NCBI GenBank assembly: GCA_030841085.1
Contig: JAVEDP010000008.1
Location: forward strand, 1 to 64,000
Reading direction: 5' to 3'
Length of the DNA: 64,000 nt
Source of the DNA: Pyrinomonadaceae bacterium
GTDB taxonomy: Bacteria > Acidobacteriota > Blastocatellia > Pyrinomonadales > Pyrinomonadaceae
Shown: positions 1 to 64,000 of the stretch, in pieces
How the letters are laid out: each line of letters opens with the position of its first letter
How positions within the stretch are numbered: position 1 is the first letter of the stretch
Translations under genes and position numbers: made by a program
Notes under the pieces: generated by a model
What the model was told of the DNA's origin: nothing
Databases searched by the model: none
What the model saw: the letters and a program-made list of their open reading frames with translations, nothing else

Positions 1-21
1 CGCGGTTCATCCGAACAATCA

Positions 22-36
22 CAGACTGAAGTCTGT
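22..36. repeat. Short perfect palindrome before tRNA-Thr
   Basis: ACAGACT and AGTCTGT form a short hairpin ending next to the tRNA. A related AGTCTGTGCCA ending occurs at about 12531-12542, and a similar palindrome lies at 59151-59208, so it probably belongs to one dispersed family. Confidence 0.5.
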
Positions 37-43
37 GCCAAGT

Positions 44-123
44 GGCGATGTAGCTCAACTGGATAACAGAGCGTCGGTCTTGTAAACCGAATGATAAGGG
101 TTCGACTCCCTTCATCGCCTCCA
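44..123 (+). tRNA. tRNA-Thr (anticodon TGT)
   Basis: A full cloverleaf can be drawn. Acceptor GGCGATG (44-50) pairs with CATCGCC (113-119), anticodon stem TCGGT/ACCGA closes loop CTTGTAA, and the T-arm is AAGGG-TTCGACT-CCCTT. CCA is encoded at 121-123. The anticodon TGT reads ACA. This is the first of eight tRNAs in a loose cluster that may continue left of the window. Confidence 0.95.
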
Positions 124-160
124 TGAACAGATGGTGAGTGATTGGAATAACGAGGAAACG

Positions 161-272
161 ATTTTCCATTCATCATTTTCCATATTTCATTTTTCATTGG
201 AACTACTTAAGACGCGCCCCAGGGCGATCTCTTAAATGGCAAATGAAAAATGGAAGATGACCGATGGAAAAT
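161..272. repeat. Imperfect long palindrome, TTTTCCATT arms
   Basis: The left arm (161-198) and right arm (234-272) are imperfect reverse complements, roughly 80 percent by eye, and AT-rich in contrast to their surroundings. The element fills the gap between tRNA-Thr and tRNA-Asn. No coding potential is visible. Confidence 0.7.
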
Positions 273-310
273 GGTGTTGCTTTAGCACCCATCCACCATC
301 CCCATCGTAT

Positions 311-387
311 TGTGGCGTAGCCAAGATGGTAAGGCACCGCACTGTTAATGCGGCCATGCGAAGGTTCGAACCCTTCCGCCACAGCCA
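311..387 (+). tRNA. tRNA-Asn (anticodon GTT)
   Basis: Acceptor TGTGGCG (311-317) pairs with CGCCACA (377-383). The anticodon stem CCGCA/TGCGG holds loop CTGTTAA, and the T-arm is GAAGG-TTCGAAC-CCTTC. Discriminator G is followed by an encoded CCA at 385-387. This is a well-formed cloverleaf. Confidence 0.96.
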
Positions 388-394
388 AAATTTT

Positions 395-520
395 GGAGTG
401 CGCTGACTTGTCAGCGCTTTGATAGGCTGCGACTTGTCGCAGCTTCCAGAGTCGAATTGAGATGAGACGCGGCGTCAAGCCGCCGCTGAAGAAAAAGCGG
501 TGACAAGTCACCGCACTCCC
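395..520. repeat. Chain of short hairpins with outer arms
   Basis: The outer sequence GGAGTGCG (near 395) returns inverted as CGCACTCC (near 513). Inside are small perfect hairpins such as GCGCTGAC-TT-GTCAGCGC and GCTGCGAC-TT-GTCGCAGC, and later GCGGTGACAAGTCACCGC. This looks like a composite of several related small palindromes filling the gap between tRNA-Asn and tRNA-Lys. Confidence 0.65.
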
Positions 521-525
521 CATTT

Positions 526-601
526 TGATCCGGAGCTCGAGGGACAGAGCAGCGGCCTTTTAAGCCGTGAGGTGCGGGTTTGAGCCCCGTCGGGTCAACC
601 A
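526..601 (+). tRNA. tRNA-Lys (anticodon TTT), slightly atypical
   Basis: Acceptor TGATCCG (526-532) pairs with CGGGTCA (591-597). The anticodon stem GCGGC/GCCGT carries loop CTTTTAA, and CCA is encoded at 599-601. The T-loop reads TTTGAGC, so the usually invariant C56 is T. The first pair is T-A where lysine tRNAs usually have G-C. The fold is otherwise complete. Confidence 0.88.
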
Positions 602-697
602 ATTTGGAGTGCGCCGGCAGAGCGCAGCGCGACGGCGCTTTGGATTAGCCGTCCGGATTGTTTGACCTCCAATCAATTCAAAGCGACTAATCCGAGG

Positions 698-769
698 CGA
701 TTTAGCACTGACGGCGCCGAGAGGTTCATAGGTTTGGTTGAGTAGCAGTACTCTGCCGTTTAGTGCCAC
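698..769 (-). pseudogene. N-terminal remnant of an HNH endonuclease gene
   Basis: A GTG at 769 is preceded at good distance by AAGGAGG on the minus strand. It opens a frame whose first residues read VALNGRVLLLNQTYEPLGAV. That matches the typical start of the small HNH endonuclease family with an LNxxYEPL motif (family knowledge). After about 23 residues the similarity stops and the frame runs through a palindromic stretch (about 634-700) and the tRNA-Lys region, with no HNH catalytic motif. I infer a gene truncated at its 3' side, probably by the repeat. Its own ribosome binding site is intact. Confidence 0.6.
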
Positions 770-797
770 CTCGGCACCTCCTTTCATTTGGGTTATT

Positions 798-899
798 AGC
801 CGCGGATGAACGCGGATTTACACAGACAAGAAAAAACTTACAGACTCCTTAGTACGGTTGTGTTCTTATCTGCGTCTATCGGCGTTCATCTGCGGTTGG
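798..899. repeat. Palindrome with CGCGGATGAACGCGGATT arms
   Basis: The left arm starting at 799 and the right arm ending near 899 are imperfect reverse complements separated by about 30 bases. A half copy of the same arm family lies at about 43905-43930. It fills the gap before tRNA-Cys. Confidence 0.7.
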
Positions 900-906
900 T
901 TTGATT

Positions 907-985
907 TGGAGCGCGCGGTGAGACTTGAACTCACGATACCGGATTTGCAATCCGGAGCCTTGGCCGTTGCGCTCTGCCGCCGCAC
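907..985 (-). tRNA. tRNA-Cys (anticodon GCA), abnormal 5' half
   Basis: On the minus strand the anticodon stem CCGGA/TCCGG holds loop TTGCAAA. The T-arm is GTGAG-TTCAAGT-CTCAC, and the 3' acceptor strand CGCGCGC is followed by T and an encoded CCA (907-909). U73 fits cysteine. The 5' half is wrong for a standard tRNA. The best acceptor strand, GTGCGGC, pairs at only five of seven positions, U8 is missing, and the D region is several bases too long without a normal GCC/GGC stem. It may be a diverged but working tRNA or a decaying copy. It is head to head with tRNA-Ile at 993. Confidence 0.7.
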
Positions 986-992
986 TTCAAAT

Positions 993-1066
993 CGCGGTGT
1001 AGCTCAATGGCAGAGCACTCGATTGATAATCGAGCGACGTCGGTTCAATTCCTTCCACCGCGACCA
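993..1066 (+). tRNA. tRNA-Ile (anticodon GAT), mismatched T-stem
   Basis: Acceptor CGCGGTG (993-999) pairs with CACCGCG (1056-1062). The D-stem is GCTC/GAGC, the anticodon stem CTCGA/TCGAG holds TTGATAA, and CCA is encoded at 1064-1066. The T-stem GTCGG against CCTTC has two mismatches in five pairs. The first pair is C1-G72, unusual for isoleucine tRNA. The 3' half resembles the GAAGG/CCTTC type of the neighbouring Asn and Gln tRNAs, so this may be a mosaic gene. Confidence 0.75.
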
Positions 1067-1073
1067 ATGTCTG

Positions 1074-1148
1074 ACAAACTTCAGTTTGTCGGCGCGCTTT
1101 CGATAAAAGTCCTCTTGCGAAACTCGGCGATAAACTGAAGTTTGTCGA
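1074..1148. repeat. Palindrome with ACAAACTTCAGTTTGT arms
   Basis: Two copies of a self-complementary core occur at 1074-1094 and 1125-1148 in inverted orientation, between tRNA-Ile(GAT) and tRNA-Ile(TAT). Confidence 0.65.
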
Positions 1149-1155
1149 ACAAAAA

Positions 1156-1251
1156 CGGGGCATAGCTCAACTGGTAGAGCAGCCGCCTTATAAGCGGTCT
1201 TAGCGCCAGATTAGCGCAAGGTTCTGGGTTCGAATCCCAGTGCCCCGACCA
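1156..1251 (+). tRNA. tRNA-Ile-like (anticodon TAT) with a long variable arm
   Basis: Acceptor CGGGGCA (1156-1162) pairs with TGCCCCG (1241-1247). The D-stem is GCTC/GAGC, the anticodon stem GCCGC/GCGGT holds CTTATAA, and the T-arm CTGGG-TTCGAAT-CCCAG is perfect. CCA is encoded at 1249-1251. By position the anticodon is TAT (reads ATA). The variable region is about 25 nt and folds as CTT-A-GCGC / GCGC-AAG around a 7-nt loop. It contains TTAGCGC twice. Bacteria normally read ATA with a lysidine-modified CAT anticodon, and isoleucine tRNAs normally have a short variable loop, so the true charging identity is uncertain. Confidence 0.75.
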
Positions 1252-1260
1252 ATAATCAGT

Positions 1261-1336
1261 CTCAAGTTCCATGTTTCAGGTTTCAAGTTCCACCGGGGGG
1301 GCCGACTTGAAACCTGAGACTTGAAACCTGAAACCT
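1261..1336. repeat. Palindrome with TTGAAACCTGAAACCT arms
   Basis: Left (about 1261-1292) and right (1305-1335) segments are reverse complements built from GTTTCAGGTTTCAAG-like units. The element lies between tRNA-Ile(TAT) and tRNA-Gln. Confidence 0.65.
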
Positions 1337-1340
1337 CGAT

Positions 1341-1415
1341 TGCGAGATGGTGTAAACGGCAACACGTCGGGCTTTGGACCCGAAGATGAAGGTTCGATTC
1401 CTTCTCCCGCAGCCA
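1341..1415 (+). tRNA. tRNA-Gln (anticodon TTG)
   Basis: Acceptor TGCGAGA (1341-1347) pairs with TCCCGCA (1405-1411) with one A-C mismatch. The D-arm is GTG/CAC, the anticodon stem TCGGG/CCCGA holds CTTTGGA, and the T-arm is GAAGG-TTCGATT-CCTTC. G73 and an encoded CCA (1413-1415) follow. T1-A72 fits glutamine. Confidence 0.93.
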
Positions 1416-1451
1416 ATCTTTTCACAATCAAGCAAGATGTTTTGAGCTCGA

Positions 1452-1690
1452 TTCATCGGGCTTTCCCGCAGGGTTACTAGGCCAGCCGTTTTACGGCTGG
1501 TTCGGATTGCGCCCGTCACCTGAAGGCCGTTTCAACGGCCTTGCGCCGATTCGGCTTTGATAAATAACTCGGCGGCTTAAGCCTCGAAGGAAGAAGCACG
1601 CTGAAGCCCGCTCCCCAGAATCGCAAAGCTCTTAGCCAGCCGTAAAAACGGCTGGCCTAATAACCCTTCGTGAAAGCCGCATGAATGCGG
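1452..1690. repeat. Large composite inverted repeat, GCCAGCCGTTTTACGGCTGG
   Basis: The segment at 1452-1502 returns inverted and imperfect at about 1632-1682. Each half also contains its own hairpin (CCAGCCG-TTTTA-CGGCTGG). Between them are more small hairpins such as GGCCGTTTCAACGGCC. This is the only visible content of the roughly 330-base gap 1416-1745. Confidence 0.7.
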
Positions 1691-1745
1691 CTAAAGGCAA
1701 ATCACTATTCTTCGCAAAAAAGGCGATTCGATTGTTGTTCGATGA

Positions 1746-1964
1746 AAAGAACGCGTCGTCAATGCTGAACCACCTCGATCAATTTGCTGGTTCAAGTGCA
1801 CGGCCCACGAACATTTGGCGCGAGCACGAGAACTGGTAACGATTCTGGAGAACCAGGACGTTTTCATTCGAACGGTTAAGTGTTACAAGACCGGTTACGT
1901 GCTGTATGAAGACGACGTCCAGGTTCTCGCGCAGCCGTTCGCCGATATGAGGTTTCGCTTGTAA
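1746..1964 (+). pseudogene. Small unrecognised ORF upstream of the DIP1984 gene, probably truncated
   Basis: An open frame of 72 codons ends at TAA 1962-1964. It begins after an in-frame stop at 1743 and contains no early ATG. A TTG at 1815 could give about 49 residues. The C-terminal half reads like real protein, for example GYVLYEDDVQVLAQPFADMR, and codon use is orderly. I do not recognise the family. It ends 26 bases before the DIP1984 gene on the same strand, so the two may once have formed an operon. The missing start suggests that the 5' part was lost to the adjacent repeat. Confidence 0.45.
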
Positions 1965-1990
1965 CAGGAATAAGATGGAGGTAACAAACA

Positions 1991-2443
1991 ATGAAGCTAG
2001 CAGAAGCACTAATCCTACGCGCTGATTGCCAGAAAAGATTCGCGCAGCTAAAGGCGAGGCTGCTCGTTAACGCGAAGGTACAGGAAGGTGATCAAGCCGC
2101 GGAAGATCCGAAGGAAATCTCCGCTCAACTCGAAGCGGTCGCTGATCAGCTCGCTGATCTGATCAAGCGCATCAATAAGACAAATTCGAGCACTGCGTAT
2201 GCCGGAGGCACGATCTCGGACGCGTTGGCGGATCGCGATGTGCTCGCGTTGCGCCGGGCGGCCTATGCCGAACTGGCGCAGACCGCGGCTATTACACAGG
2301 ACCGCTACACGCGTTCGGAAGTGAAATATGTCCGGACGATCAATGTGGTCGAGACCCAGAAGCGCGCTGATGAGCTCGCCAAGAACTATCGCGAGCTTGA
2401 TGCCCGCATCCAGGAACTCAACTGGCAGACTGAACTAGTCTGA
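1991..2443 (+). CDS. DIP1984 (septicolysin-like) family protein
   Basis: The 150-residue product starts MKLAEALILRADCQKR and is rich in charged helices. Its length and signature segments (AEAL at the start, RINKTNSST near residue 60, LREL-like helices near the end) match the DIP1984 family, whose molecular role I do not know as settled. A clear GGAGG at 1977-1981 supports the ATG at 1991. There is no signal peptide or membrane segment. It is the only intact protein gene inside the tRNA array, follows a truncated ORF, and is followed by a tRNA-like element. That suggests, without proving, a link to tRNA metabolism. Confidence 0.85.
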   Translation: MKLAEALILRADCQKRFAQLKARLLVNAKVQEGDQAAEDPKEISAQLEAVADQLADLIKRINKTNSSTAYAGGTISDALADRDVLALRRAAYAELAQTAAITQDRYTRSEVKYVRTINVVETQKRADELAKNYRELDARIQELNWQTELV

Positions 2444-2508
2444 GATTTCATCATTGTGAAATCCCGGATCTCATAAAGGCGATGCAGACGGTAGCCGGAG
2501 AGGATCAG

Positions 2509-2607
2509 AAGCGAGCACAAACCCGCCAACTGGGGAAGTTGGAAAAGCGCTGAATAAGCGCTTCATGGTGACGTCAGGGGCGGCGTCAATGGGTTCGAAT
2601 CCCGCTT
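2509..2607 (+). ncRNA. Degenerate tRNA-like element
   Basis: Four consecutive hairpins follow tRNA order: CCAAC-TGGGGAA-GTTGG (2526-2542, D-like), AAGCGC-TGAATAA-GCGCTT (2545-2563, anticodon-like), TGACG/CGTCA (2569-2588, variable-arm-like), and GGG-TTCGAAT-CCC (2591-2603, a canonical T-loop). There is no standard acceptor stem or CCA. AAGCG (2509-2513) could pair weakly with CGCTT (2603-2607). The anticodon-like loop lacks U33. It may be a decayed long-variable-arm tRNA or a tRNA mimic. It lies just downstream of the DIP1984 gene. Confidence 0.4.
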
Positions 2608-2736
2608 ACAAATAACGCCCAGTAAAGTCACAAGCGCAAGGGGTAACGTTAATGTCACTACCGCGTGCTGATCTGTTCCATCCGGCGAGGGTGGGTAAGG
2701 GGCAACTGCATCGCCTTGATGTTTGGGAAACGAAAA

Positions 2737-2821
2737 TGGCGGAGGGGACAGGACTCGAACCTGCATATCCTTTCGGACGGCGGTTTTCAAGACCGCTGCA
2801 CTACCATTATGCGACCCCTCC
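2737..2821 (-). tRNA. tRNA-Ser (anticodon TGA)
   Basis: On the minus strand acceptor GGAGGGG/CCCCTCC is perfect. The D-stem is GCA/TGC, the anticodon stem GCGGT/ACCGC holds CTTGAAA, and the long variable arm contains TCC-GAAA-GGA as expected for serine. The T-arm is GCAGG-TTCGAGT-CCTGT, followed by G73 and an encoded CCA (2737-2739). Confidence 0.95.
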
Positions 2822-2878
2822 GCGCTGCGCAAATAATATAACCCAAGCTCGGTTCACAGAAAAACAATCGGGCACGAT

Positions 2879-3019
2879 GTAAAGCAAACTGTTAGTTTGC
2901 GATGGTTGGGAAGAGTTTGGCCTGGGCGAAAGCGCGGACAAAGCAAACTATTGGTTTGCGGCCCCCCGACTCTCACCTTGAGCGGAACCGAACCACCGCA
3001 AACTAACAGTTTGCTTTAC
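2879..3019. repeat. Palindromic repeat, GCAAACTGTTAGTTTGC family
   Basis: The left arm GTAAAGCAAACTGTTAGTTT (2879 onward) is mirrored by its reverse complement at 2996-3019. A related inner unit (GCAAACTATTGGTTTGC) lies near 2944. The same arms recur at 20676-20797, 40279-40365 and as a half copy near 46726. Confidence 0.9.
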
Positions 3020-3088
3020 GATGCGGCCGCTTGTTATTTGCCTGCGCTACCAGCAAAGGTCTAAGATCAAAGAACAAAGTTCAAATCC

Positions 3089-4750
3089 ATGCGCGTCACC
3101 ATCGGTCAAATCAACACCATCAACGGCGACTATGAAGCCAATACCGCCAGCATCATTCGCGCGATTGAGTTCGCCCGCAAAGACAAATCCGACGTCGTCG
3201 TTCTGCCGGAAACAAGTATCCAGGGCTACACCTCGCTCGACTGGTTTCTGGATCGCGACGTCGCTCGTTGTTCCTTAAGCACGCTCGACCGAATCATCGC
3301 CGCGACCGCGGGACTAACCGCCATCGTCGGCACGGTCAGGCCCAACGACACGGGCACCGGTCGCCGTCTATTTAATTCCGCTGCCATCATTCGCGATCAG
3401 AAGCTGCTTGGGTTTGCAGACAAGACGTTGCTGCCGGAATACGACGTGTTTGACGACCCGCGCTATTTCGAACCAAGCCGGGAACGTCATCTGTTTCCGC
3501 TTGCTGATTGCAAACTCGGCGTCGCCGTTTGTGAAGACTTCTGGAACGACAAAACATTTTGGAGAGAGCGACTCTACGTCAACGATCCGGCAGACGAGTT
3601 GATCGAGATGGGCGCGCAATTGCTCGTCTCAATCAATGCTTCGCCTTTCAACAAAGGGAAGATGGGCCAGCGTTGCCAGATGGTTTCACATCGCGCGAAA
3701 GCGGCGCGGCTTCCTATCGTCTTCGTCAATCTCGTCGGCGGCAACGATGGTGTCATCTTTGACGGCGCGAGTATCGTGGCTGACTGCGAAGGAAAAATTA
3801 TTCTGCAGGCGCCGCCTTTTGAGGAATTCTTCGGCACGGTAGATCTTGAATGTGGCGTTGCCGACGAGCGTTGCTTGCCGGGCGACGACATCGAAACGGT
3901 GCGGAGCGCGCTGGTCCTCGGCATTCACGATTACGCGCGCAAAAACCGGTTTGAAAAAGCCGTGCTCGGACTTTCCGGCGGCATTGATTCTGCGCTGGTG
4001 TTGGCGCTGGCCGCGGAAGCGCTCGGCGCAAACAACGTGCTGGCGGTGATGATGCCTTCGCCTTATTCGTCGCGTTCGAGCATCGATGACTCAGTCGAAC
4101 TCTGCCGCCGCCTGGGAGTGAACGTGATCGAACGGCCAATCACGGACGCTTTCAATGTGTTGATTAACGAACTGCATTTACCGGCGCCGACCGCAGGCGG
4201 CCGTTCGCTAGCAACCGAGAACCTGCAATCGCGTTTGCGCGGAAATATTCTGATGACGATCTCGAATGCCGAACAACGACTGCTGCTTTCGACCGGAAAC
4301 AAGTCGGAGCTGGCGTTGGGTTACTGCACGCTTTATGGCGACACGAATGGCGGGCTGGCGGTGATTGGCGATGTGTTGAAGACCGAAGTGTATTCGCTGG
4401 CGCGTCACATGAATCGCGAGCAGGAAATCATTCCGGAGTCAATTATTGAAAAGCGTCCGTCGGCAGAACTGGCGCCCGATCAATTTGACGATCAGTCGCT
4501 GCCGCCTTACGACAGGCTGGATCCAATTCTCAAAATGTATTTCGAGCAGAAGGCTACGCCGGAAGAGATCATCGCCGCCGGGCACGATGCGAACATGGTT
4601 TATGACATTCTCAACCGCGTCGAGGCGCCGGCCAATGAATTCAAGCGGCGGCAGTTGCCACCCACGTTGATCATCTCGCGAAATGCGATCGGCATCGGAC
4701 GCCGCCGGCCAGTCACCCATCATTACCGCCGCGAACCTAACAAATGCTAA
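3089..4750 (+). CDS. nadE: Glutamine-dependent NAD+ synthetase
   Basis: The 553-residue enzyme would make NAD+ from deamido-NAD+, ATP and glutamine in the cytoplasm. The N-terminal part (about 1-260) is a nitrilase-type glutaminase with the triad visible as E41 (LPETS), K112 (DKTLLPE) and C148 (VAVCEDFW). The C-terminal synthetase begins near 290 with the PP-loop SGGIDS at 296-301 and later has STGNKSELALGY and GDTNGG. Length matches the glutamine-dependent two-domain form. The gene stands alone between two palindromic repeats, with convergent neighbours downstream. Confidence 0.97.
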   Translation: MRVTIGQINTINGDYEANTASIIRAIEFARKDKSDVVVLPETSIQGYTSLDWFLDRDVARCSLSTLDRIIAATAGLTAIVGTVRPNDTGTGRRLFNSAAIIRDQKLLGFADKTLLPEYDVFDDPRYFEPSRERHLFPLADCKLGVAVCEDFWNDKTFWRERLYVNDPADELIEMGAQLLVSINASPFNKGKMGQRCQMVSHRAKAARLPIVFVNLVGGNDGVIFDGASIVADCEGKIILQAPPFEEFFGTVDLECGVADERCLPGDDIETVRSALVLGIHDYARKNRFEKAVLGLSGGIDSALVLALAAEALGANNVLAVMMPSPYSSRSSIDDSVELCRRLGVNVIERPITDAFNVLINELHLPAPTAGGRSLATENLQSRLRGNILMTISNAEQRLLLSTGNKSELALGYCTLYGDTNGGLAVIGDVLKTEVYSLARHMNREQEIIPESIIEKRPSAELAPDQFDDQSLPPYDRLDPILKMYFEQKATPEEIIAAGHDANMVYDILNRVEAPANEFKRRQLPPTLIISRNAIGIGRRRPVTHHYRREPNKC

Positions 4751-4785
4751 TTGGCTTTACCGCACTATGCAGTTTCCGGAACGAG

Positions 4786-4916
4786 TGGGGGCATGCCCGC
4801 TTCCCAACCTCGAGGTAATGACGGTTCTGCGCCGGATCTTATTGCAAGGTTCCCGACGCGGATCCACCACGCTCTTCGCTAAATTTCAGGTTGGGAAGGT
4901 GGGCACGCCCCCGCTC
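4786..4916. repeat. Palindromic repeat, GTTGGGAAG...GCCCCCGCTC family
   Basis: The left arm (GGGGGCATGCCCGCTTCCCA, 4787 onward) is matched by AGGTTGGGAAGGTGGGCACG near 4888-4916 in inverted orientation. A second member of this family lies at 9598-9732. It sits between the converging nadE and the next gene and could act as a terminator. Confidence 0.75.
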
Positions 4917-4934
4917 TTCGCTGATTGAAATAGC

Positions 4935-5828
4935 TCAAGTGGCATAGCGCGCATAAACTGATTTCACTTTATCCAAAAACTCGCGGCGATCCACGATGTG
5001 ATAGAGCTTCACCTTGCCTTGGCCACCTGCAATTTTGTCTATGATTGCATCGAGCGTTTCAGACTGATCCGCCCCCGAAAGTTCTTTCATGTCGAGGTAG
5101 CCGCTGTAACGCAGGCGCCTAACCAATTCAAACAAGGTTAAGCGTCCTTCCATCGTTTGTCCGCCATGAACATGAGAACGGCTCACTAGATACTGAACGA
5201 TCAAAGCTTCGTTGTAGACGGGCGGTGCGAGAAACAGTCGCGAGCCTTCGCGTTCCCAACCTTCACTTAATCGTTGCGAACGCCGCACCGCTCGCAACTC
5301 TTCGAAAACTTCATTCCAGTTTGTCTTGGGCTCAAGGCGCGCGAGATAAGCGCGCGTCGCTTCCCCCAGCCAGCCTTCTTCATCGAGGTCCACGTTTCGA
5401 ACCAGCGTGTCCAGCCACTCAAAAAAGATCGCGCGCTTGTCAGACCTTGTTTCGATTAACTGAAACTGAGCGTCTTTTTGCGGCAGCTTCTTCAGCAAAG
5501 CGCGGCGCGCGGCATCTGTGGCTCTGCTTCCTTCGATGCGAATCGTTTCCAGCCGTGCATGCCAGCGTTTCGCAGCATTGCAGTAGGGGCAGTGCGCCTG
5601 TTTGTCGTCGGAGTCGAAAAACGGACGCACGGCTTTTGGCGCAGTCAGCTCTGCGATTGTGGCCGAGTATTTCCTGATTTCTGAATAGGCCGTGCGCGGC
5701 GCGAAGCCGAGTTGATTAGTGAAAATGTCGAAGACGCAGGCGAGGCAAACAAGGGTGCTGTATTCCGTCACGCTGCCGGTTGGAAAGGCGCTGAGATCGA
5801 GTTCGAGCTTCTTCTTCGTGATAGGCAT
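4935..5828 (-). CDS. Hypothetical protein with a CPYC motif
   Basis: The 297-residue soluble protein has no family I recognise. It begins MPITKKKLELDLSAF and has a cysteine-rich N-terminal region (C28, C31) with a CPYC pair near residue 79, which could bind a metal or be redox active. The remainder is charged and mostly helical, with basic stretches. There is no signal peptide. It is transcribed toward nadE, and a palindromic repeat separates it from ttcA, so co-transcription with ttcA is uncertain. Confidence 0.75.
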   Translation of the reverse strand: MPITKKKLELDLSAFPTGSVTEYSTLVCLACVFDIFTNQLGFAPRTAYSEIRKYSATIAELTAPKAVRPFFDSDDKQAHCPYCNAAKRWHARLETIRIEGSRATDAARRALLKKLPQKDAQFQLIETRSDKRAIFFEWLDTLVRNVDLDEEGWLGEATRAYLARLEPKTNWNEVFEELRAVRRSQRLSEGWEREGSRLFLAPPVYNEALIVQYLVSRSHVHGGQTMEGRLTLFELVRRLRYSGYLDMKELSGADQSETLDAIIDKIAGGQGKVKLYHIVDRREFLDKVKSVYARYAT

Positions 5829-5839
5829 TCAGAGAAATT

Positions 5840-5957
5840 CATCCGCAGATTACGCAGATTACACAGATTGATATCAAAAGTTAGACAGTGCTCGATTGTC
5901 CTGCGGGCTTTCTTCTTAGTCGGGAGAATCTGCGTAATCTGCGTAATCTGCGGATAC
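5840..5957. repeat. Palindromic repeat, ATCCGCAGATTACGCAGATT family
   Basis: The left arm (5840-5870) and right arm (5926-5957) are near-perfect reverse complements built from GCAGATTAC units. Members with the same arms occur at 46797-46905 and 53308-53411. It abuts the stop codon of ttcA. Confidence 0.9.
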
Positions 5958-5964
5958 TCTTTTA

Positions 5965-6819
5965 CTATACGATCGAAACGAGGGTTGCGCTCAACTCCAG
6001 ATCTGTGTGGCCCACCGCCAGATCGAGTTCTGCCTCGACGTCGCCGATTCCCTGCCGCAATTTCTTGAAGTCGAACAGTTCATGGTCCAACAACTGTGAC
6101 GGCTTGACGTTTCCCATGGCCGTCAACATCGAACTGCGAATGTGTGGAATCTCGTCTTCAAGTTCCGTGATTAATCGCTTGATGCGCGCGCGCTTAAGAT
6201 TGGGTTGCGAGCCGCAGAGGTCACAAGGAATGATCGGAAACTGTTGCGCCGCGGCATACGCAGCGATGTCAGACTCGCGGCAATAGGCCAGCGGCCGGAT
6301 TACTGTGTTGCGCCCGTCGTTGGAACGCAACACGGGCGGCATCGCTTTCAACGAGCCGACAAAGAAAAGGTTTAATAAAAAAGTGGTGATGATGTCATCG
6401 GCATGATGGCCCAGCGCGATTTTGTTGCAGCCTTCTTCCACGGCGATGTTGTAGAGAATCCCGCGCCGCAGCCGCGAGCAGACGGAACAGTACGTCTTAC
6501 CTTCCGGCACGAGCCGCTTAACGATTGAGTAGGTGTCACGTTCGAGGATGCGAAAAGGCACCCCACGCGTCTCGAGATATTTGGGCAAGACGCCGGCAGG
6601 AAAGCCGGGCTGCTTCTGGTCCAAATTGACCGCGAGCAGATCAAAATCGACAGGCGCCCGGAGCTGCACATCCAGTAACAGATCGAGCAGCGTGTAGCTG
6701 TCCTTGCCTCCCGACAAACAGACCATCACGCGATCGCCATTTTGAATCATGGCGAAATCGGCGATTGCCCGACCCATGCCGCGCAGCAAATTGTTTTTTG
6801 TTTTACTTTCCATAACCAA
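5965..6819 (-). CDS. ttcA: tRNA 2-thiocytidine(32) synthetase TtcA
   Basis: The 284-residue protein has the PP-loop SGGKDS at 36-41, a CSVC pair near residue 115, the [10 protein letters not shown] segment and a second CDLC pair near 205. That is the order typical of TtcA, which activates C32 of certain tRNAs and thiolates it using an iron-sulfur cluster held by such cysteines (family knowledge). The ATG at 6819 is used; M3 at 6813 is an alternative. It is monocistronic as far as can be seen. Several tRNAs of the array at 1-2.8 kb carry C32. Confidence 0.9.
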
Positions 6820-7148
6820 GCTAAAGGTAACATTCGTTGTTCCGAAACGTTCTCAGAATGCCACGTCCAGTTTATAACTTACAAATATAGCGAGCGCTTT
6901 TGCCGGTGCTTCAATCGATTTGCTTAGATACGGCAATCGCTCTCGGGTCTACGCGCTTCGATCAGTAAAATCCTTCCCGCTTATTAACGCTTCGTCTCGG
7001 TTCGCTTTGCTTGTAGTTTCGGTTCGGCATGTGATACTTTGCCTGCCATTCAAGGTGGTTTCAAATTTCGCTCCCGACATTTAGAATCCAAGCGGTTTAG
7101 AACGGTTCAATCCTCGCCCGAATTGAAGTTCTTAACGAAGAGTGACCT
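6820..7148. other. Intergenic gap without recognised features
   Basis: This 329-base gap separates divergent ttcA and the first bactofilin gene, so it must hold promoters for both. I see no convincing sigma-70 boxes, RNA motif, palindrome or coding frame. Confidence 0.5.
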
Positions 7149-7772
7149 ATGCTCGAAGTTGAGCGAACGCACGATAGTAAATCTGGGCAGCGTGGGACTG
7201 CCACAGCGCGAGCGTTGTATCGGCAAACGCCCGCGGTTTCTCGCTCCGTTTCTGCCGAAGCAAACTTAAACTCGCCAGCCTCTCCCGTCACTGCGAATGG
7301 TTCTGCGCCTCGAATGTCGCCGGTGGACAGCGGAAGATTTCAAACCAGAACGCCAGTGATTACCGGCGAAGTGAACTACAAGGGCATGCTGCCAATAGAT
7401 GGCGTTATTACCGGTCAACTCGGTGGCAGCGGCGGCAGCCTGGCAATCAGGCAAAAGTCAGGGATCTTCTCAACTGGTCCCGAGCTGTCGGGCGAAATCA
7501 GCTTTCGCGACGCAGTGCGAGTGAACGGCCATATAGCCGGCACTGTCTACTCCGAACGCGGCACCTTAATGGTCGATGACACAGCGCGCGTTGATGCCAA
7601 CATCGAGGTGGCGGTCGCAGTGATCAATGGAACGATCAATGGCGATATCGTCGCGCATCAAAGAGTTGAGATTGGACCAGGTGCAAAAATTTACGGCAAT
7701 ATTTGGACGCGCTCGATTGCCATCAAGGATGGCGCGGAATTCGAGGGTGTCTGCACGATGATCGAAAACTAG
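7149..7772 (+). CDS. Bactofilin family protein (first of three)
   Basis: The 207-residue protein has a disordered, Ser/Pro-rich N terminus (1-75) followed by a bactofilin beta-helix. The helix shows the regular short repeats RVNGHIAGTV, TARVDANIEV, GTINGDIVAHQRVE and AKIYGNIWTRS. Bactofilins polymerise without nucleotides into filaments that shape the cell or anchor other proteins. The end EGVCTMIEN is typical. It starts a set of three bactofilin genes on the same strand; 72 bases separate it from the second. Confidence 0.92.
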   Translation: MLEVERTHDSKSGQRGTATARALYRQTPAVSRSVSAEANLNSPASPVTANGSAPRMSPVDSGRFQTRTPVITGEVNYKGMLPIDGVITGQLGGSGGSLAIRQKSGIFSTGPELSGEISFRDAVRVNGHIAGTVYSERGTLMVDDTARVDANIEVAVAVINGTINGDIVAHQRVEIGPGAKIYGNIWTRSIAIKDGAEFEGVCTMIEN

Positions 7773-7844
7773 GCAATTAATACGAAGAGACCTTTTTTGG
7801 TTTCTTGAGTAATTCTAGCTGGTGGGGGCTAAGGGCAAGACCAA

Positions 7845-8450
7845 ATGAGCGCTCTTCTGGAACGTGACCTGGTGGGTGACGAGGTCACCGATTTATGCGA
7901 CGCGGTATTTGATCCCGCTACTTTTTTTGATCGCTGGCTCGCGGACGTCGCAGCCGGCAATAGTCAGCCTGCCGCCGAACTCCCTTTAACAAACGACGAC
8001 GTGGATCAGGAATTTTTTGTCGAGTCGCGTATTGGCTCAAACTGCGACTTGAATTTCGAGGGGGTGCTGCACTTTGACGGTTATTCCCTCGGAAATGTCC
8101 TTTCGCCAGGCGGCACATTGGTGTTGACCAGGCGCGGCCGGATCGAGGCGGATATCGACGTCGGCACAGCGATAATTTGCGGCGCCGTCACCGGAAATAT
8201 CACCGCCAGCGAACGCGTGGTGCTGGAAAGCGACGCCCGGGTAAAGGGACAAATATTTACCCGCAGCTTGTCGATGCATTTAGGTGCGATTTTGGATGGC
8301 GATTGTCTTCTTTCAAGCACGAGCGACGCGACTCAGACGGAGTCCAGCCCGATATTACCGGTGGAAGATGCCCGGCTAGCAGCGGATCTGTCAGTCGTGT
8401 GGGCGGATGAACCCGCCGAGGAACTCGAAGAGTTTTTGCTTAGTGCTTAA
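7845..8450 (+). CDS. Divergent bactofilin-like protein (second of three)
   Basis: The 201-residue protein carries the beta-helix repeats in diverged form (LHFDGYSLGNVLSPGGTLVL, GRIEADIDVGTAIICGAVTG, ARVKGQIFTRSL). It has an acidic N terminus and an acidic tail ending EELEEFLLSA. Compared with its neighbours, fewer of the usual glycines and asparagines remain, so its filament surface is probably different. The N-terminal 65 residues look helical rather than disordered. Its position between two canonical bactofilins suggests co-assembly. Confidence 0.8.
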   Translation: MSALLERDLVGDEVTDLCDAVFDPATFFDRWLADVAAGNSQPAAELPLTNDDVDQEFFVESRIGSNCDLNFEGVLHFDGYSLGNVLSPGGTLVLTRRGRIEADIDVGTAIICGAVTGNITASERVVLESDARVKGQIFTRSLSMHLGAILDGDCLLSSTSDATQTESSPILPVEDARLAADLSVVWADEPAEELEEFLLSA

Positions 8451-8688
8451 GCGTCCTGACGCTCTTTGAGCCAATGACGACTCTTGAGCGATTACATTTT
8501 GATTGCAAAGCTAGACACCCGAAGAGTTGTTTGTCTATTATGTTCTTCCCCGCTTCTGGGCGGTTGACCAATCAGAGCCAGTCACGCAGGACTGGATAAT
8601 TCCACAACACTAGACACGCGCGTCGTTTTGTTACTGCCAACGTCCCGATGGTGACGAACCTGCGCCCCCAAATTACGGAGGTTTACTG

Positions 8689-9363
8689 ATGCTTAGGATA
8701 GGAAAGAGTCCGAAAGACACGGCCGACCACGAAAGTCCCGCCGAAAAACACGACGTTTCAAACTATAGTGCTGCCCCCAGAACGTTCCCCTCTTACCAGA
8801 CGCCACCCGCACCGGAAGCAAAACCACAATCTGAACCTGCTTCTATGGCGCCGCGAGCATTGACGGAAAGCGAATCACTTGCGCGCGAGATCAAGGAAGG
8901 CAATCTTAGCGGTTTTGTCGGCAGCGGCACGCTGGTTACTGGAGAAGCCAATTTCAAAGCGTTAATGCGCGTTGATGGTCATCTGTCCGGACGAATCACG
9001 TCGAGCAGCGGCACCCTGATCGTCGGCGCCAATGGCAAGGTCGATGCGAACATCGAAGTCGCGATCGCCGTGATCCATGGCACCGTGAATGGCGATATTA
9101 TTGCCACGCAACGTTTGGAGCTCGGCCGTGCAGCGAAACTGAATGGCAACATCCAGACACCTTCGCTGGTGATTGAGCAGGGCGCGTTGTTTGAAGGCAG
9201 CTGCAAGATGATCAAGATGAACGCCGGCGCCAGCAAGACAAAGTTGGACGGACGCGATGTGCAGCCGCTGGATACGAGCAGCATGAAATCCATTGCCGCC
9301 GATTCAAACAATGAACAAGCCAAGATCGCGAATATGTCGAGCGCCTCGAGCGTCGCCAGCTAA
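8689..9363 (+). CDS. Bactofilin family protein (third of three)
   Basis: The 224-residue protein has a Pro/Ser-rich N terminus (about 1-75), a canonical bactofilin core (LMRVDGHLSGRITSSSGTLI, GKVDANIEVAIAVIHGTVNG, AKLNGNIQTPS) and a low-complexity tail of about 50 residues rich in Ser, Ala and Lys. A GGAGG at 8679-8683 precedes the ATG by about five bases. It closely resembles the first bactofilin of the set. A 238-base gap from the second gene could allow separate expression. A strong terminator follows at 9390. Confidence 0.93.
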   Translation: MLRIGKSPKDTADHESPAEKHDVSNYSAAPRTFPSYQTPPAPEAKPQSEPASMAPRALTESESLAREIKEGNLSGFVGSGTLVTGEANFKALMRVDGHLSGRITSSSGTLIVGANGKVDANIEVAIAVIHGTVNGDIIATQRLELGRAAKLNGNIQTPSLVIEQGALFEGSCKMIKMNAGASKTKLDGRDVQPLDTSSMKSIAADSNNEQAKIANMSSASSVAS

Positions 9364-9389
9364 GACCGATCACAATTGAAAGTTTTGTC

Positions 9390-9432
9390 AGGCGCTTCGC
9401 CCGTAAGAACGGCGAGGCGCCTTTTGTTTTTT
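9390..9432 (+). terminator. Rho-independent terminator after the bactofilin genes
   Basis: AGGCGC-tt-CGCC pairs with GGCG-a-GGCGCCT and is followed by TTTTGTTTTTT. It lies 27 bases after the stop of the third bactofilin gene. Confidence 0.85.
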
Positions 9433-9597
9433 AGCCACTTGACGGTCCGGTGTAATGCAGTTTGAGTCAGAGGCCTTACAATGGCAACGGAGAGTGCGCG
9501 TTAGATTTCCAGTGTTGTGGGATCAAACTTCTTCATTGTTTTTTATTAATTCCCCCCGCCGCCAGATCACAACAAATAAAGTCCACTTCAATTATGC

Positions 9598-9732
9598 TCA
9601 GTTGGGAAGGGTGGCTTGCCCCCGCTCTTACTCTTGGAACCATTCGTCAGTATTCCCACACTGAGCGGGGCAAGCTCCGGGGTCCCCAGTGGGGCAGCCC
9701 CACTGGGGTGGAAGACACCCTTCCCAACCTGA
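9598..9732. repeat. Palindromic repeat, GTTGGGAAG...GCCCCCGCTC family (second copy)
   Basis: The left arm (GTTGGGAAGGGTGGCTTGCC at 9600) and right arm (ending CCCTTCCCAACCTG near 9731) are reverse complements. A nested hairpin CCCCAGTGGGGCAGCCCCACTGGGG lies in the right half. The rest of the 551-base gap 9364-9914, apart from the terminator, shows nothing recognisable. Confidence 0.75.
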
Positions 9733-9914
9733 AAATTTATGTTACTTGAATGGTCACCCTAACCCAGCATTACCATCTGCGGTTAACTGGTGGGTGCCGC
9801 GATTGCCGATTGTCGATTGCTCCCGGAACTGGCGATTAGCTTGACACGAACGCACTGCCTCGCCGATACATAGAAAGTAATCCCCAATTCAGAGGAACTG
9901 TCCCACAATCGACG

Positions 9915-12152
9915 ATGAATGCTTTCTTCTTTTGCAAAACACTCTGCGCGCGCTGGGTCTCAATTTCTTTGTTAACCATGTGTGTGCTACTGCTCGTTTC
10001 ACCTGGCGCGTTTGCGCAAAAACGGCAGCAAATACTTCACAATCCTACTTCCGGCGATCCGGTGCCCAAGCTTTTACTTCTGCGCATCATTCGCGCGGAA
10101 GACGAGCGACGTTGGGACAATGATTTGCGGGATTTGTTCCGCGCCCGTAATGCGAACGTGCGCAGCCGCGCCGCGCTTGCTGCCGGCCGAATCGGTAACG
10201 AAGCTACGATTGCCGATTTGATCGAACTACTGCGACACGATGATGAAACTGAAGTGCGTGCGATGGCAGCATTTGCACTCGGTGAAATCGAATCGCCGTT
10301 GGGAGCCGATGCGCTGTTGGCAACTTTGAAAGAAACGCGGGAAGAGATATTGCGCGCGCGGGCCGTGGAAGCCTTGGGGAAAATAGCGGGGGCATTGCCA
10401 AAAGAACAAGAGGCGCGGAGTAAGGAATTGGGCGACGCAATTCTTGGCGTATTGAACTTTGAAGCGCGGCGCCGGTCCGCTCCGGACCGTTTGACGATAC
10501 TGCTCGGCCTGACTGCCGCGTTGCGTGCTAAACCGGCAAACGCCGGCCCTGTCATTGCTGAATTTCTAACTTATTCAGATCCGCGCATCCGCGCCGATGC
10601 CGCAAACGCGCTGGCACGCTTGAAACTAAAAGATGGCAACGATCAACTGCGCAAACTTCTGACCAGCGATCCGGATCCAATCGTGCGCGCGAATGCCGCG
10701 CGCGTGCTGGGCACAACTGAAGACAAAGCTTCATTTGATCCGTTGCTTGATCGCGCGCTCAAGGACAACGACTTACGCGTACGTGTCAGCGCCATTCGCG
10801 CGCTGGGGTTGCTGAAAGATCCCCGCGCCGCTGGAGGATCGAGCACTTGGAGAAGCCTTCTGATGGAGCTGCACCCGACGCGAGACAACGAAATTCTGGA
10901 ATGGGCGGCAGCGCTCGGGACGATTCTTCAAGGTGCCCAAGATAACAAAAATCTGGACTGGCTTGGACGCGTACGCGATCGCTTCAACAAGGCGGCTCCC
11001 CAGGCAGAGATTGCCTACGCGCGTGTATCTCCTGAAAAGTATCTTGCTGAGTTGGGAAGCGGCAAGATCGCGCGGCAAAACGTTCAGAAAACTCTACTGC
11101 TCAACTGGCGAGTGGGATCAAGCCTAGCTCAAGGGCTCGGTGAAGTTGCCACCCTGCCAGACTCAAACAAAGACAAAAAACGTCTGATTACACAGGCCGA
11201 GGAACTCTTGGGCAATATGCTCGACTATCGCAACTCGGGCCTGACCATCAACACGCTCGTCGCTGTTCATTCTGAATACGCGGTTCCTGATGTGCTTCGC
11301 GCGTTTGCGGCTTTCAAGCCGAATGATCTCGCGAAAGTTTTGAGGAACCATCTAAAAGAGTCGGACGTGGTCATTCGTGGCACAGCCGCCGAATTGTTGG
11401 GCGAACTTCCACCCGACGAAACAAATGCGCGCGCGCTAATAGATGCTTTGCCGGTGGCACTGGCTGATAGGCAACTAAACGACGCGGCACTTTCAATTCT
11501 CGATGCGCTTGCCAAGCAAAAAACCACGAAAGCAAATGAAGCGATCAAGACTGCGCTTGATTCCAGCGATCATCTCGTTCGGCGTCGCGCGGTGGCGCTG
11601 CTAAAAGCGAATGGCGTTGGAGATTTCTCAGCGCGCATCGGCACCGTCAAGGCGACCAATACAGCAGCGGATTATGAACGCGCCATCGCTCGTATCGGTA
11701 AACAAGTGCGCGCGGTTGTCGCAACTTCGCGCGGCTCGTTCACAATTGAATTTCTTCCTGAATCCGCGCCGCTGACAGTCGACAATTTCGTTCAGCTTGC
11801 CAAACGAAATTACTTCAACGGCTTTACAGTCCATCGTGTCGTTCCCAACTTCGTTATCCAGGATGGCGATCCGCGCGGCGATGGCAATGGCGGTCCCGGC
11901 TATCAGATTCGTTGTGAGATAAATGAAGTACCTTACGAACGCGGCGCGATTGGCATGGCGCTTTCGGGAAAAGACACCGGCGGATCGCAATGGTTCGTGA
12001 CGCATTCGCCGCAACCGCATTTGGACGGCGGCTACACCGTCTTCGGCAATGTCATTTCAGGAATGGATGTCGTCGACAACATCGCGCGCGGCGATGTCAT
12101 TCGATCCGTTTCAATAACGGAAAAAACGATCCGGGCCAATCGCAAACCGTGA
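9915..12152 (+). CDS. Exported HEAT-repeat protein fused to a cyclophilin peptidyl-prolyl isomerase
   Basis: The 745-residue protein begins with a signal peptide (hydrophobic 17-33, ending GAFAQ). About 70-560 consists of HEAT-like helical repeats (RSRAALAAGRIGNEATIADL, EVRAMAAFALGEIESPLGAD, IVRANAARVLG). The last 150 residues form a cyclophilin with HRVVPNFVIQDGD, SGKDTGGSQWFVT and GYTVFG, so the catalytic Arg and the Phe/Gln binding residues are present. It would isomerise proline bonds outside the cytoplasm, with the HEAT solenoid as a client or partner platform. It stands alone between two palindromic repeat regions. Confidence 0.9.
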   Translation: MNAFFFCKTLCARWVSISLLTMCVLLLVSPGAFAQKRQQILHNPTSGDPVPKLLLLRIIRAEDERRWDNDLRDLFRARNANVRSRAALAAGRIGNEATIADLIELLRHDDETEVRAMAAFALGEIESPLGADALLATLKETREEILRARAVEALGKIAGALPKEQEARSKELGDAILGVLNFEARRRSAPDRLTILLGLTAALRAKPANAGPVIAEFLTYSDPRIRADAANALARLKLKDGNDQLRKLLTSDPDPIVRANAARVLGTTEDKASFDPLLDRALKDNDLRVRVSAIRALGLLKDPRAAGGSSTWRSLLMELHPTRDNEILEWAAALGTILQGAQDNKNLDWLGRVRDRFNKAAPQAEIAYARVSPEKYLAELGSGKIARQNVQKTLLLNWRVGSSLAQGLGEVATLPDSNKDKKRLITQAEELLGNMLDYRNSGLTINTLVAVHSEYAVPDVLRAFAAFKPNDLAKVLRNHLKESDVVIRGTAAELLGELPPDETNARALIDALPVALADRQLNDAALSILDALAKQKTTKANEAIKTALDSSDHLVRRRAVALLKANGVGDFSARIGTVKATNTAADYERAIARIGKQVRAVVATSRGSFTIEFLPESAPLTVDNFVQLAKRNYFNGFTVHRVVPNFVIQDGDPRGDGNGGPGYQIRCEINEVPYERGAIGMALSGKDTGGSQWFVTHSPQPHLDGGYTVFGNVISGMDVVDNIARGDVIRSVSITEKTIRANRKP

Positions 12153-12174
12153 TTGACCCGCTAAGTTGAAAGTA

Positions 12175-12505
12175 GCACAGACTAAAGGAGTCCCTGAATT
12201 AGTTGCTGAAAAGTTTGCACTGAGCCCGCGAAGCGCGGCGATAGCATAAAGCCTGGGGTGGAGCGCAGCGAAACCCCAGGTTCGTTCAAGCAAAAAAGGA
12301 CGAGCCCACGAAGTGGGCGGCAGTCGTTCTATTACAGGTAAATCGCAGGTTTTGCGCTATCGCACGCTCCGCGCGCTTGGGAACTTTTAACTATCGTCGT
12401 CCCCTGGGGTTCCGCTCCGCTCCACCCCAGGCTTTATGCTATCGCCGCGCTTCGCGGGCTCAATACAAATTGTTCATTGCCTTATGAGAGATTCCTTTAG
12501 TCTTT
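12175..12505. repeat. Large nested palindrome between two genes
   Basis: Nested arms match inward: AGACTAAAGGAGTC near 12178 with GATTCCTTTAGTCT near 12490, then GAGCCCGCGAAGCGCGGCGA at about 12222 with its complement ending near 12462, including CATAAAGCCTGGGGTGGAGC against GCTCCACCCCAGGCTTTATG. The centre has a further hairpin on either side of about 12310. At about 330 bases it is the longest element of its kind here and fills most of the gap 12153-12552. Confidence 0.85.
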
Positions 12506-12552
12506 GATGTAGTCGCCCGGCACAGCCTATAAAGTCTGTGCCACTAAAAATC

Positions 12553-14319
12553 GTGAAGCAAGTTCGTATCAAATTCGGGTTCGCGGTTACGTTGTTCTTT
12601 CCGTGTCTGTTGCTCGCCGGCGCCGCGCTGCCACAAACTCAAACCGCCGAGCAAAGACGTCTCACTCATCACTATCAGATTGAGCTAAAGCTCGATTTCG
12701 AGGCGCGCTCGTACAGCGGCTGGGAAAGTGTGCGCTGGATAAATCGCGACGATCACTCAGCTTCAGTTGTTTACTTTCATCTGTATTCCAACTTGCGCGT
12801 GATGAATAATGCGCCGCCGTCCGACACCGGACCATCTTTTATGGAGGACGACGAGCCGCGGCTGGAAATCACTGAGGTGCGCTCGGCGGCCGCCGGCCCA
12901 GTGCTGAACTACTCACTCGAAGAACAGGGCACGTTGTTGCGCGTGAACGTTCGTGAGCCGGTTGCCGCCGGTGCATCGACGGAAATTTTCATCAGCTTCA
13001 AAGGCAGCGTTCCGGAAATTGATGCCGAAGAAACCGGCTTAACAACGCACGTGGTGAAGCAGGTCAGCGCAGCATTGCGCGCCGAGCGCGAAGTCCGGCG
13101 CGCGCGCGATCTTAACTTTCGCTGTCGCGGCGTGATGCTGCTCGGCACAGCCTATCCCGTCCTGGCGGTGCATGACGGCGCCGATTGGCAACGCAAAGTC
13201 GATCCCGGAATCGGCGACCTCATCTTCAATGAAGCTGCAGACTACGACGTCTCCATACAAGCAGCGTCTGGAATTGCTGTTTTCACTTCCGGCGAAGAAA
13301 CAGGACCGACTGGCGAAGGTGCATTCTCGGGAAAAGCGTTGCGCGACTTTGCCATACTCGCTGGTCCGAATCTGCGCTTCGAGCAACAAAAGGTCGGCGA
13401 TATCACCTTGCGTTCAATCTTTCTTCCCGAGCACGAGCGCATCGGCAAACGCGTGCTCGCAAACGCGGCCGAAGCTTTGCGAATCTTCCGCTCCAAATTT
13501 GGCCCCCTGCCATTGAAGACGATCAGCATCGCCGAAGCGCCGCTGGTTGCAGGGCTGGGGAGCACTGAGTTTGCCGGCCTGGATGTAATCGCCAGCGCCT
13601 TTTATGTTGATTTCGACTCGCCGAGCGTGCGCAACCTGCCGGAAATTATTCGCGAACAGCGTCCGGCGGTCGAGCAGAGTTTGGAATGGAGCGTGGCCCA
13701 TCTGATCAGTCATCAATGGTGGGGCGGTGTGGTCGGCAACAACCCGGCGCGCGAACCGGTGTTGGATGAATCAATGGCCGGTTGGTCGGCGCTGCTGTAT
13801 TTCCGCGAGCTCTATGGCGAGCAAAAGGCTGCGGCCGTGCTCGAAGACCAATTGCGCGGCGTCTATCGTTTGTATCGGACCTTCGGCGGGGCCGATATGA
13901 ATGCCGATCGACCGTCGCGAGATTATCAAAATAGTTTTCAATACTCGGCCGTGGTCACGGCAAAAGGCGCGCTGATGTTTCTGCAGTTGCAGCGCTTGCT
14001 GGGCGAAGAAAAGTTACTGAAGGCTTTACGAAACTACTACCAGGCGAATCGAGGCGAGATTGCCGAGCTCGATGACTTACGCGGCGCGATTATGGCGGAG
14101 ACTTCGATCGAACAAAGACGAACGGTGGCGCGTACTCTCACTCGCTGGCTTTCCAGCAAACGTGGCGACGAAGATATTTCGGGCCCGGATCAGGAACTGG
14201 CAAATTCGCTGGGGATGCCGGCCAAAGCAAACGCGCAACGCGGGAACGATCGGAATGCCTTAAGCGCTTTTGCTCGCGTCGGCAAATTCTTTTGGCAACA
14301 AATGACGCGGATACGTTAA
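12553..14319 (+). CDS. M1-family peptidase homologue lacking the catalytic glutamate
   Basis: The protein of 588 residues from GTG 12553 starts with a signal sequence (FAVTLFFPCLLLAGAALPQ) and has the N-terminal beta domain and thermolysin-like domain of M1 aminopeptidases. The zinc site reads HLISHQWW at 383-390 with the third ligand E406 (DESMAGW). The two His and the distal Glu are kept, but the Glu of HExxH is Leu (L384). The GAMEN-like loop is GLGSTEFAGL. A GTG at 12538 is an alternative start but overlaps the preceding palindrome. It is likely a periplasmic pseudoenzyme that still binds zinc. Confidence 0.88.
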   Translation: MKQVRIKFGFAVTLFFPCLLLAGAALPQTQTAEQRRLTHHYQIELKLDFEARSYSGWESVRWINRDDHSASVVYFHLYSNLRVMNNAPPSDTGPSFMEDDEPRLEITEVRSAAAGPVLNYSLEEQGTLLRVNVREPVAAGASTEIFISFKGSVPEIDAEETGLTTHVVKQVSAALRAEREVRRARDLNFRCRGVMLLGTAYPVLAVHDGADWQRKVDPGIGDLIFNEAADYDVSIQAASGIAVFTSGEETGPTGEGAFSGKALRDFAILAGPNLRFEQQKVGDITLRSIFLPEHERIGKRVLANAAEALRIFRSKFGPLPLKTISIAEAPLVAGLGSTEFAGLDVIASAFYVDFDSPSVRNLPEIIREQRPAVEQSLEWSVAHLISHQWWGGVVGNNPAREPVLDESMAGWSALLYFRELYGEQKAAAVLEDQLRGVYRLYRTFGGADMNADRPSRDYQNSFQYSAVVTAKGALMFLQLQRLLGEEKLLKALRNYYQANRGEIAELDDLRGAIMAETSIEQRRTVARTLTRWLSSKRGDEDISGPDQELANSLGMPAKANAQRGNDRNALSAFARVGKFFWQQMTRIR

Positions 14320-14337
14320 GCGCTTGCGCTTTGGTCT

Positions 14338-14496
14338 TTGCGGCTTTGCCGCCTTCCGTGCGGAAAGGCTCTGCCTTTCCGGTGGTGGTTTATGTGTCTT
14401 GAGGCTATGCCTCAGAACCGAGGCGTAGCCTCTTTTGATTATGCATTGACGGAAAGGCAAAGCCTTTCCGCACAGAAGGCGGCAAAGCCGCGCGTC
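14338..14496. repeat. Palindrome with GCGGCTTTGCCGCCTTCCG arms
   Basis: Left (14340-14382) and right (14449-14493) arms are near-perfect reverse complements. In the centre a second hairpin pairs GAGGCTATGCCTC with GAGGCGTAGCCTC. It lies between the M1-like gene and the DUF4112 gene. Confidence 0.85.
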
Positions 14497-14520
14497 AGTC
14501 AAACACCTGACTCTATTAAT

Positions 14521-15048
14521 ATGAAACAATTCAAACGGGAAGGACGAGCGATCGAGCGCGCCGAGAGTTCTATCACAGTCGACCAGAACCTCGAACATCT
14601 TGCCTGGTTAATGGATGATCTGATCCGCATTCCCGGTTTGGGATGGCGCTTTGGCCTGGATGCATTGGTGGGTCTAATTCCAGGATTTGGCGATACGGCC
14701 ACGTCACTTGCGTCCTTCTACATTCTCGCGTCTGCCGTTCGCTATCGCGTTCCTAAAATCACTCTGCTGCGCATGGGCCTGAATATCGGCATCGATTATC
14801 TGGTTGGTTCGTTGCCGCTGGTGGGCGATCTTTTCGATGCCTGGTGGAAATCAAATCAAATGAACATCGCGCTGGTTCGGAAGCGCGCCACCGTTTCCGC
14901 AGAAGACGCTCGCAGTGGAAAATTGAGCGACTGGTTGTTTGTGGGCGTGATAATTGTATTGTTGGCGGGTTTGGCGTTGGCGGCGGCGGCCGTCAGCATT
15001 TACCTGCTCGTGATCGTTTTTCAGCAACTGGCAAGAGCGCTGGGTTGA
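14521..15048 (+). CDS. DUF4112 membrane protein
   Basis: The 175-residue protein starts at ATG 14521 (MKQFKREGRAIERAESS); an upstream in-frame extension would only translate the palindrome. The family signature is clear: LAWLMDDLIRIPGLGWRFGL, DALVGLIPGFGDTATSL and GNIGIDYLVGSLPLVGDLFD-like segments with the conserved P-G-x-GD pairs. A strong hydrophobic helix lies near the C terminus (GVIIVLLAGLALAAAAVSIY). The function of DUF4112 is not established. It converges with the redox operon on the other strand, with only two bases between stop codons. Confidence 0.9.
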   Translation: MKQFKREGRAIERAESSITVDQNLEHLAWLMDDLIRIPGLGWRFGLDALVGLIPGFGDTATSLASFYILASAVRYRVPKITLLRMGLNIGIDYLVGSLPLVGDLFDAWWKSNQMNIALVRKRATVSAEDARSGKLSDWLFVGVIIVLLAGLALAAAAVSIYLLVIVFQQLARALG

Positions 15049-15050
15049 GG

Positions 15051-15530
15051 TTACGACACCGCTGCTTCCGCAGGCTGGGCCAACACCCGCTCGAGCGTGG
15101 CCTTGAGCAGATCCAAACCTCTTTCGCCGGCGGCAAATCCTCGCAACTTTCCTTCACGATCAAAAAGGTAATACGCAGGCACGTAGCCCTGCTCGTTTTG
15201 AAAAGCGTCGCGTAGTTTGTGCTCGTTATCTATCGCGCAGGGCTCGGTGATGTTGTGCGTCGCGATCATGCCGCGAACCTGCTCGACATCGGTATCTGAC
15301 TCATAGCGCGGCATGTGCACCGCAATTACGCGCAGACCCTTGTCACGTAATTCGTCGCGCCAAGCGGCAACGCGCGGCAAATTTTCCTTGCACATCCCGC
15401 AACTGTTTGACCAAAAATGGACCAACGTTGGTTGCCCCTGCGCCGATACTTCAGCTTGCGCCTGGGTGGCGCCAAACCATTCGGTCGCGCCATCAAGCGA
15501 TGGCATTGGTGTTCCGATTCTCATTCCCAT
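15051..15530 (-). CDS. TlpA-like thioredoxin-fold protein
   Basis: The 159-residue protein from ATG 15530 (MGMRIGTPMPS) has a redoxin fold with the active motif SCGMCKENLP (CxxC) near residue 50, followed by VIAVHMPRYESD and a cis-proline region YVPAYYLFD. No signal peptide is visible from this start, so it is probably cytoplasmic, although TlpA relatives are often exported. It is the last gene of a perR-peroxiredoxin-thioredoxin set on the minus strand and could re-reduce the peroxiredoxin. About 90 bases containing direct repeats separate it from that gene. Confidence 0.85.
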   Translation of the reverse strand: MGMRIGTPMPSLDGATEWFGATQAQAEVSAQGQPTLVHFWSNSCGMCKENLPRVAAWRDELRDKGLRVIAVHMPRYESDTDVEQVRGMIATHNITEPCAIDNEHKLRDAFQNEQGYVPAYYLFDREGKLRGFAAGERGLDLLKATLERVLAQPAEAAVS

Positions 15531-15573
15531 GGTTTTTTGCCTCATGAACCGTAACCCGCAAACCGGGAACCGG

Positions 15574-15622
15574 AGTTCCACGATTCACGATTTACGATTT
15601 ACGATTCACGATTTACGATTTA
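15574..15622. repeat. Short tandem repeat of CGATTTACGATTTACGATTCA units
   Basis: ACGATT(T/C)ACGATTTACG is repeated several times head to tail. It lies directly behind the peroxiredoxin stop codon. This is a direct, not inverted, repeat. Confidence 0.8.
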
Positions 15623-16189
15623 CGCGTTGAGCGTCTTCTGACCCGGCTTCCATTCAGCCTGACAAAGGCCGCCCGTTTGCAGCGCCTGAATCACTCGCAG
15701 CGTCTCTTCCGCCGAGCGTCCGATGTTCAGATCGTGGACCACTTTGTAGCGCAGAATCCCCTCCGGATCGATTACGAACAAACCGCGCAAGGCAATGCCG
15801 CGATCTTCGATCAGCACGCCGTAATCGCGCGCCACAGTCTTTGTGGCATCCGCTGCCAACGGATACTTCAAGTCCGCCACGCCGCCCTTGTCGCGCGGCG
15901 TCTGAATCCAGGCGCGATGCGAAAAGACCGAATCGGTGGACACGCCGATAATATCGGCGCCGATGCCTTCAAAATCTTCATAGCGATCGCTGAAGGTTGT
16001 CAGCTCCGTCGGGCAAACAAAAGTGAAATCGAGTGGATAAAACAAAAGCACAAGCCATTTGCCTTTGTAATCCGAAAGCTTGACGTTCTCGTTGAGCTTC
16101 TCGATGTTTTTCGTCGAGGCCATATCGAAATCCGGCGCCGGCTGGCCCACCATCGCCTTTTCTGTTGCTGTTGCTGTAGCTGTTGTCAT
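15620..16189 (-). CDS. 2-Cys peroxiredoxin (AhpC/TSA family)
   Basis: The 189-residue enzyme reduces peroxides with a peroxidatic Cys in FTFVCPTE (C59) and a resolving Cys in the C-terminal GGLCQAEW, the arrangement of typical 2-Cys peroxiredoxins. The ATG at 16189 is chosen because AGGAGG lies just upstream. Residues 2-9 (TTATATAT) come from a short codon repeat. It lies 44 bases downstream of the perR-like gene and upstream of a thioredoxin-fold gene on the same strand, a natural peroxide-stress operon. Confidence 0.95.
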   Translation of the reverse strand: MTTATATATEKAMVGQPAPDFDMASTKNIEKLNENVKLSDYKGKWLVLLFYPLDFTFVCPTELTTFSDRYEDFEGIGADIIGVSTDSVFSHRAWIQTPRDKGGVADLKYPLAADATKTVARDYGVLIEDRGIALRGLFVIDPEGILRYKVVHDLNIGRSAEETLRVIQALQTGGLCQAEWKPGQKTLNA

Positions 16190-16233
16190 GAATCCTCCAA
16201 GTAGGTTTATTGTTTCGAAATCAGAAAGTTTTG

Positions 16234-16638
16234 TTAAGCGCAGCAATCGGGACACACGCCTTTCAGCGTCAAGTGGACCGACTCAGGCTTAAACTTTGAG
16301 CGGCGCGCTGCTGCTTTCATCAACTCCGCAGCCTGCGGCAGATCGAAATCGACCAATTTTCCGCACTGGCTGCAAAGAGCGTGATCGTGCCGGTCAGTCT
16401 CGCGGTCATAGCGGCTGGCGCTGTCGCCAAACTTGATTTCATGCACCAATCCCGCTTCTCTCAAGAACCGCAGCGAGTTGTAAACTGTGGCGTAACTAAT
16501 CCCAGGCAGACGCCGCCGTGCCGCCTCGAAAATGTCATTGGCAGTGGGATGATCTTCCCGCTCACGAATGACCCCAAGCACGGCCTCGCGCTGTCGCGTC
16601 AGCTTCTCACCGGTCCCTGTCTTAATCAGCTTTGGCAT
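16234..16638 (-). CDS. PerR/Fur-family transcriptional repressor
   Basis: The 134-residue protein has the Fur-family winged helix (LTRQREAVLGVIREREDHPT, YATVYNSLRFLREAGLV) and the metal sites: the DRHDHALC segment, then CSQCGKLVDF and a final CPDCC, giving the two CxxC pairs of the structural zinc site. The peroxiredoxin gene directly downstream argues for a PerR-type peroxide sensor rather than Fur or Zur. A perfect 7-5-7 palindrome of the Fur/PerR-box type lies nine bases before its start codon, so autorepression of the operon is likely. Confidence 0.92.
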   Translation of the reverse strand: MPKLIKTGTGEKLTRQREAVLGVIREREDHPTANDIFEAARRRLPGISYATVYNSLRFLREAGLVHEIKFGDSASRYDRETDRHDHALCSQCGKLVDFDLPQAAELMKAAARRSKFKPESVHLTLKGVCPDCCA

Positions 16639-16646
16639 GAATTGAG

Positions 16647-16665
16647 ATTTAGACTAACTCTAAAT
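16647..16665 (-). promoter_or_regulatory. PerR/Fur-type operator
   Basis: ATTTAGA-CTAAC-TCTAAAT is a perfect inverted repeat (7-5-7). It resembles Fur/PerR boxes and overlaps the expected ribosome-binding or promoter region of the repressor gene. It probably controls the whole repressor-peroxiredoxin-thioredoxin operon. Confidence 0.75.
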
Positions 16666-16720
16666 CATAGGATTGTCAACCAAGCTGAGGCACGGCTTGG
16701 ACTGCTAATCCTCTCGGCGT

Positions 16721-16926
16721 GGTTTCGGCTTTGCCGTCTGATGTGCGGCGGCGGCTATGCCCCGCCGTAGGGATGCTTTCTAGGATTTTGGGCTACGCCC
16801 TTGGCGCCGCCTTTGGCTCATTAACTCCGAAGGGCGCTATGACAGGGACCAAGGGCATAGCCCGGATTAATATGGCCGCTTACGGCGGGGCATAGCCACC
16901 GCCTCACATCCGACGGCAAAGCCGAA
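16721..16926. repeat. Palindrome with TTCGGCTTTGCCGTCTGATG arms
   Basis: The left arm (16725-16770) and right arm (16879-16926) are imperfect reverse complements containing GGCTATGCCCCGCCGTA. The inner part has a second inverted pair around GGGCTACGCCCTTGG. A related element with GCCGTCTGATGTGCGG lies at 43411-43570. It fills the 308-base gap before the reductase gene. Confidence 0.8.
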
Positions 16927-16973
16927 CCTGACTAGCCATTCAGTTCACTGCGAAGTTCGCTTTCTTTGGTAGG

Positions 16974-18044
16974 TCAGGAAAGGTGCGGGTGGCTCATGGC
17001 GTAATCGACAATCGTCGTTACATAACTTGAAAACGGTGGACAGCTCACGGCGTGAGGCGCCAGCAACTGGGTCGCTTGCGTGGTGTCGTAACTCTGCCTC
17101 AGGAAAAAGTATGGAACGCCGCGATGTGGTAAGCCGCTCAGGGCCGGCGAAGGCGGCAACATCAGCGAAGATTCGACCAGGCGTGCCGGAACGGTTATGC
17201 GCGCTTCCTTGCCCACCAGGCTGCGCGCGATCAGGTTAAAGAGTTCGCGGGTCGTGAGCGGATCAGGATCGGCGAGTTGCAGCGTCTTTCCCACCGCGCT
17301 TGCGTCAGTGGCCAGCGTCGACATTGCTTCCACTACGAAATCAACTGGCACCAGATTCAAGCTGACGTCATCGTTGCCAATGTTGAAGTTCGAAAGTAAC
17401 GACGGCCATTTGAGCAGGTAATTGATCAAATAGTAGATGCCGTCATACTTGGCCGTCTCACCGCTGCGGGAATCGCCGCAGACCACCGCAGGCCGATGGA
17501 TAGTAATAGGCAGCTGCGATTTCAAATCCTCTACTTCGATCTCTGCCAGATACTTAGTCTCTTCGTAGTAATTGCGAAAGCCGGCGTCATGCCGCAACTC
17601 GTTTTCAAATATGCGGCCGGTGCGTTTGCCCGCCACATAACAAGTCGAAACGTAATGGTAGTGGCGCAGAGCGGGCAGCGACTGCACAAAATGATTGACA
17701 TTCCGCGTGCCGCCGACGTTGACACGCATCGCCAGGTCCTGCTTCACAGCCAGGTCGTAGATCGCTGCGAGATGGAACAAGATAGTTGATTCAGACCGCG
17801 CGCGCTCGAGATCGTTTTTAGTCAGATCCAAATCCGGCTCGGTAATGTCGCCTGGCAGAATCTCAAAATTTGAAAGCGGTGTTCCGCTCTGCTCGGCAAT
17901 GGCGCTCAGTTCCCTGCCGGCTTGAGCAGCAAGCGCCGGTTGCACGAGCAGCAGAAACCGTGCACCACTTTCTGCGAGGCGCCGCAACAGGCGGCTGGCG
18001 ATAAAGCCCGGGAAGCCGGTGATGAAAAATGTTTCGTTAGCCAT
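16974..18044 (-). CDS. Extended SDR / thioester-reductase-like NAD(P)-dependent oxidoreductase
   Basis: The 356-residue protein starts with the dinucleotide motif TGFPGFIASRLL and contains LFHLAAIYDL, NVGGTRNV, VSTCYVAG and the catalytic YYEETKYLAE (YxxxK). These are features of extended short-chain dehydrogenases of the male-sterility/thioester-reductase group, which act on acyl-CoA or acyl-carrier thioesters, or on related epimerase substrates. The ATG at 18044 is preceded by no strong ribosome site. There is no partner gene nearby, so the substrate is unknown. Confidence 0.82.
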   Translation of the reverse strand: MANETFFITGFPGFIASRLLRRLAESGARFLLLVQPALAAQAGRELSAIAEQSGTPLSNFEILPGDITEPDLDLTKNDLERARSESTILFHLAAIYDLAVKQDLAMRVNVGGTRNVNHFVQSLPALRHYHYVSTCYVAGKRTGRIFENELRHDAGFRNYYEETKYLAEIEVEDLKSQLPITIHRPAVVCGDSRSGETAKYDGIYYLINYLLKWPSLLSNFNIGNDDVSLNLVPVDFVVEAMSTLATDASAVGKTLQLADPDPLTTRELFNLIARSLVGKEARITVPARLVESSLMLPPSPALSGLPHRGVPYFFLRQSYDTTQATQLLAPHAVSCPPFSSYVTTIVDYAMSHPHLS

Positions 18045-18111
18045 GCTCGTGCATTAGATTACTCGGATCGCCGGACAGGCGCCCGAAATTCCAAAATTAT
18101 TATGCTTAAGC

Positions 18112-18141
18112 TTCGCTCAGCCGACGCGGGCCGAGTATAAT
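18112..18141 (+). promoter_or_regulatory. Possible promoter of the TPR gene
   Basis: A consensus-like TATAAT sits at 18136-18141, with a weak -35-like TTCGCT at 18112-18117 and an 18-base spacer. The leader to the start codon at 18225 would be about 75 bases. Confidence 0.35.
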
Positions 18142-18224
18142 TCATGTTATCGATTCTCCGGCCCAGGAACAAAGTAGTAAGCGTCGAACAGCCCAAGAGA
18201 TGGCAAACAGAAATTTAAGAACCG

Positions 18225-18734
18225 ATGGATGAAAAGGTTTACGAAGACGATGCTTCGCCGGCGGCGAAGTATGAAGCCAGGCAGCTTTTCCAGGAAGCTT
18301 ATCAGGCGCAGCTCGCCGAGAATTTCGACGAGGCAATCGGACTTTACAAACGCTCGATCGAAACGTATCCGACCGCGGAAGCGCATACGTTTCTGGGCTG
18401 GGTCTATAGTTTTCAGAACCGCTATGACGAAGCGATTGAGGAATGCCTTGAAGCAATTCGCGTCGATGAAACGTTGGGAAATCCTTACAACGATATCGGC
18501 AGCTATCTGCTAGCCAAGGGCGATGCTTACAGCGCCGTGCGCTGGTTCAAGCGCGCGCTGTATGCGCCGCGTTATGAATCGTACGCCTTTCCGCATTTCA
18601 ATCTCGGCCGCACTTACGAAGCCCGCAAGAAATATCTCGACGCCGCGCGCCACTACGGCAAAGCACTGGAACAACAACCCGGCTTTAGCGAAGCAGCCAG
18701 CGGGCTTCACCGGATGCAAGCGCTGTTGAATTAG
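18225..18734 (+). CDS. Tetratricopeptide repeat protein
   Basis: The 169-residue acidic protein has about three to four TPR units (EAYQAQLAENFDEAIGLYKR, HTFLGWVYSFQNRYDEAIEE, FNLGRTYEARKKYLDAARHY). There is no signal peptide, so it is a cytoplasmic scaffold of unknown partner. It is a single small gene between the divergent reductase and the low-GC gene pair downstream. Confidence 0.88.
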   Translation: MDEKVYEDDASPAAKYEARQLFQEAYQAQLAENFDEAIGLYKRSIETYPTAEAHTFLGWVYSFQNRYDEAIEECLEAIRVDETLGNPYNDIGSYLLAKGDAYSAVRWFKRALYAPRYESYAFPHFNLGRTYEARKKYLDAARHYGKALEQQPGFSEAASGLHRMQALLN

Positions 18735-18788
18735 ATAATCTTCCCTATTCCACTTGAATGTCACCTTAGCTGGAATTGAAAATACGAT

Positions 18789-19559
18789 ATGACGAAAGTT
18801 CTTATTGATAATGCGACCATATCGAGCGTGCAGAGAGCTCTTGGTAAAGCATCCTTACGCGAACCCTCCCTACTAGATGTCGAGCAGGTCGCGCTAGCAA
18901 GATTCAGTGAAGCGGTGTTACTGAATGACAGCGTCATAATTCCCGACAACTACAAAGCAGAACTCACGCCAAATAGAAAGTCACTCCTTACCGGAGACGT
19001 CTTTCAATTCCAAAGGCTTGAAACTGGCGAGGACGAGGCTATTAATGAAATCTGCACCGACCTTTTGCCGATTTGGAGAGAAGCATTCCACGCAGGTTCG
19101 GACCGCTCTGTGTTTTCTGAGTACTTCTCCCAAGTGCAGGCATTTAGTAACTTCATATGGGAGCATGCCAGCTCCGAGTTTTTTCTTGTCTTTCGTGCTC
19201 ACGGCATAGACAAGGAAAACCCCTTAATAGAGGCCGTTTTAGCGAGTCCAGCAAACGACGCTTTGGGACAAGAACTTAACATAATCGGTAAGGACGATAA
19301 GGTTGTTTCTTGGAAGAGGCTATCTCGGCATGTACAGCGAATGCTCGCCGTTATGGGATGGCTCGGCCATCAATACATGTGGCATCAGATCTTTTCAGCC
19401 CAACATGAGTTGTCGTACATGCCGCATCCGCTCCGAGATTTCTTTGCCTACGACTTCCTGACTCGGTTGAAGTCTGGAGCAAAAAGCGCATCAGAGTTTT
19501 CTTCTGTTTTTAACCAATCAAATCGGAAAGTTCCAAGGAAGAGTGAAGGACTCACTTGA
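18789..19559 (+). CDS. Hypothetical protein, N-terminal part of a probable frameshifted gene
   Basis: The 256-residue frame begins MTKVLIDNATISSVQRALGK. The start LID followed by VIIPDNYKAE is loosely like a PIN-type nuclease fold, but the resemblance is weak. It is not a family I recognise. Base composition is lower in GC than the neighbours and codon use differs, suggesting transfer. The frame ends at TGA 19557-19559, just as the +1 frame continues with sensible protein (IGKFQGRVKDSLEALGQ). That indicates one longer gene of about 450 codons broken by a one-base shift in the A-rich stretch near 19515-19525. Confidence 0.7.
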   Translation: MTKVLIDNATISSVQRALGKASLREPSLLDVEQVALARFSEAVLLNDSVIIPDNYKAELTPNRKSLLTGDVFQFQRLETGEDEAINEICTDLLPIWREAFHAGSDRSVFSEYFSQVQAFSNFIWEHASSEFFLVFRAHGIDKENPLIEAVLASPANDALGQELNIIGKDDKVVSWKRLSRHVQRMLAVMGWLGHQYMWHQIFSAQHELSYMPHPLRDFFAYDFLTRLKSGAKSASEFSSVFNQSNRKVPRKSEGLT

Positions 19560-20145
19560 GGCGCTCGGTCAGCCAGAATCTGCAACTACGATTGCTTTGC
19601 CAGGCTTTCTTCCGCTTCTAGTAAGAGAAAGCTCAAGTCGAGATGACTTCTTAAGGGTCCTTAACCAAATGAGAAACGAGCCGGAAGTCGTGGAGCTTCG
19701 TGAGCTGTTGAAACAAATCGAAAGCGAAGTCTCGAAGGGAAACTATAAACCTCTTGCAAGAATGAAAAGAGAGATTGAAACGCTTGGGAGGAGTATCCTT
19801 ATCGAAAAAGGGCTCGAAGATCCGTTGATCAAAATCACACCGACGACAACTGTCTTTGGAATAAAGGTCGAAGGTGACGACTTATCGGTCAAACTTCCAA
19901 TCCCCTCAATTTTATACAAGCAGTTCTTCCTCGGGAGGCGGTATAGAGCCTTCGTCAAACGCGTAATGGACGAACTAGCTGTCCCTTCAAAATATGGTCA
20001 GCTGAAGACAAAGCTCAATGGGTGGGCATGGATCGAAAAAGAAGGTGGCTCTTCAAAGTTTTATCTCAAGGGGCACTGGGCCGCATCTATATTTCATAAG
20101 CCTTTTGGAGAGGCAGATGAACAATTTGACTCTCCCTTGTACTAA
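19543..20145 (+). CDS. Hypothetical protein, C-terminal part of a probable frameshifted gene
   Basis: The 200-residue frame would start at GTG 19543, inside the previous ORF, but the same frame is open further upstream and matches the flow of the preceding protein. It contains helical, charged segments (EVVELRELLKQIESEVSKGN) and a C-terminal domain ending HWAASIFHKPFGEADEQFDS. I recognise no motif. It shares the low GC of the preceding frame. Either the two are separate overlapping genes or, more likely, one broken gene. Confidence 0.65.
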   Translation: MKDSLEALGQPESATTIALPGFLPLLVRESSSRDDFLRVLNQMRNEPEVVELRELLKQIESEVSKGNYKPLARMKREIETLGRSILIEKGLEDPLIKITPTTTVFGIKVEGDDLSVKLPIPSILYKQFFLGRRYRAFVKRVMDELAVPSKYGQLKTKLNGWAWIEKEGGSSKFYLKGHWAASIFHKPFGEADEQFDSPLY

Positions 20146-20157
20146 CGAGTTGGGCGC

Positions 20158-20661
20158 TCATGATTTTGATCGAGAGCGCAGGCGAGCTCTTGTCTCACTC
20201 AGCGGCACTGAAGAATTCGGATCGACGTGATGCCCCGCCAAACGTGACTCAACCAATTCTTCATCGGTTGCCGACGACTCATCGCGAGACCTAATTCTCG
20301 TCTTCTGCCGCTTCTCATCCACGGCAACGTAGACGACTTCCGCTTCGGTGACGCGAAGTACTTCGGTTGTCGCCCCTACTCTTTCAGTTTCAACTATCAC
20401 CCGAATCGTTATCGAAGTCTTTCCCACGCTCACTGTCTCGGCATAAAAACTAACTAAATCGCCAACAAACACGGGCTTGTGAAAGATGACCTCGCGCATC
20501 GCCACGGTGACGAAGCGCGGCATGCCGGTATGCCGGTGCGCCTCGATCGCGCCAGCCATGTCGATGTAGCTGAGAATAACCCCGCCAAAAATTGTGCCCG
20601 CGGAGTTTGTGTCGCGAGGTAGCAAAGTAATTCGTATCGCCGGATCGCGTTTGGATTCCAT
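20158..20661 (-). CDS. Acyl-CoA thioesterase (hotdog fold)
   Basis: The 167-residue protein has the hotdog signature of YciA/BACH-type thioesterases: [20 protein letters not shown] with the catalytic-site Asn and Asp, then [20 protein letters not shown] and [18 protein letters not shown]. It would hydrolyse acyl-CoA thioesters in the cytoplasm. The C-terminal 40 residues are basic and disordered, longer than in the minimal family. It converges with the preceding low-GC gene, with 12 bases between the stop codons. Confidence 0.9.
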
Positions 20662-20675
20662 GTGTTAATTTCTCG

Positions 20676-20797
20676 GCGTAAAGCAAACTGTTAGTTTGCG
20701 TTGTCAACGTAAAGCAAACAGTTAGTTTGCGTTGGTTGCCGGCCTTCAAGTTGAATGCTAACGAGCCATCGCAAACTAACAGTTTGCTCTGCGCTGT
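20676..20797. repeat. Palindromic repeat, GCAAACTGTTAGTTTGC family (second copy)
   Basis: Two direct left units (GTAAAGCAAACTGTTAGTTT at about 20678, and a near copy at 20709) face one right unit near 20774-20797. The arms equal those at 2879-3019 and 40279-40365. It is located between two minus-strand genes, right behind a start codon. Confidence 0.9.
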
Positions 20798-20803
20798 TTG
20801 ACT

Positions 20804-22120
20804 TCACTGTTTCACTCGTAGCTGTTTGATAATAGGATCGAACTCGCCATGCAGAGCAGGATCGAGTTGAAAAGCCTTATCGAAATCCCGTTGGGCTGCA
20901 GCATCCTGGCTGCGCTTCAAACTGATCACACCGCGCACAGCATAGGCTCGTGCGAATTTTTCATCCAGGCGAATGGCCTGATCCAAATCAGCGAGGCCAA
21001 GCGTATCCTCGCCGCTCTCCTCGTAAGCTGTGCCCCGATTCGTATACGCCTCTGCCGACGCTTTCAGCTTGAGCGATTCCCCGAAATCGGAAATTGCTGC
21101 TTTAAATTGTTTCTGAGAAAAATAAATGTTGCCGCGATTATTGTAGGCATCGCTGGTGGGATTCAGTTCAATGCTGCGCGAGAAGTCAGCTAGCGCAGGC
21201 GCGTAGTCCTTCAAAGCCAGGTAAGCGACGCCCCGATTGTTATAAGCGTCAGCCGTGTTGGGGTCACTCTTTATTGCACGCGTGTAGGCAGCAATCGCTC
21301 CCGCAAGATCACCGGACTGCTGCAATTTGACTCCTTTGTTGTATTGCTCGGCTGCGGCATCGGAACTGCGGTTCTGTCCTTTGAAACTGTACTCTTCGAA
21401 ATGCGGGTCGGCTGCGAGTTCCTTCTCTTTCAAAAACTGCCAGGCCGCCTCGTTGATCTTGGGGGCGAGGTCGTAATACCAATGGTCGTGCCCGGGTATT
21501 TCCGTAAGCTGCACCGGAAAGCCTTTTGCGACCAGCGCGTCGCGAGTCCTTCTTACATCTGGCAGCGGGAATAACAAATCAACCGTTCCAACTTGAATGT
21601 AGATCGGCGTCTTTCTCTTTGCCAGGCTGGTCAACTCCAAACTGCGCGAGTCCAACGCGCCCGCATGAATGGCCGACGCTGCAAAATATTCGGACTCGTA
21701 AAGCGACATCAAGAGAGCAAAACCGGCGCCGCCTGAATGTCCAAAGAGGTAAACCCGTCTGGGGTTGATTGGGTATTTTGATTTGATTGCTTCAACCAGC
21801 TCATGCAGCGCCATTGGTCCATCTCGTGGAACCGACCAGACCGAAGCGTCCGCAGAGTTTGGACCCAGCAGAATTACACCCTCGGCATCTGCCAGGCGTT
21901 TCCACTTCTCTACCAGCGACAGCCCATCTCGATTTGAGCCATGCAATAAAACGAGCAAAGGAGCGGGCGCCGACGTCTTCGCACTTGCGGGAACATAGAG
22001 AAAGTAAGTTCTCTTTTTACCTTCAACGAGAAGGGAATCTTTCGTGATTCCTTGCGCCAGGATGGTGAGTGGGGCTGCGGCAATCAGGATTGCGAAGAAA
22101 ATTATCCTCAAGTAAACCAT
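20804..22120 (-). CDS. Exported alpha/beta hydrolase fused to TPR repeats
   Basis: The 438-residue protein has a signal peptide (about 1-22, ending TILAQ). An esterase/poly-hydroxyalkanoate-depolymerase-like hydrolase spans about 25-240, with the nucleophile elbow GHSGGAG and a late His in PGHDHWYY. From about 255, five TPR-like repeats follow (AAAEQYNKGVKLQQSGDLAG, ADAYNNRGVAYLALKDYAPA, EAYTNRGTAYEESGEDTLGL). The Asp of the triad is probably in the VGTVDLLFPL segment. The fusion suggests an extracytoplasmic esterase held in a protein complex. Confidence 0.85.
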   Translation of the reverse strand: MVYLRIIFFAILIAAAPLTILAQGITKDSLLVEGKKRTYFLYVPASAKTSAPAPLLVLLHGSNRDGLSLVEKWKRLADAEGVILLGPNSADASVWSVPRDGPMALHELVEAIKSKYPINPRRVYLFGHSGGAGFALLMSLYESEYFAASAIHAGALDSRSLELTSLAKRKTPIYIQVGTVDLLFPLPDVRRTRDALVAKGFPVQLTEIPGHDHWYYDLAPKINEAAWQFLKEKELAADPHFEEYSFKGQNRSSDAAAEQYNKGVKLQQSGDLAGAIAAYTRAIKSDPNTADAYNNRGVAYLALKDYAPALADFSRSIELNPTSDAYNNRGNIYFSQKQFKAAISDFGESLKLKASAEAYTNRGTAYEESGEDTLGLADLDQAIRLDEKFARAYAVRGVISLKRSQDAAAQRDFDKAFQLDPALHGEFDPIIKQLRVKQ

Positions 22121-22223
22121 GTAATAAGGCGCTCGCTTGGAATTGGGAACAAAGGTACTGCAGCGTTAGTCTAAGTTAAAAGCTGGCCACGGCAACCTTG
22201 CATAAAGAAAGGTTTGAAAAGCC

Positions 22224-22469
22224 ATGCCAACCACGCTCGCACTCTATCAACTCTACCTGATCTCAATCTGTTTCTTGCAAGACGAGACCACCGCTGATTT
22301 CAGCGAGCTTGGCAGTAAGCTGCTGGGCGGTTTTGTTTTAGCTGTCGTTGTCGCCGTCACCTATGCATTCGTCAAACTACGATGGCGCGATAAAAATCCT
22401 CCGGCGCAGTTCATTTCGATCAGTCCTAACGAAAGAAAAGATGAGCCGGCGAAAGTCGCTCGTGATTAA
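22224..22469 (+). CDS. Small single-pass membrane protein
   Basis: The 81-residue protein has an N-terminal hydrophobic stretch (LALYQLYLISICFL), a strong membrane helix near 33-52 (LLGGFVLAVVVAVTYAFVKL) and a charged C-terminal tail. GGTTTGAAAAGCC precedes the ATG without a clear ribosome site. It resembles small inner-membrane proteins of unknown function. It converges with the hydrolase gene at 22491. Confidence 0.65.
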   Translation: MPTTLALYQLYLISICFLQDETTADFSELGSKLLGGFVLAVVVAVTYAFVKLRWRDKNPPAQFISISPNERKDEPAKVARD

Positions 22470-22490
22470 CCCGTGCAGAGATTGCCCCGG

Positions 22491-23135
22491 CTAACTCTCA
22501 AACTGAAGCACGGTCCAATCCGTGATCGTCTGCTTCAATTCGTCCAAATGCCCTTCAAAGAAATGGCCGCAGTCCTTGATGACCTGTAGCGTTACGCTCG
22601 CGTTGTGCTGTTTGATCTTGTCCATCAAATTCATTAGCGCGGGCAGGCTGCCAAACTCGTCATGGTCGCCGTGAACAAAAAGAACGGGCTTGCGGTTGGC
22701 TTCAAGAAAACTGAAATCATATTTGTCCACCGGCGTGCCGATGCTGATCAGGTTCACAACTCGCTGATCGGAAATCCCAACTTCCAAACCGACTCGGGCG
22801 CCAAATGAAAAACCGCATAGCGTGATTGGCTGTTCGGGAAACTCCTTTACAAGATAATCCAAGCCGGCGCGCACGTCGTCCAGTTCACCTTGCCCTTCGT
22901 CATGCTCGCCGGTGCTCTGGCCGACGCCGCGAAAATTCAGCCGCAACGTCGTCAGGCCGGCATCGTTTAAGGCGCCGGCCGCGCGAAAGACGACTTTATT
23001 ATGCATCGTGCCGCCGCCAAGCGGGTGCGGATGCAGCACCAGCGCGACGCCTTTTGCCGGCGCACGCGGCTGTTTGAGAATAGCCTCGAGTCGTCCGTGC
23101 GCTACCGGCACGAATAGATTGCCCGCTGGATACAC
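22491..23135 (-). CDS. Alpha/beta hydrolase
   Basis: The 214-residue cytoplasmic protein has LHPHPLGGGTMHNKVV, LRLNFRGVGQSTGEHDEG, the nucleophile elbow GFSFGARVG, the acid in FVHGDHDEFG and the late His in DCGHFFEGHLDE. These mark the small family of dienelactone-hydrolase-like or OsmC-unrelated alpha/beta hydrolases common in bacteria. The substrate is unknown. It is divergent to the hybrid kinase gene, with 81 bases between start codons. Confidence 0.9.
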   Translation of the reverse strand: MYPAGNLFVPVAHGRLEAILKQPRAPAKGVALVLHPHPLGGGTMHNKVVFRAAGALNDAGLTTLRLNFRGVGQSTGEHDEGQGELDDVRAGLDYLVKEFPEQPITLCGFSFGARVGLEVGISDQRVVNLISIGTPVDKYDFSFLEANRKPVLFVHGDHDEFGSLPALMNLMDKIKQHNASVTLQVIKDCGHFFEGHLDELKQTITDWTVLQFES

Positions 23136-23216
23136 TTTTGAACCGCCATTTAGATAAATTGACCGCTCTCATACTACAATCGCACCTCTACGATTTGCGA
23201 ATGAGCGGGATCAGGT

Positions 23217-25883
23217 GTGGGTATTAGTTTGGCAGCCAATAGTTCAACGACAAATATTCCAGGCTCAACTGCCTCATTGCTGGACATCGTCGAAAGTTCC
23301 CGCATCATCGCTGAGACGGCATCCGACGCAATAATCACCATCGACGAAAAAAGCACGATCCTTTTTGTTAATCGCGCAACCTCGAATATTTTTGGTTACA
23401 CCGCGGAAGAACTGATCGGATCCGATTTGACCATCCTGATGCCGGAATACCTCAGGCATCTTCATCGCGCAGGTCTGGACAACTACCTAACCACCGGACA
23501 GAAACATATATCGTGGGAAGCCGTGGAACTTCCCGGCCTTCATAAGAGCGGCAGGCAATTAGCGCTGGAGCTTTCGTTTGGTGAATTTCAAAAAGATGGT
23601 CATCGTTTTTTTACCGGCATCGCGCGCGACATAACGCGAAGAAAACGCGATGAGCAACGTCTAAAAGTCCAGCATTCAATTACAGCTATCCTTGCGAATG
23701 CTTCATCGTTGGACGAGGCTGCGCCCAGGCTACTTTCGGCAATTGCTACGGATTTAGGTTGGCAGTTCGCTGCGTTCTGGTCGGTCCAGTCTCAACTAAA
23801 CGAACTGCATTCCATCGCCACGTGGCGCGATGAATTGTGCGCCGGCACCGCCGAGTTTGCTGAAGCAAGCAGCCATTCTCGCGTTGGCGATGATCAAAGT
23901 CTTCCCGCAAGAATTTGGGCGAGCAGGAAACCGTTATGGGTCGACGACTTTGGCGCTGATGAAAGCTTCCCGCGCGCCGCCATTGCCGCCCGCGGAAGTC
24001 TTCGAACCGCTTTTGGCTTTCCCGTCATCTCCGCCGATGCCGTGGTCGCTGTTATCGAACTCTTTAGCGAGCAAAATGAAGAACCCGATGCGACGATGCT
24101 CACCACGCTCGTTTCAATCGGCAGTCAGGTTGGCCAGTTCATCGAACGGGTGAACGCGGAGACTGACCGGCGCGAGGTGTTGACGCGTGCCCAGGAAGCG
24201 CGACGCGAAGCAGAAGCACTAACGGAGCAGCTGGCCGCGCTGCAAAAGGTGACGGATGCAGCGCTGGGTCACCTCAGTCTCAAGGACCTGCTCGCGGAAT
24301 CGCTCAAGCGAATCAGCGAAGTTTTGCATGTTGACACGGTCGCCATTTTGCTGCTCGAAAGAGAAGAAAACGAGTTAGTCGCCTGGGCCGCCCAGGGATT
24401 GGAAGAAGAGGTCGAGTTAGGCGTTCGCATCCCCGTCGGCCGTGGTTTTGCCGGGAACATAGTAGCGAAGGCAAAACCAATAATTATTTCCGAAGTTGAA
24501 AACGCCGATTTATTCAATCCTCTCTTGCGCGAGAAGGGTATCAAATCGCTGCTGGGCGTCCCCCTGATGATCGAGGGCTCGCCTATCGGTGTATTGCATG
24601 TGGGTGCCTTTAAACACAGGGACTTTAAAGATGAAGAAGTTCGATTGTTGCAATCGGCGGCAGACCGAATAGCTCTGGCCATAGAGAATGCCCGGCTCTA
24701 CCAGTTTGAACAAACCGCGCGCGCTGAGGCTGAGACTGCAAACCGCGCCAAAGACGAGTTTCTGACGATCTTGTCTCACGAATTGCGCACGCCGCTGACA
24801 CCGATCATCGGCTGGGTGCACATGATGGAAAGCGGCATTCTTGCGGATGGAGATTCGCACAGGGCCCTCGAGGTCATCGGCAGGAATGCCGCAAACCTCA
24901 AACGGCTCATCAGCGATCTACTCGATATGTCGGCAGTACTGAGTGGAAAAATGCGGATAGAACAAACATCCGTCGCGCTCGCTTCCGTGCTTGACGAATC
25001 GATCGAGACGATGCGGCCATTCGCGCATGACGCCGGAGTTGATTTGAAATTGCAGGTTTCTGAGGAAGCGCGCTCGGTCACCGTAACTGGCGACCGCGGC
25101 CGTCTAAGTCAATCCTTTTGTAATGTGATTCATAACGCCACGAAATTTTCACCGGCGCAGGCCGTAGTCACGGTTTCTCTCAAAGCCACGGACTCCGACG
25201 CCATCGTTACCATTGAAGACGAGGGCGAAGGCATTCCAACTGATTTTCTGCCACATGTTTTTGAGCGCTTTCGCCAGGCCGATGGGTCGCGCACGCGATC
25301 GTACGGAGGTCTCGGGTTAGGGCTGTCGCTGGTTAAGAGCTTTGTCACCGTACACGGCGGAACCATTGAAGCAAGCAGCGATGGGTTAGGTCAGGGCAGC
25401 ACGTTCACTATTACGTTGCCGCGCGAGGGCATGGCAGGGCACGCTTCGGAAACAACCTCAACGCCTTCGAAACGCACAGCCGGCGACTCCGTTCGCATTT
25501 TGATTGTTGAAGATGAACCCGACACTCTAGAGATGCTGGATGCAAGTTTTCGTAGTCGCGGGTTTGATACGATCGCGTGCGGCTCGGCAGCCGAAGCTCT
25601 CGAGTGCATTGGCCGCAAACAATTTGACATATTAATTTCCGATATTGCCATGCCCGAAATGGACGGCCTCCAATTGATTCGCGATTTACGCGCGCGGCCA
25701 GAGTTGGCAACGGTTCCGGCTATCGCCTTGACGGGTTATGCTTCGCAGACAGACGCGAAAGCTGCCATTTCAGCGGGCTTTGATTTGCATTTATCAAAGC
25801 CAATTGACCCTTCCGACCTGCTCGCCGCCGTCAACAACCTGATAGCGTTGCGACGCCGGCGAAAGAGTTCTGATTCAGTTTGA
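23217..25883 (+). CDS. Hybrid sensor histidine kinase (PAS-GAF-GAF-HisKA-HATPase-REC)
   Basis: The 888-residue protein starts at GTG 23217. A PAS domain lies at about 20-145 (SIIAETASDAIITID-like), followed by two GAF domains at about 155-310 and 345-500. The dimerisation domain carries H521 in ILSHELRTPLTP. The ATPase has VIHNATKF and the G-boxes DEGEGIP and GGLGLGLS. A C-terminal receiver has the acceptor D809 in ISDIAMPEMDG and a Lys in LSKPID. There is no membrane segment, so sensing is cytoplasmic. A single-domain regulator follows and may receive the phosphate. Confidence 0.95.
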   Translation: MGISLAANSSTTNIPGSTASLLDIVESSRIIAETASDAIITIDEKSTILFVNRATSNIFGYTAEELIGSDLTILMPEYLRHLHRAGLDNYLTTGQKHISWEAVELPGLHKSGRQLALELSFGEFQKDGHRFFTGIARDITRRKRDEQRLKVQHSITAILANASSLDEAAPRLLSAIATDLGWQFAAFWSVQSQLNELHSIATWRDELCAGTAEFAEASSHSRVGDDQSLPARIWASRKPLWVDDFGADESFPRAAIAARGSLRTAFGFPVISADAVVAVIELFSEQNEEPDATMLTTLVSIGSQVGQFIERVNAETDRREVLTRAQEARREAEALTEQLAALQKVTDAALGHLSLKDLLAESLKRISEVLHVDTVAILLLEREENELVAWAAQGLEEEVELGVRIPVGRGFAGNIVAKAKPIIISEVENADLFNPLLREKGIKSLLGVPLMIEGSPIGVLHVGAFKHRDFKDEEVRLLQSAADRIALAIENARLYQFEQTARAEAETANRAKDEFLTILSHELRTPLTPIIGWVHMMESGILADGDSHRALEVIGRNAANLKRLISDLLDMSAVLSGKMRIEQTSVALASVLDESIETMRPFAHDAGVDLKLQVSEEARSVTVTGDRGRLSQSFCNVIHNATKFSPAQAVVTVSLKATDSDAIVTIEDEGEGIPTDFLPHVFERFRQADGSRTRSYGGLGLGLSLVKSFVTVHGGTIEASSDGLGQGSTFTITLPREGMAGHASETTSTPSKRTAGDSVRILIVEDEPDTLEMLDASFRSRGFDTIACGSAAEALECIGRKQFDILISDIAMPEMDGLQLIRDLRARPELATVPAIALTGYASQTDAKAAISAGFDLHLSKPIDPSDLLAAVNNLIALRRRRKSSDSV

Positions 25884-25901
25884 GGCTAGCAGTTCAGAGT
25901 C

Positions 25902-25926
25902 CAGCCTTTAGGCTGCCGTTTTTTTT
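25902..25926 (+). terminator. Rho-independent terminator after the hybrid kinase
   Basis: CAGCC-TTTA-GGCTG is followed by CCG and eight T. It lies 18 bases after the kinase stop codon and separates it from the response regulator gene. Confidence 0.75.
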
Positions 25927-26069
25927 GCTTTCAACCGAAAACGCAAGCTAAAGCTCGTACTCAAGACTGCTTGAGTACCGGCGTAAGGTCTAGACAGAAG
26001 GTTTTGTTTCGGCTAAATTAACGCTTCCCCTTTGTGACCGCTATCAACCCGACGAATGGAAGTAATCTC

Positions 26070-26564
26070 ATGATTCAGCATGGTTTTGCTAACGTCCTAA
26101 GGAATTTGCCAAGTCCGGTTCTGTTTAGTCAGTTTCTGCCTTCGCAAGAAAAATCAAATCAAAATTTTCCGGCGCGGAAGGGTTCCCCGATCGAGGAGTC
26201 TGAGCGGCCTCGTTCAGCTTTGGTCGTGGATGACGTTTCGGATGTCACCGATATGTTGTCGGTGCTCTTAACGCATGCGGGCTATGACGTGACCTGTGCT
26301 TCTACAGCGCCTGAGGCTTTAGGGCTCGCGCGTGAACAACGGTTTGACATAGTCATTTCCGACATCGGCATGCCGGAAATGAACGGATATGAACTCGCGG
26401 AAGCCTTGCGATCGTTGCCGGGTTACGATTCTGTGCCGCTGGTTGCCGTAACCGGCTATTCGATGTTTGACGATCGTACGCGTTCGCTGACCGCGGGATT
26501 CAATGAGCATGTAACTAAGCCTATCGATCCGCGCGCCTTCCTCGATCTTATCGAACAACTGTGA
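26070..26564 (+). CDS. Single-domain response regulator
   Basis: The protein of 164 residues from ATG 26070 has about 45 disordered N-terminal residues and then a receiver domain: ALVVDDVSDVTDML, phosphoacceptor D98 in ISDIGMPEMNG, Thr in LVAVTGYS and Lys in VTKPIDP. There is no output domain. The receiver strongly resembles those on the two hybrid kinases of the window (SDIxMPEMxG, TGY, KPxD), so it probably works as a phosphate relay or CheY-like partner of the adjacent kinase. An in-frame GTG at 26034 is an alternative start. Confidence 0.92.
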   Translation: MIQHGFANVLRNLPSPVLFSQFLPSQEKSNQNFPARKGSPIEESERPRSALVVDDVSDVTDMLSVLLTHAGYDVTCASTAPEALGLAREQRFDIVISDIGMPEMNGYELAEALRSLPGYDSVPLVAVTGYSMFDDRTRSLTAGFNEHVTKPIDPRAFLDLIEQL

Positions 26565-26603
26565 GATAAAGCGTTGCTCATCGCTAAAGCAGTTGGCCGG
26601 TAG

Positions 26604-28292
26604 ATGAAAATTCCAAAACATCTTTCCGTTTTTTTTCAGTCTGAGTCCACCCTGCGCACGATTCAATTGTGCGCCGGCGCTGTCGCCATCGGTCTGATCT
26701 TTTGGCAACTGCAGTTCTCCACGAATGCGATTTGCTGCGGCGATTTTGACGGCTATTACCATATCAAGTGGAGTCAACTGCTGTGGCAGTCGCTGCGTAA
26801 TCACACCTTTCCGCCGCCGTTCACGTGGTTGCCGCTAACCACACTCGACGCGCGTAACTACGTCGACCACCACCTGCTGTTTCACTTCTTTCAGATTCCG
26901 TTTACCTGGTCGGGTAACCTGCGATTAGGTGCAAAAATATCCGCCACCATTTTTGCGAGTGTCGCGGTCTTCACTTGCTATTGGTTATTGGTTCGCTATC
27001 GCATTCGTTATGCGCTGGTGTGGCTGCTGGCGTTGCTTGCCTGCTCGGCGCCGTTTCTTTATCGCATGAACATGGCCAAGGCGCCGCCGTTCGCAATCAT
27101 TTATCTGATCGTGGCGATTCACCTCTTGTTTCGCAAAAAGTACTGGCCGCTAATCCCGCTGGCTTTCGTTTTCGCGCTGACTTACGACATGTTTGTGCTG
27201 CTGATCCTGGCGACGATTCTTTGGACTGTGGTGATTGGTTGGACGGAACGGCGGTTTGAATGGCGGCCGCTTGTGTGGGTGCTGGCAGGTTCGGTGGCTG
27301 GTTTGATTCTTAATCCTTACTTTCCGCGAAACCTGCATCTGCTCTATGAACACCTGAAGATAAAGTTAACGCCTTCAGATTTTTCCACCAGCGTCGGCAA
27401 GGAATGGTACCCCTACGATTCGTGGGAATTTCTCGGGAACTCCATAGTCGCCTGCGTCGCGATGGTAATCGGTTACATAAGTTTCGATCCGGCCGACCGC
27501 AAGCGCTCGACGCATTCACTTTTCTTTCTGCTTTTCTCGACCGCGCTGATGATTATGACTATGCGCTGGAAGCGGATCGCGGAATACTGGCCGCCGTTTG
27601 CGGTAATCTTTGCGGCTTTCTCGCTACAGCCGTGGCTGGTGGGAACTCGCTCGGCATTCACTCAACTCTCAAGCGATATGCTCGACGAGTTGCAGCCTTT
27701 TTTGGATCGACCTGGCGGCGCGACAGCGAGTGAAACTGAACTCCGCCAGCTTTGGCGGACCATTGGTGTCGCTGTTGTCGCGGTCGTGCTGGCCGTCGCT
27801 CTGTTCATCAATATCCGCGTCACCATGAAAGATATTGCCTCAAGCGACCCGGACAGCTTTTACAAAGCAGGCGCGGGGTGGCTGCAAAAAAACGTTCCTG
27901 CGAACGACCTGGTCTTCAATACCGATTGGGACGACTTTCCGCGACTGTTTTATTACGACCCGACCCATCGATACATTACCGGGCTCGATCCCACTTACCT
28001 CTACGATCGCGATCCGGCGCTTTCGAAACTTTACGATCGCATTACGCTGGGTAAGGAAGAAGACCCTGGCCCATTAATTCGCGATCGTTTTGGCGCGCGC
28101 TATGTATTCAGCGATAATTCTCACGACGACTTTTTCGACAACGCCAGGGCCAGTGGCTGGTTTGATATTGTCTATGAAGATAAGGACTGCACGATCATGC
28201 ACATTCGCGATCAGAAGACGGAACCGCCGCCCGAAGACTCGGAATCTGATCAGGGTGGTGACGAAGAATCGAACGACAACCGCAATCCATGA
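26604..28292 (+). CDS. Multi-pass membrane protein, STT3/GT39-like glycosyltransferase candidate
   Basis: The 562-residue protein has about ten membrane helices between residues 20 and 410 and a C-terminal soluble domain of about 150 residues. The first external loop contains CCGDFDGYYHIKWSQ, resembling the acidic DxD loop of oligosaccharyltransferases and related lipid-linked-sugar transferases (family knowledge). The soluble part has LVFNTDWDDFPRLFYYDP and LYDRDPALSKLYDR, seen in similar predicted transferases. The tail is acidic and low complexity. I see no partner glycan genes, so the substrate is unknown. Confidence 0.72.
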   Translation: MKIPKHLSVFFQSESTLRTIQLCAGAVAIGLIFWQLQFSTNAICCGDFDGYYHIKWSQLLWQSLRNHTFPPPFTWLPLTTLDARNYVDHHLLFHFFQIPFTWSGNLRLGAKISATIFASVAVFTCYWLLVRYRIRYALVWLLALLACSAPFLYRMNMAKAPPFAIIYLIVAIHLLFRKKYWPLIPLAFVFALTYDMFVLLILATILWTVVIGWTERRFEWRPLVWVLAGSVAGLILNPYFPRNLHLLYEHLKIKLTPSDFSTSVGKEWYPYDSWEFLGNSIVACVAMVIGYISFDPADRKRSTHSLFFLLFSTALMIMTMRWKRIAEYWPPFAVIFAAFSLQPWLVGTRSAFTQLSSDMLDELQPFLDRPGGATASETELRQLWRTIGVAVVAVVLAVALFINIRVTMKDIASSDPDSFYKAGAGWLQKNVPANDLVFNTDWDDFPRLFYYDPTHRYITGLDPTYLYDRDPALSKLYDRITLGKEEDPGPLIRDRFGARYVFSDNSHDDFFDNARASGWFDIVYEDKDCTIMHIRDQKTEPPPEDSESDQGGDEESNDNRNP

Positions 28293-28329
28293 TTTAACGC
28301 GTGGCGAATTATGAACTAATATCTAGACT

Positions 28330-28731
28330 ATGCTTATTAAATTCAAAAGCCAGCCGTTGCTATTCGTTATTATCGCTTCACTCTTCTCGCTTATTGCGTG
28401 TAACGGCGGCAACACCAACACAGCGCCAGCTGCAAATGAATCTCCCACCGCGCAATCCTCGCCGACAGTCAATGTTACAGGCTTTGAAGCCGATCTGGAT
28501 TACATTCGCAAAGGTGGCTACACGTACATCTGGGTCTTCTCTCGTCCGGACGGAAAACCGATAGATAAAGAAGACGCCGCGTTTCTTAGGACCAACGCGC
28601 CGCAGGTGGTTGATTGGGTTACGACCGACGAAGGCAGGAAAGTGATTGCGGGAACGAACTTTGATTTGGCGCAGGGAAATCTTGGGTTGATCAAGAAGCG
28701 ATTTGTTGCGGAAGACTATACTGGTAGGTGA
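28330..28731 (+). CDS. Lipoprotein of unknown function
   Basis: The 133-residue protein has a lipoprotein signal with lipobox SLIAC near residue 24, then an Asn/Thr/Pro-rich linker and a compact domain (FEADLDYIRKGGYTYIWVFS). I do not recognise the domain. It lies 37 bases behind the membrane glycosyltransferase-like gene on the same strand and may be co-transcribed with it. Confidence 0.75.
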   Translation: MLIKFKSQPLLFVIIASLFSLIACNGGNTNTAPAANESPTAQSSPTVNVTGFEADLDYIRKGGYTYIWVFSRPDGKPIDKEDAAFLRTNAPQVVDWVTTDEGRKVIAGTNFDLAQGNLGLIKKRFVAEDYTGR

Positions 28732-28740
28732 CTCGTCTCA

Positions 28741-28845
28741 CTTTTGGTCTTTGGTCTTTGGACTTAGGTCTTTGACTTCTCGCGCTGGCAGACTCAACTT
28801 CATAATCGAGTCAAAGACCCAAGTCCAAAGACCCAAGACCAAAAC
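28741..28845. repeat. Palindrome with TTGGTCTTTGGACTTAGGTC arms
   Basis: The left arm (28741-28776) and right arm (28809-28845) are near-perfect reverse complements made of GGTCTTTG units. Direct relatives of the unit occur at 43330-43400. It lies between converging genes. Confidence 0.85.
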
Positions 28846-28864
28846 AGAACGGCTCACCCTGTGG

Positions 28865-29893
28865 TCACGGGATTAAAACCAATTTCCCAAACTGCGCCCG
28901 GTCTTCCATCAGCTCATGCGCGCGTCGCGCTTCCGCCAGCGGCAACTCCCGATCGACGACTGCACGAATCTTTCCGCTCTCGACAAACTTCATTGCTTCC
29001 AGCAGCTCAGCTTTCGATCCCATGAACGATCCCAGAATCGTCAGATGCCGGTAAAACACCTGGCGCAGATCTGTTTGCGCGGCGAAACCGCTGGTGGCGC
29101 CGCAAGTCACCACGCGTCCATTCGGTTTCAGCGATGCGATTGAACCGGGCCAGGTAGCCGCGCCCGTGTGCTCAAACACAACATCAACGCCACGGCGGTT
29201 TGTTAATCGCTTGACCTCTTTGGGCCAATCGTCCTTGCTGTAGTTCACCACTTCGTCGGCCCCCAGGTCTTTGGCTTTCGCTAGTTTGTCATCGGAACTG
29301 GCGGTGGCGATCACACGCGCGCCGCGAAGTTTTGCCACTTGAATTCCTATCGAGCCAACGCCGCTGCCCGCGGCATGGACCAGCACATCTTCGCCGGGTT
29401 GTATATTTGCGCGCGTCACCAGCATGTGCCAGGCGGTGACTGTGACAAGCGGCAACGCGGCTGCCTCGGCCCAACTCAAATTCTTTGGTTTCGGAATTAC
29501 GTTCACGGCCGGAGCAGCCACCAGTTGGGCATAGCCACCATCGCGGCGATAACCAAGCATGTCGTAGTCGCGACAAAGATTGTCGCGCCCCGACAAACAT
29601 TCCAGGCAATGCCCGCACGACACGCCCGGCTGCAACATCACTTCATCGCCCGGCTGAACCCACGAAACCAGATCGCCAACTTCACGCACCACTCCGGCAA
29701 CATCGTTGCCAAGTATGTGCGGCAAAGGAATTTCAATCCCCGGCAAACCGCCGCGCGCCCACACATCGAGATGATTCAAAGCGCAGGCTTTGACTTCAAC
29801 TAAAACTTCGTTGGCCTTGATGGTTGGATCAGGCGCGTCGGTGTACTCAAGTACTTCCGGACCGCCGTGTTGATTGAAGATGACAGCTTTCAT
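28865..29893 (-). CDS. Zinc-dependent alcohol dehydrogenase / medium-chain reductase
   Basis: From ATG 29893 (MKAVIFNQHGGPEVLEYTDA) the protein has 342 residues. The GroES-like catalytic domain contains GNDVAGVVREVGD and the structural zinc cysteines CGHCLECLSGRDNLC. The Rossmann domain has AAGSGVGSIGIQVAKLRGA. It would oxidise alcohols or reduce enones with NAD(P)H. The apparent upstream extension overlaps a terminator and is not used. It lies downstream of, and is probably independent from, the lipoprotein pair at 30-31 kb. Confidence 0.92.
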   Translation of the reverse strand: MKAVIFNQHGGPEVLEYTDAPDPTIKANEVLVEVKACALNHLDVWARGGLPGIEIPLPHILGNDVAGVVREVGDLVSWVQPGDEVMLQPGVSCGHCLECLSGRDNLCRDYDMLGYRRDGGYAQLVAAPAVNVIPKPKNLSWAEAAALPLVTVTAWHMLVTRANIQPGEDVLVHAAGSGVGSIGIQVAKLRGARVIATASSDDKLAKAKDLGADEVVNYSKDDWPKEVKRLTNRRGVDVVFEHTGAATWPGSIASLKPNGRVVTCGATSGFAAQTDLRQVFYRHLTILGSFMGSKAELLEAMKFVESGKIRAVVDRELPLAEARRAHELMEDRAQFGKLVLIP

Positions 29894-29933
29894 TGTTTGA
29901 CTAAACCGAATAATACACGTTATCCGGGTCCCT

Positions 29934-29963
29934 AAAAAAGAAGGCCGCTCGAAAGCGGCCTTC
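29934..29963 (-). terminator. Rho-independent terminator (minus strand)
   Basis: On the minus strand GAAGGCCGCT-TTCG-AGCGGCCTTC is followed by TTTTTT. It closes the operon ending with the lipoprotein gene at 30050 and insulates the alcohol dehydrogenase gene. Confidence 0.9.
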
Positions 29964-30049
29964 AGGAAGTTTGGGTTGAAACAACTGGCGACTATCACAT
30001 TCGGCCATCAGTTGAAGCCCAAATGGATGCTAAATTGGGGGTGGATCGT

Positions 30050-30316
30050 CTAGGCAATCGGTGGCTCTTCAGGCAAATCTTTCCTGATGAAGTCGATGCT
30101 GCCGCAATCAACCGAGGAATCCACGCCGGTAAGCTCGAAAGTCGAACCTGTTGCTTGAAATTCCCCAATTACCGTGTTTCCGGAACCATCCTCATAACCA
30201 AACACATAGCGTTGGCCATTTGTCAGGCCCGTAGCTATGCAGGTTTTCGTTCCACTGCAGGCCCCCATACCGGTCAGAACGGAAAGCAGAAGCGCGGTCA
30301 CAATCTTCTTTCTCAT
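30050..30316 (-). CDS. Small putative lipoprotein
   Basis: From ATG 30316 the 88-residue product is MRKKIVTALLLSVLTGMGAC followed by an exported domain with two further cysteines. The lipobox is only approximate (MGAC). Its start codon overlaps the stop of the upstream gene as ATGA, a sign of translational coupling. I do not recognise the domain. Confidence 0.75.
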   Translation of the reverse strand: MRKKIVTALLLSVLTGMGACSGTKTCIATGLTNGQRYVFGYEDGSGNTVIGEFQATGSTFELTGVDSSVDCGSIDFIRKDLPEEPPIA

Positions 30317-31290
30317 GATGCGTTCCTTTCCTGAATATGATCCAACATTAGATTGATGGTCTGCTCGTCGAAAACAAGATCGAGCGGGGTAGACGTTAGG
30401 TAGCCGTTTACTCCGTAGGCAAAGTGGCCGTCGGGACTCGGGTAGTTCTCGCCGAGATACCGGGTCGTCCAATCCTGAGAGCCTTTCATTTCCTTAGCGA
30501 GATTTGCTTCTGAGCCACAGAGAAGATCCATACTGGCGACTGAATAAGCAATTAGGACGGCTTGAAGCGGACTAACGCCTGAGTCTCCGTCCCTGTCGTT
30601 GGTGACGTCCCACGCACCAGCGAACTTTTCCGGCACTGCCTCGCTCAGAGTACTCATACGCCGATGCACGACATCCTCAATTTCTCTGTGCGTGGCGCCT
30701 TTCAAGATCCCCCCCAGCGGTGTGTTCGTTTGGTCTCTCAGGGCCTTGAGCTGACTCACGAACTTGTCAGTGGAAATCAACACTAACCGGCCGGGCAGGT
30801 GAATGTCGCGGCGTACAAACCTCCGTGGCAAATCGGGGGCGTTGAATCCGCGAAGCGTATCATCCACATGTAGAATCTCTTCATCAGTTAGTCTTCCCAG
30901 CCGCTCAAAAGCAGTGCTGGTCAGCGCGTCATTAAGCTCACTGACGCTCAATCGCCTTGTGCTTCCATTGAGTGTGAGCCGCTCCATTTCGGCTAGTCTT
31001 GTTTTTGTCGGGCCGCTGAGCTTTACGCCTGAGCGCTTGAAAATGAAGTTGTCAACCGAGTTAACCGAGGCGCGGATCGTTCCGGACGGGTCACCGGGCG
31101 AGGCAAACTGCACCTCGCGGCCGACACCGTCGCGAATCCGCGCGTGATATTGGCGTTTTCCCTCGGCCTGTTTGTCAGCCTGCAACGCAGACGATCTCCA
31201 GATGGTTGCGGCCGCAACCATAAATCCGAGAGCTCCGAGCACAAGCAAGAAAAACCGCGCCCGGCGAAATAGCGAGAGTAAATGTTTCAT
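30313..31290 (-). CDS. Membrane-anchored exported protein of unknown function
   Basis: The 325-residue protein has one N-terminal membrane helix (FFLLVLGALGFMVAAATIW, about 13-31), with the rest outside. It contains helical charged segments and YGVNGYLTSTPLDLVFDE near the end. I recognise no domain. The ATG at 31290 is reached after a leader without a strong ribosome site. It overlaps by four bases with the small lipoprotein gene, so both are likely parts of one envelope complex. Confidence 0.7.
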   Translation of the reverse strand: MKHLLSLFRRARFFLLVLGALGFMVAAATIWRSSALQADKQAEGKRQYHARIRDGVGREVQFASPGDPSGTIRASVNSVDNFIFKRSGVKLSGPTKTRLAEMERLTLNGSTRRLSVSELNDALTSTAFERLGRLTDEEILHVDDTLRGFNAPDLPRRFVRRDIHLPGRLVLISTDKFVSQLKALRDQTNTPLGGILKGATHREIEDVVHRRMSTLSEAVPEKFAGAWDVTNDRDGDSGVSPLQAVLIAYSVASMDLLCGSEANLAKEMKGSQDWTTRYLGENYPSPDGHFAYGVNGYLTSTPLDLVFDEQTINLMLDHIQERNAS

Positions 31291-31466
31291 GTGAGAATCC
31301 TTTCGGGTGAAGGGCGAATTGATTACTGTCGTGGGACAGTGAGTTATTGGCTAGCGAACCAACGACACCGCACAAGCACGCCACTCATTGGGTGAAAATT
31401 CGAGGTAAGGGGCGTACCACTCGGCATCAAGCGACGAGGGGAGTCTGAACGCGTATCCTGAATAAG

Positions 31467-32432
31467 TCAACGATTATTTGACAACGCCTTAGCCGAATGT
31501 GATGCAGACGTTCTTGCATCGAAATCCGCAGGCGCTTCAGCTTGTTGCCGCGCGTGGTATGAGGAGCGCGTCAACGGGCTCGACTCAACGTGCTTGAATC
31601 CCAGCTCCATGCCGACTTCGCGCCAGCGCTCGAATTCTTCCGGCGTCACGTAGCGTTCTACCGGCAAGCGACGCGCGTGAGGTTGCAGATATTGTCCGAT
31701 GGTCATGATGTCGCAAGAAGACGCGCGCAGGTGCTTCATCAACTCGACCACTTCGTCAAACTCTTCGCCCAGTCCAACCATGATGCCGCTCTTGGTCAGC
31801 ATGCCACGCGCTTCGCGATCGCGACGGTCCGCTGCGCGGCGCAATAGAGTCAGCGACTGTTGATATTCTGCGTCCGGCCTGACGCGCCGATAGAGTCGCG
31901 CGATCGTTTCCGTATTGTGATTGAGCACGTCGGGTTGCGCATCGAGCACGGTGTTGAGCGCCGCTTCATCACCATTGAAATCGGGAATCAAAACTTCAAT
32001 GCGGCAGGAGGGATTCAACGCGCGCACTTCGCGAACCGTGGCGGCCCAATGCGCCGCGCCACCATCCGGCAGATCATCGCGATTCACTGACGTGATTACC
32101 GTGTGCGCCAGATTCAAATGCTGCACTGCTTCGGCGACATGCCGCGGTTCCTGCGGATCGAGCGAGCCGGGCAAGCCTTTGCCAACTGCGCAGAACCCGC
32201 AATGACGCGTGCAAATGTCCCCACCAAGCATGAACGTCGCCGTTCGATCCGACCAGCATTCGAAAATGTTTGGGCAGCGCGCTTCCTGACAAACCGTGTG
32301 CAGGTTCAGGCCCTCAATCAACTTCAGGACGTGATTTTGATTGGTGGGATCGCCCAGACGAATCTTCAGCCAGTCGGGTTTGGGCTGGCGCGATTTCGGA
32401 ACGTTGTTAATGACGCGTAGTTCGCGAGACAA
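31467..32432 (-). CDS. lipA: Lipoyl synthase
   Basis: The 321-residue radical-SAM enzyme inserts two sulfurs into octanoyl groups on 2-oxo-acid dehydrogenase E2 and GcvH. The radical-SAM cluster motif is CTRHCGFCAVG. The auxiliary-cluster motif is CQEARCPNIFEC (CxxxxCxxxxxC). Further motifs are TSVNRDDLPDGGA, VGLGEEFDEV and the final RSSYHA serine region. Length and motif order fit LipA. LipB lies 3.7 kb away and the E2 target 8 kb away, making this a lipoate-centred neighbourhood. Confidence 0.97.
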   Translation of the reverse strand: MSRELRVINNVPKSRQPKPDWLKIRLGDPTNQNHVLKLIEGLNLHTVCQEARCPNIFECWSDRTATFMLGGDICTRHCGFCAVGKGLPGSLDPQEPRHVAEAVQHLNLAHTVITSVNRDDLPDGGAAHWAATVREVRALNPSCRIEVLIPDFNGDEAALNTVLDAQPDVLNHNTETIARLYRRVRPDAEYQQSLTLLRRAADRRDREARGMLTKSGIMVGLGEEFDEVVELMKHLRASSCDIMTIGQYLQPHARRLPVERYVTPEEFERWREVGMELGFKHVESSPLTRSSYHARQQAEAPADFDARTSASHSAKALSNNR

Positions 32433-32490
32433 GAGTTTTTCCTTCAGTTAGTTTGCTTAGTTGAATTCTAACATTGCCGACTCGATTAGG

Positions 32491-32581
32491 CATTTGTAGG
32501 ACAGGCATTCCTGCCTGTCCCTCATTTTGAATACACTAAATAATGCAGCGAAACAGGGACAGACAGGAATGTCTGTCCTAC
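32491..32581. repeat. GACAGGCATTCCTGCCTGTC palindrome family, copy A
   Basis: A left unit GTAGGACAGGCATTCCTGCC and an inverted right unit ending GACAGGAATGTCTGTCCTAC frame a short spacer. Each unit is itself self-complementary. Other copies lie at 33205-33280, 45120-45180 and 53667-53815. Confidence 0.9.
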
Positions 32582-32638
32582 CCGATTTTTGCGCTATACT
32601 GCGCGCAATTTGATAGACAGCAACGGAGGTATCCCCTA

Positions 32639-33196
32639 ATGAAACGAATGCCAGCTTTTTGTGTTCTCTGCATTGTGCTCGCGGCCGGTGGCAACACCTA
32701 CGCAGACATCGCTCGACCTTCACCGTCACCAGAACAGCCCAAGATTATCTTTCACACAAGCATGACTGTGATACCGGACAAAAACGCGCGGGACGCACGT
32801 CTGCAAATTTCGCAGGATAGTCTGAATGAATTGAAGGCGGCGCTTGCCAACACGTCTGCCGACAATTCGATCCGGCAGCGCATCGCTAACAGTCCGGCAC
32901 GAACGGTGATCGCCGGCTTGTGCTTGTTTCTTTCGTTGTCAATTGGCGGCATTTGGTTAATGCGTTCAGCACAACCTCGTGGCCAGAAAACGGTCGCGGT
33001 GTTGCTGCTTGGGATAGCCGTCGTCGGCGCCGGCGCGATCATTACACAGGCCAACGCTGGTCCGCCGCCTTCTTTTCAATGGCGCAATCTTTCGCAAAAC
33101 TTGAATGCAAACAAACCAACCTACGCCAGCGTGGACATTGAGATCCTGCCTGAAGGCTATGGCATGAAGCTGGTCGTGCCGGTTAAGAATCAATAA
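32639..33196 (+). CDS. Exported protein with one membrane helix pair
   Basis: From ATG 32639, preceded by GGAGGT, the protein has 185 residues. It has a signal peptide ending NTYADIARP, a periplasmic stretch, a hydrophobic region with two helices (VIAGLCLFLSLSIGGIWLM and AVLLLGIAVVGAGAIITQ) and a C-terminal domain. I recognise no family. A TATACT at 32595-32600 could be its -10 box, which would place the promoter inside or beside the palindrome. Confidence 0.72.
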   Translation: MKRMPAFCVLCIVLAAGGNTYADIARPSPSPEQPKIIFHTSMTVIPDKNARDARLQISQDSLNELKAALANTSADNSIRQRIANSPARTVIAGLCLFLSLSIGGIWLMRSAQPRGQKTVAVLLLGIAVVGAGAIITQANAGPPPSFQWRNLSQNLNANKPTYASVDIEILPEGYGMKLVVPVKNQ

Positions 33197-33204
33197 GTAA
33201 GACA

Positions 33205-33280
33205 GGCATTCCTGCCTGTCACGGTTTAGGACAGGCTTTCCAGCCTGTCATCGTGTAGGACAGGCTTTCCAGCCTGTCCG
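33205..33280. repeat. GACAGGCATTCCTGCCTGTC palindrome family, copy B (three units)
   Basis: Three self-complementary units in a row (GACAGGCATTCCTGCCTGTC and two GACAGGCTTTCCAGCCTGTC) fill the gap between two plus-strand genes. Confidence 0.88.
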
Positions 33281-33298
33281 TTACTCGCGAGAATATCA

Positions 33299-34357
33299 AT
33301 GGAGCGCACTCTTAGTATTGATTTACATGCCTGGCGTTTGGGCCACCGCGCTCGACGTCGCAATGGCGTGAGATTGTTTGCCGCAAGCGTCATTGTCTGC
33401 GCCTGCCTGTCGGCAGCGTTGGCCACTTGGTTGCCGCTGCAACTCTCCATTGTCACAGTGTTTCTCTTTGCCGGCCCGCACAACTGGTTTGAGTTGCGTT
33501 ATTTCCTAATGCGCCTGCCTGTGCGTTTCGGCAAGTCGCGCAACTTTTTTGTCGTCGCTTTCGCCGGTATTGGCTTGCTGACCGCGGGCTACCTGGCGCT
33601 GCCACTGCTTTACAACTTCACTTCGTGGTCAAGCGATGCCTGGTCCATGGTGCTGGCGTCGTGGAACACGCTTTTGCTGCTCTGGTTGGGACTGTTGATA
33701 TGGTTGCGCGGGAAGAACAAACAGCGACGCGATTGGTCATGGTCCATTCCAGCAGCGCTAGGCCTGTGTTCACTTAACTGGCTGGCGCCGGAGCTTTTCA
33801 GCCTGGCGATCGTTTATCTGCATCCACTCGCGGCGTTGTGGTTTTTAGATCGCCATCTGCGGCGGACGCGACCTGAATGGTTGCGCACTTATCACCAATG
33901 CCTGGTGATGGTAGCCCTGCTGCTGGCCGGAATTGTTTTCAGACTAATACAAACGGATGCGCTGCCGGACGACAACGGTTTGTTCTGGCGCATCACGCAA
34001 CACTCAGGCGCGCAGTTGCTCCCTGGCGTCTCCAGTCATCTGCTTGTTTCCGTTCACTTGTTTCTCGAGCTGCTGCATTACGGAGTTTGGATCGTCGCGC
34101 TTCCCTTAATCGTGCCGGCTACAATTCGAGCAAAACAGAAACCAAATCGTATTTGGGAAGTTAAGACAGTGGGCATCGCGCGCCATCCGCGCGGCTTTCC
34201 CAAACTTGTCGGCGCAGCGCTGTTGCTGGGTTTGTGTGTTGTCGCCGCATTATGGTTTGGGTTTTCAATCGACTACTCCACCACGCGCGATATCTATTTT
34301 ACGGTCGCCATCGCGCACGTGCTGGCCGAGGCGCCGTTCCTGCTGAAGATGCTTTGA
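33299..34357 (+). CDS. Multi-pass membrane protein of unknown function
   Basis: The 352-residue protein has eight to nine predicted membrane helices separated by Arg-rich loops (positive-inside pattern) and several Trp/His residues in membrane boundaries. Hydrophobic helices start near residues 25, 45, 85, 110, 150, 170 and 200. I recognise no family. A smaller hydrophobic gene follows on the same strand and the two could be functionally linked. Confidence 0.7.
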   Translation: MERTLSIDLHAWRLGHRARRRNGVRLFAASVIVCACLSAALATWLPLQLSIVTVFLFAGPHNWFELRYFLMRLPVRFGKSRNFFVVAFAGIGLLTAGYLALPLLYNFTSWSSDAWSMVLASWNTLLLLWLGLLIWLRGKNKQRRDWSWSIPAALGLCSLNWLAPELFSLAIVYLHPLAALWFLDRHLRRTRPEWLRTYHQCLVMVALLLAGIVFRLIQTDALPDDNGLFWRITQHSGAQLLPGVSSHLLVSVHLFLELLHYGVWIVALPLIVPATIRAKQKPNRIWEVKTVGIARHPRGFPKLVGAALLLGLCVVAALWFGFSIDYSTTRDIYFTVAIAHVLAEAPFLLKML

Positions 34358-34359
34358 AC

Positions 34360-34441
34360 CAGTAGGCAGACGGCAGCAGCAGTCGGCAGTGCGGTTGAGT
34401 GCTGCCTGCTCCTGCCCACTGCGCCTGCCGACTGCCACTGA
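34360..34441. repeat. GTAGGCAGACGGCAGCAGCAGTCGGCAG repeat, copy A
   Basis: GCAGACGGCAG...CAGTCGGCAG on the left is answered by CTGCCGACTGC on the right. A second copy lies at 34842-34965. Both follow the stop codon of a membrane-protein gene. Confidence 0.75.
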
Positions 34442-34447
34442 TTGCTT

Positions 34448-34846
34448 ATGTCCCCTAACGAACTCTGGCGCTTTTTTCCGCTTGGCTATCTCTTCACGAT
34501 TCTGATCGAGACGCCGATCCTAATTTTCGGTTTGTCTCGACGTCATTCACTGAAGCGCAAACTCTTTGCCGGCATCTGGCTCACCGCCTGCACATATCCA
34601 ATCGTTACCCTCGTGCTGCCGCTTATTTTCGCGCAACACTCACGAACGCTCTATCTGTTGGTGGCGGAAACTTTTGCGCCGGTAGCGGAGTGCGCGCTGT
34701 TCTGGTTGGCTTTCGGTGAGCGCGAGCACCGGGGCCGCCCCTGCATGTGGCGAGACTTCGCCGCGATCATCGTTGCCAACCTGGCATCGTTTGGAGTTGG
34801 TGAAGTGATGAACGCGTGGCAGTGGTTTGGGTTGCTGAACCAGTAG
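34448..34846 (+). CDS. Small membrane protein of unknown function
   Basis: From ATG 34448 the 132-residue protein has four hydrophobic helices (for example FPLGYLFTILIETPILIFGL and LVLPLIFAQ). It has conserved-looking acidic residues within the membrane (E in FTILIETP) and a C-terminal FGVGEVMNAWQWFG. I recognise no family. It probably pairs with the larger membrane protein directly upstream. Confidence 0.65.
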   Translation: MSPNELWRFFPLGYLFTILIETPILIFGLSRRHSLKRKLFAGIWLTACTYPIVTLVLPLIFAQHSRTLYLLVAETFAPVAECALFWLAFGEREHRGRPCMWRDFAAIIVANLASFGVGEVMNAWQWFGLLNQ

Positions 34847-34965
34847 GCAGACGGCAGAAGCAGTCGGCAGTCCCCGTTCAATGCATCTACTCCCGCCATC
34901 TGCTCCTGCCGTCTGCTCTTGCCGATCGCTCCTGCCGACCGCTCCTGCCGTCTGCCGCTGATTAT
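34842..34965. repeat. GTAGGCAGACGGCAG repeat, copy B
   Basis: CAGTAGGCAGACGGCAGAAG at the left is met by a run of CTCCTGCCGTCTGC units at the right, giving an extended inverted repeat between converging genes. Confidence 0.75.
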
Positions 34966-35936
34966 TTTGGAGAGCTGTCTGACTCCAAAAGCCTGGCAAG
35001 AAATTCCGCGTCAACATTGCCACCCGAAAGAACCACACCAACTCGCTTCACATTCCCGGGCAGTTTGCGACTAAGGACAGCGGCAGCGGCGGCGGCTCCG
35101 GAAGGTTCAACCAGTAGTTTCATGCGACTGAGAATGAACTTCAAGGCCTCAACTATCTCGTCATCGGAAACAGTCAACACGTCTTCCGCGGTTTGCTGCA
35201 GAATCGGAAACGTCAACACACCCGGCGATTGAACACGTAAGCCATCGGCAATAGTTGGCGGTGGTCCAATCGCGACTCGCTCACCCTTACGAAATGATTG
35301 TTGGGTGTCATCCGCAGTTTCAGGCTCGACCGCAAAGCAACGGATGCGCTGATTTAACGCCTTCGCCGCCGTGCTGACACCGGCAAAGAGACCGCCGCCG
35401 CTGCAAGGCGTCAGCAAGCAATCGAGGTCAGGTATCTCTTCCAGAAACTCAAGGCCACAGGTCCCCTGGCCGGCGAGAATTAGGTAGTCATCATAAGGCG
35501 GCACCATCACCCGCCCATCCCGCTGCGAAATTTCAATCGCTACCGTTTCACGATCCTGGTGCCGGCGATCGTAAAAGATTATTTCCGCTCCGTACTCGCG
35601 CGTTGCCGCCACCTTGGACTTTGGCGCATCGTCAGGCATGGCAATGACTGCGCTGACACCGGCCTCGCGCGACGCGAGCGCGACCGCCTGCGCGTGGTTG
35701 CCGGACGAAAATGCGGCGACGCCGCGACGTTTTTCCTCTTCAGTCAGCGAAAGGATTTTGTTGGTCGCGCCGCGAATCTTGAAGGCGCCGGCGCGCTGGA
35801 GGTTTTCACATTTGAAGAAGACTTCACAGCCGGCGCGGTCGTTGAATGAACGCGAAGTCATAACCGGCGTGCGATGGACGTGGCCGTTGATTCGCGCCGC
35901 GGCTTCTTTAATTTTTTCGAGATTCAACATTAACAA
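34962..35936 (-). CDS. PLP-dependent serine/threonine dehydratase family enzyme
   Basis: The 324-residue fold-type II enzyme has the PLP lysine in AFKIRGA, the SSGNHAQAVA loop, the glycine-rich phosphate loop CSGGGLFAG and the closing LSGGNVD. Length without a regulatory C-terminal domain fits serine racemase, threo-3-hydroxyaspartate ammonia-lyase or catabolic threonine dehydratase; the sequence alone does not decide. It would act on beta-hydroxy amino acids in the cytoplasm. It is flanked by repeats on both sides. Confidence 0.9.
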   Translation of the reverse strand: MLMLNLEKIKEAAARINGHVHRTPVMTSRSFNDRAGCEVFFKCENLQRAGAFKIRGATNKILSLTEEEKRRGVAAFSSGNHAQAVALASREAGVSAVIAMPDDAPKSKVAATREYGAEIIFYDRRHQDRETVAIEISQRDGRVMVPPYDDYLILAGQGTCGLEFLEEIPDLDCLLTPCSGGGLFAGVSTAAKALNQRIRCFAVEPETADDTQQSFRKGERVAIGPPPTIADGLRVQSPGVLTFPILQQTAEDVLTVSDDEIVEALKFILSRMKLLVEPSGAAAAAAVLSRKLPGNVKRVGVVLSGGNVDAEFLARLLESDSSPK

Positions 35937-35964
35937 TTAATGAACGTGCAGGGCATGCCTTGTG

Positions 35965-36113
35965 GCTCAACGAATACAGAACCGGAAGCCGTAGCGACCG
36001 GGTCTGCGAGTTTGGAGTTCACCGTCTTCGTAAGCTGGCTTTCTCGGCGATCTGCAAGATCTTTTTTATCGCAAGTCCGACCCGGTCGCTACCGCTTCCG
36101 GTTCTGTATTACT
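35965..36113. repeat. Palindrome with AGAACCGGAAGCCGTAGCGA arms
   Basis: The left arm (about 35975-36010) and right arm (36075-36110) are near-perfect reverse complements. The element lies between the dehydratase and lipB, upstream of the former and downstream of the latter. Confidence 0.85.
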
Positions 36114-36139
36114 CGACCCACAATGTTGTAACACCGACA

Positions 36140-36808
36140 TCACACCACAGCTTGAGAAAACTCGACTACCGACATGTCAAACACCTCGGCGAAATGGCTG
36201 GCAATGCGATCTTCGACTTCGCGCATGTCGACTTCGTGGCCCAACAGATCCTGCATCGACGTTACCTGTTCGCCATCGCAGGCAATAATCAGATTAAAGA
36301 AACTAAGGTCGGTGTTCACATTCAAGGCAAAGCCGTGCGTCGTGATCCAGCGCGCGATGTGAACACCAATGGCCGCAACCTTGCCGTGCGCTGTATGCAC
36401 GCCGGTGAAGCCAGCAATCCGAAATGCGTTTATTTGATAGTCAGCCAGCGTGCGCATCAGAACTTCCTCCAGGTCGCGCACGAACGCATGTACATCTTCA
36501 CGATCGGGACTGAGGCTGATGATCGGATAACCAACGATCTGCCCAAAGCCATGATAAGTAACTTTGCCGCCGCGATTTGTTTCAAAGACGGTAACGCCAC
36601 GGGCCGCCAGCAGGTCGGATGACATTAAAATGCCGGCACTATCGCCGCGCCGGCCCACGGTCAACGTGTGCGGATGTTCGAGCAACAACAGCGTGTCCGG
36701 CTCGCGTCCTTCTTTAACCGCAAGCTCAGTTATTTTTTGGATCGCCAGCGCTTCGCCGTACTCAACGCGACCCAATCGCTTAACCAGTAGTTTTCGTTTC
36801 TCGTTCAC
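36140..36808 (-). CDS. lipB: Octanoyltransferase
   Basis: The 222-residue enzyme moves octanoate from acyl carrier protein to the lipoyl domains of E2 and GcvH. It shows LLLEHPHTLTVGRRGD, the signature GGKVTYHGFGQIVGYPII, KVAAIGVHIARWITTHGFAL and the LIIACDG segment with the catalytic Cys. The Lys of GKVAAIG is also present. The ATG at 36808 gives normal length. It works ahead of lipA (31.5 kb) and the E2 gene (40.4 kb). Confidence 0.96.
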   Translation of the reverse strand: MNEKRKLLVKRLGRVEYGEALAIQKITELAVKEGREPDTLLLLEHPHTLTVGRRGDSAGILMSSDLLAARGVTVFETNRGGKVTYHGFGQIVGYPIISLSPDREDVHAFVRDLEEVLMRTLADYQINAFRIAGFTGVHTAHGKVAAIGVHIARWITTHGFALNVNTDLSFFNLIIACDGEQVTSMQDLLGHEVDMREVEDRIASHFAEVFDMSVVEFSQAVV

Positions 36809-36897
36809 AATGCAGCCTGGCTAGGAACTTTCGCGCCATTCTAACAGTCGAGACTCTTCACCAGCGAATAAGCCTTTCGTAGCCCCCCAATTTCGTT

Positions 36898-37001
36898 TTT
36901 CTCTGTGCGTCCTTTGTGTCCTCTGTGCCTTTGTGGTGGACGTAAGCATTAGAAAAGGCCCACCACAGAGACACAGAGGACACAAAGGACGCACAGAGAG
37001 A
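36898..37001. repeat. Palindrome family CTCTGTGCGTCCTTTGTG, copy A
   Basis: The left arm (36898-36940) and right arm (36960-37001) are almost perfect reverse complements over about 40 bases. A diverged second copy is at 56049-56188. It lies upstream of both lipB and the next plus-strand gene. Confidence 0.92.
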
Positions 37002-37125
37002 TTTCAAATCATGAGGTTACCCTCTCCCGCAACGCATTCGCTTTAACCGACCGACGACAACTTGACGTAGCGGCGACAGCAGAATAGTTTGATTGATAAA
37101 TCTGTCAGCAACAGGAGAATTCACA

Positions 37126-37641
37126 GTGCACCGAATCGCCGCCCTTTTGATGATTGCAGTTGTAATCTTTCCCGTTACCAGCTTTGCCCAAACGCGAAAA
37201 CGCACTACCACAAAATCGTCGCGCTCAAGCGCGGCGCCGAAAGCGGCTGATGCCGAACTCGCTGGGGCGCAGCGCGTCGCCGATCAGATAAAAGTTCTGA
37301 CGCGTTTCATCTATTTGCTCGGCGGCGTGGCGAAAGGGTTGGAGTCGGACGACATTGCCGCGCAGCATAACGAATTGTCACCGTCGCTGCTTGAACAAGC
37401 AAAAAACAATAAGGCCAGGGTGCGTGGCAATATTCAAAGCGTCAGAGAAGGACTCGACAAATTGGAAATCGATTTCCGCACGACGCCGGAGCTGCAGCGT
37501 TATTACATCAAGCTCGCGGGCGTGGCCTCAGGCGCCGCGAACGCCGAAGATCAGGCAGCGGCGAATCAATTTGATAAGGCTGGACGGACGCTGCTTGATG
37601 TTGTGAATCGGCTGACGGATGTGCTGTTGGAGATGCGCTGA
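37126..37641 (+). CDS. Exported protein of unknown function
   Basis: GTG 37126 is chosen because AGGAG lies eight bases upstream. The 171-residue product has a signal peptide (IAALLMIAVVIFPVTSFAQ), a basic Ser/Thr linker and a helical domain (LAGAQRVADQIKVLTRFIYL) with about four helices. I recognise no family. Confidence 0.72.
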   Translation: MHRIAALLMIAVVIFPVTSFAQTRKRTTTKSSRSSAAPKAADAELAGAQRVADQIKVLTRFIYLLGGVAKGLESDDIAAQHNELSPSLLEQAKNNKARVRGNIQSVREGLDKLEIDFRTTPELQRYYIKLAGVASGAANAEDQAAANQFDKAGRTLLDVVNRLTDVLLEMR

Positions 37642-37644
37642 AAA

Positions 37645-37724
37645 AGTGCTGAGGACTGAGTGCTGAGTACTGAGCCGGAGTTGCTGAAACTCAGTACTCA
37701 GTACTCAGTACTCAGCACTTTTTA
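37645..37724. repeat. CTGAGTACTGAGTACT palindrome, terminator-like
   Basis: GTGCTGAGGACTGAGTGCTG is mirrored by CTCAGTACTCAGCAC followed by five T on the plus strand. It lies between converging genes and could terminate both. Confidence 0.8.
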
Positions 37725-38861
37725 CCTCTGCTTGGGATAATATCCCTGCCGCGCGCGCACGCGCAGTTCAGGATGAGTTGGCAACCCCACCGCGATGCGG
37801 CGAAACAGCACGCCCGGCGCTTGTGAGTTTGAATAATATTGCAGCAGGTATTGGCCGCGCAGTTCCGCGGCAACTTCCCCAAACACTCGCTCCAAATCCT
37901 TATCCGAGTCAGGCACATAAGCCGTGCCGCCGGTCGATTGCGCAATCGATGCCATGTCATTTTGCGCGCGCGTGCTGATCAAGTTCAGGTGTACTGATGG
38001 ACCACCCGGATTGATTGAATAAAACGCAACGTCAGCCTGTTGTACTGCGCGCTGCACTTCGGAAACCGCGCGCTGCCTGCGAGCCAACAAATTCTGCCGC
38101 GCCGCCGCGGGCGTCGTTTCTCCTTTTTGCTCGGCGCGCACCTCAGCGACAGTCAGGTCCTTGATGAGGTTGCTAAAGTTGTCGTCGCCGTCCGAGATGA
38201 CAAGGATTACGCGACGATGACGGTCCGCGGATTTCTCATTCAAATATTTTGCGGCGGCGACCACCGTGTCATAAAACGCGGTAGGCACCGGCGAACTCGC
38301 GGCAGGAATCATCAACAACCTCGCGGCCGCGATCTCGGCCGACGCCAACGGCTCAACCAACCGCGGCTGATCCGTTATGGTAAAAACTGCAGCGCGATCG
38401 GCCGGCTTTAAGACTTGTTTGAGAAACGCAGCCGCCGCTTTTTGTTGAAACGCAAAAAAGCCTTTATTGCTTACACTGCTCGAAACGTCAAACAGCAGCG
38501 CGATGTCCAGCGGCACTTGATCCGGATTTCCGATTTCGACTATTTGCTGCGCCCGTCCTTCCTCGTCCAGGCGAAAGTCGTTGACTTGCAAACCGTGGAT
38601 TGGTTGGCCCGTGGCGTCGACAACCGAAACCGGGACCATCACCAGGTTAGAGTTTACTTTGATGACGTCAAAATCTTCGTCCTTGGGCGGCGCCGGCTTA
38701 GGTGTAGGTTTAGGCGTCGGCGCCGGAGGCGGCGGGGGAAAATCTCTGATGTTTTGTGCGTTGACTGAGCCACAACAAAAACAAAGAGCCAGCACCGCGA
38801 TAAGCAGTACCGGCCCAAAATGTTTTCCCCAATTTCCGTTCGTCATTAAACCAATCCTCAT
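37722..38861 (-). CDS. Exported VWFA domain protein (acidobacterial VWFA-related type)
   Basis: The 379-residue protein has a signal peptide (ALCFCCGSVNAQ), a Pro/Lys linker, a short domain (VMVPVSVVDATGQPIHGLQV) and a VWFA domain with metal site DVSSSVS and later VISDGDDNFS. The arrangement, including the N-terminal domain before VWFA, is characteristic of the VWFA-related proteins that are very common in Acidobacteria. It probably mediates metal-dependent adhesion outside the cell. It supports the taxonomic assignment of the window. Confidence 0.92.
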   Translation of the reverse strand: MRIGLMTNGNWGKHFGPVLLIAVLALCFCCGSVNAQNIRDFPPPPPAPTPKPTPKPAPPKDEDFDVIKVNSNLVMVPVSVVDATGQPIHGLQVNDFRLDEEGRAQQIVEIGNPDQVPLDIALLFDVSSSVSNKGFFAFQQKAAAAFLKQVLKPADRAAVFTITDQPRLVEPLASAEIAAARLLMIPAASSPVPTAFYDTVVAAAKYLNEKSADRHRRVILVISDGDDNFSNLIKDLTVAEVRAEQKGETTPAAARQNLLARRQRAVSEVQRAVQQADVAFYSINPGGPSVHLNLISTRAQNDMASIAQSTGGTAYVPDSDKDLERVFGEVAAELRGQYLLQYYSNSQAPGVLFRRIAVGLPTHPELRVRARQGYYPKQR

Positions 38862-38996
38862 GCCGCCAGTTGTTAGCGTTCTGCTGTTGCTGGCCTTACT
38901 CTCTTATCTTAACAACTGGGGCATGATTCATGGCCGTTAGTGCCGCGCGATTACTGACTGGTTGCACCACACGGCAACTCTCGTCGGGTTATCTGG

Positions 38997-40013
38997 TTAG
39001 TCTCCCGAGCTAGTGGTCATCGTCGGCGCCTGTTGAATCAGGCCCTTGTTGACCAGCAGCTTCACTTCGACGCGACGGTTCTGTGCGCGACCGGTGCGCG
39101 AGGTGTTCTCGGCAACCGGGTGCGATTCGCCGTAACCATAAGGCGTAACAATGCGTCGCAGTGGGATGTTGTGGTTCTCGACCAGATAACGAATAACGTT
39201 GTCGGCGCGACGTTGGCTCAGCGCGCGATTTCTCTCGACGCTGCCGGTGGTGTCCGCAAAACCCGAAACCTCGACGACATAGCCTTTAGCGTTTAGCGCC
39301 TTGGTGGCAAGCTCGTCGAGTTTCGCCTTTGAGTCAGTCGAAAGCGCCGCGCTGCCAACTTTGAAGTTCACCGCCAACACGGCTTGCGGTGCGTAGTCGT
39401 CAAGTGCTGAGATGCGATCGTTGGTAGCAGTGACGCCGGCGACGGCTGAGTCAGCTGTTTCCTGCGCGGCCCTGGCGCCGCCCTTGGCGGTGTTTGCGAC
39501 GGCTGCGAGTTCATCCATCTGCCCCGAAAGGCGCTGAGCGTTCTGTTCGACCTGGCTCAGTTTCGTTTCGGTGCTGCTGGCACGTTCTTCAAGCGGAGCG
39601 GCGCGAGATTCCACAGCGCGAGCTACGCGCAAATCCGATTCGTTGAATCTGATCTTCTCAGCGGCCAGCTCGCCGGCGGCATTGCCGCGGCCATCTACTT
39701 CCAAATTCAAGCCGCGCAGAATTTGTGTTTGCGCGTAATTTGAACCGCTGCGCAAAAAGCCGCCATTGGCTTTCACGTTAGTGCGACTATCGAGCCGCAC
39801 CGTGGTATCAACACCATTGGCGTCGCGAATGATGAAAGTGTCGGAGTCACGTCGCACCACCACGCCTTTGACCTTCATTTTCTGGCCGCTCACAACCGTG
39901 CGAGCGCCGACGGTCGGCGTTGTGTCCTGGGCCACGACAGCCACGGCTGAAAAAGCCAGCAGGGAGATAGCAAGCATTAGGGAAGGAAACATCTTAAACT
40001 TCGGGATTGGCAT
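38997..40013 (-). CDS. OmpA-family outer-membrane/peptidoglycan protein
   Basis: From ATG 40013, preceded by GGAGA, the 338-residue protein has a signal peptide (FPSLMLAISLLAFSAVAVVAQ). A small beta domain follows (MKVKGVVVRRDSDTFIIRDA, DUF5666-like), then a coiled-coil stretch with Ala-rich heptads (about 130-215). The OmpA C-terminal domain reads GSAALSTDSKAKLDELATKA, VSGFADTTGS and RALSQRRADNV. It would bind peptidoglycan in the periplasm, with the coiled coil as a spacer. There is no beta-barrel. Confidence 0.93.
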   Translation of the reverse strand: MPIPKFKMFPSLMLAISLLAFSAVAVVAQDTTPTVGARTVVSGQKMKVKGVVVRRDSDTFIIRDANGVDTTVRLDSRTNVKANGGFLRSGSNYAQTQILRGLNLEVDGRGNAAGELAAEKIRFNESDLRVARAVESRAAPLEERASSTETKLSQVEQNAQRLSGQMDELAAVANTAKGGARAAQETADSAVAGVTATNDRISALDDYAPQAVLAVNFKVGSAALSTDSKAKLDELATKALNAKGYVVEVSGFADTTGSVERNRALSQRRADNVIRYLVENHNIPLRRIVTPYGYGESHPVAENTSRTGRAQNRRVEVKLLVNKGLIQQAPTMTTSSGD

Positions 40014-40278
40014 AAATAACTTTCTCCTTATTTTTCGAAAAGTGAAACAGCTCGCCTGCGGGCCAGCTATCGTTGAACTTATCTGACGAACATTCGAGGT
40101 CAAGTGTTGTCCGCCGCAAGAATGATCCGGCATTTCTTATCGTCAACGGTATTTCAAGTCAAGCCCTTAACCCTCAATCGCTCTATTCATCATCCAATTG
40201 CCACTCGATCGCAATACGCCGGTCAAAAAACAATTCGCGGTGACAAACCAAACGCAAGGTCCATCACCGCGAGGTATC

Positions 40279-40365
40279 GTAAAGCAAACTGTTAGTTTGC
40301 GTTGGTTCGCGAGCTTCCAAGTTGAGTGACAACGTACGCCCGCAAACTAACAGTTTGCTTTACGG
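40279..40365. repeat. Palindromic repeat, GCAAACTGTTAGTTTGC family (third copy)
   Basis: The left arm (40279-40302) and right arm (40339-40365) are near-perfect reverse complements. The right arm ends on the base before the E2 stop codon. The same arms occur at 2879-3019 and 20676-20797. Confidence 0.9.
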
Positions 40366-41814
40366 CTAGAGCGAAAATTCTCCTGCTTCCAGTTGTTCCT
40401 TAACATAAGCAAGAAAACGTTCCGCGTCCGCGCCATCTATCACACGATGGTCGAAACTCAGCGCAAAATACGCCATCCAGCGAACAGCGATGTAGTCTTC
40501 GCCTTCGGGCGTGGTTAACACCTTCGCGCGCTTCTCGATTTTGCCGACGCCGAGTATCGCCAGTTGCGGTTGATTGATGATCGGCGTGCCGAACAAACCA
40601 CCAAAGACTCCGGGGTTGGTAATTGTAAATGTGCCGCCACCGACTTCGTCAGGTTTCAATTGTTTCGCGCGCGCGCGTTCCGCAAGATCGTTTGCGGCGC
40701 GGGCCAATCCGGAAATGCTGAGATCGTCGGCGCGTTTGATGACCGGCACGATCAAACCCCAATCAAGTGCCACCGCCATGCCCAGATTGATATCGCGCTT
40801 GTAGATAATTTGATCCCCGCTGACCTGCGCGTTGAAAATAGGAAACTTGCGCAAGCCGTTATTGACTGCCTGGAAAATGAACGGCATAAACGAAAGCTTG
40901 GTGCCGGTCCTTTCCGCAAACGAGTCCTTATGTTGTTCGCGCAGTTTGGCAATGCGCGTCATGTCGATTTCATAAACGGTGGTGACGTGTGCAGAGGTGC
41001 GTCGCGAAACGACCATGTGCTCCGCAATCTTTTTGCGCATCACCGTCATCTGCTCGACGCGATCGCCTTCGGCTGGTTTCGTTGATGGAGCAGTTGGCGT
41101 TTGAATCGCCGGGCTAGCTTGCGTTGTGCGCGCTGGCGCCGCAGCGGGCGCACCCGCTTCAATAAAACTAAGAATGTCGTTCTTGGTTACGCGACCACTC
41201 ATTCCGGTGCCTTCGAGGCCGGCAATGTCAACGCCATGTTCCTGGGCGATCTTGCGAACGAGTGGACTGGATTTTGTGCGCCGCAACTCTTCAACGGTAG
41301 CGGTTGTGCCACCGCCGTTGCCCGTGGGTTGCGCAGTTTGTGCCGCTGCCTCTTTGCGCGGTGCCGCCGGTTTCTGCGCAACGGTTTCCGCCGCTGCCGG
41401 TGCGGGTTCTGATTTCGGTTGAGCAGTATCCGTAGCTGCCGGCGCTTGCGTAGGCGCTGGTTGTATCTCAGCACTCTGCGCTTTGGCTGCGGTGACTTCG
41501 CTTTGTTTTTGTTCCGGCTGCGCTTCCTTTGCCGCCGTCTCAGTTGACGCTGTCGCCGGCGCAGCGCCGGCAGTCGCACCGCCATCGAGCACCGCAACCG
41601 TCGTGTTAATTTCTACCGTGTCCCCTTCTTTGAAACGGATCTCCGTCAACGTGCCTGCCGCCGGCGAAGGAATTTCCGCATCAACTTTATCGGTTGAAAT
41701 TTCAAACAGCGGCTCGTCGCGCTCGACGCGGTCGCCTACTTGCTTCAACCATTTTGTGATCGTTCCTTCCGCGATGGACTCGCCCATCTGCGGCATTACA
41801 ACTTCTGTGCTCAT
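40366..41814 (-). CDS. 2-oxo-acid dehydrogenase E2 (dihydrolipoyl acyltransferase)
   Basis: The 482-residue protein has an N-terminal lipoyl domain (ISTDKVDAEIPSPAAG, lipoyl Lys in DKVD), a long Ala/Pro/Gln/Lys linker, a peripheral-subunit-binding domain (SSPLVRKIAQEHGVDIAGLE) and the catalytic domain with SFDHRVIDGADA. The sequence style fits branched-chain or 2-oxoglutarate-type E2 more than pyruvate E2, but the substrate cannot be fixed. It is the last gene of the E3-E1a-E1b-E2 group. LipA and LipB for its lipoylation are encoded within 10 kb. Confidence 0.95.
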   Translation of the reverse strand: MSTEVVMPQMGESIAEGTITKWLKQVGDRVERDEPLFEISTDKVDAEIPSPAAGTLTEIRFKEGDTVEINTTVAVLDGGATAGAAPATASTETAAKEAQPEQKQSEVTAAKAQSAEIQPAPTQAPAATDTAQPKSEPAPAAAETVAQKPAAPRKEAAAQTAQPTGNGGGTTATVEELRRTKSSPLVRKIAQEHGVDIAGLEGTGMSGRVTKNDILSFIEAGAPAAAPARTTQASPAIQTPTAPSTKPAEGDRVEQMTVMRKKIAEHMVVSRRTSAHVTTVYEIDMTRIAKLREQHKDSFAERTGTKLSFMPFIFQAVNNGLRKFPIFNAQVSGDQIIYKRDINLGMAVALDWGLIVPVIKRADDLSISGLARAANDLAERARAKQLKPDEVGGGTFTITNPGVFGGLFGTPIINQPQLAILGVGKIEKRAKVLTTPEGEDYIAVRWMAYFALSFDHRVIDGADAERFLAYVKEQLEAGEFSL

Positions 41815-41819
41815 AAGTT

Positions 41820-41912
41820 CTCCAAAAAACTGCTGTCAGCTTTCAGCTCTCGGCTCGCGGCCATGATCAGCTGCTTGCTGAGCGCTGACTGCTGACAGCT
41901 GATTGCTCAGCG
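41820..41912. repeat. CTGTCAGCTTTCAGC / GCTGACTGCTGACAGC inverted repeat
   Basis: GCTGTCAGCTTTCAGCTCTC on the left is answered by GCTGACTGCTGACAGCTGAT on the right, overlapping the 3' end of the DUF4242 gene. About twelve C-terminal residues of that protein are encoded by the repeat. Confidence 0.8.
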
Positions 41913-42175
41913 GTTGTCGGATCGATGACTGACTTGATTTCCGAGATCCGATTCGCCGGAAAGCCGCCCTGCTGGGCGTGCTCGCGAATCATTTCCTCGT
42001 TGGGCGCGATGTAAACGCAATAGACTTTGTCGCCGGTCACATAGCTTTGCAGCCATTGAATCTGCGGACCCATCTTTTGCAACACGCCGCATGAAGTCTG
42101 CGAGATGGTCTGCAAATCCGCTTTAGACAGATTCCCCGCGCCGGGGATTTCGCGTTCGATTAGGTATTTGGGCAT
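41867..42175 (-). CDS. DUF4242 family protein inside the dehydrogenase gene group
   Basis: The 102-residue protein has the DUF4242 core (LIEREIPGAGNLSKADLQTI, GDKVYCVYIAPNEEMIREHA, FPANRISEIKSVIDPTTA). Members are small ferredoxin-fold proteins; some bind nickel, and the role here is unknown. The last dozen residues (SAVSSQRSASS) lie outside the family core and are encoded by the adjacent inverted repeat. It lies between E1 beta and E2 on the same strand, so it is probably co-expressed with the complex. Confidence 0.88.
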   Translation of the reverse strand: MPKYLIEREIPGAGNLSKADLQTISQTSCGVLQKMGPQIQWLQSYVTGDKVYCVYIAPNEEMIREHAQQGGFPANRISEIKSVIDPTTAEQSAVSSQRSASS

Positions 42176-42215
42176 GGCACACTCCTAAAACTTTCAAATC
42201 TTAGATTTCAAATTG

Positions 42216-42293
42216 GAACTTCTGACCTCTGACCTCTGACCTCTGACCTCTGACCTCTGACTTCTGACTTCTGACCGCTGACCTCTGGTCTCA
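42216..42293. repeat. TCTGACC tandem repeat
   Basis: CTCTGACCT is repeated head to tail about nine times with slight variation, between the DUF4242 gene and E1 beta. It is direct, with no spacers, so not a CRISPR. Confidence 0.9.
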
Positions 42294-43319
42294 GTACGCC
42301 GCCAGCTTGCGTGCCGCTTCCAACACATCTTTCGTCTGCGGCAAATAATAATCTTCCAGCGGCGGCGAATAGGGCACCGGCGTGTCGATTGAAGCAACCC
42401 GCAGCACTGGCGCATCAAGCCATTCGAAAGCTTCTTCGGCAATGGTGGCCGCAATTTCGCCGCCGATGCCGCCGGTGCGCGAAGCTTCGTGCAACACGAT
42501 TACGCGGTTGGTCTTTTTCACACTTGCCAAAATCGCCGGTTTGTCGAGCGGAGCCAGCGTGCGCAGGTCGATCACTTCGACATCCAGCCCTTCCTTCTCG
42601 AGCTCTTCCGCGGCATCGAGCGCGGTCAGCACCATGGCGCCAAACGTAATGATCGAAAGATCGCGACCCTCGCGCGCCGTTCGCGCCTTACCGATTTCGA
42701 CAATGTAATCGTCTGCCGGCAACTCCTCGCGCAGGCGAGGCAGTCGATAAAGTTTCTTGTGTTCAAAATACAAAACCGGATCCGGATCGCGAATCGCAGC
42801 TTTGATCAAACCCTTGGCGTCGTAGGCGGTGGATGGCTCAACGATTTTCAATCCGGCGGTATTAAGAAAAAACGCCTCGGCATTCAGCGAATGAAATGGG
42901 CCGGAACGCACGCCCGAACCGCATGGACCACGAAACACAGCCGGGATGTTCGCGCCCCAGCGATAGCGGCACTTCGCAGCATAGTTCGTCAGCAAATCAA
43001 AACCGGCGGAAATGAAATCGATAAACTGAAACTCGGCGACTGCCTTCATGCCCATCAAGCCCGCGCCACAAGCCGCGCCAACAATCGCGGCTTCGGAAAT
43101 CGGCGTGTCAATGACGCGTTCTTTGCCAAACTGATCGATCAAGCCATCGGTGACTTTGAACGCGCCGCCATACAGCCCGACGTCTTCACCGATGACGAAC
43201 ACTGTCGGATCGCGTTCCATCTCTTCCCAAATGCCCTGGCGAATCGCTTCGACAAGCGTCGCCTGACCGCCGCGCTCGGGGCGTGATGATTTGTGTTCTT
43301 TCTTAAGTGTGGCTGACAT
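42291..43319 (-). CDS. 2-oxo-acid dehydrogenase E1 beta subunit
   Basis: From ATG 43319 (MSATLKKEHKSSRPERGGQA) the 342-residue protein has IGEDVGLYGGAFKVTDGL, PISEAAIVGAACGAGLMGMK, EFQFIDFISAG, RGPCGSGVRSGPFHSLN and the C-terminal EASRTGGIGGEIAATI. These are typical of the transketolase-like beta subunit of pyruvate or branched-chain dehydrogenases. The longer frame upstream to 43487 translates repeat sequence and is rejected. It forms the thiamine-diphosphate site with the alpha subunit encoded at 43948. Confidence 0.95.
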   Translation of the reverse strand: MSATLKKEHKSSRPERGGQATLVEAIRQGIWEEMERDPTVFVIGEDVGLYGGAFKVTDGLIDQFGKERVIDTPISEAAIVGAACGAGLMGMKAVAEFQFIDFISAGFDLLTNYAAKCRYRWGANIPAVFRGPCGSGVRSGPFHSLNAEAFFLNTAGLKIVEPSTAYDAKGLIKAAIRDPDPVLYFEHKKLYRLPRLREELPADDYIVEIGKARTAREGRDLSIITFGAMVLTALDAAEELEKEGLDVEVIDLRTLAPLDKPAILASVKKTNRVIVLHEASRTGGIGGEIAATIAEEAFEWLDAPVLRVASIDTPVPYSPPLEDYYLPQTKDVLEAARKLAAY

Positions 43320-43326
43320 TGCGTCG

Positions 43327-43570
43327 TTTGGTCTTAAGTCTTGGGCCTTTGGTCTTTGGTTTTGGTCGGCCGTATGGTCTTTGGTCTTGAACGGGCTACT
43401 TAGTCCCGGCTGCGCCGTCTGATGTGCGGAAGGTCTATGACCTTCCGGCTGCCCTTCCTGATCTTGGGCTACGCCCTTGTTTGTCAACTCTAAAATTTAC
43501 GGGCGCAGCCCGGACGAGAACCGTCTCTACCGGAAGGTCATAGACCTTCCGCACATCAGACGGCATAGCC
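43327..43570. repeat. GGTCTTTG units plus GCCGTCTGATGTGCGG palindrome
   Basis: Bases 43330-43400 hold direct TTTGGTCTTTGGT units related to 28741-28845. Bases 43411-43570 form an imperfect palindrome (GCCGTCTGATGTGCGGAAGG against CCTTCCGCACATCAGACGGC) related to 16721-16926. Together they fill the gap between E1 beta and the 83-residue gene. Confidence 0.85.
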
Positions 43571-43613
43571 GCAGGAAGCTTGAAACATTTGGAACTATCA
43601 CATTTCAAGCGTG

Positions 43614-43865
43614 CTATTCAATCTCAAGCCCTCTTTCTTTCGCAATCCCGCGCGCTTTCATGATCACGTCGTCATCAACCGGTTCCGCGGCAGTCATCCA
43701 GCCTTGCACTTCTTCCAGTGGCCGGCCGAGTGCAACCGCTAGTTTTTCGTCGCTTCCTTCAAAGCCCGCATCGCGCAGGTGCTTTAATAGAGCGCGGCCT
43801 TCAGATTCAGTCGTTCCTTGATCATCAACCGCATTACTGGAATTAACCTGTTCGTTATCTCCCAT
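43614..43865 (-). CDS. Small hypothetical protein between E1 beta and E1 alpha
   Basis: The 83-residue acidic protein has a disordered start and a helical core (LLKHLRDAGFEGSDEKLAVA, LGRPLEEVQGWMTAAEPVDD). The core could be a small helix-turn-helix-like domain, but I recognise no family. It lies between the E1 beta and E1 alpha genes on the same strand, with repeats on one side. Confidence 0.65.
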   Translation of the reverse strand: MGDNEQVNSSNAVDDQGTTESEGRALLKHLRDAGFEGSDEKLAVALGRPLEEVQGWMTAAEPVDDDVIMKARGIAKERGLEIE

Positions 43866-43904
43866 TCCGTTCCTCCGCGTAAGGCCTTCATCGTTCGAAT
43901 TCTC

Positions 43905-43930
43905 TTTTCAGATCCGCGTCAATCCGCGTT
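43905..43930. repeat. Half copy of the CGCGGATGAACGCGGATT family
   Basis: GATCCGCGTCAATCCGCGTT followed by CATCCGCGG corresponds to one arm of the palindrome at 798-899. No second arm is visible. Confidence 0.6.
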
Positions 43931-43947
43931 CATCCGCGGCTGAAATT

Positions 43948-45111
43948 CTAGTTTTTCAAAAACTCGGGTCGCAGCGCCGGCGGCACAATGTTGTTATCGA
44001 AAACTCCATAAGCCGCCTGTTCCGGATCAGGCATCGGCGAAGATTCGGCCCAGGCGCAATCTTCTTCAATCTCGCGCAGCACGCTGGCAGTAATTTCATC
44101 CAACCGTTCTTTGGTCGCAATTTTCTGTTCCAAAAGAAAGCCTTCAAAGCGATCGACTGGATCATTGTTCTTTTCCCACCATTCAATTTCACCAGATGGA
44201 ACGTAACGTTGATCGTCGTGTTCGGCGTGACCTTTGCGCCGGTAGGTCTTGGCTTCAATCAAGACTGCGCCGCCGCCGCGTCGCGCAAAGTCCGCCGCGC
44301 GCCTGGTAACTTCGTAACAGGCAATCACGTCGTTGCCATCGACGATGTGCGCCGGGATGTTGTAGCTGGCAGCCTTTTCCGCCAAGTCACGAACCGAAGT
44401 TTGTAAATTCGTGGGCGTGGAGTACGCGTAATGGTTGTACTCAGCAATGACCAGTAGCGGCAACTTCTGAACGGCCGCGAAATTCAGACCTTCGTGAAAA
44501 GCGCCCGTGCTCATGCCGCCGTCGCCGATGTAGGCGATCGCCACCGCGCGCTTCTTTTGCATGCGCGCGGCGAGCAAGACGCCGGTCATCACTGGAATCA
44601 TGTCGCCGAGATGCGAGATCGGGCCGATGAAACCTTTAGCCATATCGCCGAAGTGAATATTCAGATCGCGACCACCGGATGGTCCCCACGCCTTGGCCAT
44701 GTATTGCGCAAAAATCTCGCGCGGTCGAATCCCTTTCACCAAGACCGCGCCCAGATCGCGAATCAACGGCGTTACAAAATCCTGTGGCGCGAGCGCGTAG
44801 GCGCTGCCAACCGCGGTTGCTTCCTGGCCCAGTGAACGAAACACGCCGCCGACAACTTTGGTCTGTCGATACAGATTAACCAGCCGCTCTTCCACCAAAC
44901 GCGTCAGTTTCAGATAACGATAAAGCTCGAGCATCTGCTCCGGCTTGAGAGAAGTTTCGCTCGTGCAGCCCATCGGCTTTCCATCGACAGGCCGCCGCGG
45001 CGCATATTTTGTGCTGACGCGCATTTGAAACGGAGCTGGGTGCTGGCGATGGCGGCGCCGGTTCTTGTCCGCGGGAGAGCGTTGCGCTGTTTTGTTTGGC
45101 GGATTATCCAT
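43948..45111 (-). CDS. 2-oxo-acid dehydrogenase E1 alpha subunit
   Basis: The frame gives 387 residues; M30 (45024) or M47 (44973, MGCTSETSLKPEQMLELY) are equally possible starts, since the first 46 residues are basic and disordered. The thiamine-diphosphate motif is GDGGMSTGAFHEGLNFA and the catalytic-loop region is TYRRKGHAEHDDQRYV. GGRDLNIHFGD and SHLGDMIPVMTG are also typical of the alpha chain. It decarboxylates the 2-oxo acid together with E1 beta. Confidence 0.93.
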   Translation of the reverse strand: MDNPPNKTAQRSPADKNRRRHRQHPAPFQMRVSTKYAPRRPVDGKPMGCTSETSLKPEQMLELYRYLKLTRLVEERLVNLYRQTKVVGGVFRSLGQEATAVGSAYALAPQDFVTPLIRDLGAVLVKGIRPREIFAQYMAKAWGPSGGRDLNIHFGDMAKGFIGPISHLGDMIPVMTGVLLAARMQKKRAVAIAYIGDGGMSTGAFHEGLNFAAVQKLPLLVIAEYNHYAYSTPTNLQTSVRDLAEKAASYNIPAHIVDGNDVIACYEVTRRAADFARRGGGAVLIEAKTYRRKGHAEHDDQRYVPSGEIEWWEKNNDPVDRFEGFLLEQKIATKERLDEITASVLREIEEDCAWAESSPMPDPEQAAYGVFDNNIVPPALRPEFLKN

Positions 45112-45117
45112 TTGCGA

Positions 45118-45180
45118 AACAGTGACAGACAGGAATGTCTGTCCTACTTACCGGGACAGACAGGAATGTCCGTCCTACTT
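45118..45180. repeat. GACAGGAATGTCTGTC palindrome family, copy C
   Basis: Two units (GACAGACAGGAATGTCTGTC and a near copy) run up to the stop codon of the E3 gene. They are relatives of the units at 32491, 33205 and 53667. Confidence 0.88.
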
Positions 45181-46585
45181 AAATATGAACTGCTAAATCG
45201 TGCACGCCCTCAGCGGCTTCCATGACTGCTTCGGAAACTGTCGGGTGCGCGTGCATCGTGCGGCCTAATTCTTCAGCCGTCGATTCCAGTTGCATGGCGA
45301 CACAGGCCTCAGCGATCAACTCAGTCGCGTGTGGTCCAATAATGTGCACGCCGAGAATCTCGTCATACTTTTTATCAGCGACGATTTTCACGAAGCCTTC
45401 TTCTTCGCCCATGATGCGTGCTTTGCCGGAAGCCGAGAACGGAAACTTGCCTACCTTCACGTCGTAGCCTTGCGCCTTAGCTTTCGCTTCAGTCAGGCCG
45501 ACTGAAGCAACTTCCGGATCGCAATAGGTGCAGTTGGGAACCAGGCGAAGGTTGATGGGCCGCACGCCTTTATCGCCCGCCATATGTTCGACCGCGACGA
45601 TGCCTTCCTTCGATGCCAGGTGCGCGAGCAACGGCGTCGGCACCACGTCCCCGATCGCGTAGACGCCCTTCTCGGCTGTCTGCTGATACTCATCAACCTG
45701 GATGAATCCTTTTTCGACTTTGATCTTACTGCCTTCGAGTCCCAAACCTTCGGTGTACGGCATGCGGCCGACAGCGACCAGCAGCATCTCAGCCTCCAAA
45801 CTAACGGCCTCGCCTTTTGAAGTTTTGCCGGTCACGCGCACGCCCGTGTCTGTCTTCTCCAACTTCTCGAGTTTAGTGTCGACCTGCGATTTGATACCGC
45901 GCTTGCGAAACGCGCGTTCGAGATCTTTGGAAACTTCTTCATCCTCCAGCGGCACTATGCTTGGCATTAATTCAACGATCGTTGTCTCGGCGCCAAACCG
46001 CGAATAGACAGAAGCGAACTCAACTCCCACCGCGCCGCAGCCCATCACAATCAGCGACTTGGGAACGTCTTTCAACTCCAGAATGTGATCGCTGTTGACG
46101 ACGCGCTTGCCGTCAGTTTCGAAACCCGGTATCGGACGGACCACCGAACCGGTGGCGATAATGATGTTCTTAGTTTGAATAGTTTGTTTCTGGCCGTCGG
46201 CGCCGGTCACGTCGACCTTGCCTGGCAACGCCAGCTTGCCGGTCCCTTTGAACACCGTCACCTTATTTTTCTTCATCAGGTATTCGATGCCTTTGGAATT
46301 CTTGAGCACAACTTTGTCTTTGCGCTTCTGCACGTCGGCAAAAGCGAGTTGGATTCCCGTTGCCTGCACACCGAAATCCGCCGCGTGCTGCATCTGCTCG
46401 TAAATGTGCGCGGACATCAGCATCTGTTTGGTCGGGATGCAACCGCGCAACGTACACGTGCCGCCCAGGCGCGTGTCTTTTTCAATGATTGCGACTTTTA
46501 ATCCCAACTGTCCGGCGCGAATTGCGGCGACGTAACCGCCTGGTCCACTGCCGATGATGGTGACGTCAAACTGTGCGTTTGCCAA
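45179..46585 (-). CDS. lpdA: Dihydrolipoamide dehydrogenase (E3)
   Basis: The FAD enzyme re-oxidises dihydrolipoamide on E2 and passes electrons to NAD+. From TTG 46585, preceded by GAGAGGA, the protein has 468 residues; the ATG at 46636 lacks a ribosome site. It has FAD motif IGSGPGGYVAAIRAGQ, redox disulfide GGTCTLRGCIPTK (CxxxxC), NAD motif VMGCGAVGVEFASVYSRFGA, YAIGDVVPTPLLAHLA and the catalytic His-Glu in HAHPTVSEAV. It is the first gene of the dehydrogenase group on this strand. Confidence 0.95.
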   Translation of the reverse strand: MANAQFDVTIIGSGPGGYVAAIRAGQLGLKVAIIEKDTRLGGTCTLRGCIPTKQMLMSAHIYEQMQHAADFGVQATGIQLAFADVQKRKDKVVLKNSKGIEYLMKKNKVTVFKGTGKLALPGKVDVTGADGQKQTIQTKNIIIATGSVVRPIPGFETDGKRVVNSDHILELKDVPKSLIVMGCGAVGVEFASVYSRFGAETTIVELMPSIVPLEDEEVSKDLERAFRKRGIKSQVDTKLEKLEKTDTGVRVTGKTSKGEAVSLEAEMLLVAVGRMPYTEGLGLEGSKIKVEKGFIQVDEYQQTAEKGVYAIGDVVPTPLLAHLASKEGIVAVEHMAGDKGVRPINLRLVPNCTYCDPEVASVGLTEAKAKAQGYDVKVGKFPFSASGKARIMGEEEGFVKIVADKKYDEILGVHIIGPHATELIAEACVAMQLESTAEELGRTMHAHPTVSEAVMEAAEGVHDLAVHI

Positions 46586-46725
46586 ATTGGTGGTCCTCTC
46601 GTAACAACTGACAAGCGACAATTCGATGAGTTGCAACCGTCACCCGTTCTGTTACCGATTATGGTTTCTATTAAGGACGGGCATTATAATCATTTGCTGG
46701 TATTTCCTCCAATTGCCTGATTCGT

Positions 46726-46905
46726 AAAGCAAACTGTTAGTTTGCGGAGGTCCGTTGTAGGCGCGATCACTTGTAAGGAAAGCGGCGAACTTTATTATCC
46801 GCAGATTTCGCAGATTACACAGATTGGGTAAAACAGATTGCAATTGCCTGTTTGTCGTCTTTTGGTTTTCCGAATCTGCGTAATCGGCGTAATCTGCGGA
46901 TAGTT
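46726..46905. repeat. Half GCAAACTGTTAGTTTGC unit and full GCAGATTACGCAGATT palindrome
   Basis: One GTAAAGCAAACTGTTAGTTT unit lies near 46726 without its partner. Bases 46797-46905 form a full palindrome of the family seen at 5840 and 53308, ending 18 bases before the rhodanese start codon. Confidence 0.88.
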
Positions 46906-46922
46906 CTTTTAAGGTGGAAACA

Positions 46923-47315
46923 ATGAAACACTCTGAAGGTTTTTTGAAAGTTGTCAACGACGCCAAGAGTCGCATCCGCGAAGTCTCGGTTGACGAAACG
47001 AAGCAGCGCCTGAAGGCTAACCCTGATGCAAAGCTGATCGATGTTCGCGAGGACAACGAATGGGAAGCCAGTCATGCCTCCGGTGCGGAACACCTAGGCA
47101 AAGGCATCATCGAACGCGACATCGAAGCCAGCGTTCCTGACAAATCAACCGAGCTGATTCTTTATTGCGGCGGCGGCTTTCGTTCCGCGCTTGCTGCCGA
47201 CGTGCTGCAAACGATGGGTTACACCAACGTCTTCTCGATGGCCGGTGGTTGGAAAGCATGGAAAGATTCCGGCGCACCAATTATTCATGAGTATCCTGGA
47301 AATCAACCGAACTGA
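46923..47315 (+). CDS. Rhodanese-domain protein
   Basis: From ATG 46923, preceded by AAGGTGG, the 130-residue protein has a single rhodanese domain: KLIDVREDNEWEASHASGAE, active Cys C82 in ILYCGGGFRSALAA and the closing MAGGWKAWKDSGAP. It would transfer sulfur or act as a persulfide carrier in the cytoplasm. A palindrome overlaps its 5' leader, so that hairpin would be part of the mRNA. Confidence 0.92.
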   Translation: MKHSEGFLKVVNDAKSRIREVSVDETKQRLKANPDAKLIDVREDNEWEASHASGAEHLGKGIIERDIEASVPDKSTELILYCGGGFRSALAADVLQTMGYTNVFSMAGGWKAWKDSGAPIIHEYPGNQPN

Positions 47316-47475
47316 TCGGTAATCATATCGTTTGGCAATGGCTTGGTAGTTTGCGAAGCTAGCACCAAACAAATGTTCAGTCGCCAGCGCATAATCGGAA
47401 GAGTCGAAAGAGTGAGGCTCATCCGTTGAAAGCGAAAACCGGCCGCAGGAGGCAAAGTTGAGGTTTTCGCCTCGG

Positions 47476-47724
47476 CTATGAGTCCCGCTTGGCCTTGACG
47501 AGCGGTGCAGCTTGAACACCCGGGTGAAAGAACCTTCGCCAAAGCGCGCTTAGAAGGGGAACTATTGTGTATTCAACTATTGTCCCTTCCCCAACAATAT
47601 CCGCTCTTCTGCGGGCGTATTCCGTCGGAGAGATAGCGCCACTTTCAGCGGCTTCGGTAAGTGGAATAGTGTCCTCCATACTCCGCTCATCTGCATCAAT
47701 CATTCGATTTTGATCCCGTCCCAT
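47476..47724 (-). CDS. Small hypothetical protein
   Basis: ATG 47724 is chosen because GGAGG lies five bases upstream. The 82-residue product is MGRDQNRMIDADERSMEDTI and so on, acidic at the start, with one weakly hydrophobic segment (VEYTIVPLLSALWRRFF). I recognise no family. It follows the membrane protein gene with nine bases between them and is likely translated from the same mRNA. Confidence 0.65.
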   Translation of the reverse strand: MGRDQNRMIDADERSMEDTIPLTEAAESGAISPTEYARRRADIVGEGTIVEYTIVPLLSALWRRFFHPGVQAAPLVKAKRDS

Positions 47725-47733
47725 GCGCACCTC

Positions 47734-49101
47734 CTAAGTAGACTGCAAGATACGGCCAAGAATCTGGCTTCCGATTTTCACCACTTCAATATCTTCAGGC
47801 GGAAACCCTTTGCGTATATTCTTGACCACTAGCAACACACCCCGCTTTTCATTCTTACCAACTATTCGACAACCGACAAATGAGCCGATCTCAAGCCACT
47901 GGAGGACGTTGAAGCCAAAGCCATCTTCCTCCATCCGCCGTAAGAAACTATTGTCCAGCGCTAGACATTTTGATGCGTTTTCTGAGATCAGGACCTCCTG
48001 TTTATCATGTATCCATCCGCAAACGCTAATGTAACTGTGGCGTTCTGCCATATTCAGATACGAAGTCTTCCAACCTTCGGGGTTTGCGCGCTTCGCCACT
48101 TCTTTTAGTTTTTCAAATTCAGGCTCATTTAGTAGGCAAGGACGATGGTTCTCCCTGATCCATCTGAATCCTTCAAGAACTTCGTCTGGGACCGCTTCGG
48201 GATAAGACGCCGCCACTAACTGAAAATATTTTGTTGAAGCATCATGAACGAAGTAAAGAACTCTTATTTGATTAAAGCTTTGCCGAAAAAGAGTACCTAG
48301 TCTCAAAATTCTGTCAGCAAGGCTGAGCCGAATAGCATTTCTTAGCCCTCGCAGGACAGTTTGAATTGCCTCAGTCCTTCTCACCTCTAATGTCTTGCTC
48401 CGGTCGGAGAGGATTGCCTCGACTCGGATGAGAATATCTTTTGTCGCACCCAAGCGGCTCTCAGCAAAACGTAAGGCGTGAAATTTCCAGAGTGCATAAC
48501 TCAGGAGTATTCCGACCGCTACAACCATAGCCATGAACGCCAATGTTATGGTCCTTATGCGGACTTCTTCTTCACTGTGTTCACTTGCCAAGTGTGAGGG
48601 GTCGTGCTTGAGAGTAATAATAGAAACAGTAGCAAAAAACACAAGACATAAAACAACGAATATTATTACCGGAAAAGCTGCACGCTGAATCGATAAAGGA
48701 AGTGACCGTCCAGTCTTGTACTGGAAAATAGTTTCCAGAACGCCCCCTAAGAATCCAGCGACGACTATAGCTAGTTCGAGGGATATACCGTATTTCAGCG
48801 TAGCGATCGCAACGCCGCCTAATGAGAAAGATGTTATTAGTGCTTGCCTGCCTATTGATCTGAGCCGAGGAGGGGTCTGCCCAGCATTTGAGCGCCCTCC
48901 CGCTCCGAAAGATCTTTGCGAGGCTAGAATCTCATCTCGGGTTGCCTCATCGATAAACTTGTTTTGAACCAGCAGCTCGCCAACGCGCGTGTGAGGTTCC
49001 AGTTTTCGGCGGCGCTTTTCATTTAGAATAAGCGTGCGAGTGGCTTCGGTAATCTTCTTCATTCTTACAGCGAGGCGGAGGAACTTGATTTTGCGGGGCA
49101 T
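47734..49101 (-). CDS. Membrane protein with a C-terminal GAF-like domain
   Basis: The 455-residue protein starts with a region resembling the N-terminal part of type II/IV secretion ATPases (HTRVGELLVQNKFIDEATRD, about 37-60). Four membrane helices follow (about 85-215). A cytoplasmic helical linker (LRFAESRLGATKDILIRVEA) leads to a GAF-like C-terminal domain (about 270-450). The region is lower in GC than its neighbours. The layout suggests a membrane-bound sensor of unknown output. A small gene follows in the same operon. Confidence 0.65.
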   Translation of the reverse strand: MPRKIKFLRLAVRMKKITEATRTLILNEKRRRKLEPHTRVGELLVQNKFIDEATRDEILASQRSFGAGGRSNAGQTPPRLRSIGRQALITSFSLGGVAIATLKYGISLELAIVVAGFLGGVLETIFQYKTGRSLPLSIQRAAFPVIIFVVLCLVFFATVSIITLKHDPSHLASEHSEEEVRIRTITLAFMAMVVAVGILLSYALWKFHALRFAESRLGATKDILIRVEAILSDRSKTLEVRRTEAIQTVLRGLRNAIRLSLADRILRLGTLFRQSFNQIRVLYFVHDASTKYFQLVAASYPEAVPDEVLEGFRWIRENHRPCLLNEPEFEKLKEVAKRANPEGWKTSYLNMAERHSYISVCGWIHDKQEVLISENASKCLALDNSFLRRMEEDGFGFNVLQWLEIGSFVGCRIVGKNEKRGVLLVVKNIRKGFPPEDIEVVKIGSQILGRILQST

Positions 49102-49300
49102 ATGTGAGCAGAGCCCTTTCCATGAGAAGTACTCGATTGAGGCACGTCGAGTTTTTCAGTAATGACGTCGCGCATTCTAGCGGCTCAAGGCACAAAATGC
49201 CACAGTAATGAGCCTGATGCCGAAGCCAGAGGTCGTCTTAACAAATCAACTGAGATGCCTTCTTATTGGGGCGGACTGTGAAGTCGTCTATTGCCTTTAC

Positions 49301-51691
49301 TTAGTTCTCGGTACTTTTTCCGTCAGTCAACCGGCGCACAATCTGCAGCAACTGATCGAGGTCGAGTGGTTTAGTCAGGTGTTCAGCAAACCCTTCCTCC
49401 AGTGCCCGGTCAACATCGGCGCCGCGTCCATATCCTGTCAACGCCACCGCCGGCACATTCACCATCGACGGCAGCTCTCGCAGTTTTTGCAGTAGTTGAT
49501 AACCGTCCATCTCCGGCATCGAAATATCCGAAACAACCAAATCGAAATTCTTGCGTCCCGCAATCTCGAGCGCTTCCGCGCCGCTGCGCGCTGATTCGAC
49601 AAACGCGCCTTCCAGTTGCATCAGCTTGACGAGCATTTCAGCCGTTTCCGATGAGTCGTCCACCACCAGAATAAATTTATTACTTAGTGCGCCGGTGGCG
49701 CCCGTTCTCTCGGATTCGAGCCCGGTCAATCCGGCCTTATATAAAGGAATCCAAACTGAGAAGCGCGCACCGGCGCCGACGCCTTCCGATTCGGCACTGA
49801 CGCGACCGCCATGTAATTCAGCGAGTTGTTTGACCAGTGCCAGCCCGATACCCATGCCGCCCTGACGGCGGGCGCTGCTGGCGTCGGCCTGCCGAAAAAT
49901 CTCGAACACGTGCGGCAGAAAATCGGGCGATATTCCCTGGCCGTTATCTGCAATGACCAATTTCGCATCATCCCCGTCTTTGGTTAATGCAATCTTCACT
50001 TCGCCGTCGACGGGCGTAAACTTTACGGCGTTGTTCAGGAGGTTCCAGGCGACCTGACCCAGCCGGACCGGATCGCCTTCGATGACAAGAATTTCGGAAT
50101 CCATAGCGATGTTTAATTCGATTCGCTTAGCTGTAGCTTCGGCCCTGACTGTTTCAATTGCGTCAGTGATAATGGTCGACAGCGAAACCGGTTGCTGGTT
50201 CAGTGCAACTTTGCCCATTTGCAAGCGCGACAGATCCAACAAGTCGGAAACGAGCCGCGCCTGGGCCAGCGCATTGCGCCGGATTGTATTGGCTGCTTTA
50301 ACAACGAACGCGTGTGATTGGCTTTCGTCGCTGCGGCGCAGAATTTCCGCATAACCGATAACTACGTTCAGCGGGTTACGCAGCTCATGTGACAGAGTCG
50401 CGAGGAATTCGTCTTTCAAGCGATTAGCGTCCTCAGCTTCGGCCCGCGCCTGCTGCTCGCGTGCCAGCAATTTGTCTCGCTCTTCTTCGGTATGGCGGCG
50501 GCTGGTGTTATCAACGGAGACGCCCACTATACCGATTAGTTCTCGTTGATCGTTAAAGATAGGCGAGTCAGTAACCAAAGCGGGAAATTCCGTGCCATCG
50601 CGCCGCTTGACGACAAATTCTCCCGACCAGCTTTGCCCTTGCTTGACAGTTGAAAAGATTTCCACAGCCCGCTCGCGTAAAGACGCAGCGGGCGTGATGT
50701 CTATAATGTTTGCAGCGAGCGCCTCCGAACCCTTCCAGCCGTACAGCCGCTCGGCAAATGAATTCCAATAAATGATGTTGCCTTCGAGATCGGTAGCGAT
50801 GACGGCTTGCTCGACAGCATCCAGCAGGTGCGCTTGAAAACGTATTTCCTCTTCAGCCTGTTTGCGCTCGCTGATATCGCGCAAATAAACCGACACCTCT
50901 TCCTCTGCGGGGTAGAGGTGAACTTCAAACCATCTGTCCGCGAAAACACTCGACTGCATTTCAAAGTGGTATGGGGTTCGTTCCTTCACTGACCGGTGCA
51001 AGTTCGCATACAGTGCGGAATTGACCGCGCTGGGAAACACTTCCCAGAGCACTTTACCCAGCAACTCATCACGAGTCTTGCCAAAACGTTCCAACGTTTG
51101 CCGATTGATATCGGTGAAACGCCATTCAATGTCCAACGAATAAAACAGATCGGTAATGCTCTCGAGGATAGTTACAATTTTTTGCTTCGACTCGCGCAGG
51201 GCCTCAAACGTTTCATCGCGCTCGCGCGTAGCCTCGGCAAGTTCCATTTCATAAAGGCGGGCGTTGCGCAGCGCGATTGCTGCCTGATCGGCGAGCGCCG
51301 ACAATTGCCACTGCTCTTCGGAATTTAACGGTCGCGCGCGTGCAATCACCAGCAGGCCGTTCAGTGCCTGCTTGGCAATGACCGGGACGGAGACCAGTTC
51401 TTCGCCGGGCCCCAACAAGAGCGCGTTCCGCAATTGTCTTACTACATCTTCTTCCAGACGACCGCTGAACTTTTTGATCAGATCCCGGTCGATGCCCTGG
51501 GCGGCGCGGATACGAAGTCGACCTTGTTGGTCCACGAGTAGCAGCACGCTCACCTTGGCCTCAACCAACTGAGCTGCATTACGGACAATCAAATCCAGTA
51601 CTTCATCAAAATTTAGTGAGGTGGTGATAGCGCGATTGATTTCTGCCAACCGGCGAGACGGATCTTTTTTTTCAAACGCTGGCTCGGCCAT
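49301..51691 (-). CDS. Hybrid sensor histidine kinase (GAF-PAS-PAS-HisKA-HATPase-REC)
   Basis: From ATG 51691 (MAEPAFEKKDPSRRL) the protein has 796 residues. A GAF domain covers about 10-150, two PAS domains about 175-285 and 295-410, then a dimerisation domain with H435 in TLSHELRNPLN. The ATPase has NLLNNAVKFTP, DNGQGISP and GGMGIGLALV. The receiver has D722 in VSDISMPEMDG and LTKPLD. There is no membrane segment. It shares its domain logic and receiver motifs with the kinase at 23217 but has its sensors in a different order. It has no adjacent regulator gene. Confidence 0.95.
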   Translation of the reverse strand: MAEPAFEKKDPSRRLAEINRAITTSLNFDEVLDLIVRNAAQLVEAKVSVLLLVDQQGRLRIRAAQGIDRDLIKKFSGRLEEDVVRQLRNALLLGPGEELVSVPVIAKQALNGLLVIARARPLNSEEQWQLSALADQAAIALRNARLYEMELAEATRERDETFEALRESKQKIVTILESITDLFYSLDIEWRFTDINRQTLERFGKTRDELLGKVLWEVFPSAVNSALYANLHRSVKERTPYHFEMQSSVFADRWFEVHLYPAEEEVSVYLRDISERKQAEEEIRFQAHLLDAVEQAVIATDLEGNIIYWNSFAERLYGWKGSEALAANIIDITPAASLRERAVEIFSTVKQGQSWSGEFVVKRRDGTEFPALVTDSPIFNDQRELIGIVGVSVDNTSRRHTEEERDKLLAREQQARAEAEDANRLKDEFLATLSHELRNPLNVVIGYAEILRRSDESQSHAFVVKAANTIRRNALAQARLVSDLLDLSRLQMGKVALNQQPVSLSTIITDAIETVRAEATAKRIELNIAMDSEILVIEGDPVRLGQVAWNLLNNAVKFTPVDGEVKIALTKDGDDAKLVIADNGQGISPDFLPHVFEIFRQADASSARRQGGMGIGLALVKQLAELHGGRVSAESEGVGAGARFSVWIPLYKAGLTGLESERTGATGALSNKFILVVDDSSETAEMLVKLMQLEGAFVESARSGAEALEIAGRKNFDLVVSDISMPEMDGYQLLQKLRELPSMVNVPAVALTGYGRGADVDRALEEGFAEHLTKPLDLDQLLQIVRRLTDGKSTEN

Positions 51692-51892
51692 AAACAACTC
51701 TATGCCTTTTTCCGATCACCGCTTTGTCTGGAATCTGCGGATAGTGTTAATGATTATCGTGAGTTCCCGGGATTAATGGCCAAACTCTAAAGCAAAGCGA
51801 TAGAGGTGGCAAGTTCTTCTCTCAGTTGCTGTCAGATTACACCATCGGTGTACAATGAGAGTCAGGACAAGTCCAAAGTCCAGACATCCCCT

Positions 51893-53302
51893 ATGCCTCA
51901 GGAACAACCAAAAAAACAAGGTGGCACTCGGATCGAATCCGATTCTATGGGCCAGATTGAAGTGCCCGCGGACAAGTATTGGGGCGCGCAAACTCAACGC
52001 AGCCTGATTCATTTCGCCATCGGCGACGATCGCATGCCGCGCGAAATGATTCGCGCGCTTGGCATTCTCAAAAAGGCCGCCGCAATCGTCAACCACGACC
52101 TGGAGAAACTTCCGACCGACAAGTTGAAACTTATCGAACAGGCAGCGGACGAAGTTATTGCCGGCAAGCTTGACGATCACTTTCCGTTGCGCGTTTGGCA
52201 AACCGGCAGCGGCACGCAGACGAATATGAATGCCAACGAAGTGATTTCGAACCGCGCGATTGAGATCGCCGGCGGCGTTCTCGGAAGTAAAACTCCGATT
52301 CATCCGAACGACGACGTGAATATGTCGCAGTCGTCGAACGATACGTTTCCCACGGCAATGTATATTGCAGCGGCCGAGCGGTTGACGCGGCTGATTCCGG
52401 AAATCCAGAACGTTCACGACGCTATTACGGCGAAAGCGGAAGAGTTTAAAGACGTCGTGAAAGTTGGCCGCACTCACCTTCAGGACGCCACGCCATTGAC
52501 TGTGGGCCAGGAGATGTCGGGCTGGGCCAACCTGCTTGAACGGGATATTGAACGATTGCAGATGGCTTTGCCGGGCCTATTGGATTTGGCAATCGGCGGC
52601 ACTGCCGTCGGCACTGGTCTGAATTCGCATCCTGAATTCGGCGAACGCGCCGCGCGGAAGATTGCTGAGTTGACGGGACTGCCATTCAAATCCCACCCAA
52701 ATAAGTTTGCCGCGCTCTCGGCTCACGACGAAATTATTTTTGCGAGTGGCGCGCTTAAGACGCTGGCTGCTTCGCTGACGAAGATTGCCAACGACATTCG
52801 CTGGCTGGCGTCGGGCCCACGTTGTGGTTTGGGTGAATTGACGTTGCCGGAAAATGAACCGGGCTCGTCGATTATGCCGGGCAAGGTCAATCCGACTCAA
52901 AGCGAAGCGATGACGATGGTGGCCGTTCAGGTTTTCGGCAACGATACCGCCATCGCGATTGCCGGCTCGCAAGGTCATTTTGAATTGAATGTGTACAAGC
53001 CGGTGATGATTCACAATTTTCTGCACTCGGTCCGATTGCTGCACGACGCGTGTCATGGGTTTGTTGAATATTGCGTCAACGGCATCGAATTGAATCGCGA
53101 GCAGATTGATGAGTACTTGAAAGACTCGCTGATGCTGGTGACCGCGCTCAATCCGCACATTGGCTATGACAAGGCAGCGCTGGTAGCCAAGAACGCGCAC
53201 AAGAAAAAGATCAGTTTGCGCGAGTCGGCCGTCGAGCTGGGTTTCTTGAGCGGCGAGGATTTTGATAAGTACGTCAAGCCCGAGGAAATGACGCATCCGT
53301 AA
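51893..53302 (+). CDS. fumC: Fumarate hydratase, class II
   Basis: From ATG 51893 the 469-residue enzyme has [20 protein letters not shown], the [13 protein letters not shown] segment, [38 protein letters not shown] and the family signature [13 protein letters not shown] with the catalytic Ser. It interconverts fumarate and malate in the TCA cycle without an iron-sulfur cluster. The in-frame extension to 51806 lacks a ribosome site and is rejected. A palindrome follows the stop codon. Confidence 0.97.
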
Positions 53303-53307
53303 GGATT

Positions 53308-53411
53308 TATCCGCAGATTACGCAGATTTCACAGATTGAGAAAACAGATCTTGCAGGTGGCGGTTTAGTCTGGTTTTCGTAATCTGTGAAATCTGCGTAA
53401 TCTGCGGATAA
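53308..53411. repeat. Palindromic repeat, ATCCGCAGATTACGCAGATT family (third copy)
   Basis: The left arm (53308-53339) and right arm (53377-53411) match over about 32 bases. Arms agree with those at 5840 and 46797. It lies between fumC and the ferredoxin gene, within the likely leader of the latter. Confidence 0.92.
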
Positions 53412-53435
53412 GTATTGATTGAGTAGGTTTCGCAA

Positions 53436-53672
53436 TTGCCTGACAAAAACGATCGCGTACAAGAAAATGTTGCCGGCGAATATTATGTCGACTCGACCTG
53501 CATCGACTGTGATGTGTGTCGCGATACGGCGCCGGAAAATTTTATGCGTTCCGACAAAAACAACTACTCGTTTGTGTACAAGCAACCTCAGTCGGACGAA
53601 GAGAAAACCCTGTGTGAAGAAGCGGTGCTGTGTTGTCCGGTAGAAGCGATCGGGAATGATGGCGAAGCGTAG
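53436..53672 (+). CDS. 4Fe-4S ferredoxin
   Basis: From TTG 53436 the 78-residue acidic protein has a single [4Fe-4S] motif, CIDCDVCRDTAP, with the distant fourth Cys in CCPVEAI. The fold is that of small bacterial ferredoxins with acidic surface. An ATG is absent, so a TTG start is inferred; AGTAGG about 13 bases earlier is a weak ribosome site. It would carry low-potential electrons. It is located after fumC, but its partner enzymes are not visible. Confidence 0.85.
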   Translation: MPDKNDRVQENVAGEYYVDSTCIDCDVCRDTAPENFMRSDKNNYSFVYKQPQSDEEKTLCEEAVLCCPVEAIGNDGEA

Positions 53673-53815
53673 GACAGGCATTCCTGCCTGTCCTTAGTTG
53701 TGCGAGACGTATTTGAAAGGGAAACGCAGGATTATCGTTTGGCATTCCTGCCTGTCGCTTTGGCGGGAACGAATAGGCTCGGCGTTGATGACAGGCAGGA
53801 ATGCCTGTCCTACCA
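53667..53815. repeat. GACAGGCATTCCTGCCTGTC palindrome family, copy D
   Basis: Three units (near 53672, 53740 and 53790), the last inverted relative to the first two, form the gap between the ferredoxin and SIMPL genes. Confidence 0.9.
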
Positions 53816-53906
53816 GGCGCAAGAATACGGCGGCTTACTCGTTCTCAAAAAGTGACCCGAGCTGAATGTGAGGCGCCTAATTTGGAAAGTTGGAAGAGGA
53901 AATATT

Positions 53907-54911
53907 ATGCGTGGAAAACTTTTAACGAAATTCTCAACAAGATTCTTGACAATGCTCGGCGTGATTGCCCTGCTAGCCCTTTTCGCCGGGCAGACATTTG
54001 CCAAAGAAATTACTGTGCGCGGCAAGTTGCAAAAGACAGTTGAAGCCGGTGGTTGGATGATTGTAGCCGGCAATCAGAAGTATTTGCTTCTCAACGCTCA
54101 ACGCTACCAAAACGAGAAATGGTTCACGGCAACGTCGGAAGTGGAAGCGGTCGGCGAAATCAAAACAGATGTGATGACCATCTACATGGAAGGCACTCCG
54201 TTTGACGTGCGCATGCTGCGCCCTTTAGCAGAAAGCGGTTCCACCGCCGCCGTGCAAAGCGATACCAGGTCGCTGACTAAAGTTTTGGTTACCGGCAATT
54301 CGATCGTTCAGGCGCAGCCCGATACTGCGATACTTAATATTTCCGTTGTGACTCAGGCGCGGGCCGCGCTCGAGGCGCAACAACAGAACGCTAACAAGAG
54401 CGATGCGGTAGTGCGCGCGCTTAAGTCGGCGACAGGCGCCGGCGCTGAAATCAAAACCAGCGGCTATAGTCTGCAACCGCAGCGCGTTTATAAAGAAAAC
54501 CAACCGCCCACTATCGTCGGTTATGAAGCGCGCAATAGCGTGACTGTCACACTTGCCGATCTTACAAAAGTCGGCGCGGTGATTGATGCTGCTTCGCAAG
54601 CGGGAGCAAACGATGTCGCCGGCATCTCTTTTACTTTGCGGAAAGATCGGCCCGCGCACGATCAAGCGCTGGCTGATGCGACGCGCGAAGCGGTTAGCAA
54701 GGCGCAGGTAATAGCCACGGCGCTCGGGGGTCGCGTGGTTCGGATCGTGGAAGTACAGGAAGAAGGCTTTGAACGACCACGACCAATTTTTACGGATTCG
54801 CTACAAACAATGCGCGCTCAAGTGGCAGCGCCCACCCCGATTGAAGTGGGTACGCTGGACATTACATCGCGAGTGCAGTTGGTTGCCGAGGTAGAAGTTG
54901 GCGGACACTGA
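53907..54911 (+). CDS. Exported SIMPL-domain (DUF541) protein
   Basis: From ATG 53907 (GGAAGAGGAAATATT before it) the 334-residue protein has a signal peptide (LGVIALLALFAGQTFAK), a small beta domain (KEITVRGKLQKTVEAGGWMI) and then the SIMPL domain (LVTGNSIVQAQPDTAILNIS, IKTSGYSLQPQRVYKENQPP, GYEARNSVTVTLADLTKVGA). SIMPL proteins are secreted or periplasmic and often oligomeric; their function is poorly defined. The extra N-terminal domain is not part of the usual family. Confidence 0.9.
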   Translation: MRGKLLTKFSTRFLTMLGVIALLALFAGQTFAKEITVRGKLQKTVEAGGWMIVAGNQKYLLLNAQRYQNEKWFTATSEVEAVGEIKTDVMTIYMEGTPFDVRMLRPLAESGSTAAVQSDTRSLTKVLVTGNSIVQAQPDTAILNISVVTQARAALEAQQQNANKSDAVVRALKSATGAGAEIKTSGYSLQPQRVYKENQPPTIVGYEARNSVTVTLADLTKVGAVIDAASQAGANDVAGISFTLRKDRPAHDQALADATREAVSKAQVIATALGGRVVRIVEVQEEGFERPRPIFTDSLQTMRAQVAAPTPIEVGTLDITSRVQLVAEVEVGGH

Positions 54912-54942
54912 GCAAGAATTTCACAGGTCCCGCAGGTGCTCG

Positions 54943-55053
54943 TACTGGGACCGCGGGCGTCCCGCCCGCAATGAGCGCGAAGCGCGAACAATTCGATCAT
55001 TCAACGTTAGTGGGTAACGTAGCCAAGCGGGCGGGACGCCCGCGGTCCCAGTA
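54943..55053. repeat. Palindrome with ACTGGGACCGCGGGCGTCCC arms
   Basis: The left arm (54943-54970) and right arm (55026-55053) are perfect over more than 20 bases. In between is GCGCGAAGCGCG-type short symmetry. It follows the SIMPL gene. Confidence 0.9.
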
Positions 55054-55133
55054 GATTGTTGGCCGTAACCCCGGTTTCAAGTTATCATCCTCGCTGTTCC
55101 CCTTCTTAAAAGTAGCCCCCCGGAAAATTCAAA

Positions 55134-55178
55134 AAAAGCTCGCCTCGTTTTCAAGCGGGGCTTTACTTTCTTTTGTGA
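55134..55178 (+). promoter_or_regulatory. Hairpin and U-rich run upstream of the CBS gene
   Basis: AAAGCTCG-cct-...-CGGGGCTTT forms an imperfect stem followed by TTTACTTTCTTTT. It is terminator-like but lies only about 20 bases before the next start codon, so it could also be an attenuator or leader structure. Confidence 0.4.
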
Positions 55179-55196
55179 ACACGAGGAGGGAAAACA

Positions 55197-56006
55197 ATGG
55201 CAAGATACCGAAACGATAACGACCGCGAATTTAATCCGCGCAATGAGCGCTTTGACCGAGAACGACCCTGGAATTTGAATGATGCTTACGAAAACCCGGG
55301 ACGGCCGGCAAACGATTACGACCGGCGTGATTTCGGCCGAGGAAGATTTGGCGAACGCGCCGATTACGAATCCAACGAGCCGCGCTATAACGATTATTCA
55401 CGAAACTACCCGCAGGAAAATTTGCGCCGCCCAACTGATGGCCGCGACTATCAAACCGAACCACGCTATTACGATCGCGGCGCACGCTCGCGACTTCGCT
55501 GCCGCGACATCATGACCCGCGATTTGGCAGTAGCCACCCGCGACACCACGCTGCGTGAAGTGGCGATCATGATGCGTGAAGAAGATGCAGGCGTGATTCC
55601 GGTAGTTGATTATGGACGCGGCAACGGCAACGGCCACGCTAATCCAGCCGACAACCGGCTCAGCGGCGCCAGCTACGGCACCGGCAAGCTGGTTGGACTG
55701 ATTACCGATCGCGACATAGTGGTGCGCGGCGTTGCGGAGGACAAAGACTGCGCTACCATCCGCGTTGAAGAAATAATGTCCACCGACGTGCATACAGTTC
55801 GGCCCCACGATCGCGTAGTTGATGTGATCAGAAAGATGGCCGACAAACAAGTGCGGCGCATCCCGGTGGTCAGCGAGAATGGCAACCTGCGCGGCATTAT
55901 CTCCATGGCCGACGTAGCGGTCGAAACTGAGGCGGACAGCGAACTTGGCGCGGCGCTCGAAGACATTTCCCGGGAATCATCTTTCTGGGGAAAAATCTTC
56001 GGGTGA
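55197..56006 (+). CDS. CBS-domain protein with a disordered Arg/Asn/Tyr-rich N terminus
   Basis: GAGGAGGG lies eight bases before ATG 55197. Residues 1-100 are low complexity, rich in R, N, D, Y and G (RENYDN-like text), followed by a CBS pair (CRDIMTRDLAVATRDTTLRE, EIMSTDVHTVRPHDRVVDVI). The first CBS motif is split by a Gly/Asn insertion (GNGNGHANPADNRLSGASYG). CBS pairs bind adenosine nucleotides as energy sensors. The tail ends in SSFWGKIFG. The N terminus resembles condensate-forming or nucleic-acid-binding disorder, but this is inference. Confidence 0.85.
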   Translation: MARYRNDNDREFNPRNERFDRERPWNLNDAYENPGRPANDYDRRDFGRGRFGERADYESNEPRYNDYSRNYPQENLRRPTDGRDYQTEPRYYDRGARSRLRCRDIMTRDLAVATRDTTLREVAIMMREEDAGVIPVVDYGRGNGNGHANPADNRLSGASYGTGKLVGLITDRDIVVRGVAEDKDCATIRVEEIMSTDVHTVRPHDRVVDVIRKMADKQVRRIPVVSENGNLRGIISMADVAVETEADSELGAALEDISRESSFWGKIFG

Positions 56007-56048
56007 CATTTCGCGAAACCATGCCGCTGAAGGGGCTGGGCAACCTCG

Positions 56049-56188
56049 TAGTGTCTTAGTTTGAATAAAACTCTGTGCGTCCTTTCTGTTCTCTGGGTCT
56101 TCGTGGTGAGCAATCGGTAATAAAGATTCACCACCGAGGCACCAAGAACACGAGGACGCACGGAGAAAACAGAAATCAAGACACTACC
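56049..56188. repeat. Palindrome family CTCTGTGCGTCCTTTGTG, copy B with outer arms
   Basis: Inner arms 56071-56107 and 56129-56166 match those at 36898-37001. Outer arms GTAGTGTCTT (56049) and AAGACACTAC (56179) extend the stem. It lies in the leader region of the Hsp20 gene. Confidence 0.85.
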
Positions 56189-56230
56189 CCAAGCTCGGCC
56201 TTTTGCACCTTTGCACAGTTCCCGTATCCT

Positions 56231-56593
56231 ATGATCATGCGCAACCCTAATGGTGAGTTTTCCCTGCTAACCGTGTCTCATCGTGTTCGGCCGTCAGGTC
56301 GCCTGTGGAATCCGGCCGCCGACGTGTATCGCACGGCGGATGGTTGGATGGTTAAGCTGGATGTTGCCGGCATTTGCGCCGACGAGCTGGAGATCGATTT
56401 GGACCAGGCTAGCTTGAGAGTCAGAGGTTGCAGGCGTGACACGGTCTACAAAGAAGGCTTTAGTTACCAGCAAATGGAAATAACTTATAGCCGGTTTGAG
56501 AAGACCATTCAGTTTCCCTGTCCCATCGAGGAAGCATCACTCGCCCACGATTATCGCGACGGATTCTTAATTATCAATCTGCTTTGCAAGTAA
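56231..56593 (+). CDS. Hsp20 / alpha-crystallin small heat-shock protein
   Basis: From ATG 56231 (or 56237) the 120-residue protein has the alpha-crystallin core: WNPAADVYRTADGWMVKLDV, GICADELEIDLDQASLRVRG and YSRFEKTIQFPCPIEEASLA with YRDGFLIINL near the end. The usual C-terminal I-x-I tail is short. It would hold unfolding proteins. It lies 38 bases upstream of lon on the same strand, a sensible chaperone-protease pair. The preceding in-frame region is palindrome. Confidence 0.88.
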   Translation: MIMRNPNGEFSLLTVSHRVRPSGRLWNPAADVYRTADGWMVKLDVAGICADELEIDLDQASLRVRGCRRDTVYKEGFSYQQMEITYSRFEKTIQFPCPIEEASLAHDYRDGFLIINLLCK

Positions 56594-56631
56594 GATTGCG
56601 TGTCACAAGAAAATTTCCAGGATAATTAACG

Positions 56632-59139
56632 ATGGCAGAAAATGCTGACAAAACAAAAGCTAAGGCTGAAATAGTAGCTCCAGAAACCGGAAATCCATCG
56701 CCAAAGCCGGGCGAGCCATTTGAAATCGCGGTTCTCGCTTTGCAAAACACCACGTTGTTTCCGGAAACGGTTGTTCCCTTGTCGGTTGGACGTCCGCGCT
56801 CGGTTGCGGCAGTTGAAGCGGCGCTGAGCACTGAAGAAAAGCTGCTGGGCTGCATTACCGTGCGCCCCGACATTACGCTGGGTACTCAGGACGCGAAGTC
56901 TGCGGACCTTTATCAGGTCGGCACGCTGGCGATGATCAAACGAATGGAGCGCCTCGGCGAGACGGTGCATATCATTGCGCAAGGCAGCGACCGCATTAAG
57001 GTCATCTCGTGGAAACAAGAGGGGCCTTACCTGCGCGCGGTCGTGCAGATTCTGCCCGCGGTGCAAACGAAGGACACAGAAGAAGTAGAAGCAACCAAAC
57101 GAAATGTGCAGTCGATGGTCCAACAGGCGCTGGCGTTGTTGCCGGGCATTCCACCTGAAGTTCGTGTTGCAATTCTTGGTTCGGTTGAACCGGTGCGGCT
57201 TGCTTATTTCCTCGGCTCGATCCTGAACCTGGGCGTCGAGCAGGAACAGAAAATGCTCGAAGCCGATACGGCCGACGAGCTATTGCGACTGGCCCATGCT
57301 TATCTGGCGCGCGAGCTGGAAATCATTCAGCTGCGCTCGAAGATTGCCACCGAAGCGCAATCCGAAATGGACAAAGCGCAGCGCGATTACGTATTGCGCC
57401 AGCAGATGAAGGCTATCCAGAAAGAATTGGGCGAAGACGAAAGTGGCGAGCAAGCCGAAGCCGAGTTGCTGCGCGAGCGACTGGCAAAGACTGACTTGCC
57501 CGATGAAGTAAGAACGGAAGCGGAACGCGAGTTGAAGCGTCTGGAAAAACTTCCCGCCGCTGCGCCTGACTATCATGTGATTCGCACTTATTTGGATTAT
57601 GTTCTTGAACTGCCCTGGCGTAAGTCTTCGGAAGACAAGCTCGACCTGACCGAAGCGCGCAAGATTCTCGACGAAGATCATTACGGCCTGGAAGATGTGA
57701 AGGAACGCATTCTCGAGTTTCTGGCCGTTATTAAACTCAGGCCGGATACCAAAAGTCCGATTCTTTGTTTTGTTGGCCCGCCGGGCGTAGGCAAAACGTC
57801 GCTGGGCCGTTCGATTGCGCGCGCGCTGGGCCGTCAGTTTGAAAGGATGTCGCTGGGCGGCATGCGCGACGAAGCCGAGCTGCGGGGCCATAGGCGCACC
57901 TACATTGGTTCGATGCCCGGCCGGATCATTCAATCGCTGCGGCGCGCGGGCGTGAACAATCCGGTGCTGATGCTGGATGAAATCGACAAGCTGGGCAACG
58001 ACTATCGCGGCGATCCGTCATCCGCGCTGCTCGAGATTCTCGATCCGCAGCAGAACAATTCCTTTCGCGATCACTATCTGGACTTGCCGTTTGATCTTTC
58101 GCGCGTCTTCTTTATCGCCACCGCGAATCAGCTTGGTCCAATTCCCGCGCCGCTGCGCGACCGCATGGAAGTCATTGCCATCCCCGGCTACAGCGACATG
58201 GAGAAGCTGCAGATTGCCAAACGTTATTTGATTCCGCGGCAGACCGAGGAGAATGGTTTAAAGCTGGGCCAATTAACAATCACCGATGCAGCCGTTGAGT
58301 TGATCGCCACCCGTTACACGCGCGAAGCCGGTGTTCGTCAAATCGAACGGACCATCGGCAGCATCGCGCGCAAGGTAGCGCTGAAGATTGCGCAAGGCGA
58401 AGCAGAAACCGTCAACGTGGATGCCGCCGACCTTCACGACTATCTTGGCGCCCCTCGATTCTATCCCGAGCAGGCGCGCAAAGAGTTGCCGGCCGGTGTG
58501 GCCACCGGCATGGCCTGGACCGAGATGGGCGGCGAAGTTCTTTTCATCGAGGCGACGCTGCTTCCCGGCGGCAGAGGTTTGACTATCACCGGACAACTTG
58601 GCGAAGTGATGCAGGAATCGGCGCGCGCGGCGCAGTCGTATTTGTGGTCACACGCAAATGAGTTTGGTATCAATCCGGATATGTTCAAGGACTATGGCGT
58701 GCATCTGCATGTGCCGGCCGGTGCGATTCCCAAAGATGGACCAAGCGCGGGCGTTACGATCACCGCCGCACTGGCTTCGCTTTATACCGGCCGCCGCGTA
58801 CGTCCGGATACGGCGATGACGGGTGAGATCACACTTTCCGGATTAGTCTTTCCGGTTGGCGGCTTGAAGGAAAAAATATTGGCGGCACATCGCGCGGGCA
58901 TTCGTCGCATCATCCTGCCGGCGCGCAACGAAGCCGACATTGAAGACTTGCCTGACGATGCGCGGAGGGAATTGCAGATCGTCTTTGTCTCGCGGATTAG
59001 CGAAGTGATCGACGCCGCGCTTGAAGTGTTGGTGGCAAACCCGCCGCCACCGCTCCCGCCTGGCACCGGCAGCCAACGTGATGCCGGCAGCAGGCCAACA
59101 GAGGCGACACTCGAACCAATCGCGGTGCGTCAACCGTAA
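56632..59139 (+). CDS. lon: ATP-dependent Lon protease
   Basis: The 835-residue enzyme has the N-terminal LonA substrate domain (about 30-225), a coiled helical part, the AAA+ module with Walker A GPPGVGKTS near 382-390 and VLMLDEIDKLG, and the serine-lysine protease domain with S705 in KDGPSAG and K748 in GGLKEK. It degrades misfolded and regulatory proteins in the cytoplasm. The N-terminal 30 residues and a Pro/Thr C-terminal tail are extra. It probably forms an operon with the Hsp20 gene. Confidence 0.97.
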   Translation: MAENADKTKAKAEIVAPETGNPSPKPGEPFEIAVLALQNTTLFPETVVPLSVGRPRSVAAVEAALSTEEKLLGCITVRPDITLGTQDAKSADLYQVGTLAMIKRMERLGETVHIIAQGSDRIKVISWKQEGPYLRAVVQILPAVQTKDTEEVEATKRNVQSMVQQALALLPGIPPEVRVAILGSVEPVRLAYFLGSILNLGVEQEQKMLEADTADELLRLAHAYLARELEIIQLRSKIATEAQSEMDKAQRDYVLRQQMKAIQKELGEDESGEQAEAELLRERLAKTDLPDEVRTEAERELKRLEKLPAAAPDYHVIRTYLDYVLELPWRKSSEDKLDLTEARKILDEDHYGLEDVKERILEFLAVIKLRPDTKSPILCFVGPPGVGKTSLGRSIARALGRQFERMSLGGMRDEAELRGHRRTYIGSMPGRIIQSLRRAGVNNPVLMLDEIDKLGNDYRGDPSSALLEILDPQQNNSFRDHYLDLPFDLSRVFFIATANQLGPIPAPLRDRMEVIAIPGYSDMEKLQIAKRYLIPRQTEENGLKLGQLTITDAAVELIATRYTREAGVRQIERTIGSIARKVALKIAQGEAETVNVDAADLHDYLGAPRFYPEQARKELPAGVATGMAWTEMGGEVLFIEATLLPGGRGLTITGQLGEVMQESARAAQSYLWSHANEFGINPDMFKDYGVHLHVPAGAIPKDGPSAGVTITAALASLYTGRRVRPDTAMTGEITLSGLVFPVGGLKEKILAAHRAGIRRIILPARNEADIEDLPDDARRELQIVFVSRISEVIDAALEVLVANPPPPLPPGTGSQRDAGSRPTEATLEPIAVRQP

Positions 59140-59150
59140 GCAAGGGTTGA

Positions 59151-59208
59151 AGTGGCATAGACTTTAGACTGCGGTTGCTGACGAATTCACAGACTAAAAT
59201 CTATGCCA
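59151..59208. repeat. Palindrome with GTGGCATAGACTTTAGACT arms
   Basis: GTGGCATAGACTTTAGACTG on the left is answered by AGACTAAAATCTATGCCAC on the right. It lies between lon and a bidirectional terminator. Confidence 0.85.
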
Positions 59209-59226
59209 CTCAGTCTAAAGACAAAT

Positions 59227-59258
59227 AAAAAAGGGCGGGAGTTACCCCGCCCTTTTTG
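59227..59258. terminator. Bidirectional rho-independent terminator
   Basis: AAAAAAGGGCGGG-AGTTAC-CCCGCCCTTTTT has A-runs and U-runs on both sides, so it can terminate lon on the plus strand and the exported protein gene on the minus strand. Confidence 0.95.
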
Positions 59259-59280
59259 TTTGCAGCAAACGTTTCGCCCT

Positions 59281-62200
59281 TTAGAGACCAAAACGCTGGC
59301 GATACTCGGATGAAACTATGAAGGCCTTGACCATTTCTGCCTGCTCAAAGTTGCCATTGAACTGATTCAATTTGTTAAGCCAGAACTGGTAGCCACTCGC
59401 GTCCGGATCGCGACGGAGATACCCAAAATATTCCATCATCACAAACATCTCGTTGCGCTTTGCGGCAACGAACCGATCATCTTCGACTATTTGCCTAAGC
59501 ACGTCAGCTCGCGTCGCCGCTCCGCTATTGAGATCATTCACGAAAGCGTCTCGCTCATTCCGACTAACGCTGACGTTAGCATTTCTTAAGAGGCTGTCGG
59601 CATAGTCGCCATTCGACAACCGGTCATAGGCAGCGCGAAATTCACTCCGCTTCACCCAGTCTTCAACGAACGATTGTTTGTTGGCGGACAAGCGCTGGAT
59701 CCAATCCCCGCGTCCGACAATCACCTGGTTCGCAATGCTCGCAGTATCAGGCATGAACTCCGAATAAAGCGGAGCGCGGCCATATGATGCGCGATAAAGT
59801 CCATCCACGACTGCGCCAGTTTGCTTGAACTCGATCGACAGGAAGTAAGCAGCCGACACATTGATCGTGCGTCGCTCAACACAAGCTGCATCCGCTCCGC
59901 ACGACAGTATCTGATCGCTCCAGAAGTTGAAGCCTGCCTCGTCCGGCTCGCGTCCCAGGAAATCGAGATAATGCTGGCGGACGAAGTATTCCGGTGAATC
60001 GATCCGGTTGTCACGCGACACCCCATCAGGCGTTGCTGTAAAGGCAGCGCTGGTATTGTTGCCGAGGAGCGAGAAGGAGCGGTTCTCGGGACTAAAGTGA
60101 TAACCACTGAGCGAGGGCGCGACGACATAGAAGCCCGTCGTTTCGACATTGTCGAAGCGATAGTTGCCGCCGGCATCGGTGATGAACTTGCGGTTCTGCG
60201 TCCCGCTCAAACTGACCACGGCGCCTCCGACAGGCGTTCCGTCGCTGTTGGTTATGTGGCCGGTCACTGTTCCGTTCGCTGCGGTTGGAGCCGACGTATT
60301 GTTATTGCAAACGGTCACATCGTTCAGAGTGGGCGTGACCGCGGCGTTTGAAGTTGTCAAATAGGCTTTGTATTTCAGATAACGGAACCCGTTGAACTGC
60401 GTGATGTTTGCAGGGCTGGTAGTAAAGAAGGTTGCGGCCGTGCCGTCGGGGCCGACGAAGTTGAAGAAACCGGTCGCGTTATTGTGGCCGGCCACCTGGA
60501 ATTTGACGGCTGTACCCGCTGGCGTTGTGGCATTCCACGACATGCTGGCCCAATGCGGATAGATAGTGGCTCCTCCGGGATTTGCATCCTTTGCCGTCGA
60601 GACGAGGTTGCCGGATGCGGTATAGCCTGTGTCTATGTAGGTATGGAAGCCCAAGTCTCTAGGCACTCCGCCTGAGATGGTTAATACCCAAGTCCCGCCG
60701 CTATTGGATGAGGTTATCCATCCGCCACCCGCGTATACGTCGCTAGCGCTTATGACGTACGCATAAGTTCCGGCGCTGGGATTCGACACCGGCCGCACTA
60801 TCAACGCGTAGGTTGTACCAGCCGTAACGTTCAGGGGAGTGGTAAAGGTTCCGCTGAGATAGCCCGAGCCGTTGGTGCCGGGAATTGTTGCCGTTGCCAG
60901 GTCTGCTCCGGTTGCCACGCCAGCGCTCGTAGCTCTAACTGAAAGCGTCAGGTTAGGAGTGGTACCTGTGCAGCCGCTGCAGAACAGGGAGAGGTCTGCC
61001 TTGGTCAACGGACCGGTCACTCCTGCGGTAAAGGTTTGTCCAACCCAGCTTGTGGCGTTGAAGCCGAAGCCGGAGTTGGTAACACTTGTGTTCTGCTGAT
61101 CCACGGTCGGATCATTCGTCAGGACTACATCGCCGGGGCTTACCGTCAGATTGACGTTCGTTGGAACTCCGGCTTGAAAGTCTGCCTGCGTTGTATCAGT
61201 GAGACAGCCGCTCGGCGCAGATAGCGTGAGCGGAATGTCCTGCGTCGTAGTTGTACCGTACGCTAACGTCACGCTAACCGTGTTGGCAGTGTAACCAGGC
61301 GCAACTGCCGATACGCTGGTGATGTCTGGCGAGAGGTTTGTGAATTGGTAGAAGCCGCTGCCGTTGCTAGTTGTCGTATTGTCGCCGGCAGTAACGGTTG
61401 CGCCGCTAATCGGATTACTGGTGCTCGAGTCTTTAACGATGCCCTGCAATGTCGCGGGAACGGTCCCCGGGGTAAGAGAAATCTCCCACATGCCGCGACC
61501 GTGCGTGGCGATGCGCAGAATGCGGTTGGGGTTTTGGATGGCCATGTCAAAGACGGCCACGCGCGGCAGACCGTTGCTAAATGGCGCCCAGGTTGTGCCG
61601 CCATCGGTCGAACGATAAACGCCAATGTCTGTTCCGGCGTAAAGATTAGACGAATTCGCGGGATCCACCACGAACGCGTTCACCGGAATGTCGGGAATAG
61701 TGCTGCCAATCCCAGTCCAGGTCGGCGTGGCATTGCTAAGGTTAATGGTTTTGTAGATGTGCGGCGTGGCGTTGCCGAAGTAACCCGAAAGCGTTACATA
61801 CGCGGTGTCGGCATTGTTTGGATCAACCACAGCGCGCGCGATGTACTTGGCCGGAACTGTGCCGGTTATGTTCGTCAGCGTCGCGCTGCCGGTTGCCGTC
61901 GCCCAGATGTTCCCATTGGATAAGCCAACGATGCGCACATTATCGTTCTGCGGCGAGATGCCGACAGCGGTGATGGGGACACCGGAAACAATCGGCGCCT
62001 GGCTGACAACCGTAAAGGTGTTTCCGACAGTAGCGAAGCGGCGCAGACGGTCGCTGGCAAAATAGAAGGTGTTGGGATTGCCCGGACCCAAGGCTAAAGG
62101 AGCGTAGAAGGAGACGGCCGTGTCGGCAGTACCGAAACTCAAGGTCGTCCAGCCGTTGTCCTGTGCATTGGCAGTGTTCGTGACGCGTGCAAAGGCGACG

Positions 62201-64000
62201 AGTCCCCCGGCACCTACAATGTTGAAATAGGTGTGGTACATCGTCACGTTGGTGGTGTCGGCCGCGTTCTGATCAATCTGAGTGAAGCCGCCATCGCCAA
62301 AGTCGGCGCGCGTCCAGGTATTGTTCGGTTTCAGCCACTCTGTGCCATTGTCCTGAGTCCCGCCGATGGTGAAGTAAGCATCGATGGGGTGGATGGCGAG
62401 AGATTGAAACTGCGTGGCGTTGTATCCCTTGTTATTGAAGCTGGTCCAGTTGACCGCACTGTCAAAGGATTTCCAGATGCCGCCGTCGCTACCGGTCCAG
62501 ACGATGTTGGGATTGGTAGGAGAGATCTCGATAGCGTGCTCATCAGCGTGGAGGCCGTTTTGCACGACGCTGAACGTCGGGGTCGCTGATAGGGCATTGA
62601 TTGATTTCTGAAAAATGTGCGCGGGAGCGCCGTCCCCAGGGCCGCCGATATAAACTATGTTTGCGTCGGTCGGATCAACCGCGATGGGCATATCGTAGTT
62701 ACACTGGCCGCCGCAAAATCCGGTCGCGTTGGCGAGCGCCGCCGACCACGTTTGCCCGCCATCAATTGAACGCTTCAACGTGCCGCTGGAATCGGCGGTC
62801 ACCGAGTACACAGTAACGACGCCTCCGACCTTATTGATAGCGATTTCCGCCCGATTGAGAGTAGCGGCACTGATGGTGGCGAGCGTGCGCGTAAAGACAG
62901 GAACCGCGTCCAGGGCATTGGTCGAACGATAGACTCCGCCGCTGCCGGCGACGCTCGTTCCGCGCACCGTTGTCAACACTGTGCTCGGATTGCCTGGCTC
63001 AAACTCTATATCCGTCGAGCTGAGGTTACCGCCGTTGTCGGTTGCGACCGCGAGCCTCGAGAACGTCGGGCTGGCCGAAGCCGCGTTAGTCGAGCGAAAC
63101 AGGCCGCGCGGCTTAGTTGATGCAGCACCAGTGTCATTCAGCGACGTCCCAGAGATGCCCCCGATACCTGAAGCGACGGCGACGAATATGATATTCGGGT
63201 CGGTAGGATGAACGATGATCTTATCAATGGCCCAACCGCTCAATACATCGGCGCTGCTACCATCCTGGTTAAAAGGCCCACTCAAAGTCGGAGAGTTGCT
63301 GTCAGCATTGTCGATTCGGTAAACACCCACGCCGAAGTAGCAGTCGGCTGAAAAATTACCTTCGCCAGTGCCAACATAGATTGTGGAAGGCTGCGAAGGC
63401 GCAATTGCAACCGAGCCCACAGCCAGCGTTTGCGCGTTATCGAAGAGCTGCGTCCAGGTTCCGCCGCCGTCCAGAGTGCGATAGACGCCGCCTTGCGCCG
63501 CAGCCACGTAAGCGATATCAGGATTCGTCGGATGGAGAGCAATTGAGGTGGTACGACCGCTGACCGCTTGGGTTACACCGAAGGTCTGTCCGTTTGCCAG
63601 CGGCGCCGGGCCAATTGGCTTCCAGAGAGTATCGCTGATCGGCAAGCTCGGAAAAATGGACTTGATCAAACTTACAAAAGTAACGTCTACGGTAGTCGTC
63701 TTGTCGTTCGGCCTTCCCTCCTGCCGATTCATTTCGCGAATTGCTCGAACACGGGCTGCCGGGTCGAAAGGCTCTCCCGGCTCGATACCGCGCAGCCTGT
63801 TGATATGCTCTTCGCGCAGGCGCAGGTAGTCTTCCTTGTCGAGTTTCCCGGTCATAAAGTTCGGGAGGTCGGGATCATCTCCCGATTGATCCGCCTTTTC
63901 GTTGGCGCTCTCTTGACTAGACTGTGAGCGGGACAGGACGGCTACAGGCTCTTCCTGTATTGCAACCTTCTGCACCTTAGTAAGCGAACCGCTGTTTAGG
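59281..64000 (-). CDS. Large exported beta-propeller protein with DUF4214-like C terminus (5' end outside window)
   Basis: At least 1564 residues are read. The frame stays open past GTG 63975 to the window edge, so the start and probable signal peptide lie beyond. About 130-850 is a sialidase/BNR-type propeller with many Asp-box-like motifs (SIDGGQTWSAAL, STDGGTTWAPFSN). Two carboxypeptidase-regulatory-like beta domains follow (LQGIVKDSSTSNPISGATVT and VTGHITNSDGTPVGGAVVSL). The last 260 residues are DUF4214-like (YFVRQHYLDFLGREPDEAGF, FGYLRRDPDASGYQFWLNKL). It is probably secreted and binds or degrades glycans. It ends at the bidirectional terminator. Confidence 0.9.
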   Translation of the reverse strand, partial: LNSGSLTKVQKVAIQEEPVAVLSRSQSSQESANEKADQSGDDPDLPNFMTGKLDKEDYLRLREEHINRLRGIEPGEPFDPAARVRAIREMNRQEGRPNDKTTTVDVTFVSLIKSIFPSLPISDTLWKPIGPAPLANGQTFGVTQAVSGRTTSIALHPTNPDIAYVAAAQGGVYRTLDGGGTWTQLFDNAQTLAVGSVAIAPSQPSTIYVGTGEGNFSADCYFGVGVYRIDNADSNSPTLSGPFNQDGSSADVLSGWAIDKIIVHPTDPNIIFVAVASGIGGISGTSLNDTGAASTKPRGLFRSTNAASASPTFSRLAVATDNGGNLSSTDIEFEPGNPSTVLTTVRGTSVAGSGGVYRSTNALDAVPVFTRTLATISAATLNRAEIAINKVGGVVTVYSVTADSSGTLKRSIDGGQTWSAALANATGFCGGQCNYDMPIAVDPTDANIVYIGGPGDGAPAHIFQKSINALSATPTFSVVQNGLHADEHAIEISPTNPNIVWTGSDGGIWKSFDSAVNWTSFNNKGYNATQFQSLAIHPIDAYFTIGGTQDNGTEWLKPNNTWTRADFGDGGFTQIDQNAADTTNVTMYHTYFNIVGAGGLVAFARVTNTANAQDNGWTTLSFGTADTAVSFYAPLALGPGNPNTFYFASDRLRRFATVGNTFTVVSQAPIVSGVPITAVGISPQNDNVRIVGLSNGNIWATATGSATLTNITGTVPAKYIARAVVDPNNADTAYVTLSGYFGNATPHIYKTINLSNATPTWTGIGSTIPDIPVNAFVVDPANSSNLYAGTDIGVYRSTDGGTTWAPFSNGLPRVAVFDMAIQNPNRILRIATHGRGMWEISLTPGTVPATLQGIVKDSSTSNPISGATVTAGDNTTTSNGSGFYQFTNLSPDITSVSAVAPGYTANTVSVTLAYGTTTTQDIPLTLSAPSGCLTDTTQADFQAGVPTNVNLTVSPGDVVLTNDPTVDQQNTSVTNSGFGFNATSWVGQTFTAGVTGPLTKADLSLFCSGCTGTTPNLTLSVRATSAGVATGADLATATIPGTNGSGYLSGTFTTPLNVTAGTTYALIVRPVSNPSAGTYAYVISASDVYAGGGWITSSNSGGTWVLTISGGVPRDLGFHTYIDTGYTASGNLVSTAKDANPGGATIYPHWASMSWNATTPAGTAVKFQVAGHNNATGFFNFVGPDGTAATFFTTSPANITQFNGFRYLKYKAYLTTSNAAVTPTLNDVTVCNNNTSAPTAANGTVTGHITNSDGTPVGGAVVSLSGTQNRKFITDAGGNYRFDNVETTGFYVVAPSLSGYHFSPENRSFSLLGNNTSAAFTATPDGVSRDNRIDSPEYFVRQHYLDFLGREPDEAGFNFWSDQILSCGADAACVERRTINVSAAYFLSIEFKQTGAVVDGLYRASYGRAPLYSEFMPDTASIANQVIVGRGDWIQRLSANKQSFVEDWVKRSEFRAAYDRLSNGDYADSLLRNANVSVSRNERDAFVNDLNSGAATRADVLRQIVEDDRFVAAKRNEMFVMMEYFGYLRRDPDASGYQFWLNKLNQFNGNFEQAEMVKAFIVSSEYRQRFGL

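What the first reader, a model, noticed from the sequence alone, without database searches (positions are those of the whole stretch)
1..2825. tRNA array with several abnormal tRNAs, an HNH remnant and a DIP1984 gene
Eight tRNAs lie within 2.8 kb on both strands with almost no protein genes. Most read A-ending or AT-rich codons (ACA, AAA, ATA, CAA, TCA), the pattern of viral or mobile tRNA arrays. At least four (Lys, Cys, Ile-GAT, Ile-TAT) deviate from standard tRNA structure. The HNH remnant and a lone DIP1984 gene fit an old mobile element or a tRNA-damage/repair locus. I hold only an uncertain recollection that DIP1984-family genes can occur near RNA-repair genes, so that link is a hypothesis.
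Basis: partly seen in the sequence, partly recalled or inferred. Interest (0 to 1): 0.75.

Follow-up and report, generated by a model that had tools for sequence, protein, structure and literature searches.

The report
tRNA-repair island with unknown RNA
This stretch is the partly decayed end of a movable bank of spare, oddly shaped tRNAs that in related bacteria sits together with RNA-repair genes, and it also holds an intact small protein gene (DIP1984) followed by a structured RNA that matches no family in the Rfam library and accompanied that gene in every one of 80 related loci examined across bacterial phyla.

Summary
Seven tRNAs score well, an eighth (Cys) is broken, an HNH gene is cut to about 30 codons, and DIP1984 is intact. 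Base 1 is a contig end, so only the right-hand end of the array is seen. Same-genus relatives (Pyrinomonadaceae) carry the rest: up to 28 tRNAs, with RtcB ligase and an intact HNH inside. Related arrays also hold Ro60, YrlA-type Y RNAs and DIP1984. The closest described cases are the cyanobacterial L-array and mycobacterial tRNA array units. The window copy is rearranged and partly decayed; RtcB and Ro60 were not found in its assembly. Several odd tRNAs are nevertheless conserved, with matched changes at tertiary contacts.

New: window 2489-2702, directly after DIP1984, is a ~200-nt structured RNA with seven helices including a pseudoknot; 27 of 28 pairs show double-sided changes. No Rfam 15 family matched. 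It follows DIP1984 in 80 of 80 loci examined. Among 396 Acidobacteriota genomes, strong RNA and DIP1984 hits fall in the same four, always adjacent.

Also new: tRNA-Ile(UAU) is of a type common in environmental phage contigs, with a long variable arm whose loop usually shows GAU, the major tRNA-Ile anticodon.

The island's identity is well supported; functions of the RNA and GAU arm are inference.

The parts
44..123 (+). array tRNA-Thr(UGU), 80 nt, enlarged D loop
   Evidence: 98% identical to G006 array copy
311..387 (+). array tRNA-Asn(GUU)
   Evidence: 97% to G006, 96% to G014
526..601 (+). array tRNA-Lys(UUU) with G8, G14, A15-U48, A19-U56, the same in five species
677..790 (-). 5' remnant of the array HNH endonuclease gene (aa 2-31 at 677-766; DNA homology to about 790), inverted relative to the intact arrays
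907..985 (-). tRNA-Cys(GCA) remnant; 907-966 matches the 3' 60 nt of the intact array copy, 5' acceptor strand replaced
   Evidence: not called by ARAGORN
993..1066 (+). array tRNA-Ile(GAU), two T-stem mismatches shared with G006 and G004
1156..1251 (+). array tRNA-Ile(UAU), 96 nt, class II-like; variable-arm hairpin 1203-1217, heptaloop CAGAUUA 1207-1213
   Evidence: phage counterparts
1341..1415 (+). array tRNA-Gln(UUG), one acceptor mismatch
1779..1964 (+). 3' remnant (61 codons) of a 130-aa gene found beside Ro60 or DIP1984 in relatives
1991..2443 (+). intact DIP1984 family gene (DUF6847), under purifying selection
   Evidence: solved homologue 3kdq
2489..2702 (+). structured RNA downstream of DIP1984, no Rfam match; T-arm-like hairpin 2591-2603, G-rich end 2687-2702
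2737..2821 (-). tRNA-Ser(UGA); resembles the genome's ordinary Ser-CGA, probably housekeeping and not part of the array

Best explanation
The region is the right-hand end, cut by the contig edge, of a mobile island combining a spare set of structurally divergent tRNAs with RNA-repair genes. Shown: in same-genus relatives the array holds up to 28 tRNAs with RtcB and an HNH endonuclease inside; in related arrays Ro60, Y RNAs, a 130-aa protein and DIP1984 sit beside it; the window copy has an inverted, broken Cys-HNH block and a truncated 130-aa gene, but conserved tRNAs and an intact DIP1984. Shown: DIP1984 is one half of a pair whose other half is a ~200-nt structured RNA directly downstream, absent from Rfam. 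Inferred from described relatives: such arrays are silent until translation is damaged, then supply tRNAs while RtcB reseals cut tRNAs and Ro60/Y RNA handle damaged RNA. Inferred, weaker: DIP1984 binds the RNA, whose frequent T-arm-like hairpin would let it act as a tRNA-like scaffold or decoy in the same response. In this genome the repair genes were not found, so the surviving DIP1984-RNA pair and tRNAs may act alone or be on the way out.
For: Orthologous arrays with RtcB and HNH. Named Acidobacteriota and Cyanobacteria with DIP1984 beside tRNA arrays, RtcB, HNH, Ro60. YrlA Y RNAs beside DIP1984 and Ro60. Selection: DIP1984 codon positions 0.89/0.91/0.60 identical to G006 while five of the seven called tRNAs are 91-98% identical. 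Tertiary-contact covariation. RNA: 80/80 loci, 93% of cells paired, 27/28 pairs with double changes, 0/500 shuffles, the same four of 396 genomes as DIP1984, one strong hit per genome in 25 of 25 DIP1984 genomes. Described parallels: PMC10272220, PMC9938897, PMC12803027, PMC7790460.
Against: RtcB and Ro60 are not found in the window's own assembly, so the full island is inferred from relatives. The left flank is missing. No expression data. No direct evidence that DIP1984 binds the RNA; most Firmicutes DIP1984 loci show no tRNA array or RtcB nearby, so the pair may have a wider role than the island. The 80 loci were the best-scoring DIP1984 hits, not a random sample. Paper search was limited to openly licensed PMC papers; the key L-array paper could not be read.
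Confidence: 0.8

Rival explanations
1. An ordinary housekeeping tRNA cluster that has drifted, with an unrelated DIP1984 gene beside it.
For: Ser-UGA looks housekeeping; no canonical Ile-GAU or Ser-UGA was found elsewhere in the assembly.
Against: Five isoacceptors have canonical copies elsewhere. The same odd tRNAs recur in arrays of 13-28 with RtcB and HNH in relatives. The assembly also lacks other essential tRNAs (Tyr, Gly-UCC, Ala-UGC, Arg-UCU), so missing copies are explained by incompleteness.
Confidence: 0.05
2. A dead prophage fragment: the tRNAs, HNH and DIP1984 are what is left of a phage genome, without function.
For: Phage contigs carry RtcB-tRNA arrays with class I Leu and class II Ile-UAU tRNAs and in one case DIP1984 plus the RNA. 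HNH, Cys and the 130-aa gene are broken here.
Against: No phage structural genes were seen among the ORFs listed in the first 9 kb or around the relatives' arrays, though these were read by eye, not scanned against a phage library. DIP1984, the RNA and most tRNAs are conserved far beyond synonymous sites, so they were selected in bacteria until recently.
Confidence: 0.12
3. The conserved stretch after DIP1984 is a 3' UTR or attenuator element of the mRNA, not a separate RNA.
For: Always on the same strand and usually within 30 nt of the stop codon.
Against: Start offset varies up to 286 nt; about 200 nt with pseudoknot is large for an attenuator; downstream genes differ between loci, with few recurrent neighbours; a phage contig carries a second copy after an HNH gene, away from DIP1984.
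Confidence: 0.25
4. The RNA after DIP1984 is a divergent bacterial Y RNA (YrlA type) and DIP1984 is a Ro60 partner.
For: T-arm-like hairpin and linkage to Ro60 in Acidobacteriota.
Against: In L105 two YrlA RNAs lie separately just upstream of DIP1984 and the RNA lies downstream; likewise both occur in L152. The YrlA model does not match it. Most DIP1984 loci have no Ro60 nearby.
Confidence: 0.08

Closest known systems
Anabaena L-array / trn operon (26 tRNA genes on the delta megaplasmid; TrcR regulon)
   Same: Large set of extra tRNAs, HNH gene all8564 adjacent, rtcB co-regulated, induced by translation inhibitors (PMC10272220, PMC9938897).
   Different: There rtcB is on the chromosome, not inside the array; here RtcB is embedded in relatives' arrays, with Ro60, Y RNAs and DIP1984 plus its RNA near related arrays. 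Regulation here is unknown and no TrcR was sought.
Mycobacterial tRNA array units
   Same: Near-complete extra tRNA sets, embedded HNH, horizontal spread, a cluster tRNA-Leu with short variable loop, tRNA-Ile(TAT) present (PMC5966550, PMC6582537, PMC12803027).
   Different: No RtcB, DIP1984 or Ro60 in the passages read; the window piece itself has too few tRNAs to meet the 20-tRNA definition.
Salmonella rsr-yrlBA-rtcBA RNA repair operon
   Same: Ro60 (Rsr), Y RNAs and RtcB together; induced by damaged tRNAs (PMC7790460).
   Different: No tRNA array and no DIP1984 in the passages read; RtcA and RtcR were not searched for in the Pyrinomonadaceae islands.
DIP1984 family protein (NF038048, DUF6847; structure 3kdq)
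   Same: Window protein is a clear member.
   Different: No function or RNA partner found for the family in the papers searched; here it is tied to a structured RNA.

Membership tests
tRNA array unit (Tran et al. definition as quoted in PMC5966550) | at least 20 tRNA genes on one stretch | tested here: not met
   Window: 7 called + 1 remnant, cut by contig end. Relatives G014 (28) and G003 (27) meet it.
tRNA array unit (Tran et al. definition as quoted in PMC5966550) | at least 2 tRNAs per kb | tested here: met
   7 in 2.8 kb; G014 28 in 6.8 kb.
Anabaena-type L-array | tRNAs redundant with housekeeping ones and sequence-divergent | tested here: met
   Genome census.
Anabaena-type L-array | HNH endonuclease gene in or beside the array | tested here: met
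   Intact in G014, G006, G004, G012; remnant in the window.
Anabaena-type L-array | silent in normal growth, induced by translation stress | not testable with these tools
   No expression data.
Ro60-Y RNA-RtcB RNA repair operon | RtcB ligase present | tested here: not met
   Not found in own assembly; present inside relatives' arrays.
Ro60-Y RNA-RtcB RNA repair operon | Ro60 and Y RNA present | tested here: not met
   No Ro60 in own genome, no YrlA in the window's first 3 kb; both present in L105, L102 and L156.
DIP1984 family (NF038048) | score above curated cut-off over the full length | tested here: met
   184 bits against 70, residues 2-149 of 150.
YrlA Y RNA (RF02553), for the RNA at 2489-2702 | match to the covariance model | tested here: not met
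   No hit at E<=5 although YrlA is found separately in L105, L102, L152 and L156.
any Rfam 15 family, for the RNA at 2489-2702 | E-value below 5 in cmscan | tested here: not met
   the only overlap in the window is a chance-level sX4 hit on the other strand (E 3.8).

The most novel reading that the evidence does not exclude
DIP1984 and the ~200-nt structured RNA form an undescribed ribonucleoprotein, spread over several bacterial phyla and at least one phage contig and recruited into tRNA-repair islands. Separately, phage-type tRNA-Ile(UAU) would carry a copy of the GAU anticodon loop on its variable arm so that the host's isoleucyl-tRNA synthetase, which normally reads GAU or lysidine-modified anticodons, accepts a tRNA that reads AUA.
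Probability: 0.4. Interest if true: 0.9.

Novelty: new variant of a known kind. Interest (0 to 1): 0.76.

Why it matters
Arrays of spare tRNAs in bacteria and phages have lacked a clear purpose. Finding the RNA ligase RtcB inside them, with Ro60, Y RNAs and DIP1984 alongside related ones, ties them to repair of cut tRNAs. The structured RNA gives DIP1984, a protein family with no function found in the searched literature, a concrete and testable partner. The GAU-bearing variable arm of tRNA-Ile(UAU) poses a sharp question about how phages read AUA codons with host enzymes.

Tried and rejected
Folding the 130-aa protein gave a poor model (pLDDT 46), so no fold search was run. Anticodon-loop change as the way to escape nucleases was considered and not supported: array anticodon loops are mostly the canonical ones, and the changes sit in the D, T and variable regions. 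Rfam miRNA and plastid hits on tRNAs are chance or antisense matches. The CAGAT loop was first found with a pattern that required it; the claim was re-tested with a pattern anchored on the T arm only. A poly-T end after the RNA is seen in 13 of 74 against 123 of 1600 random stretches: enriched but not general. PADLOC found no defence family for DIP1984 or RtcB; the HNH only matched generic HNH nucleases. The two papers most wanted (gkab661, gkw793) are not held. First alignment A1 used a wrong strand for one row and was discarded.
Full report
WHAT IS THERE. The window starts at base 1 of contig C21 of a 4.69-Mb, 98.9% complete draft genome. ARAGORN and Rfam agree on seven tRNAs in the first 2.8 kb. 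The Cys tRNA on the minus strand is a remnant: its 3' 60 nt are 97% identical to the intact array Cys of relative G006, its 5' strand is replaced, and Rfam scores it at 28.7 bits, just under the cut-off. The HNH sequence is the first ~30 codons of the HNH found intact in relatives. It lies with Cys in an inverted block between Lys and Ile. Between Gln and DIP1984 there is the C-terminal half of a 130-aa gene (1779-1964), which is complete in G006 and G004. DIP1984 is intact; against G006 its codon positions are 89/91/60% identical, which is purifying selection.

ARE THE tRNAS EXTRA. All Rfam tRNA hits of the genome were fetched and typed. Thr-UGU, Asn, Lys-UUU, Gln-UUG and Cys-GCA have ordinary copies elsewhere. 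No other Ile-GAU or Ser-UGA was found, but the assembly also lacks Ala-UGC, Tyr, Gly-UCC and Arg-UCU, which is expected when rRNA and tuf regions are not assembled. Ser-UGA at 2737-2821 resembles the ordinary Ser-CGA and is probably housekeeping.

THE WHOLE ISLAND IN RELATIVES. The window array DNA finds orthologous arrays in same-genus genomes. G014 has 28 tRNAs with RtcB between Lys-CUU and Pro, and HNH between Cys and Phe; G003 has 27 tRNAs with DIP1984 between Ile and Gln; G006 and G004 each show 13. Pfam confirms RtcB (1e-122), HNH and a Ro60-type protein. RtcB of this type or a more distant kind occurs in 72 of 119 family genomes and is flanked by array tRNAs in several genera. In named genomes DIP1984 sits beside tRNA arrays in Acidobacteriota (L100, L101, L102, L105, L113) and Cyanobacteria (L121, L123, L124, L155, L158, L163), with RtcB and HNH in several and Ro60 in the Acidobacteriota. 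YrlA Y RNAs occur in L105, L102, L156 and L152. Flanking genes differ between carriers and the array is sporadic in the genus, which fits movement. IMG/VR contigs carry RtcB with up to 36 tRNAs. RtcB and Ro60 are absent from the window's own assembly.

ABNORMAL BUT SELECTED tRNAS. Five of the seven called tRNAs are 91-98% identical to G006 where third codon positions of DIP1984 are 60% identical; Gln is 81%. In Lys-UUU the contacts 15-48 and 19-56 have changed together to A-U in all five species, with G8 and G14 also changed. Ala-UGC has G19-C56 in G014 and A19-U56 in G006 and G003, a matched double change within the genus. These point to working L-shaped tRNAs. Array tRNA-Leu are short (70-79 nt in nearly all arrays, against 85-87 for the genome's own), as noted for one mycobacterial cluster tRNA-Leu (PMC6582537).

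tRNA-Ile(UAU). The window's 96-nt Ile-UAU has a hairpin GCGC-CAGAUUA-GCGC in the variable region. In the set not selected for the loop, 42 of 51 long arms carry GAU in the variable arm, mostly in the loop, on stems of varied but complementary sequence, while GAU anywhere in the variable region is seen in 29/152 Ser, 13/112 Leu and 3/43 Tyr. The centre of a 7-nt loop is the anticodon position, and GAU is the anticodon of the major tRNA-Ile. Isoleucyl-tRNA synthetase relies on the anticodon (PMC9976931). A synthetase mimic is therefore a reasonable hypothesis; it is untested, nine of 51 lack GAU, and common descent could explain part of it. Phage T4 tRNA-Ile is annotated at 74 nt, so it is not of this type.

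THE RNA AFTER DIP1984. DNA similarity between the window and G006 continues about 270 bp past the DIP1984 stop. A profile from three sequences found the same element downstream of DIP1984 in 78 of 80 named loci, and all 80 after one iteration, same strand, starting 1-286 nt after the stop. The loci span Acidobacteriota, Cyanobacteria, Chloroflexota, Firmicutes, Proteobacteria and Planctomycetes. Covariation analysis and a named structure of 28 pairs in seven helices, one of them a pseudoknot, give 93.2% of cells paired, 27 pairs with changes on both sides, and a covariation score of 0.50 against 0.21 shuffled (0 of 500 shuffles reach it) and at most 0.10 for slid structures. The structure was partly derived from these sequences, which favours it, but the margin is very large. 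A covariance model finds it at E below 1e-25 in four of 396 Acidobacteriota genomes, exactly the four with strong DIP1984 hits, within about 130 nt in each; the two further RNA hits and one further DIP1984 hit are weak. In 25 DIP1984 genomes it gives one strong hit each; it is absent from the arrays tested that lack DIP1984. Several genomes recovered were not in the model (for example G219, and those of L137, L141, L148). A phage contig has DIP1984 and two copies, the second after an HNH gene. No Rfam family matches. A T-arm-like motif is present in 47 of 81, so it is common but not required.

HOW IT MAY WORK. From described systems: the Anabaena trn operon is silent until translation inhibitors relieve TrcR, and rtcB is in the same regulon (PMC10272220); the Salmonella operon with Ro60, Y RNA and RtcB responds to tRNA fragments (PMC7790460). 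The island here joins both sets of parts, so the best reading is a reserve tRNA set plus repair. For DIP1984 and its RNA, an RNA-protein pair acting in the same response is the simplest proposal; its presence in Firmicutes without arrays means its role may be wider. In this genome the island is partly decayed or incompletely assembled.

Noticed in passing
L260:8001-8474, 8997-9178, 9241-9789, 9798-9983: Viral contig with DIP1984, the structured RNA, then an HNH gene and a second copy of the RNA, as if the HNH gene moved with a duplication.
   Followed up: partly
L105:4607-4738, 4752-4888; L102:8409-8542; L156:8205-8339; L152:3738-3849: YrlA-type Y RNAs near DIP1984, Ro60 and tRNA arrays in Acidobacteriota and a cyanobacterium.
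   Followed up: partly
IMG/VR loci L180-L522: Viral tRNA-Leu are often class I (short variable loop) and viral tRNA-Ile(UAU) mostly class II with GAU in the variable arm.
   Followed up: partly
G063:C4, G066:C117, G020:C39, G068:C309, G065:C491, G078:C146: Array-type RtcB genes interrupted at two positions, in some cases in one long open frame as expected for an intein.
   Followed up: no
window 603-645 and 392-519: Short repeats present in many copies across the genus, probably small non-coding repeats; they fill the array's intergenic gaps.
   Followed up: no
window 5965-6819: PP-loop ATPase that looks like the tRNA 2-thiocytidine enzyme TtcA, 3 kb from the array on the minus strand (TtcA from own knowledge).
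   Followed up: no
window 7149-7772, 7845-8450, 8689-9363: Three similar-looking bactofilin-type genes in a row (first confirmed by Pfam).
   Followed up: no
L006:1749-1825 and L037:123-194: Two degenerate tRNA copies elsewhere in the genome: a second Cys-GCA and a 5'-truncated Val-GAC.
   Followed up: no
L066:2091-2882; L065:7033-7467; L121:7906-8628: Proteins inside or beside the arrays without any Pfam match, the last recurring in several cyanobacterial loci.
   Followed up: no
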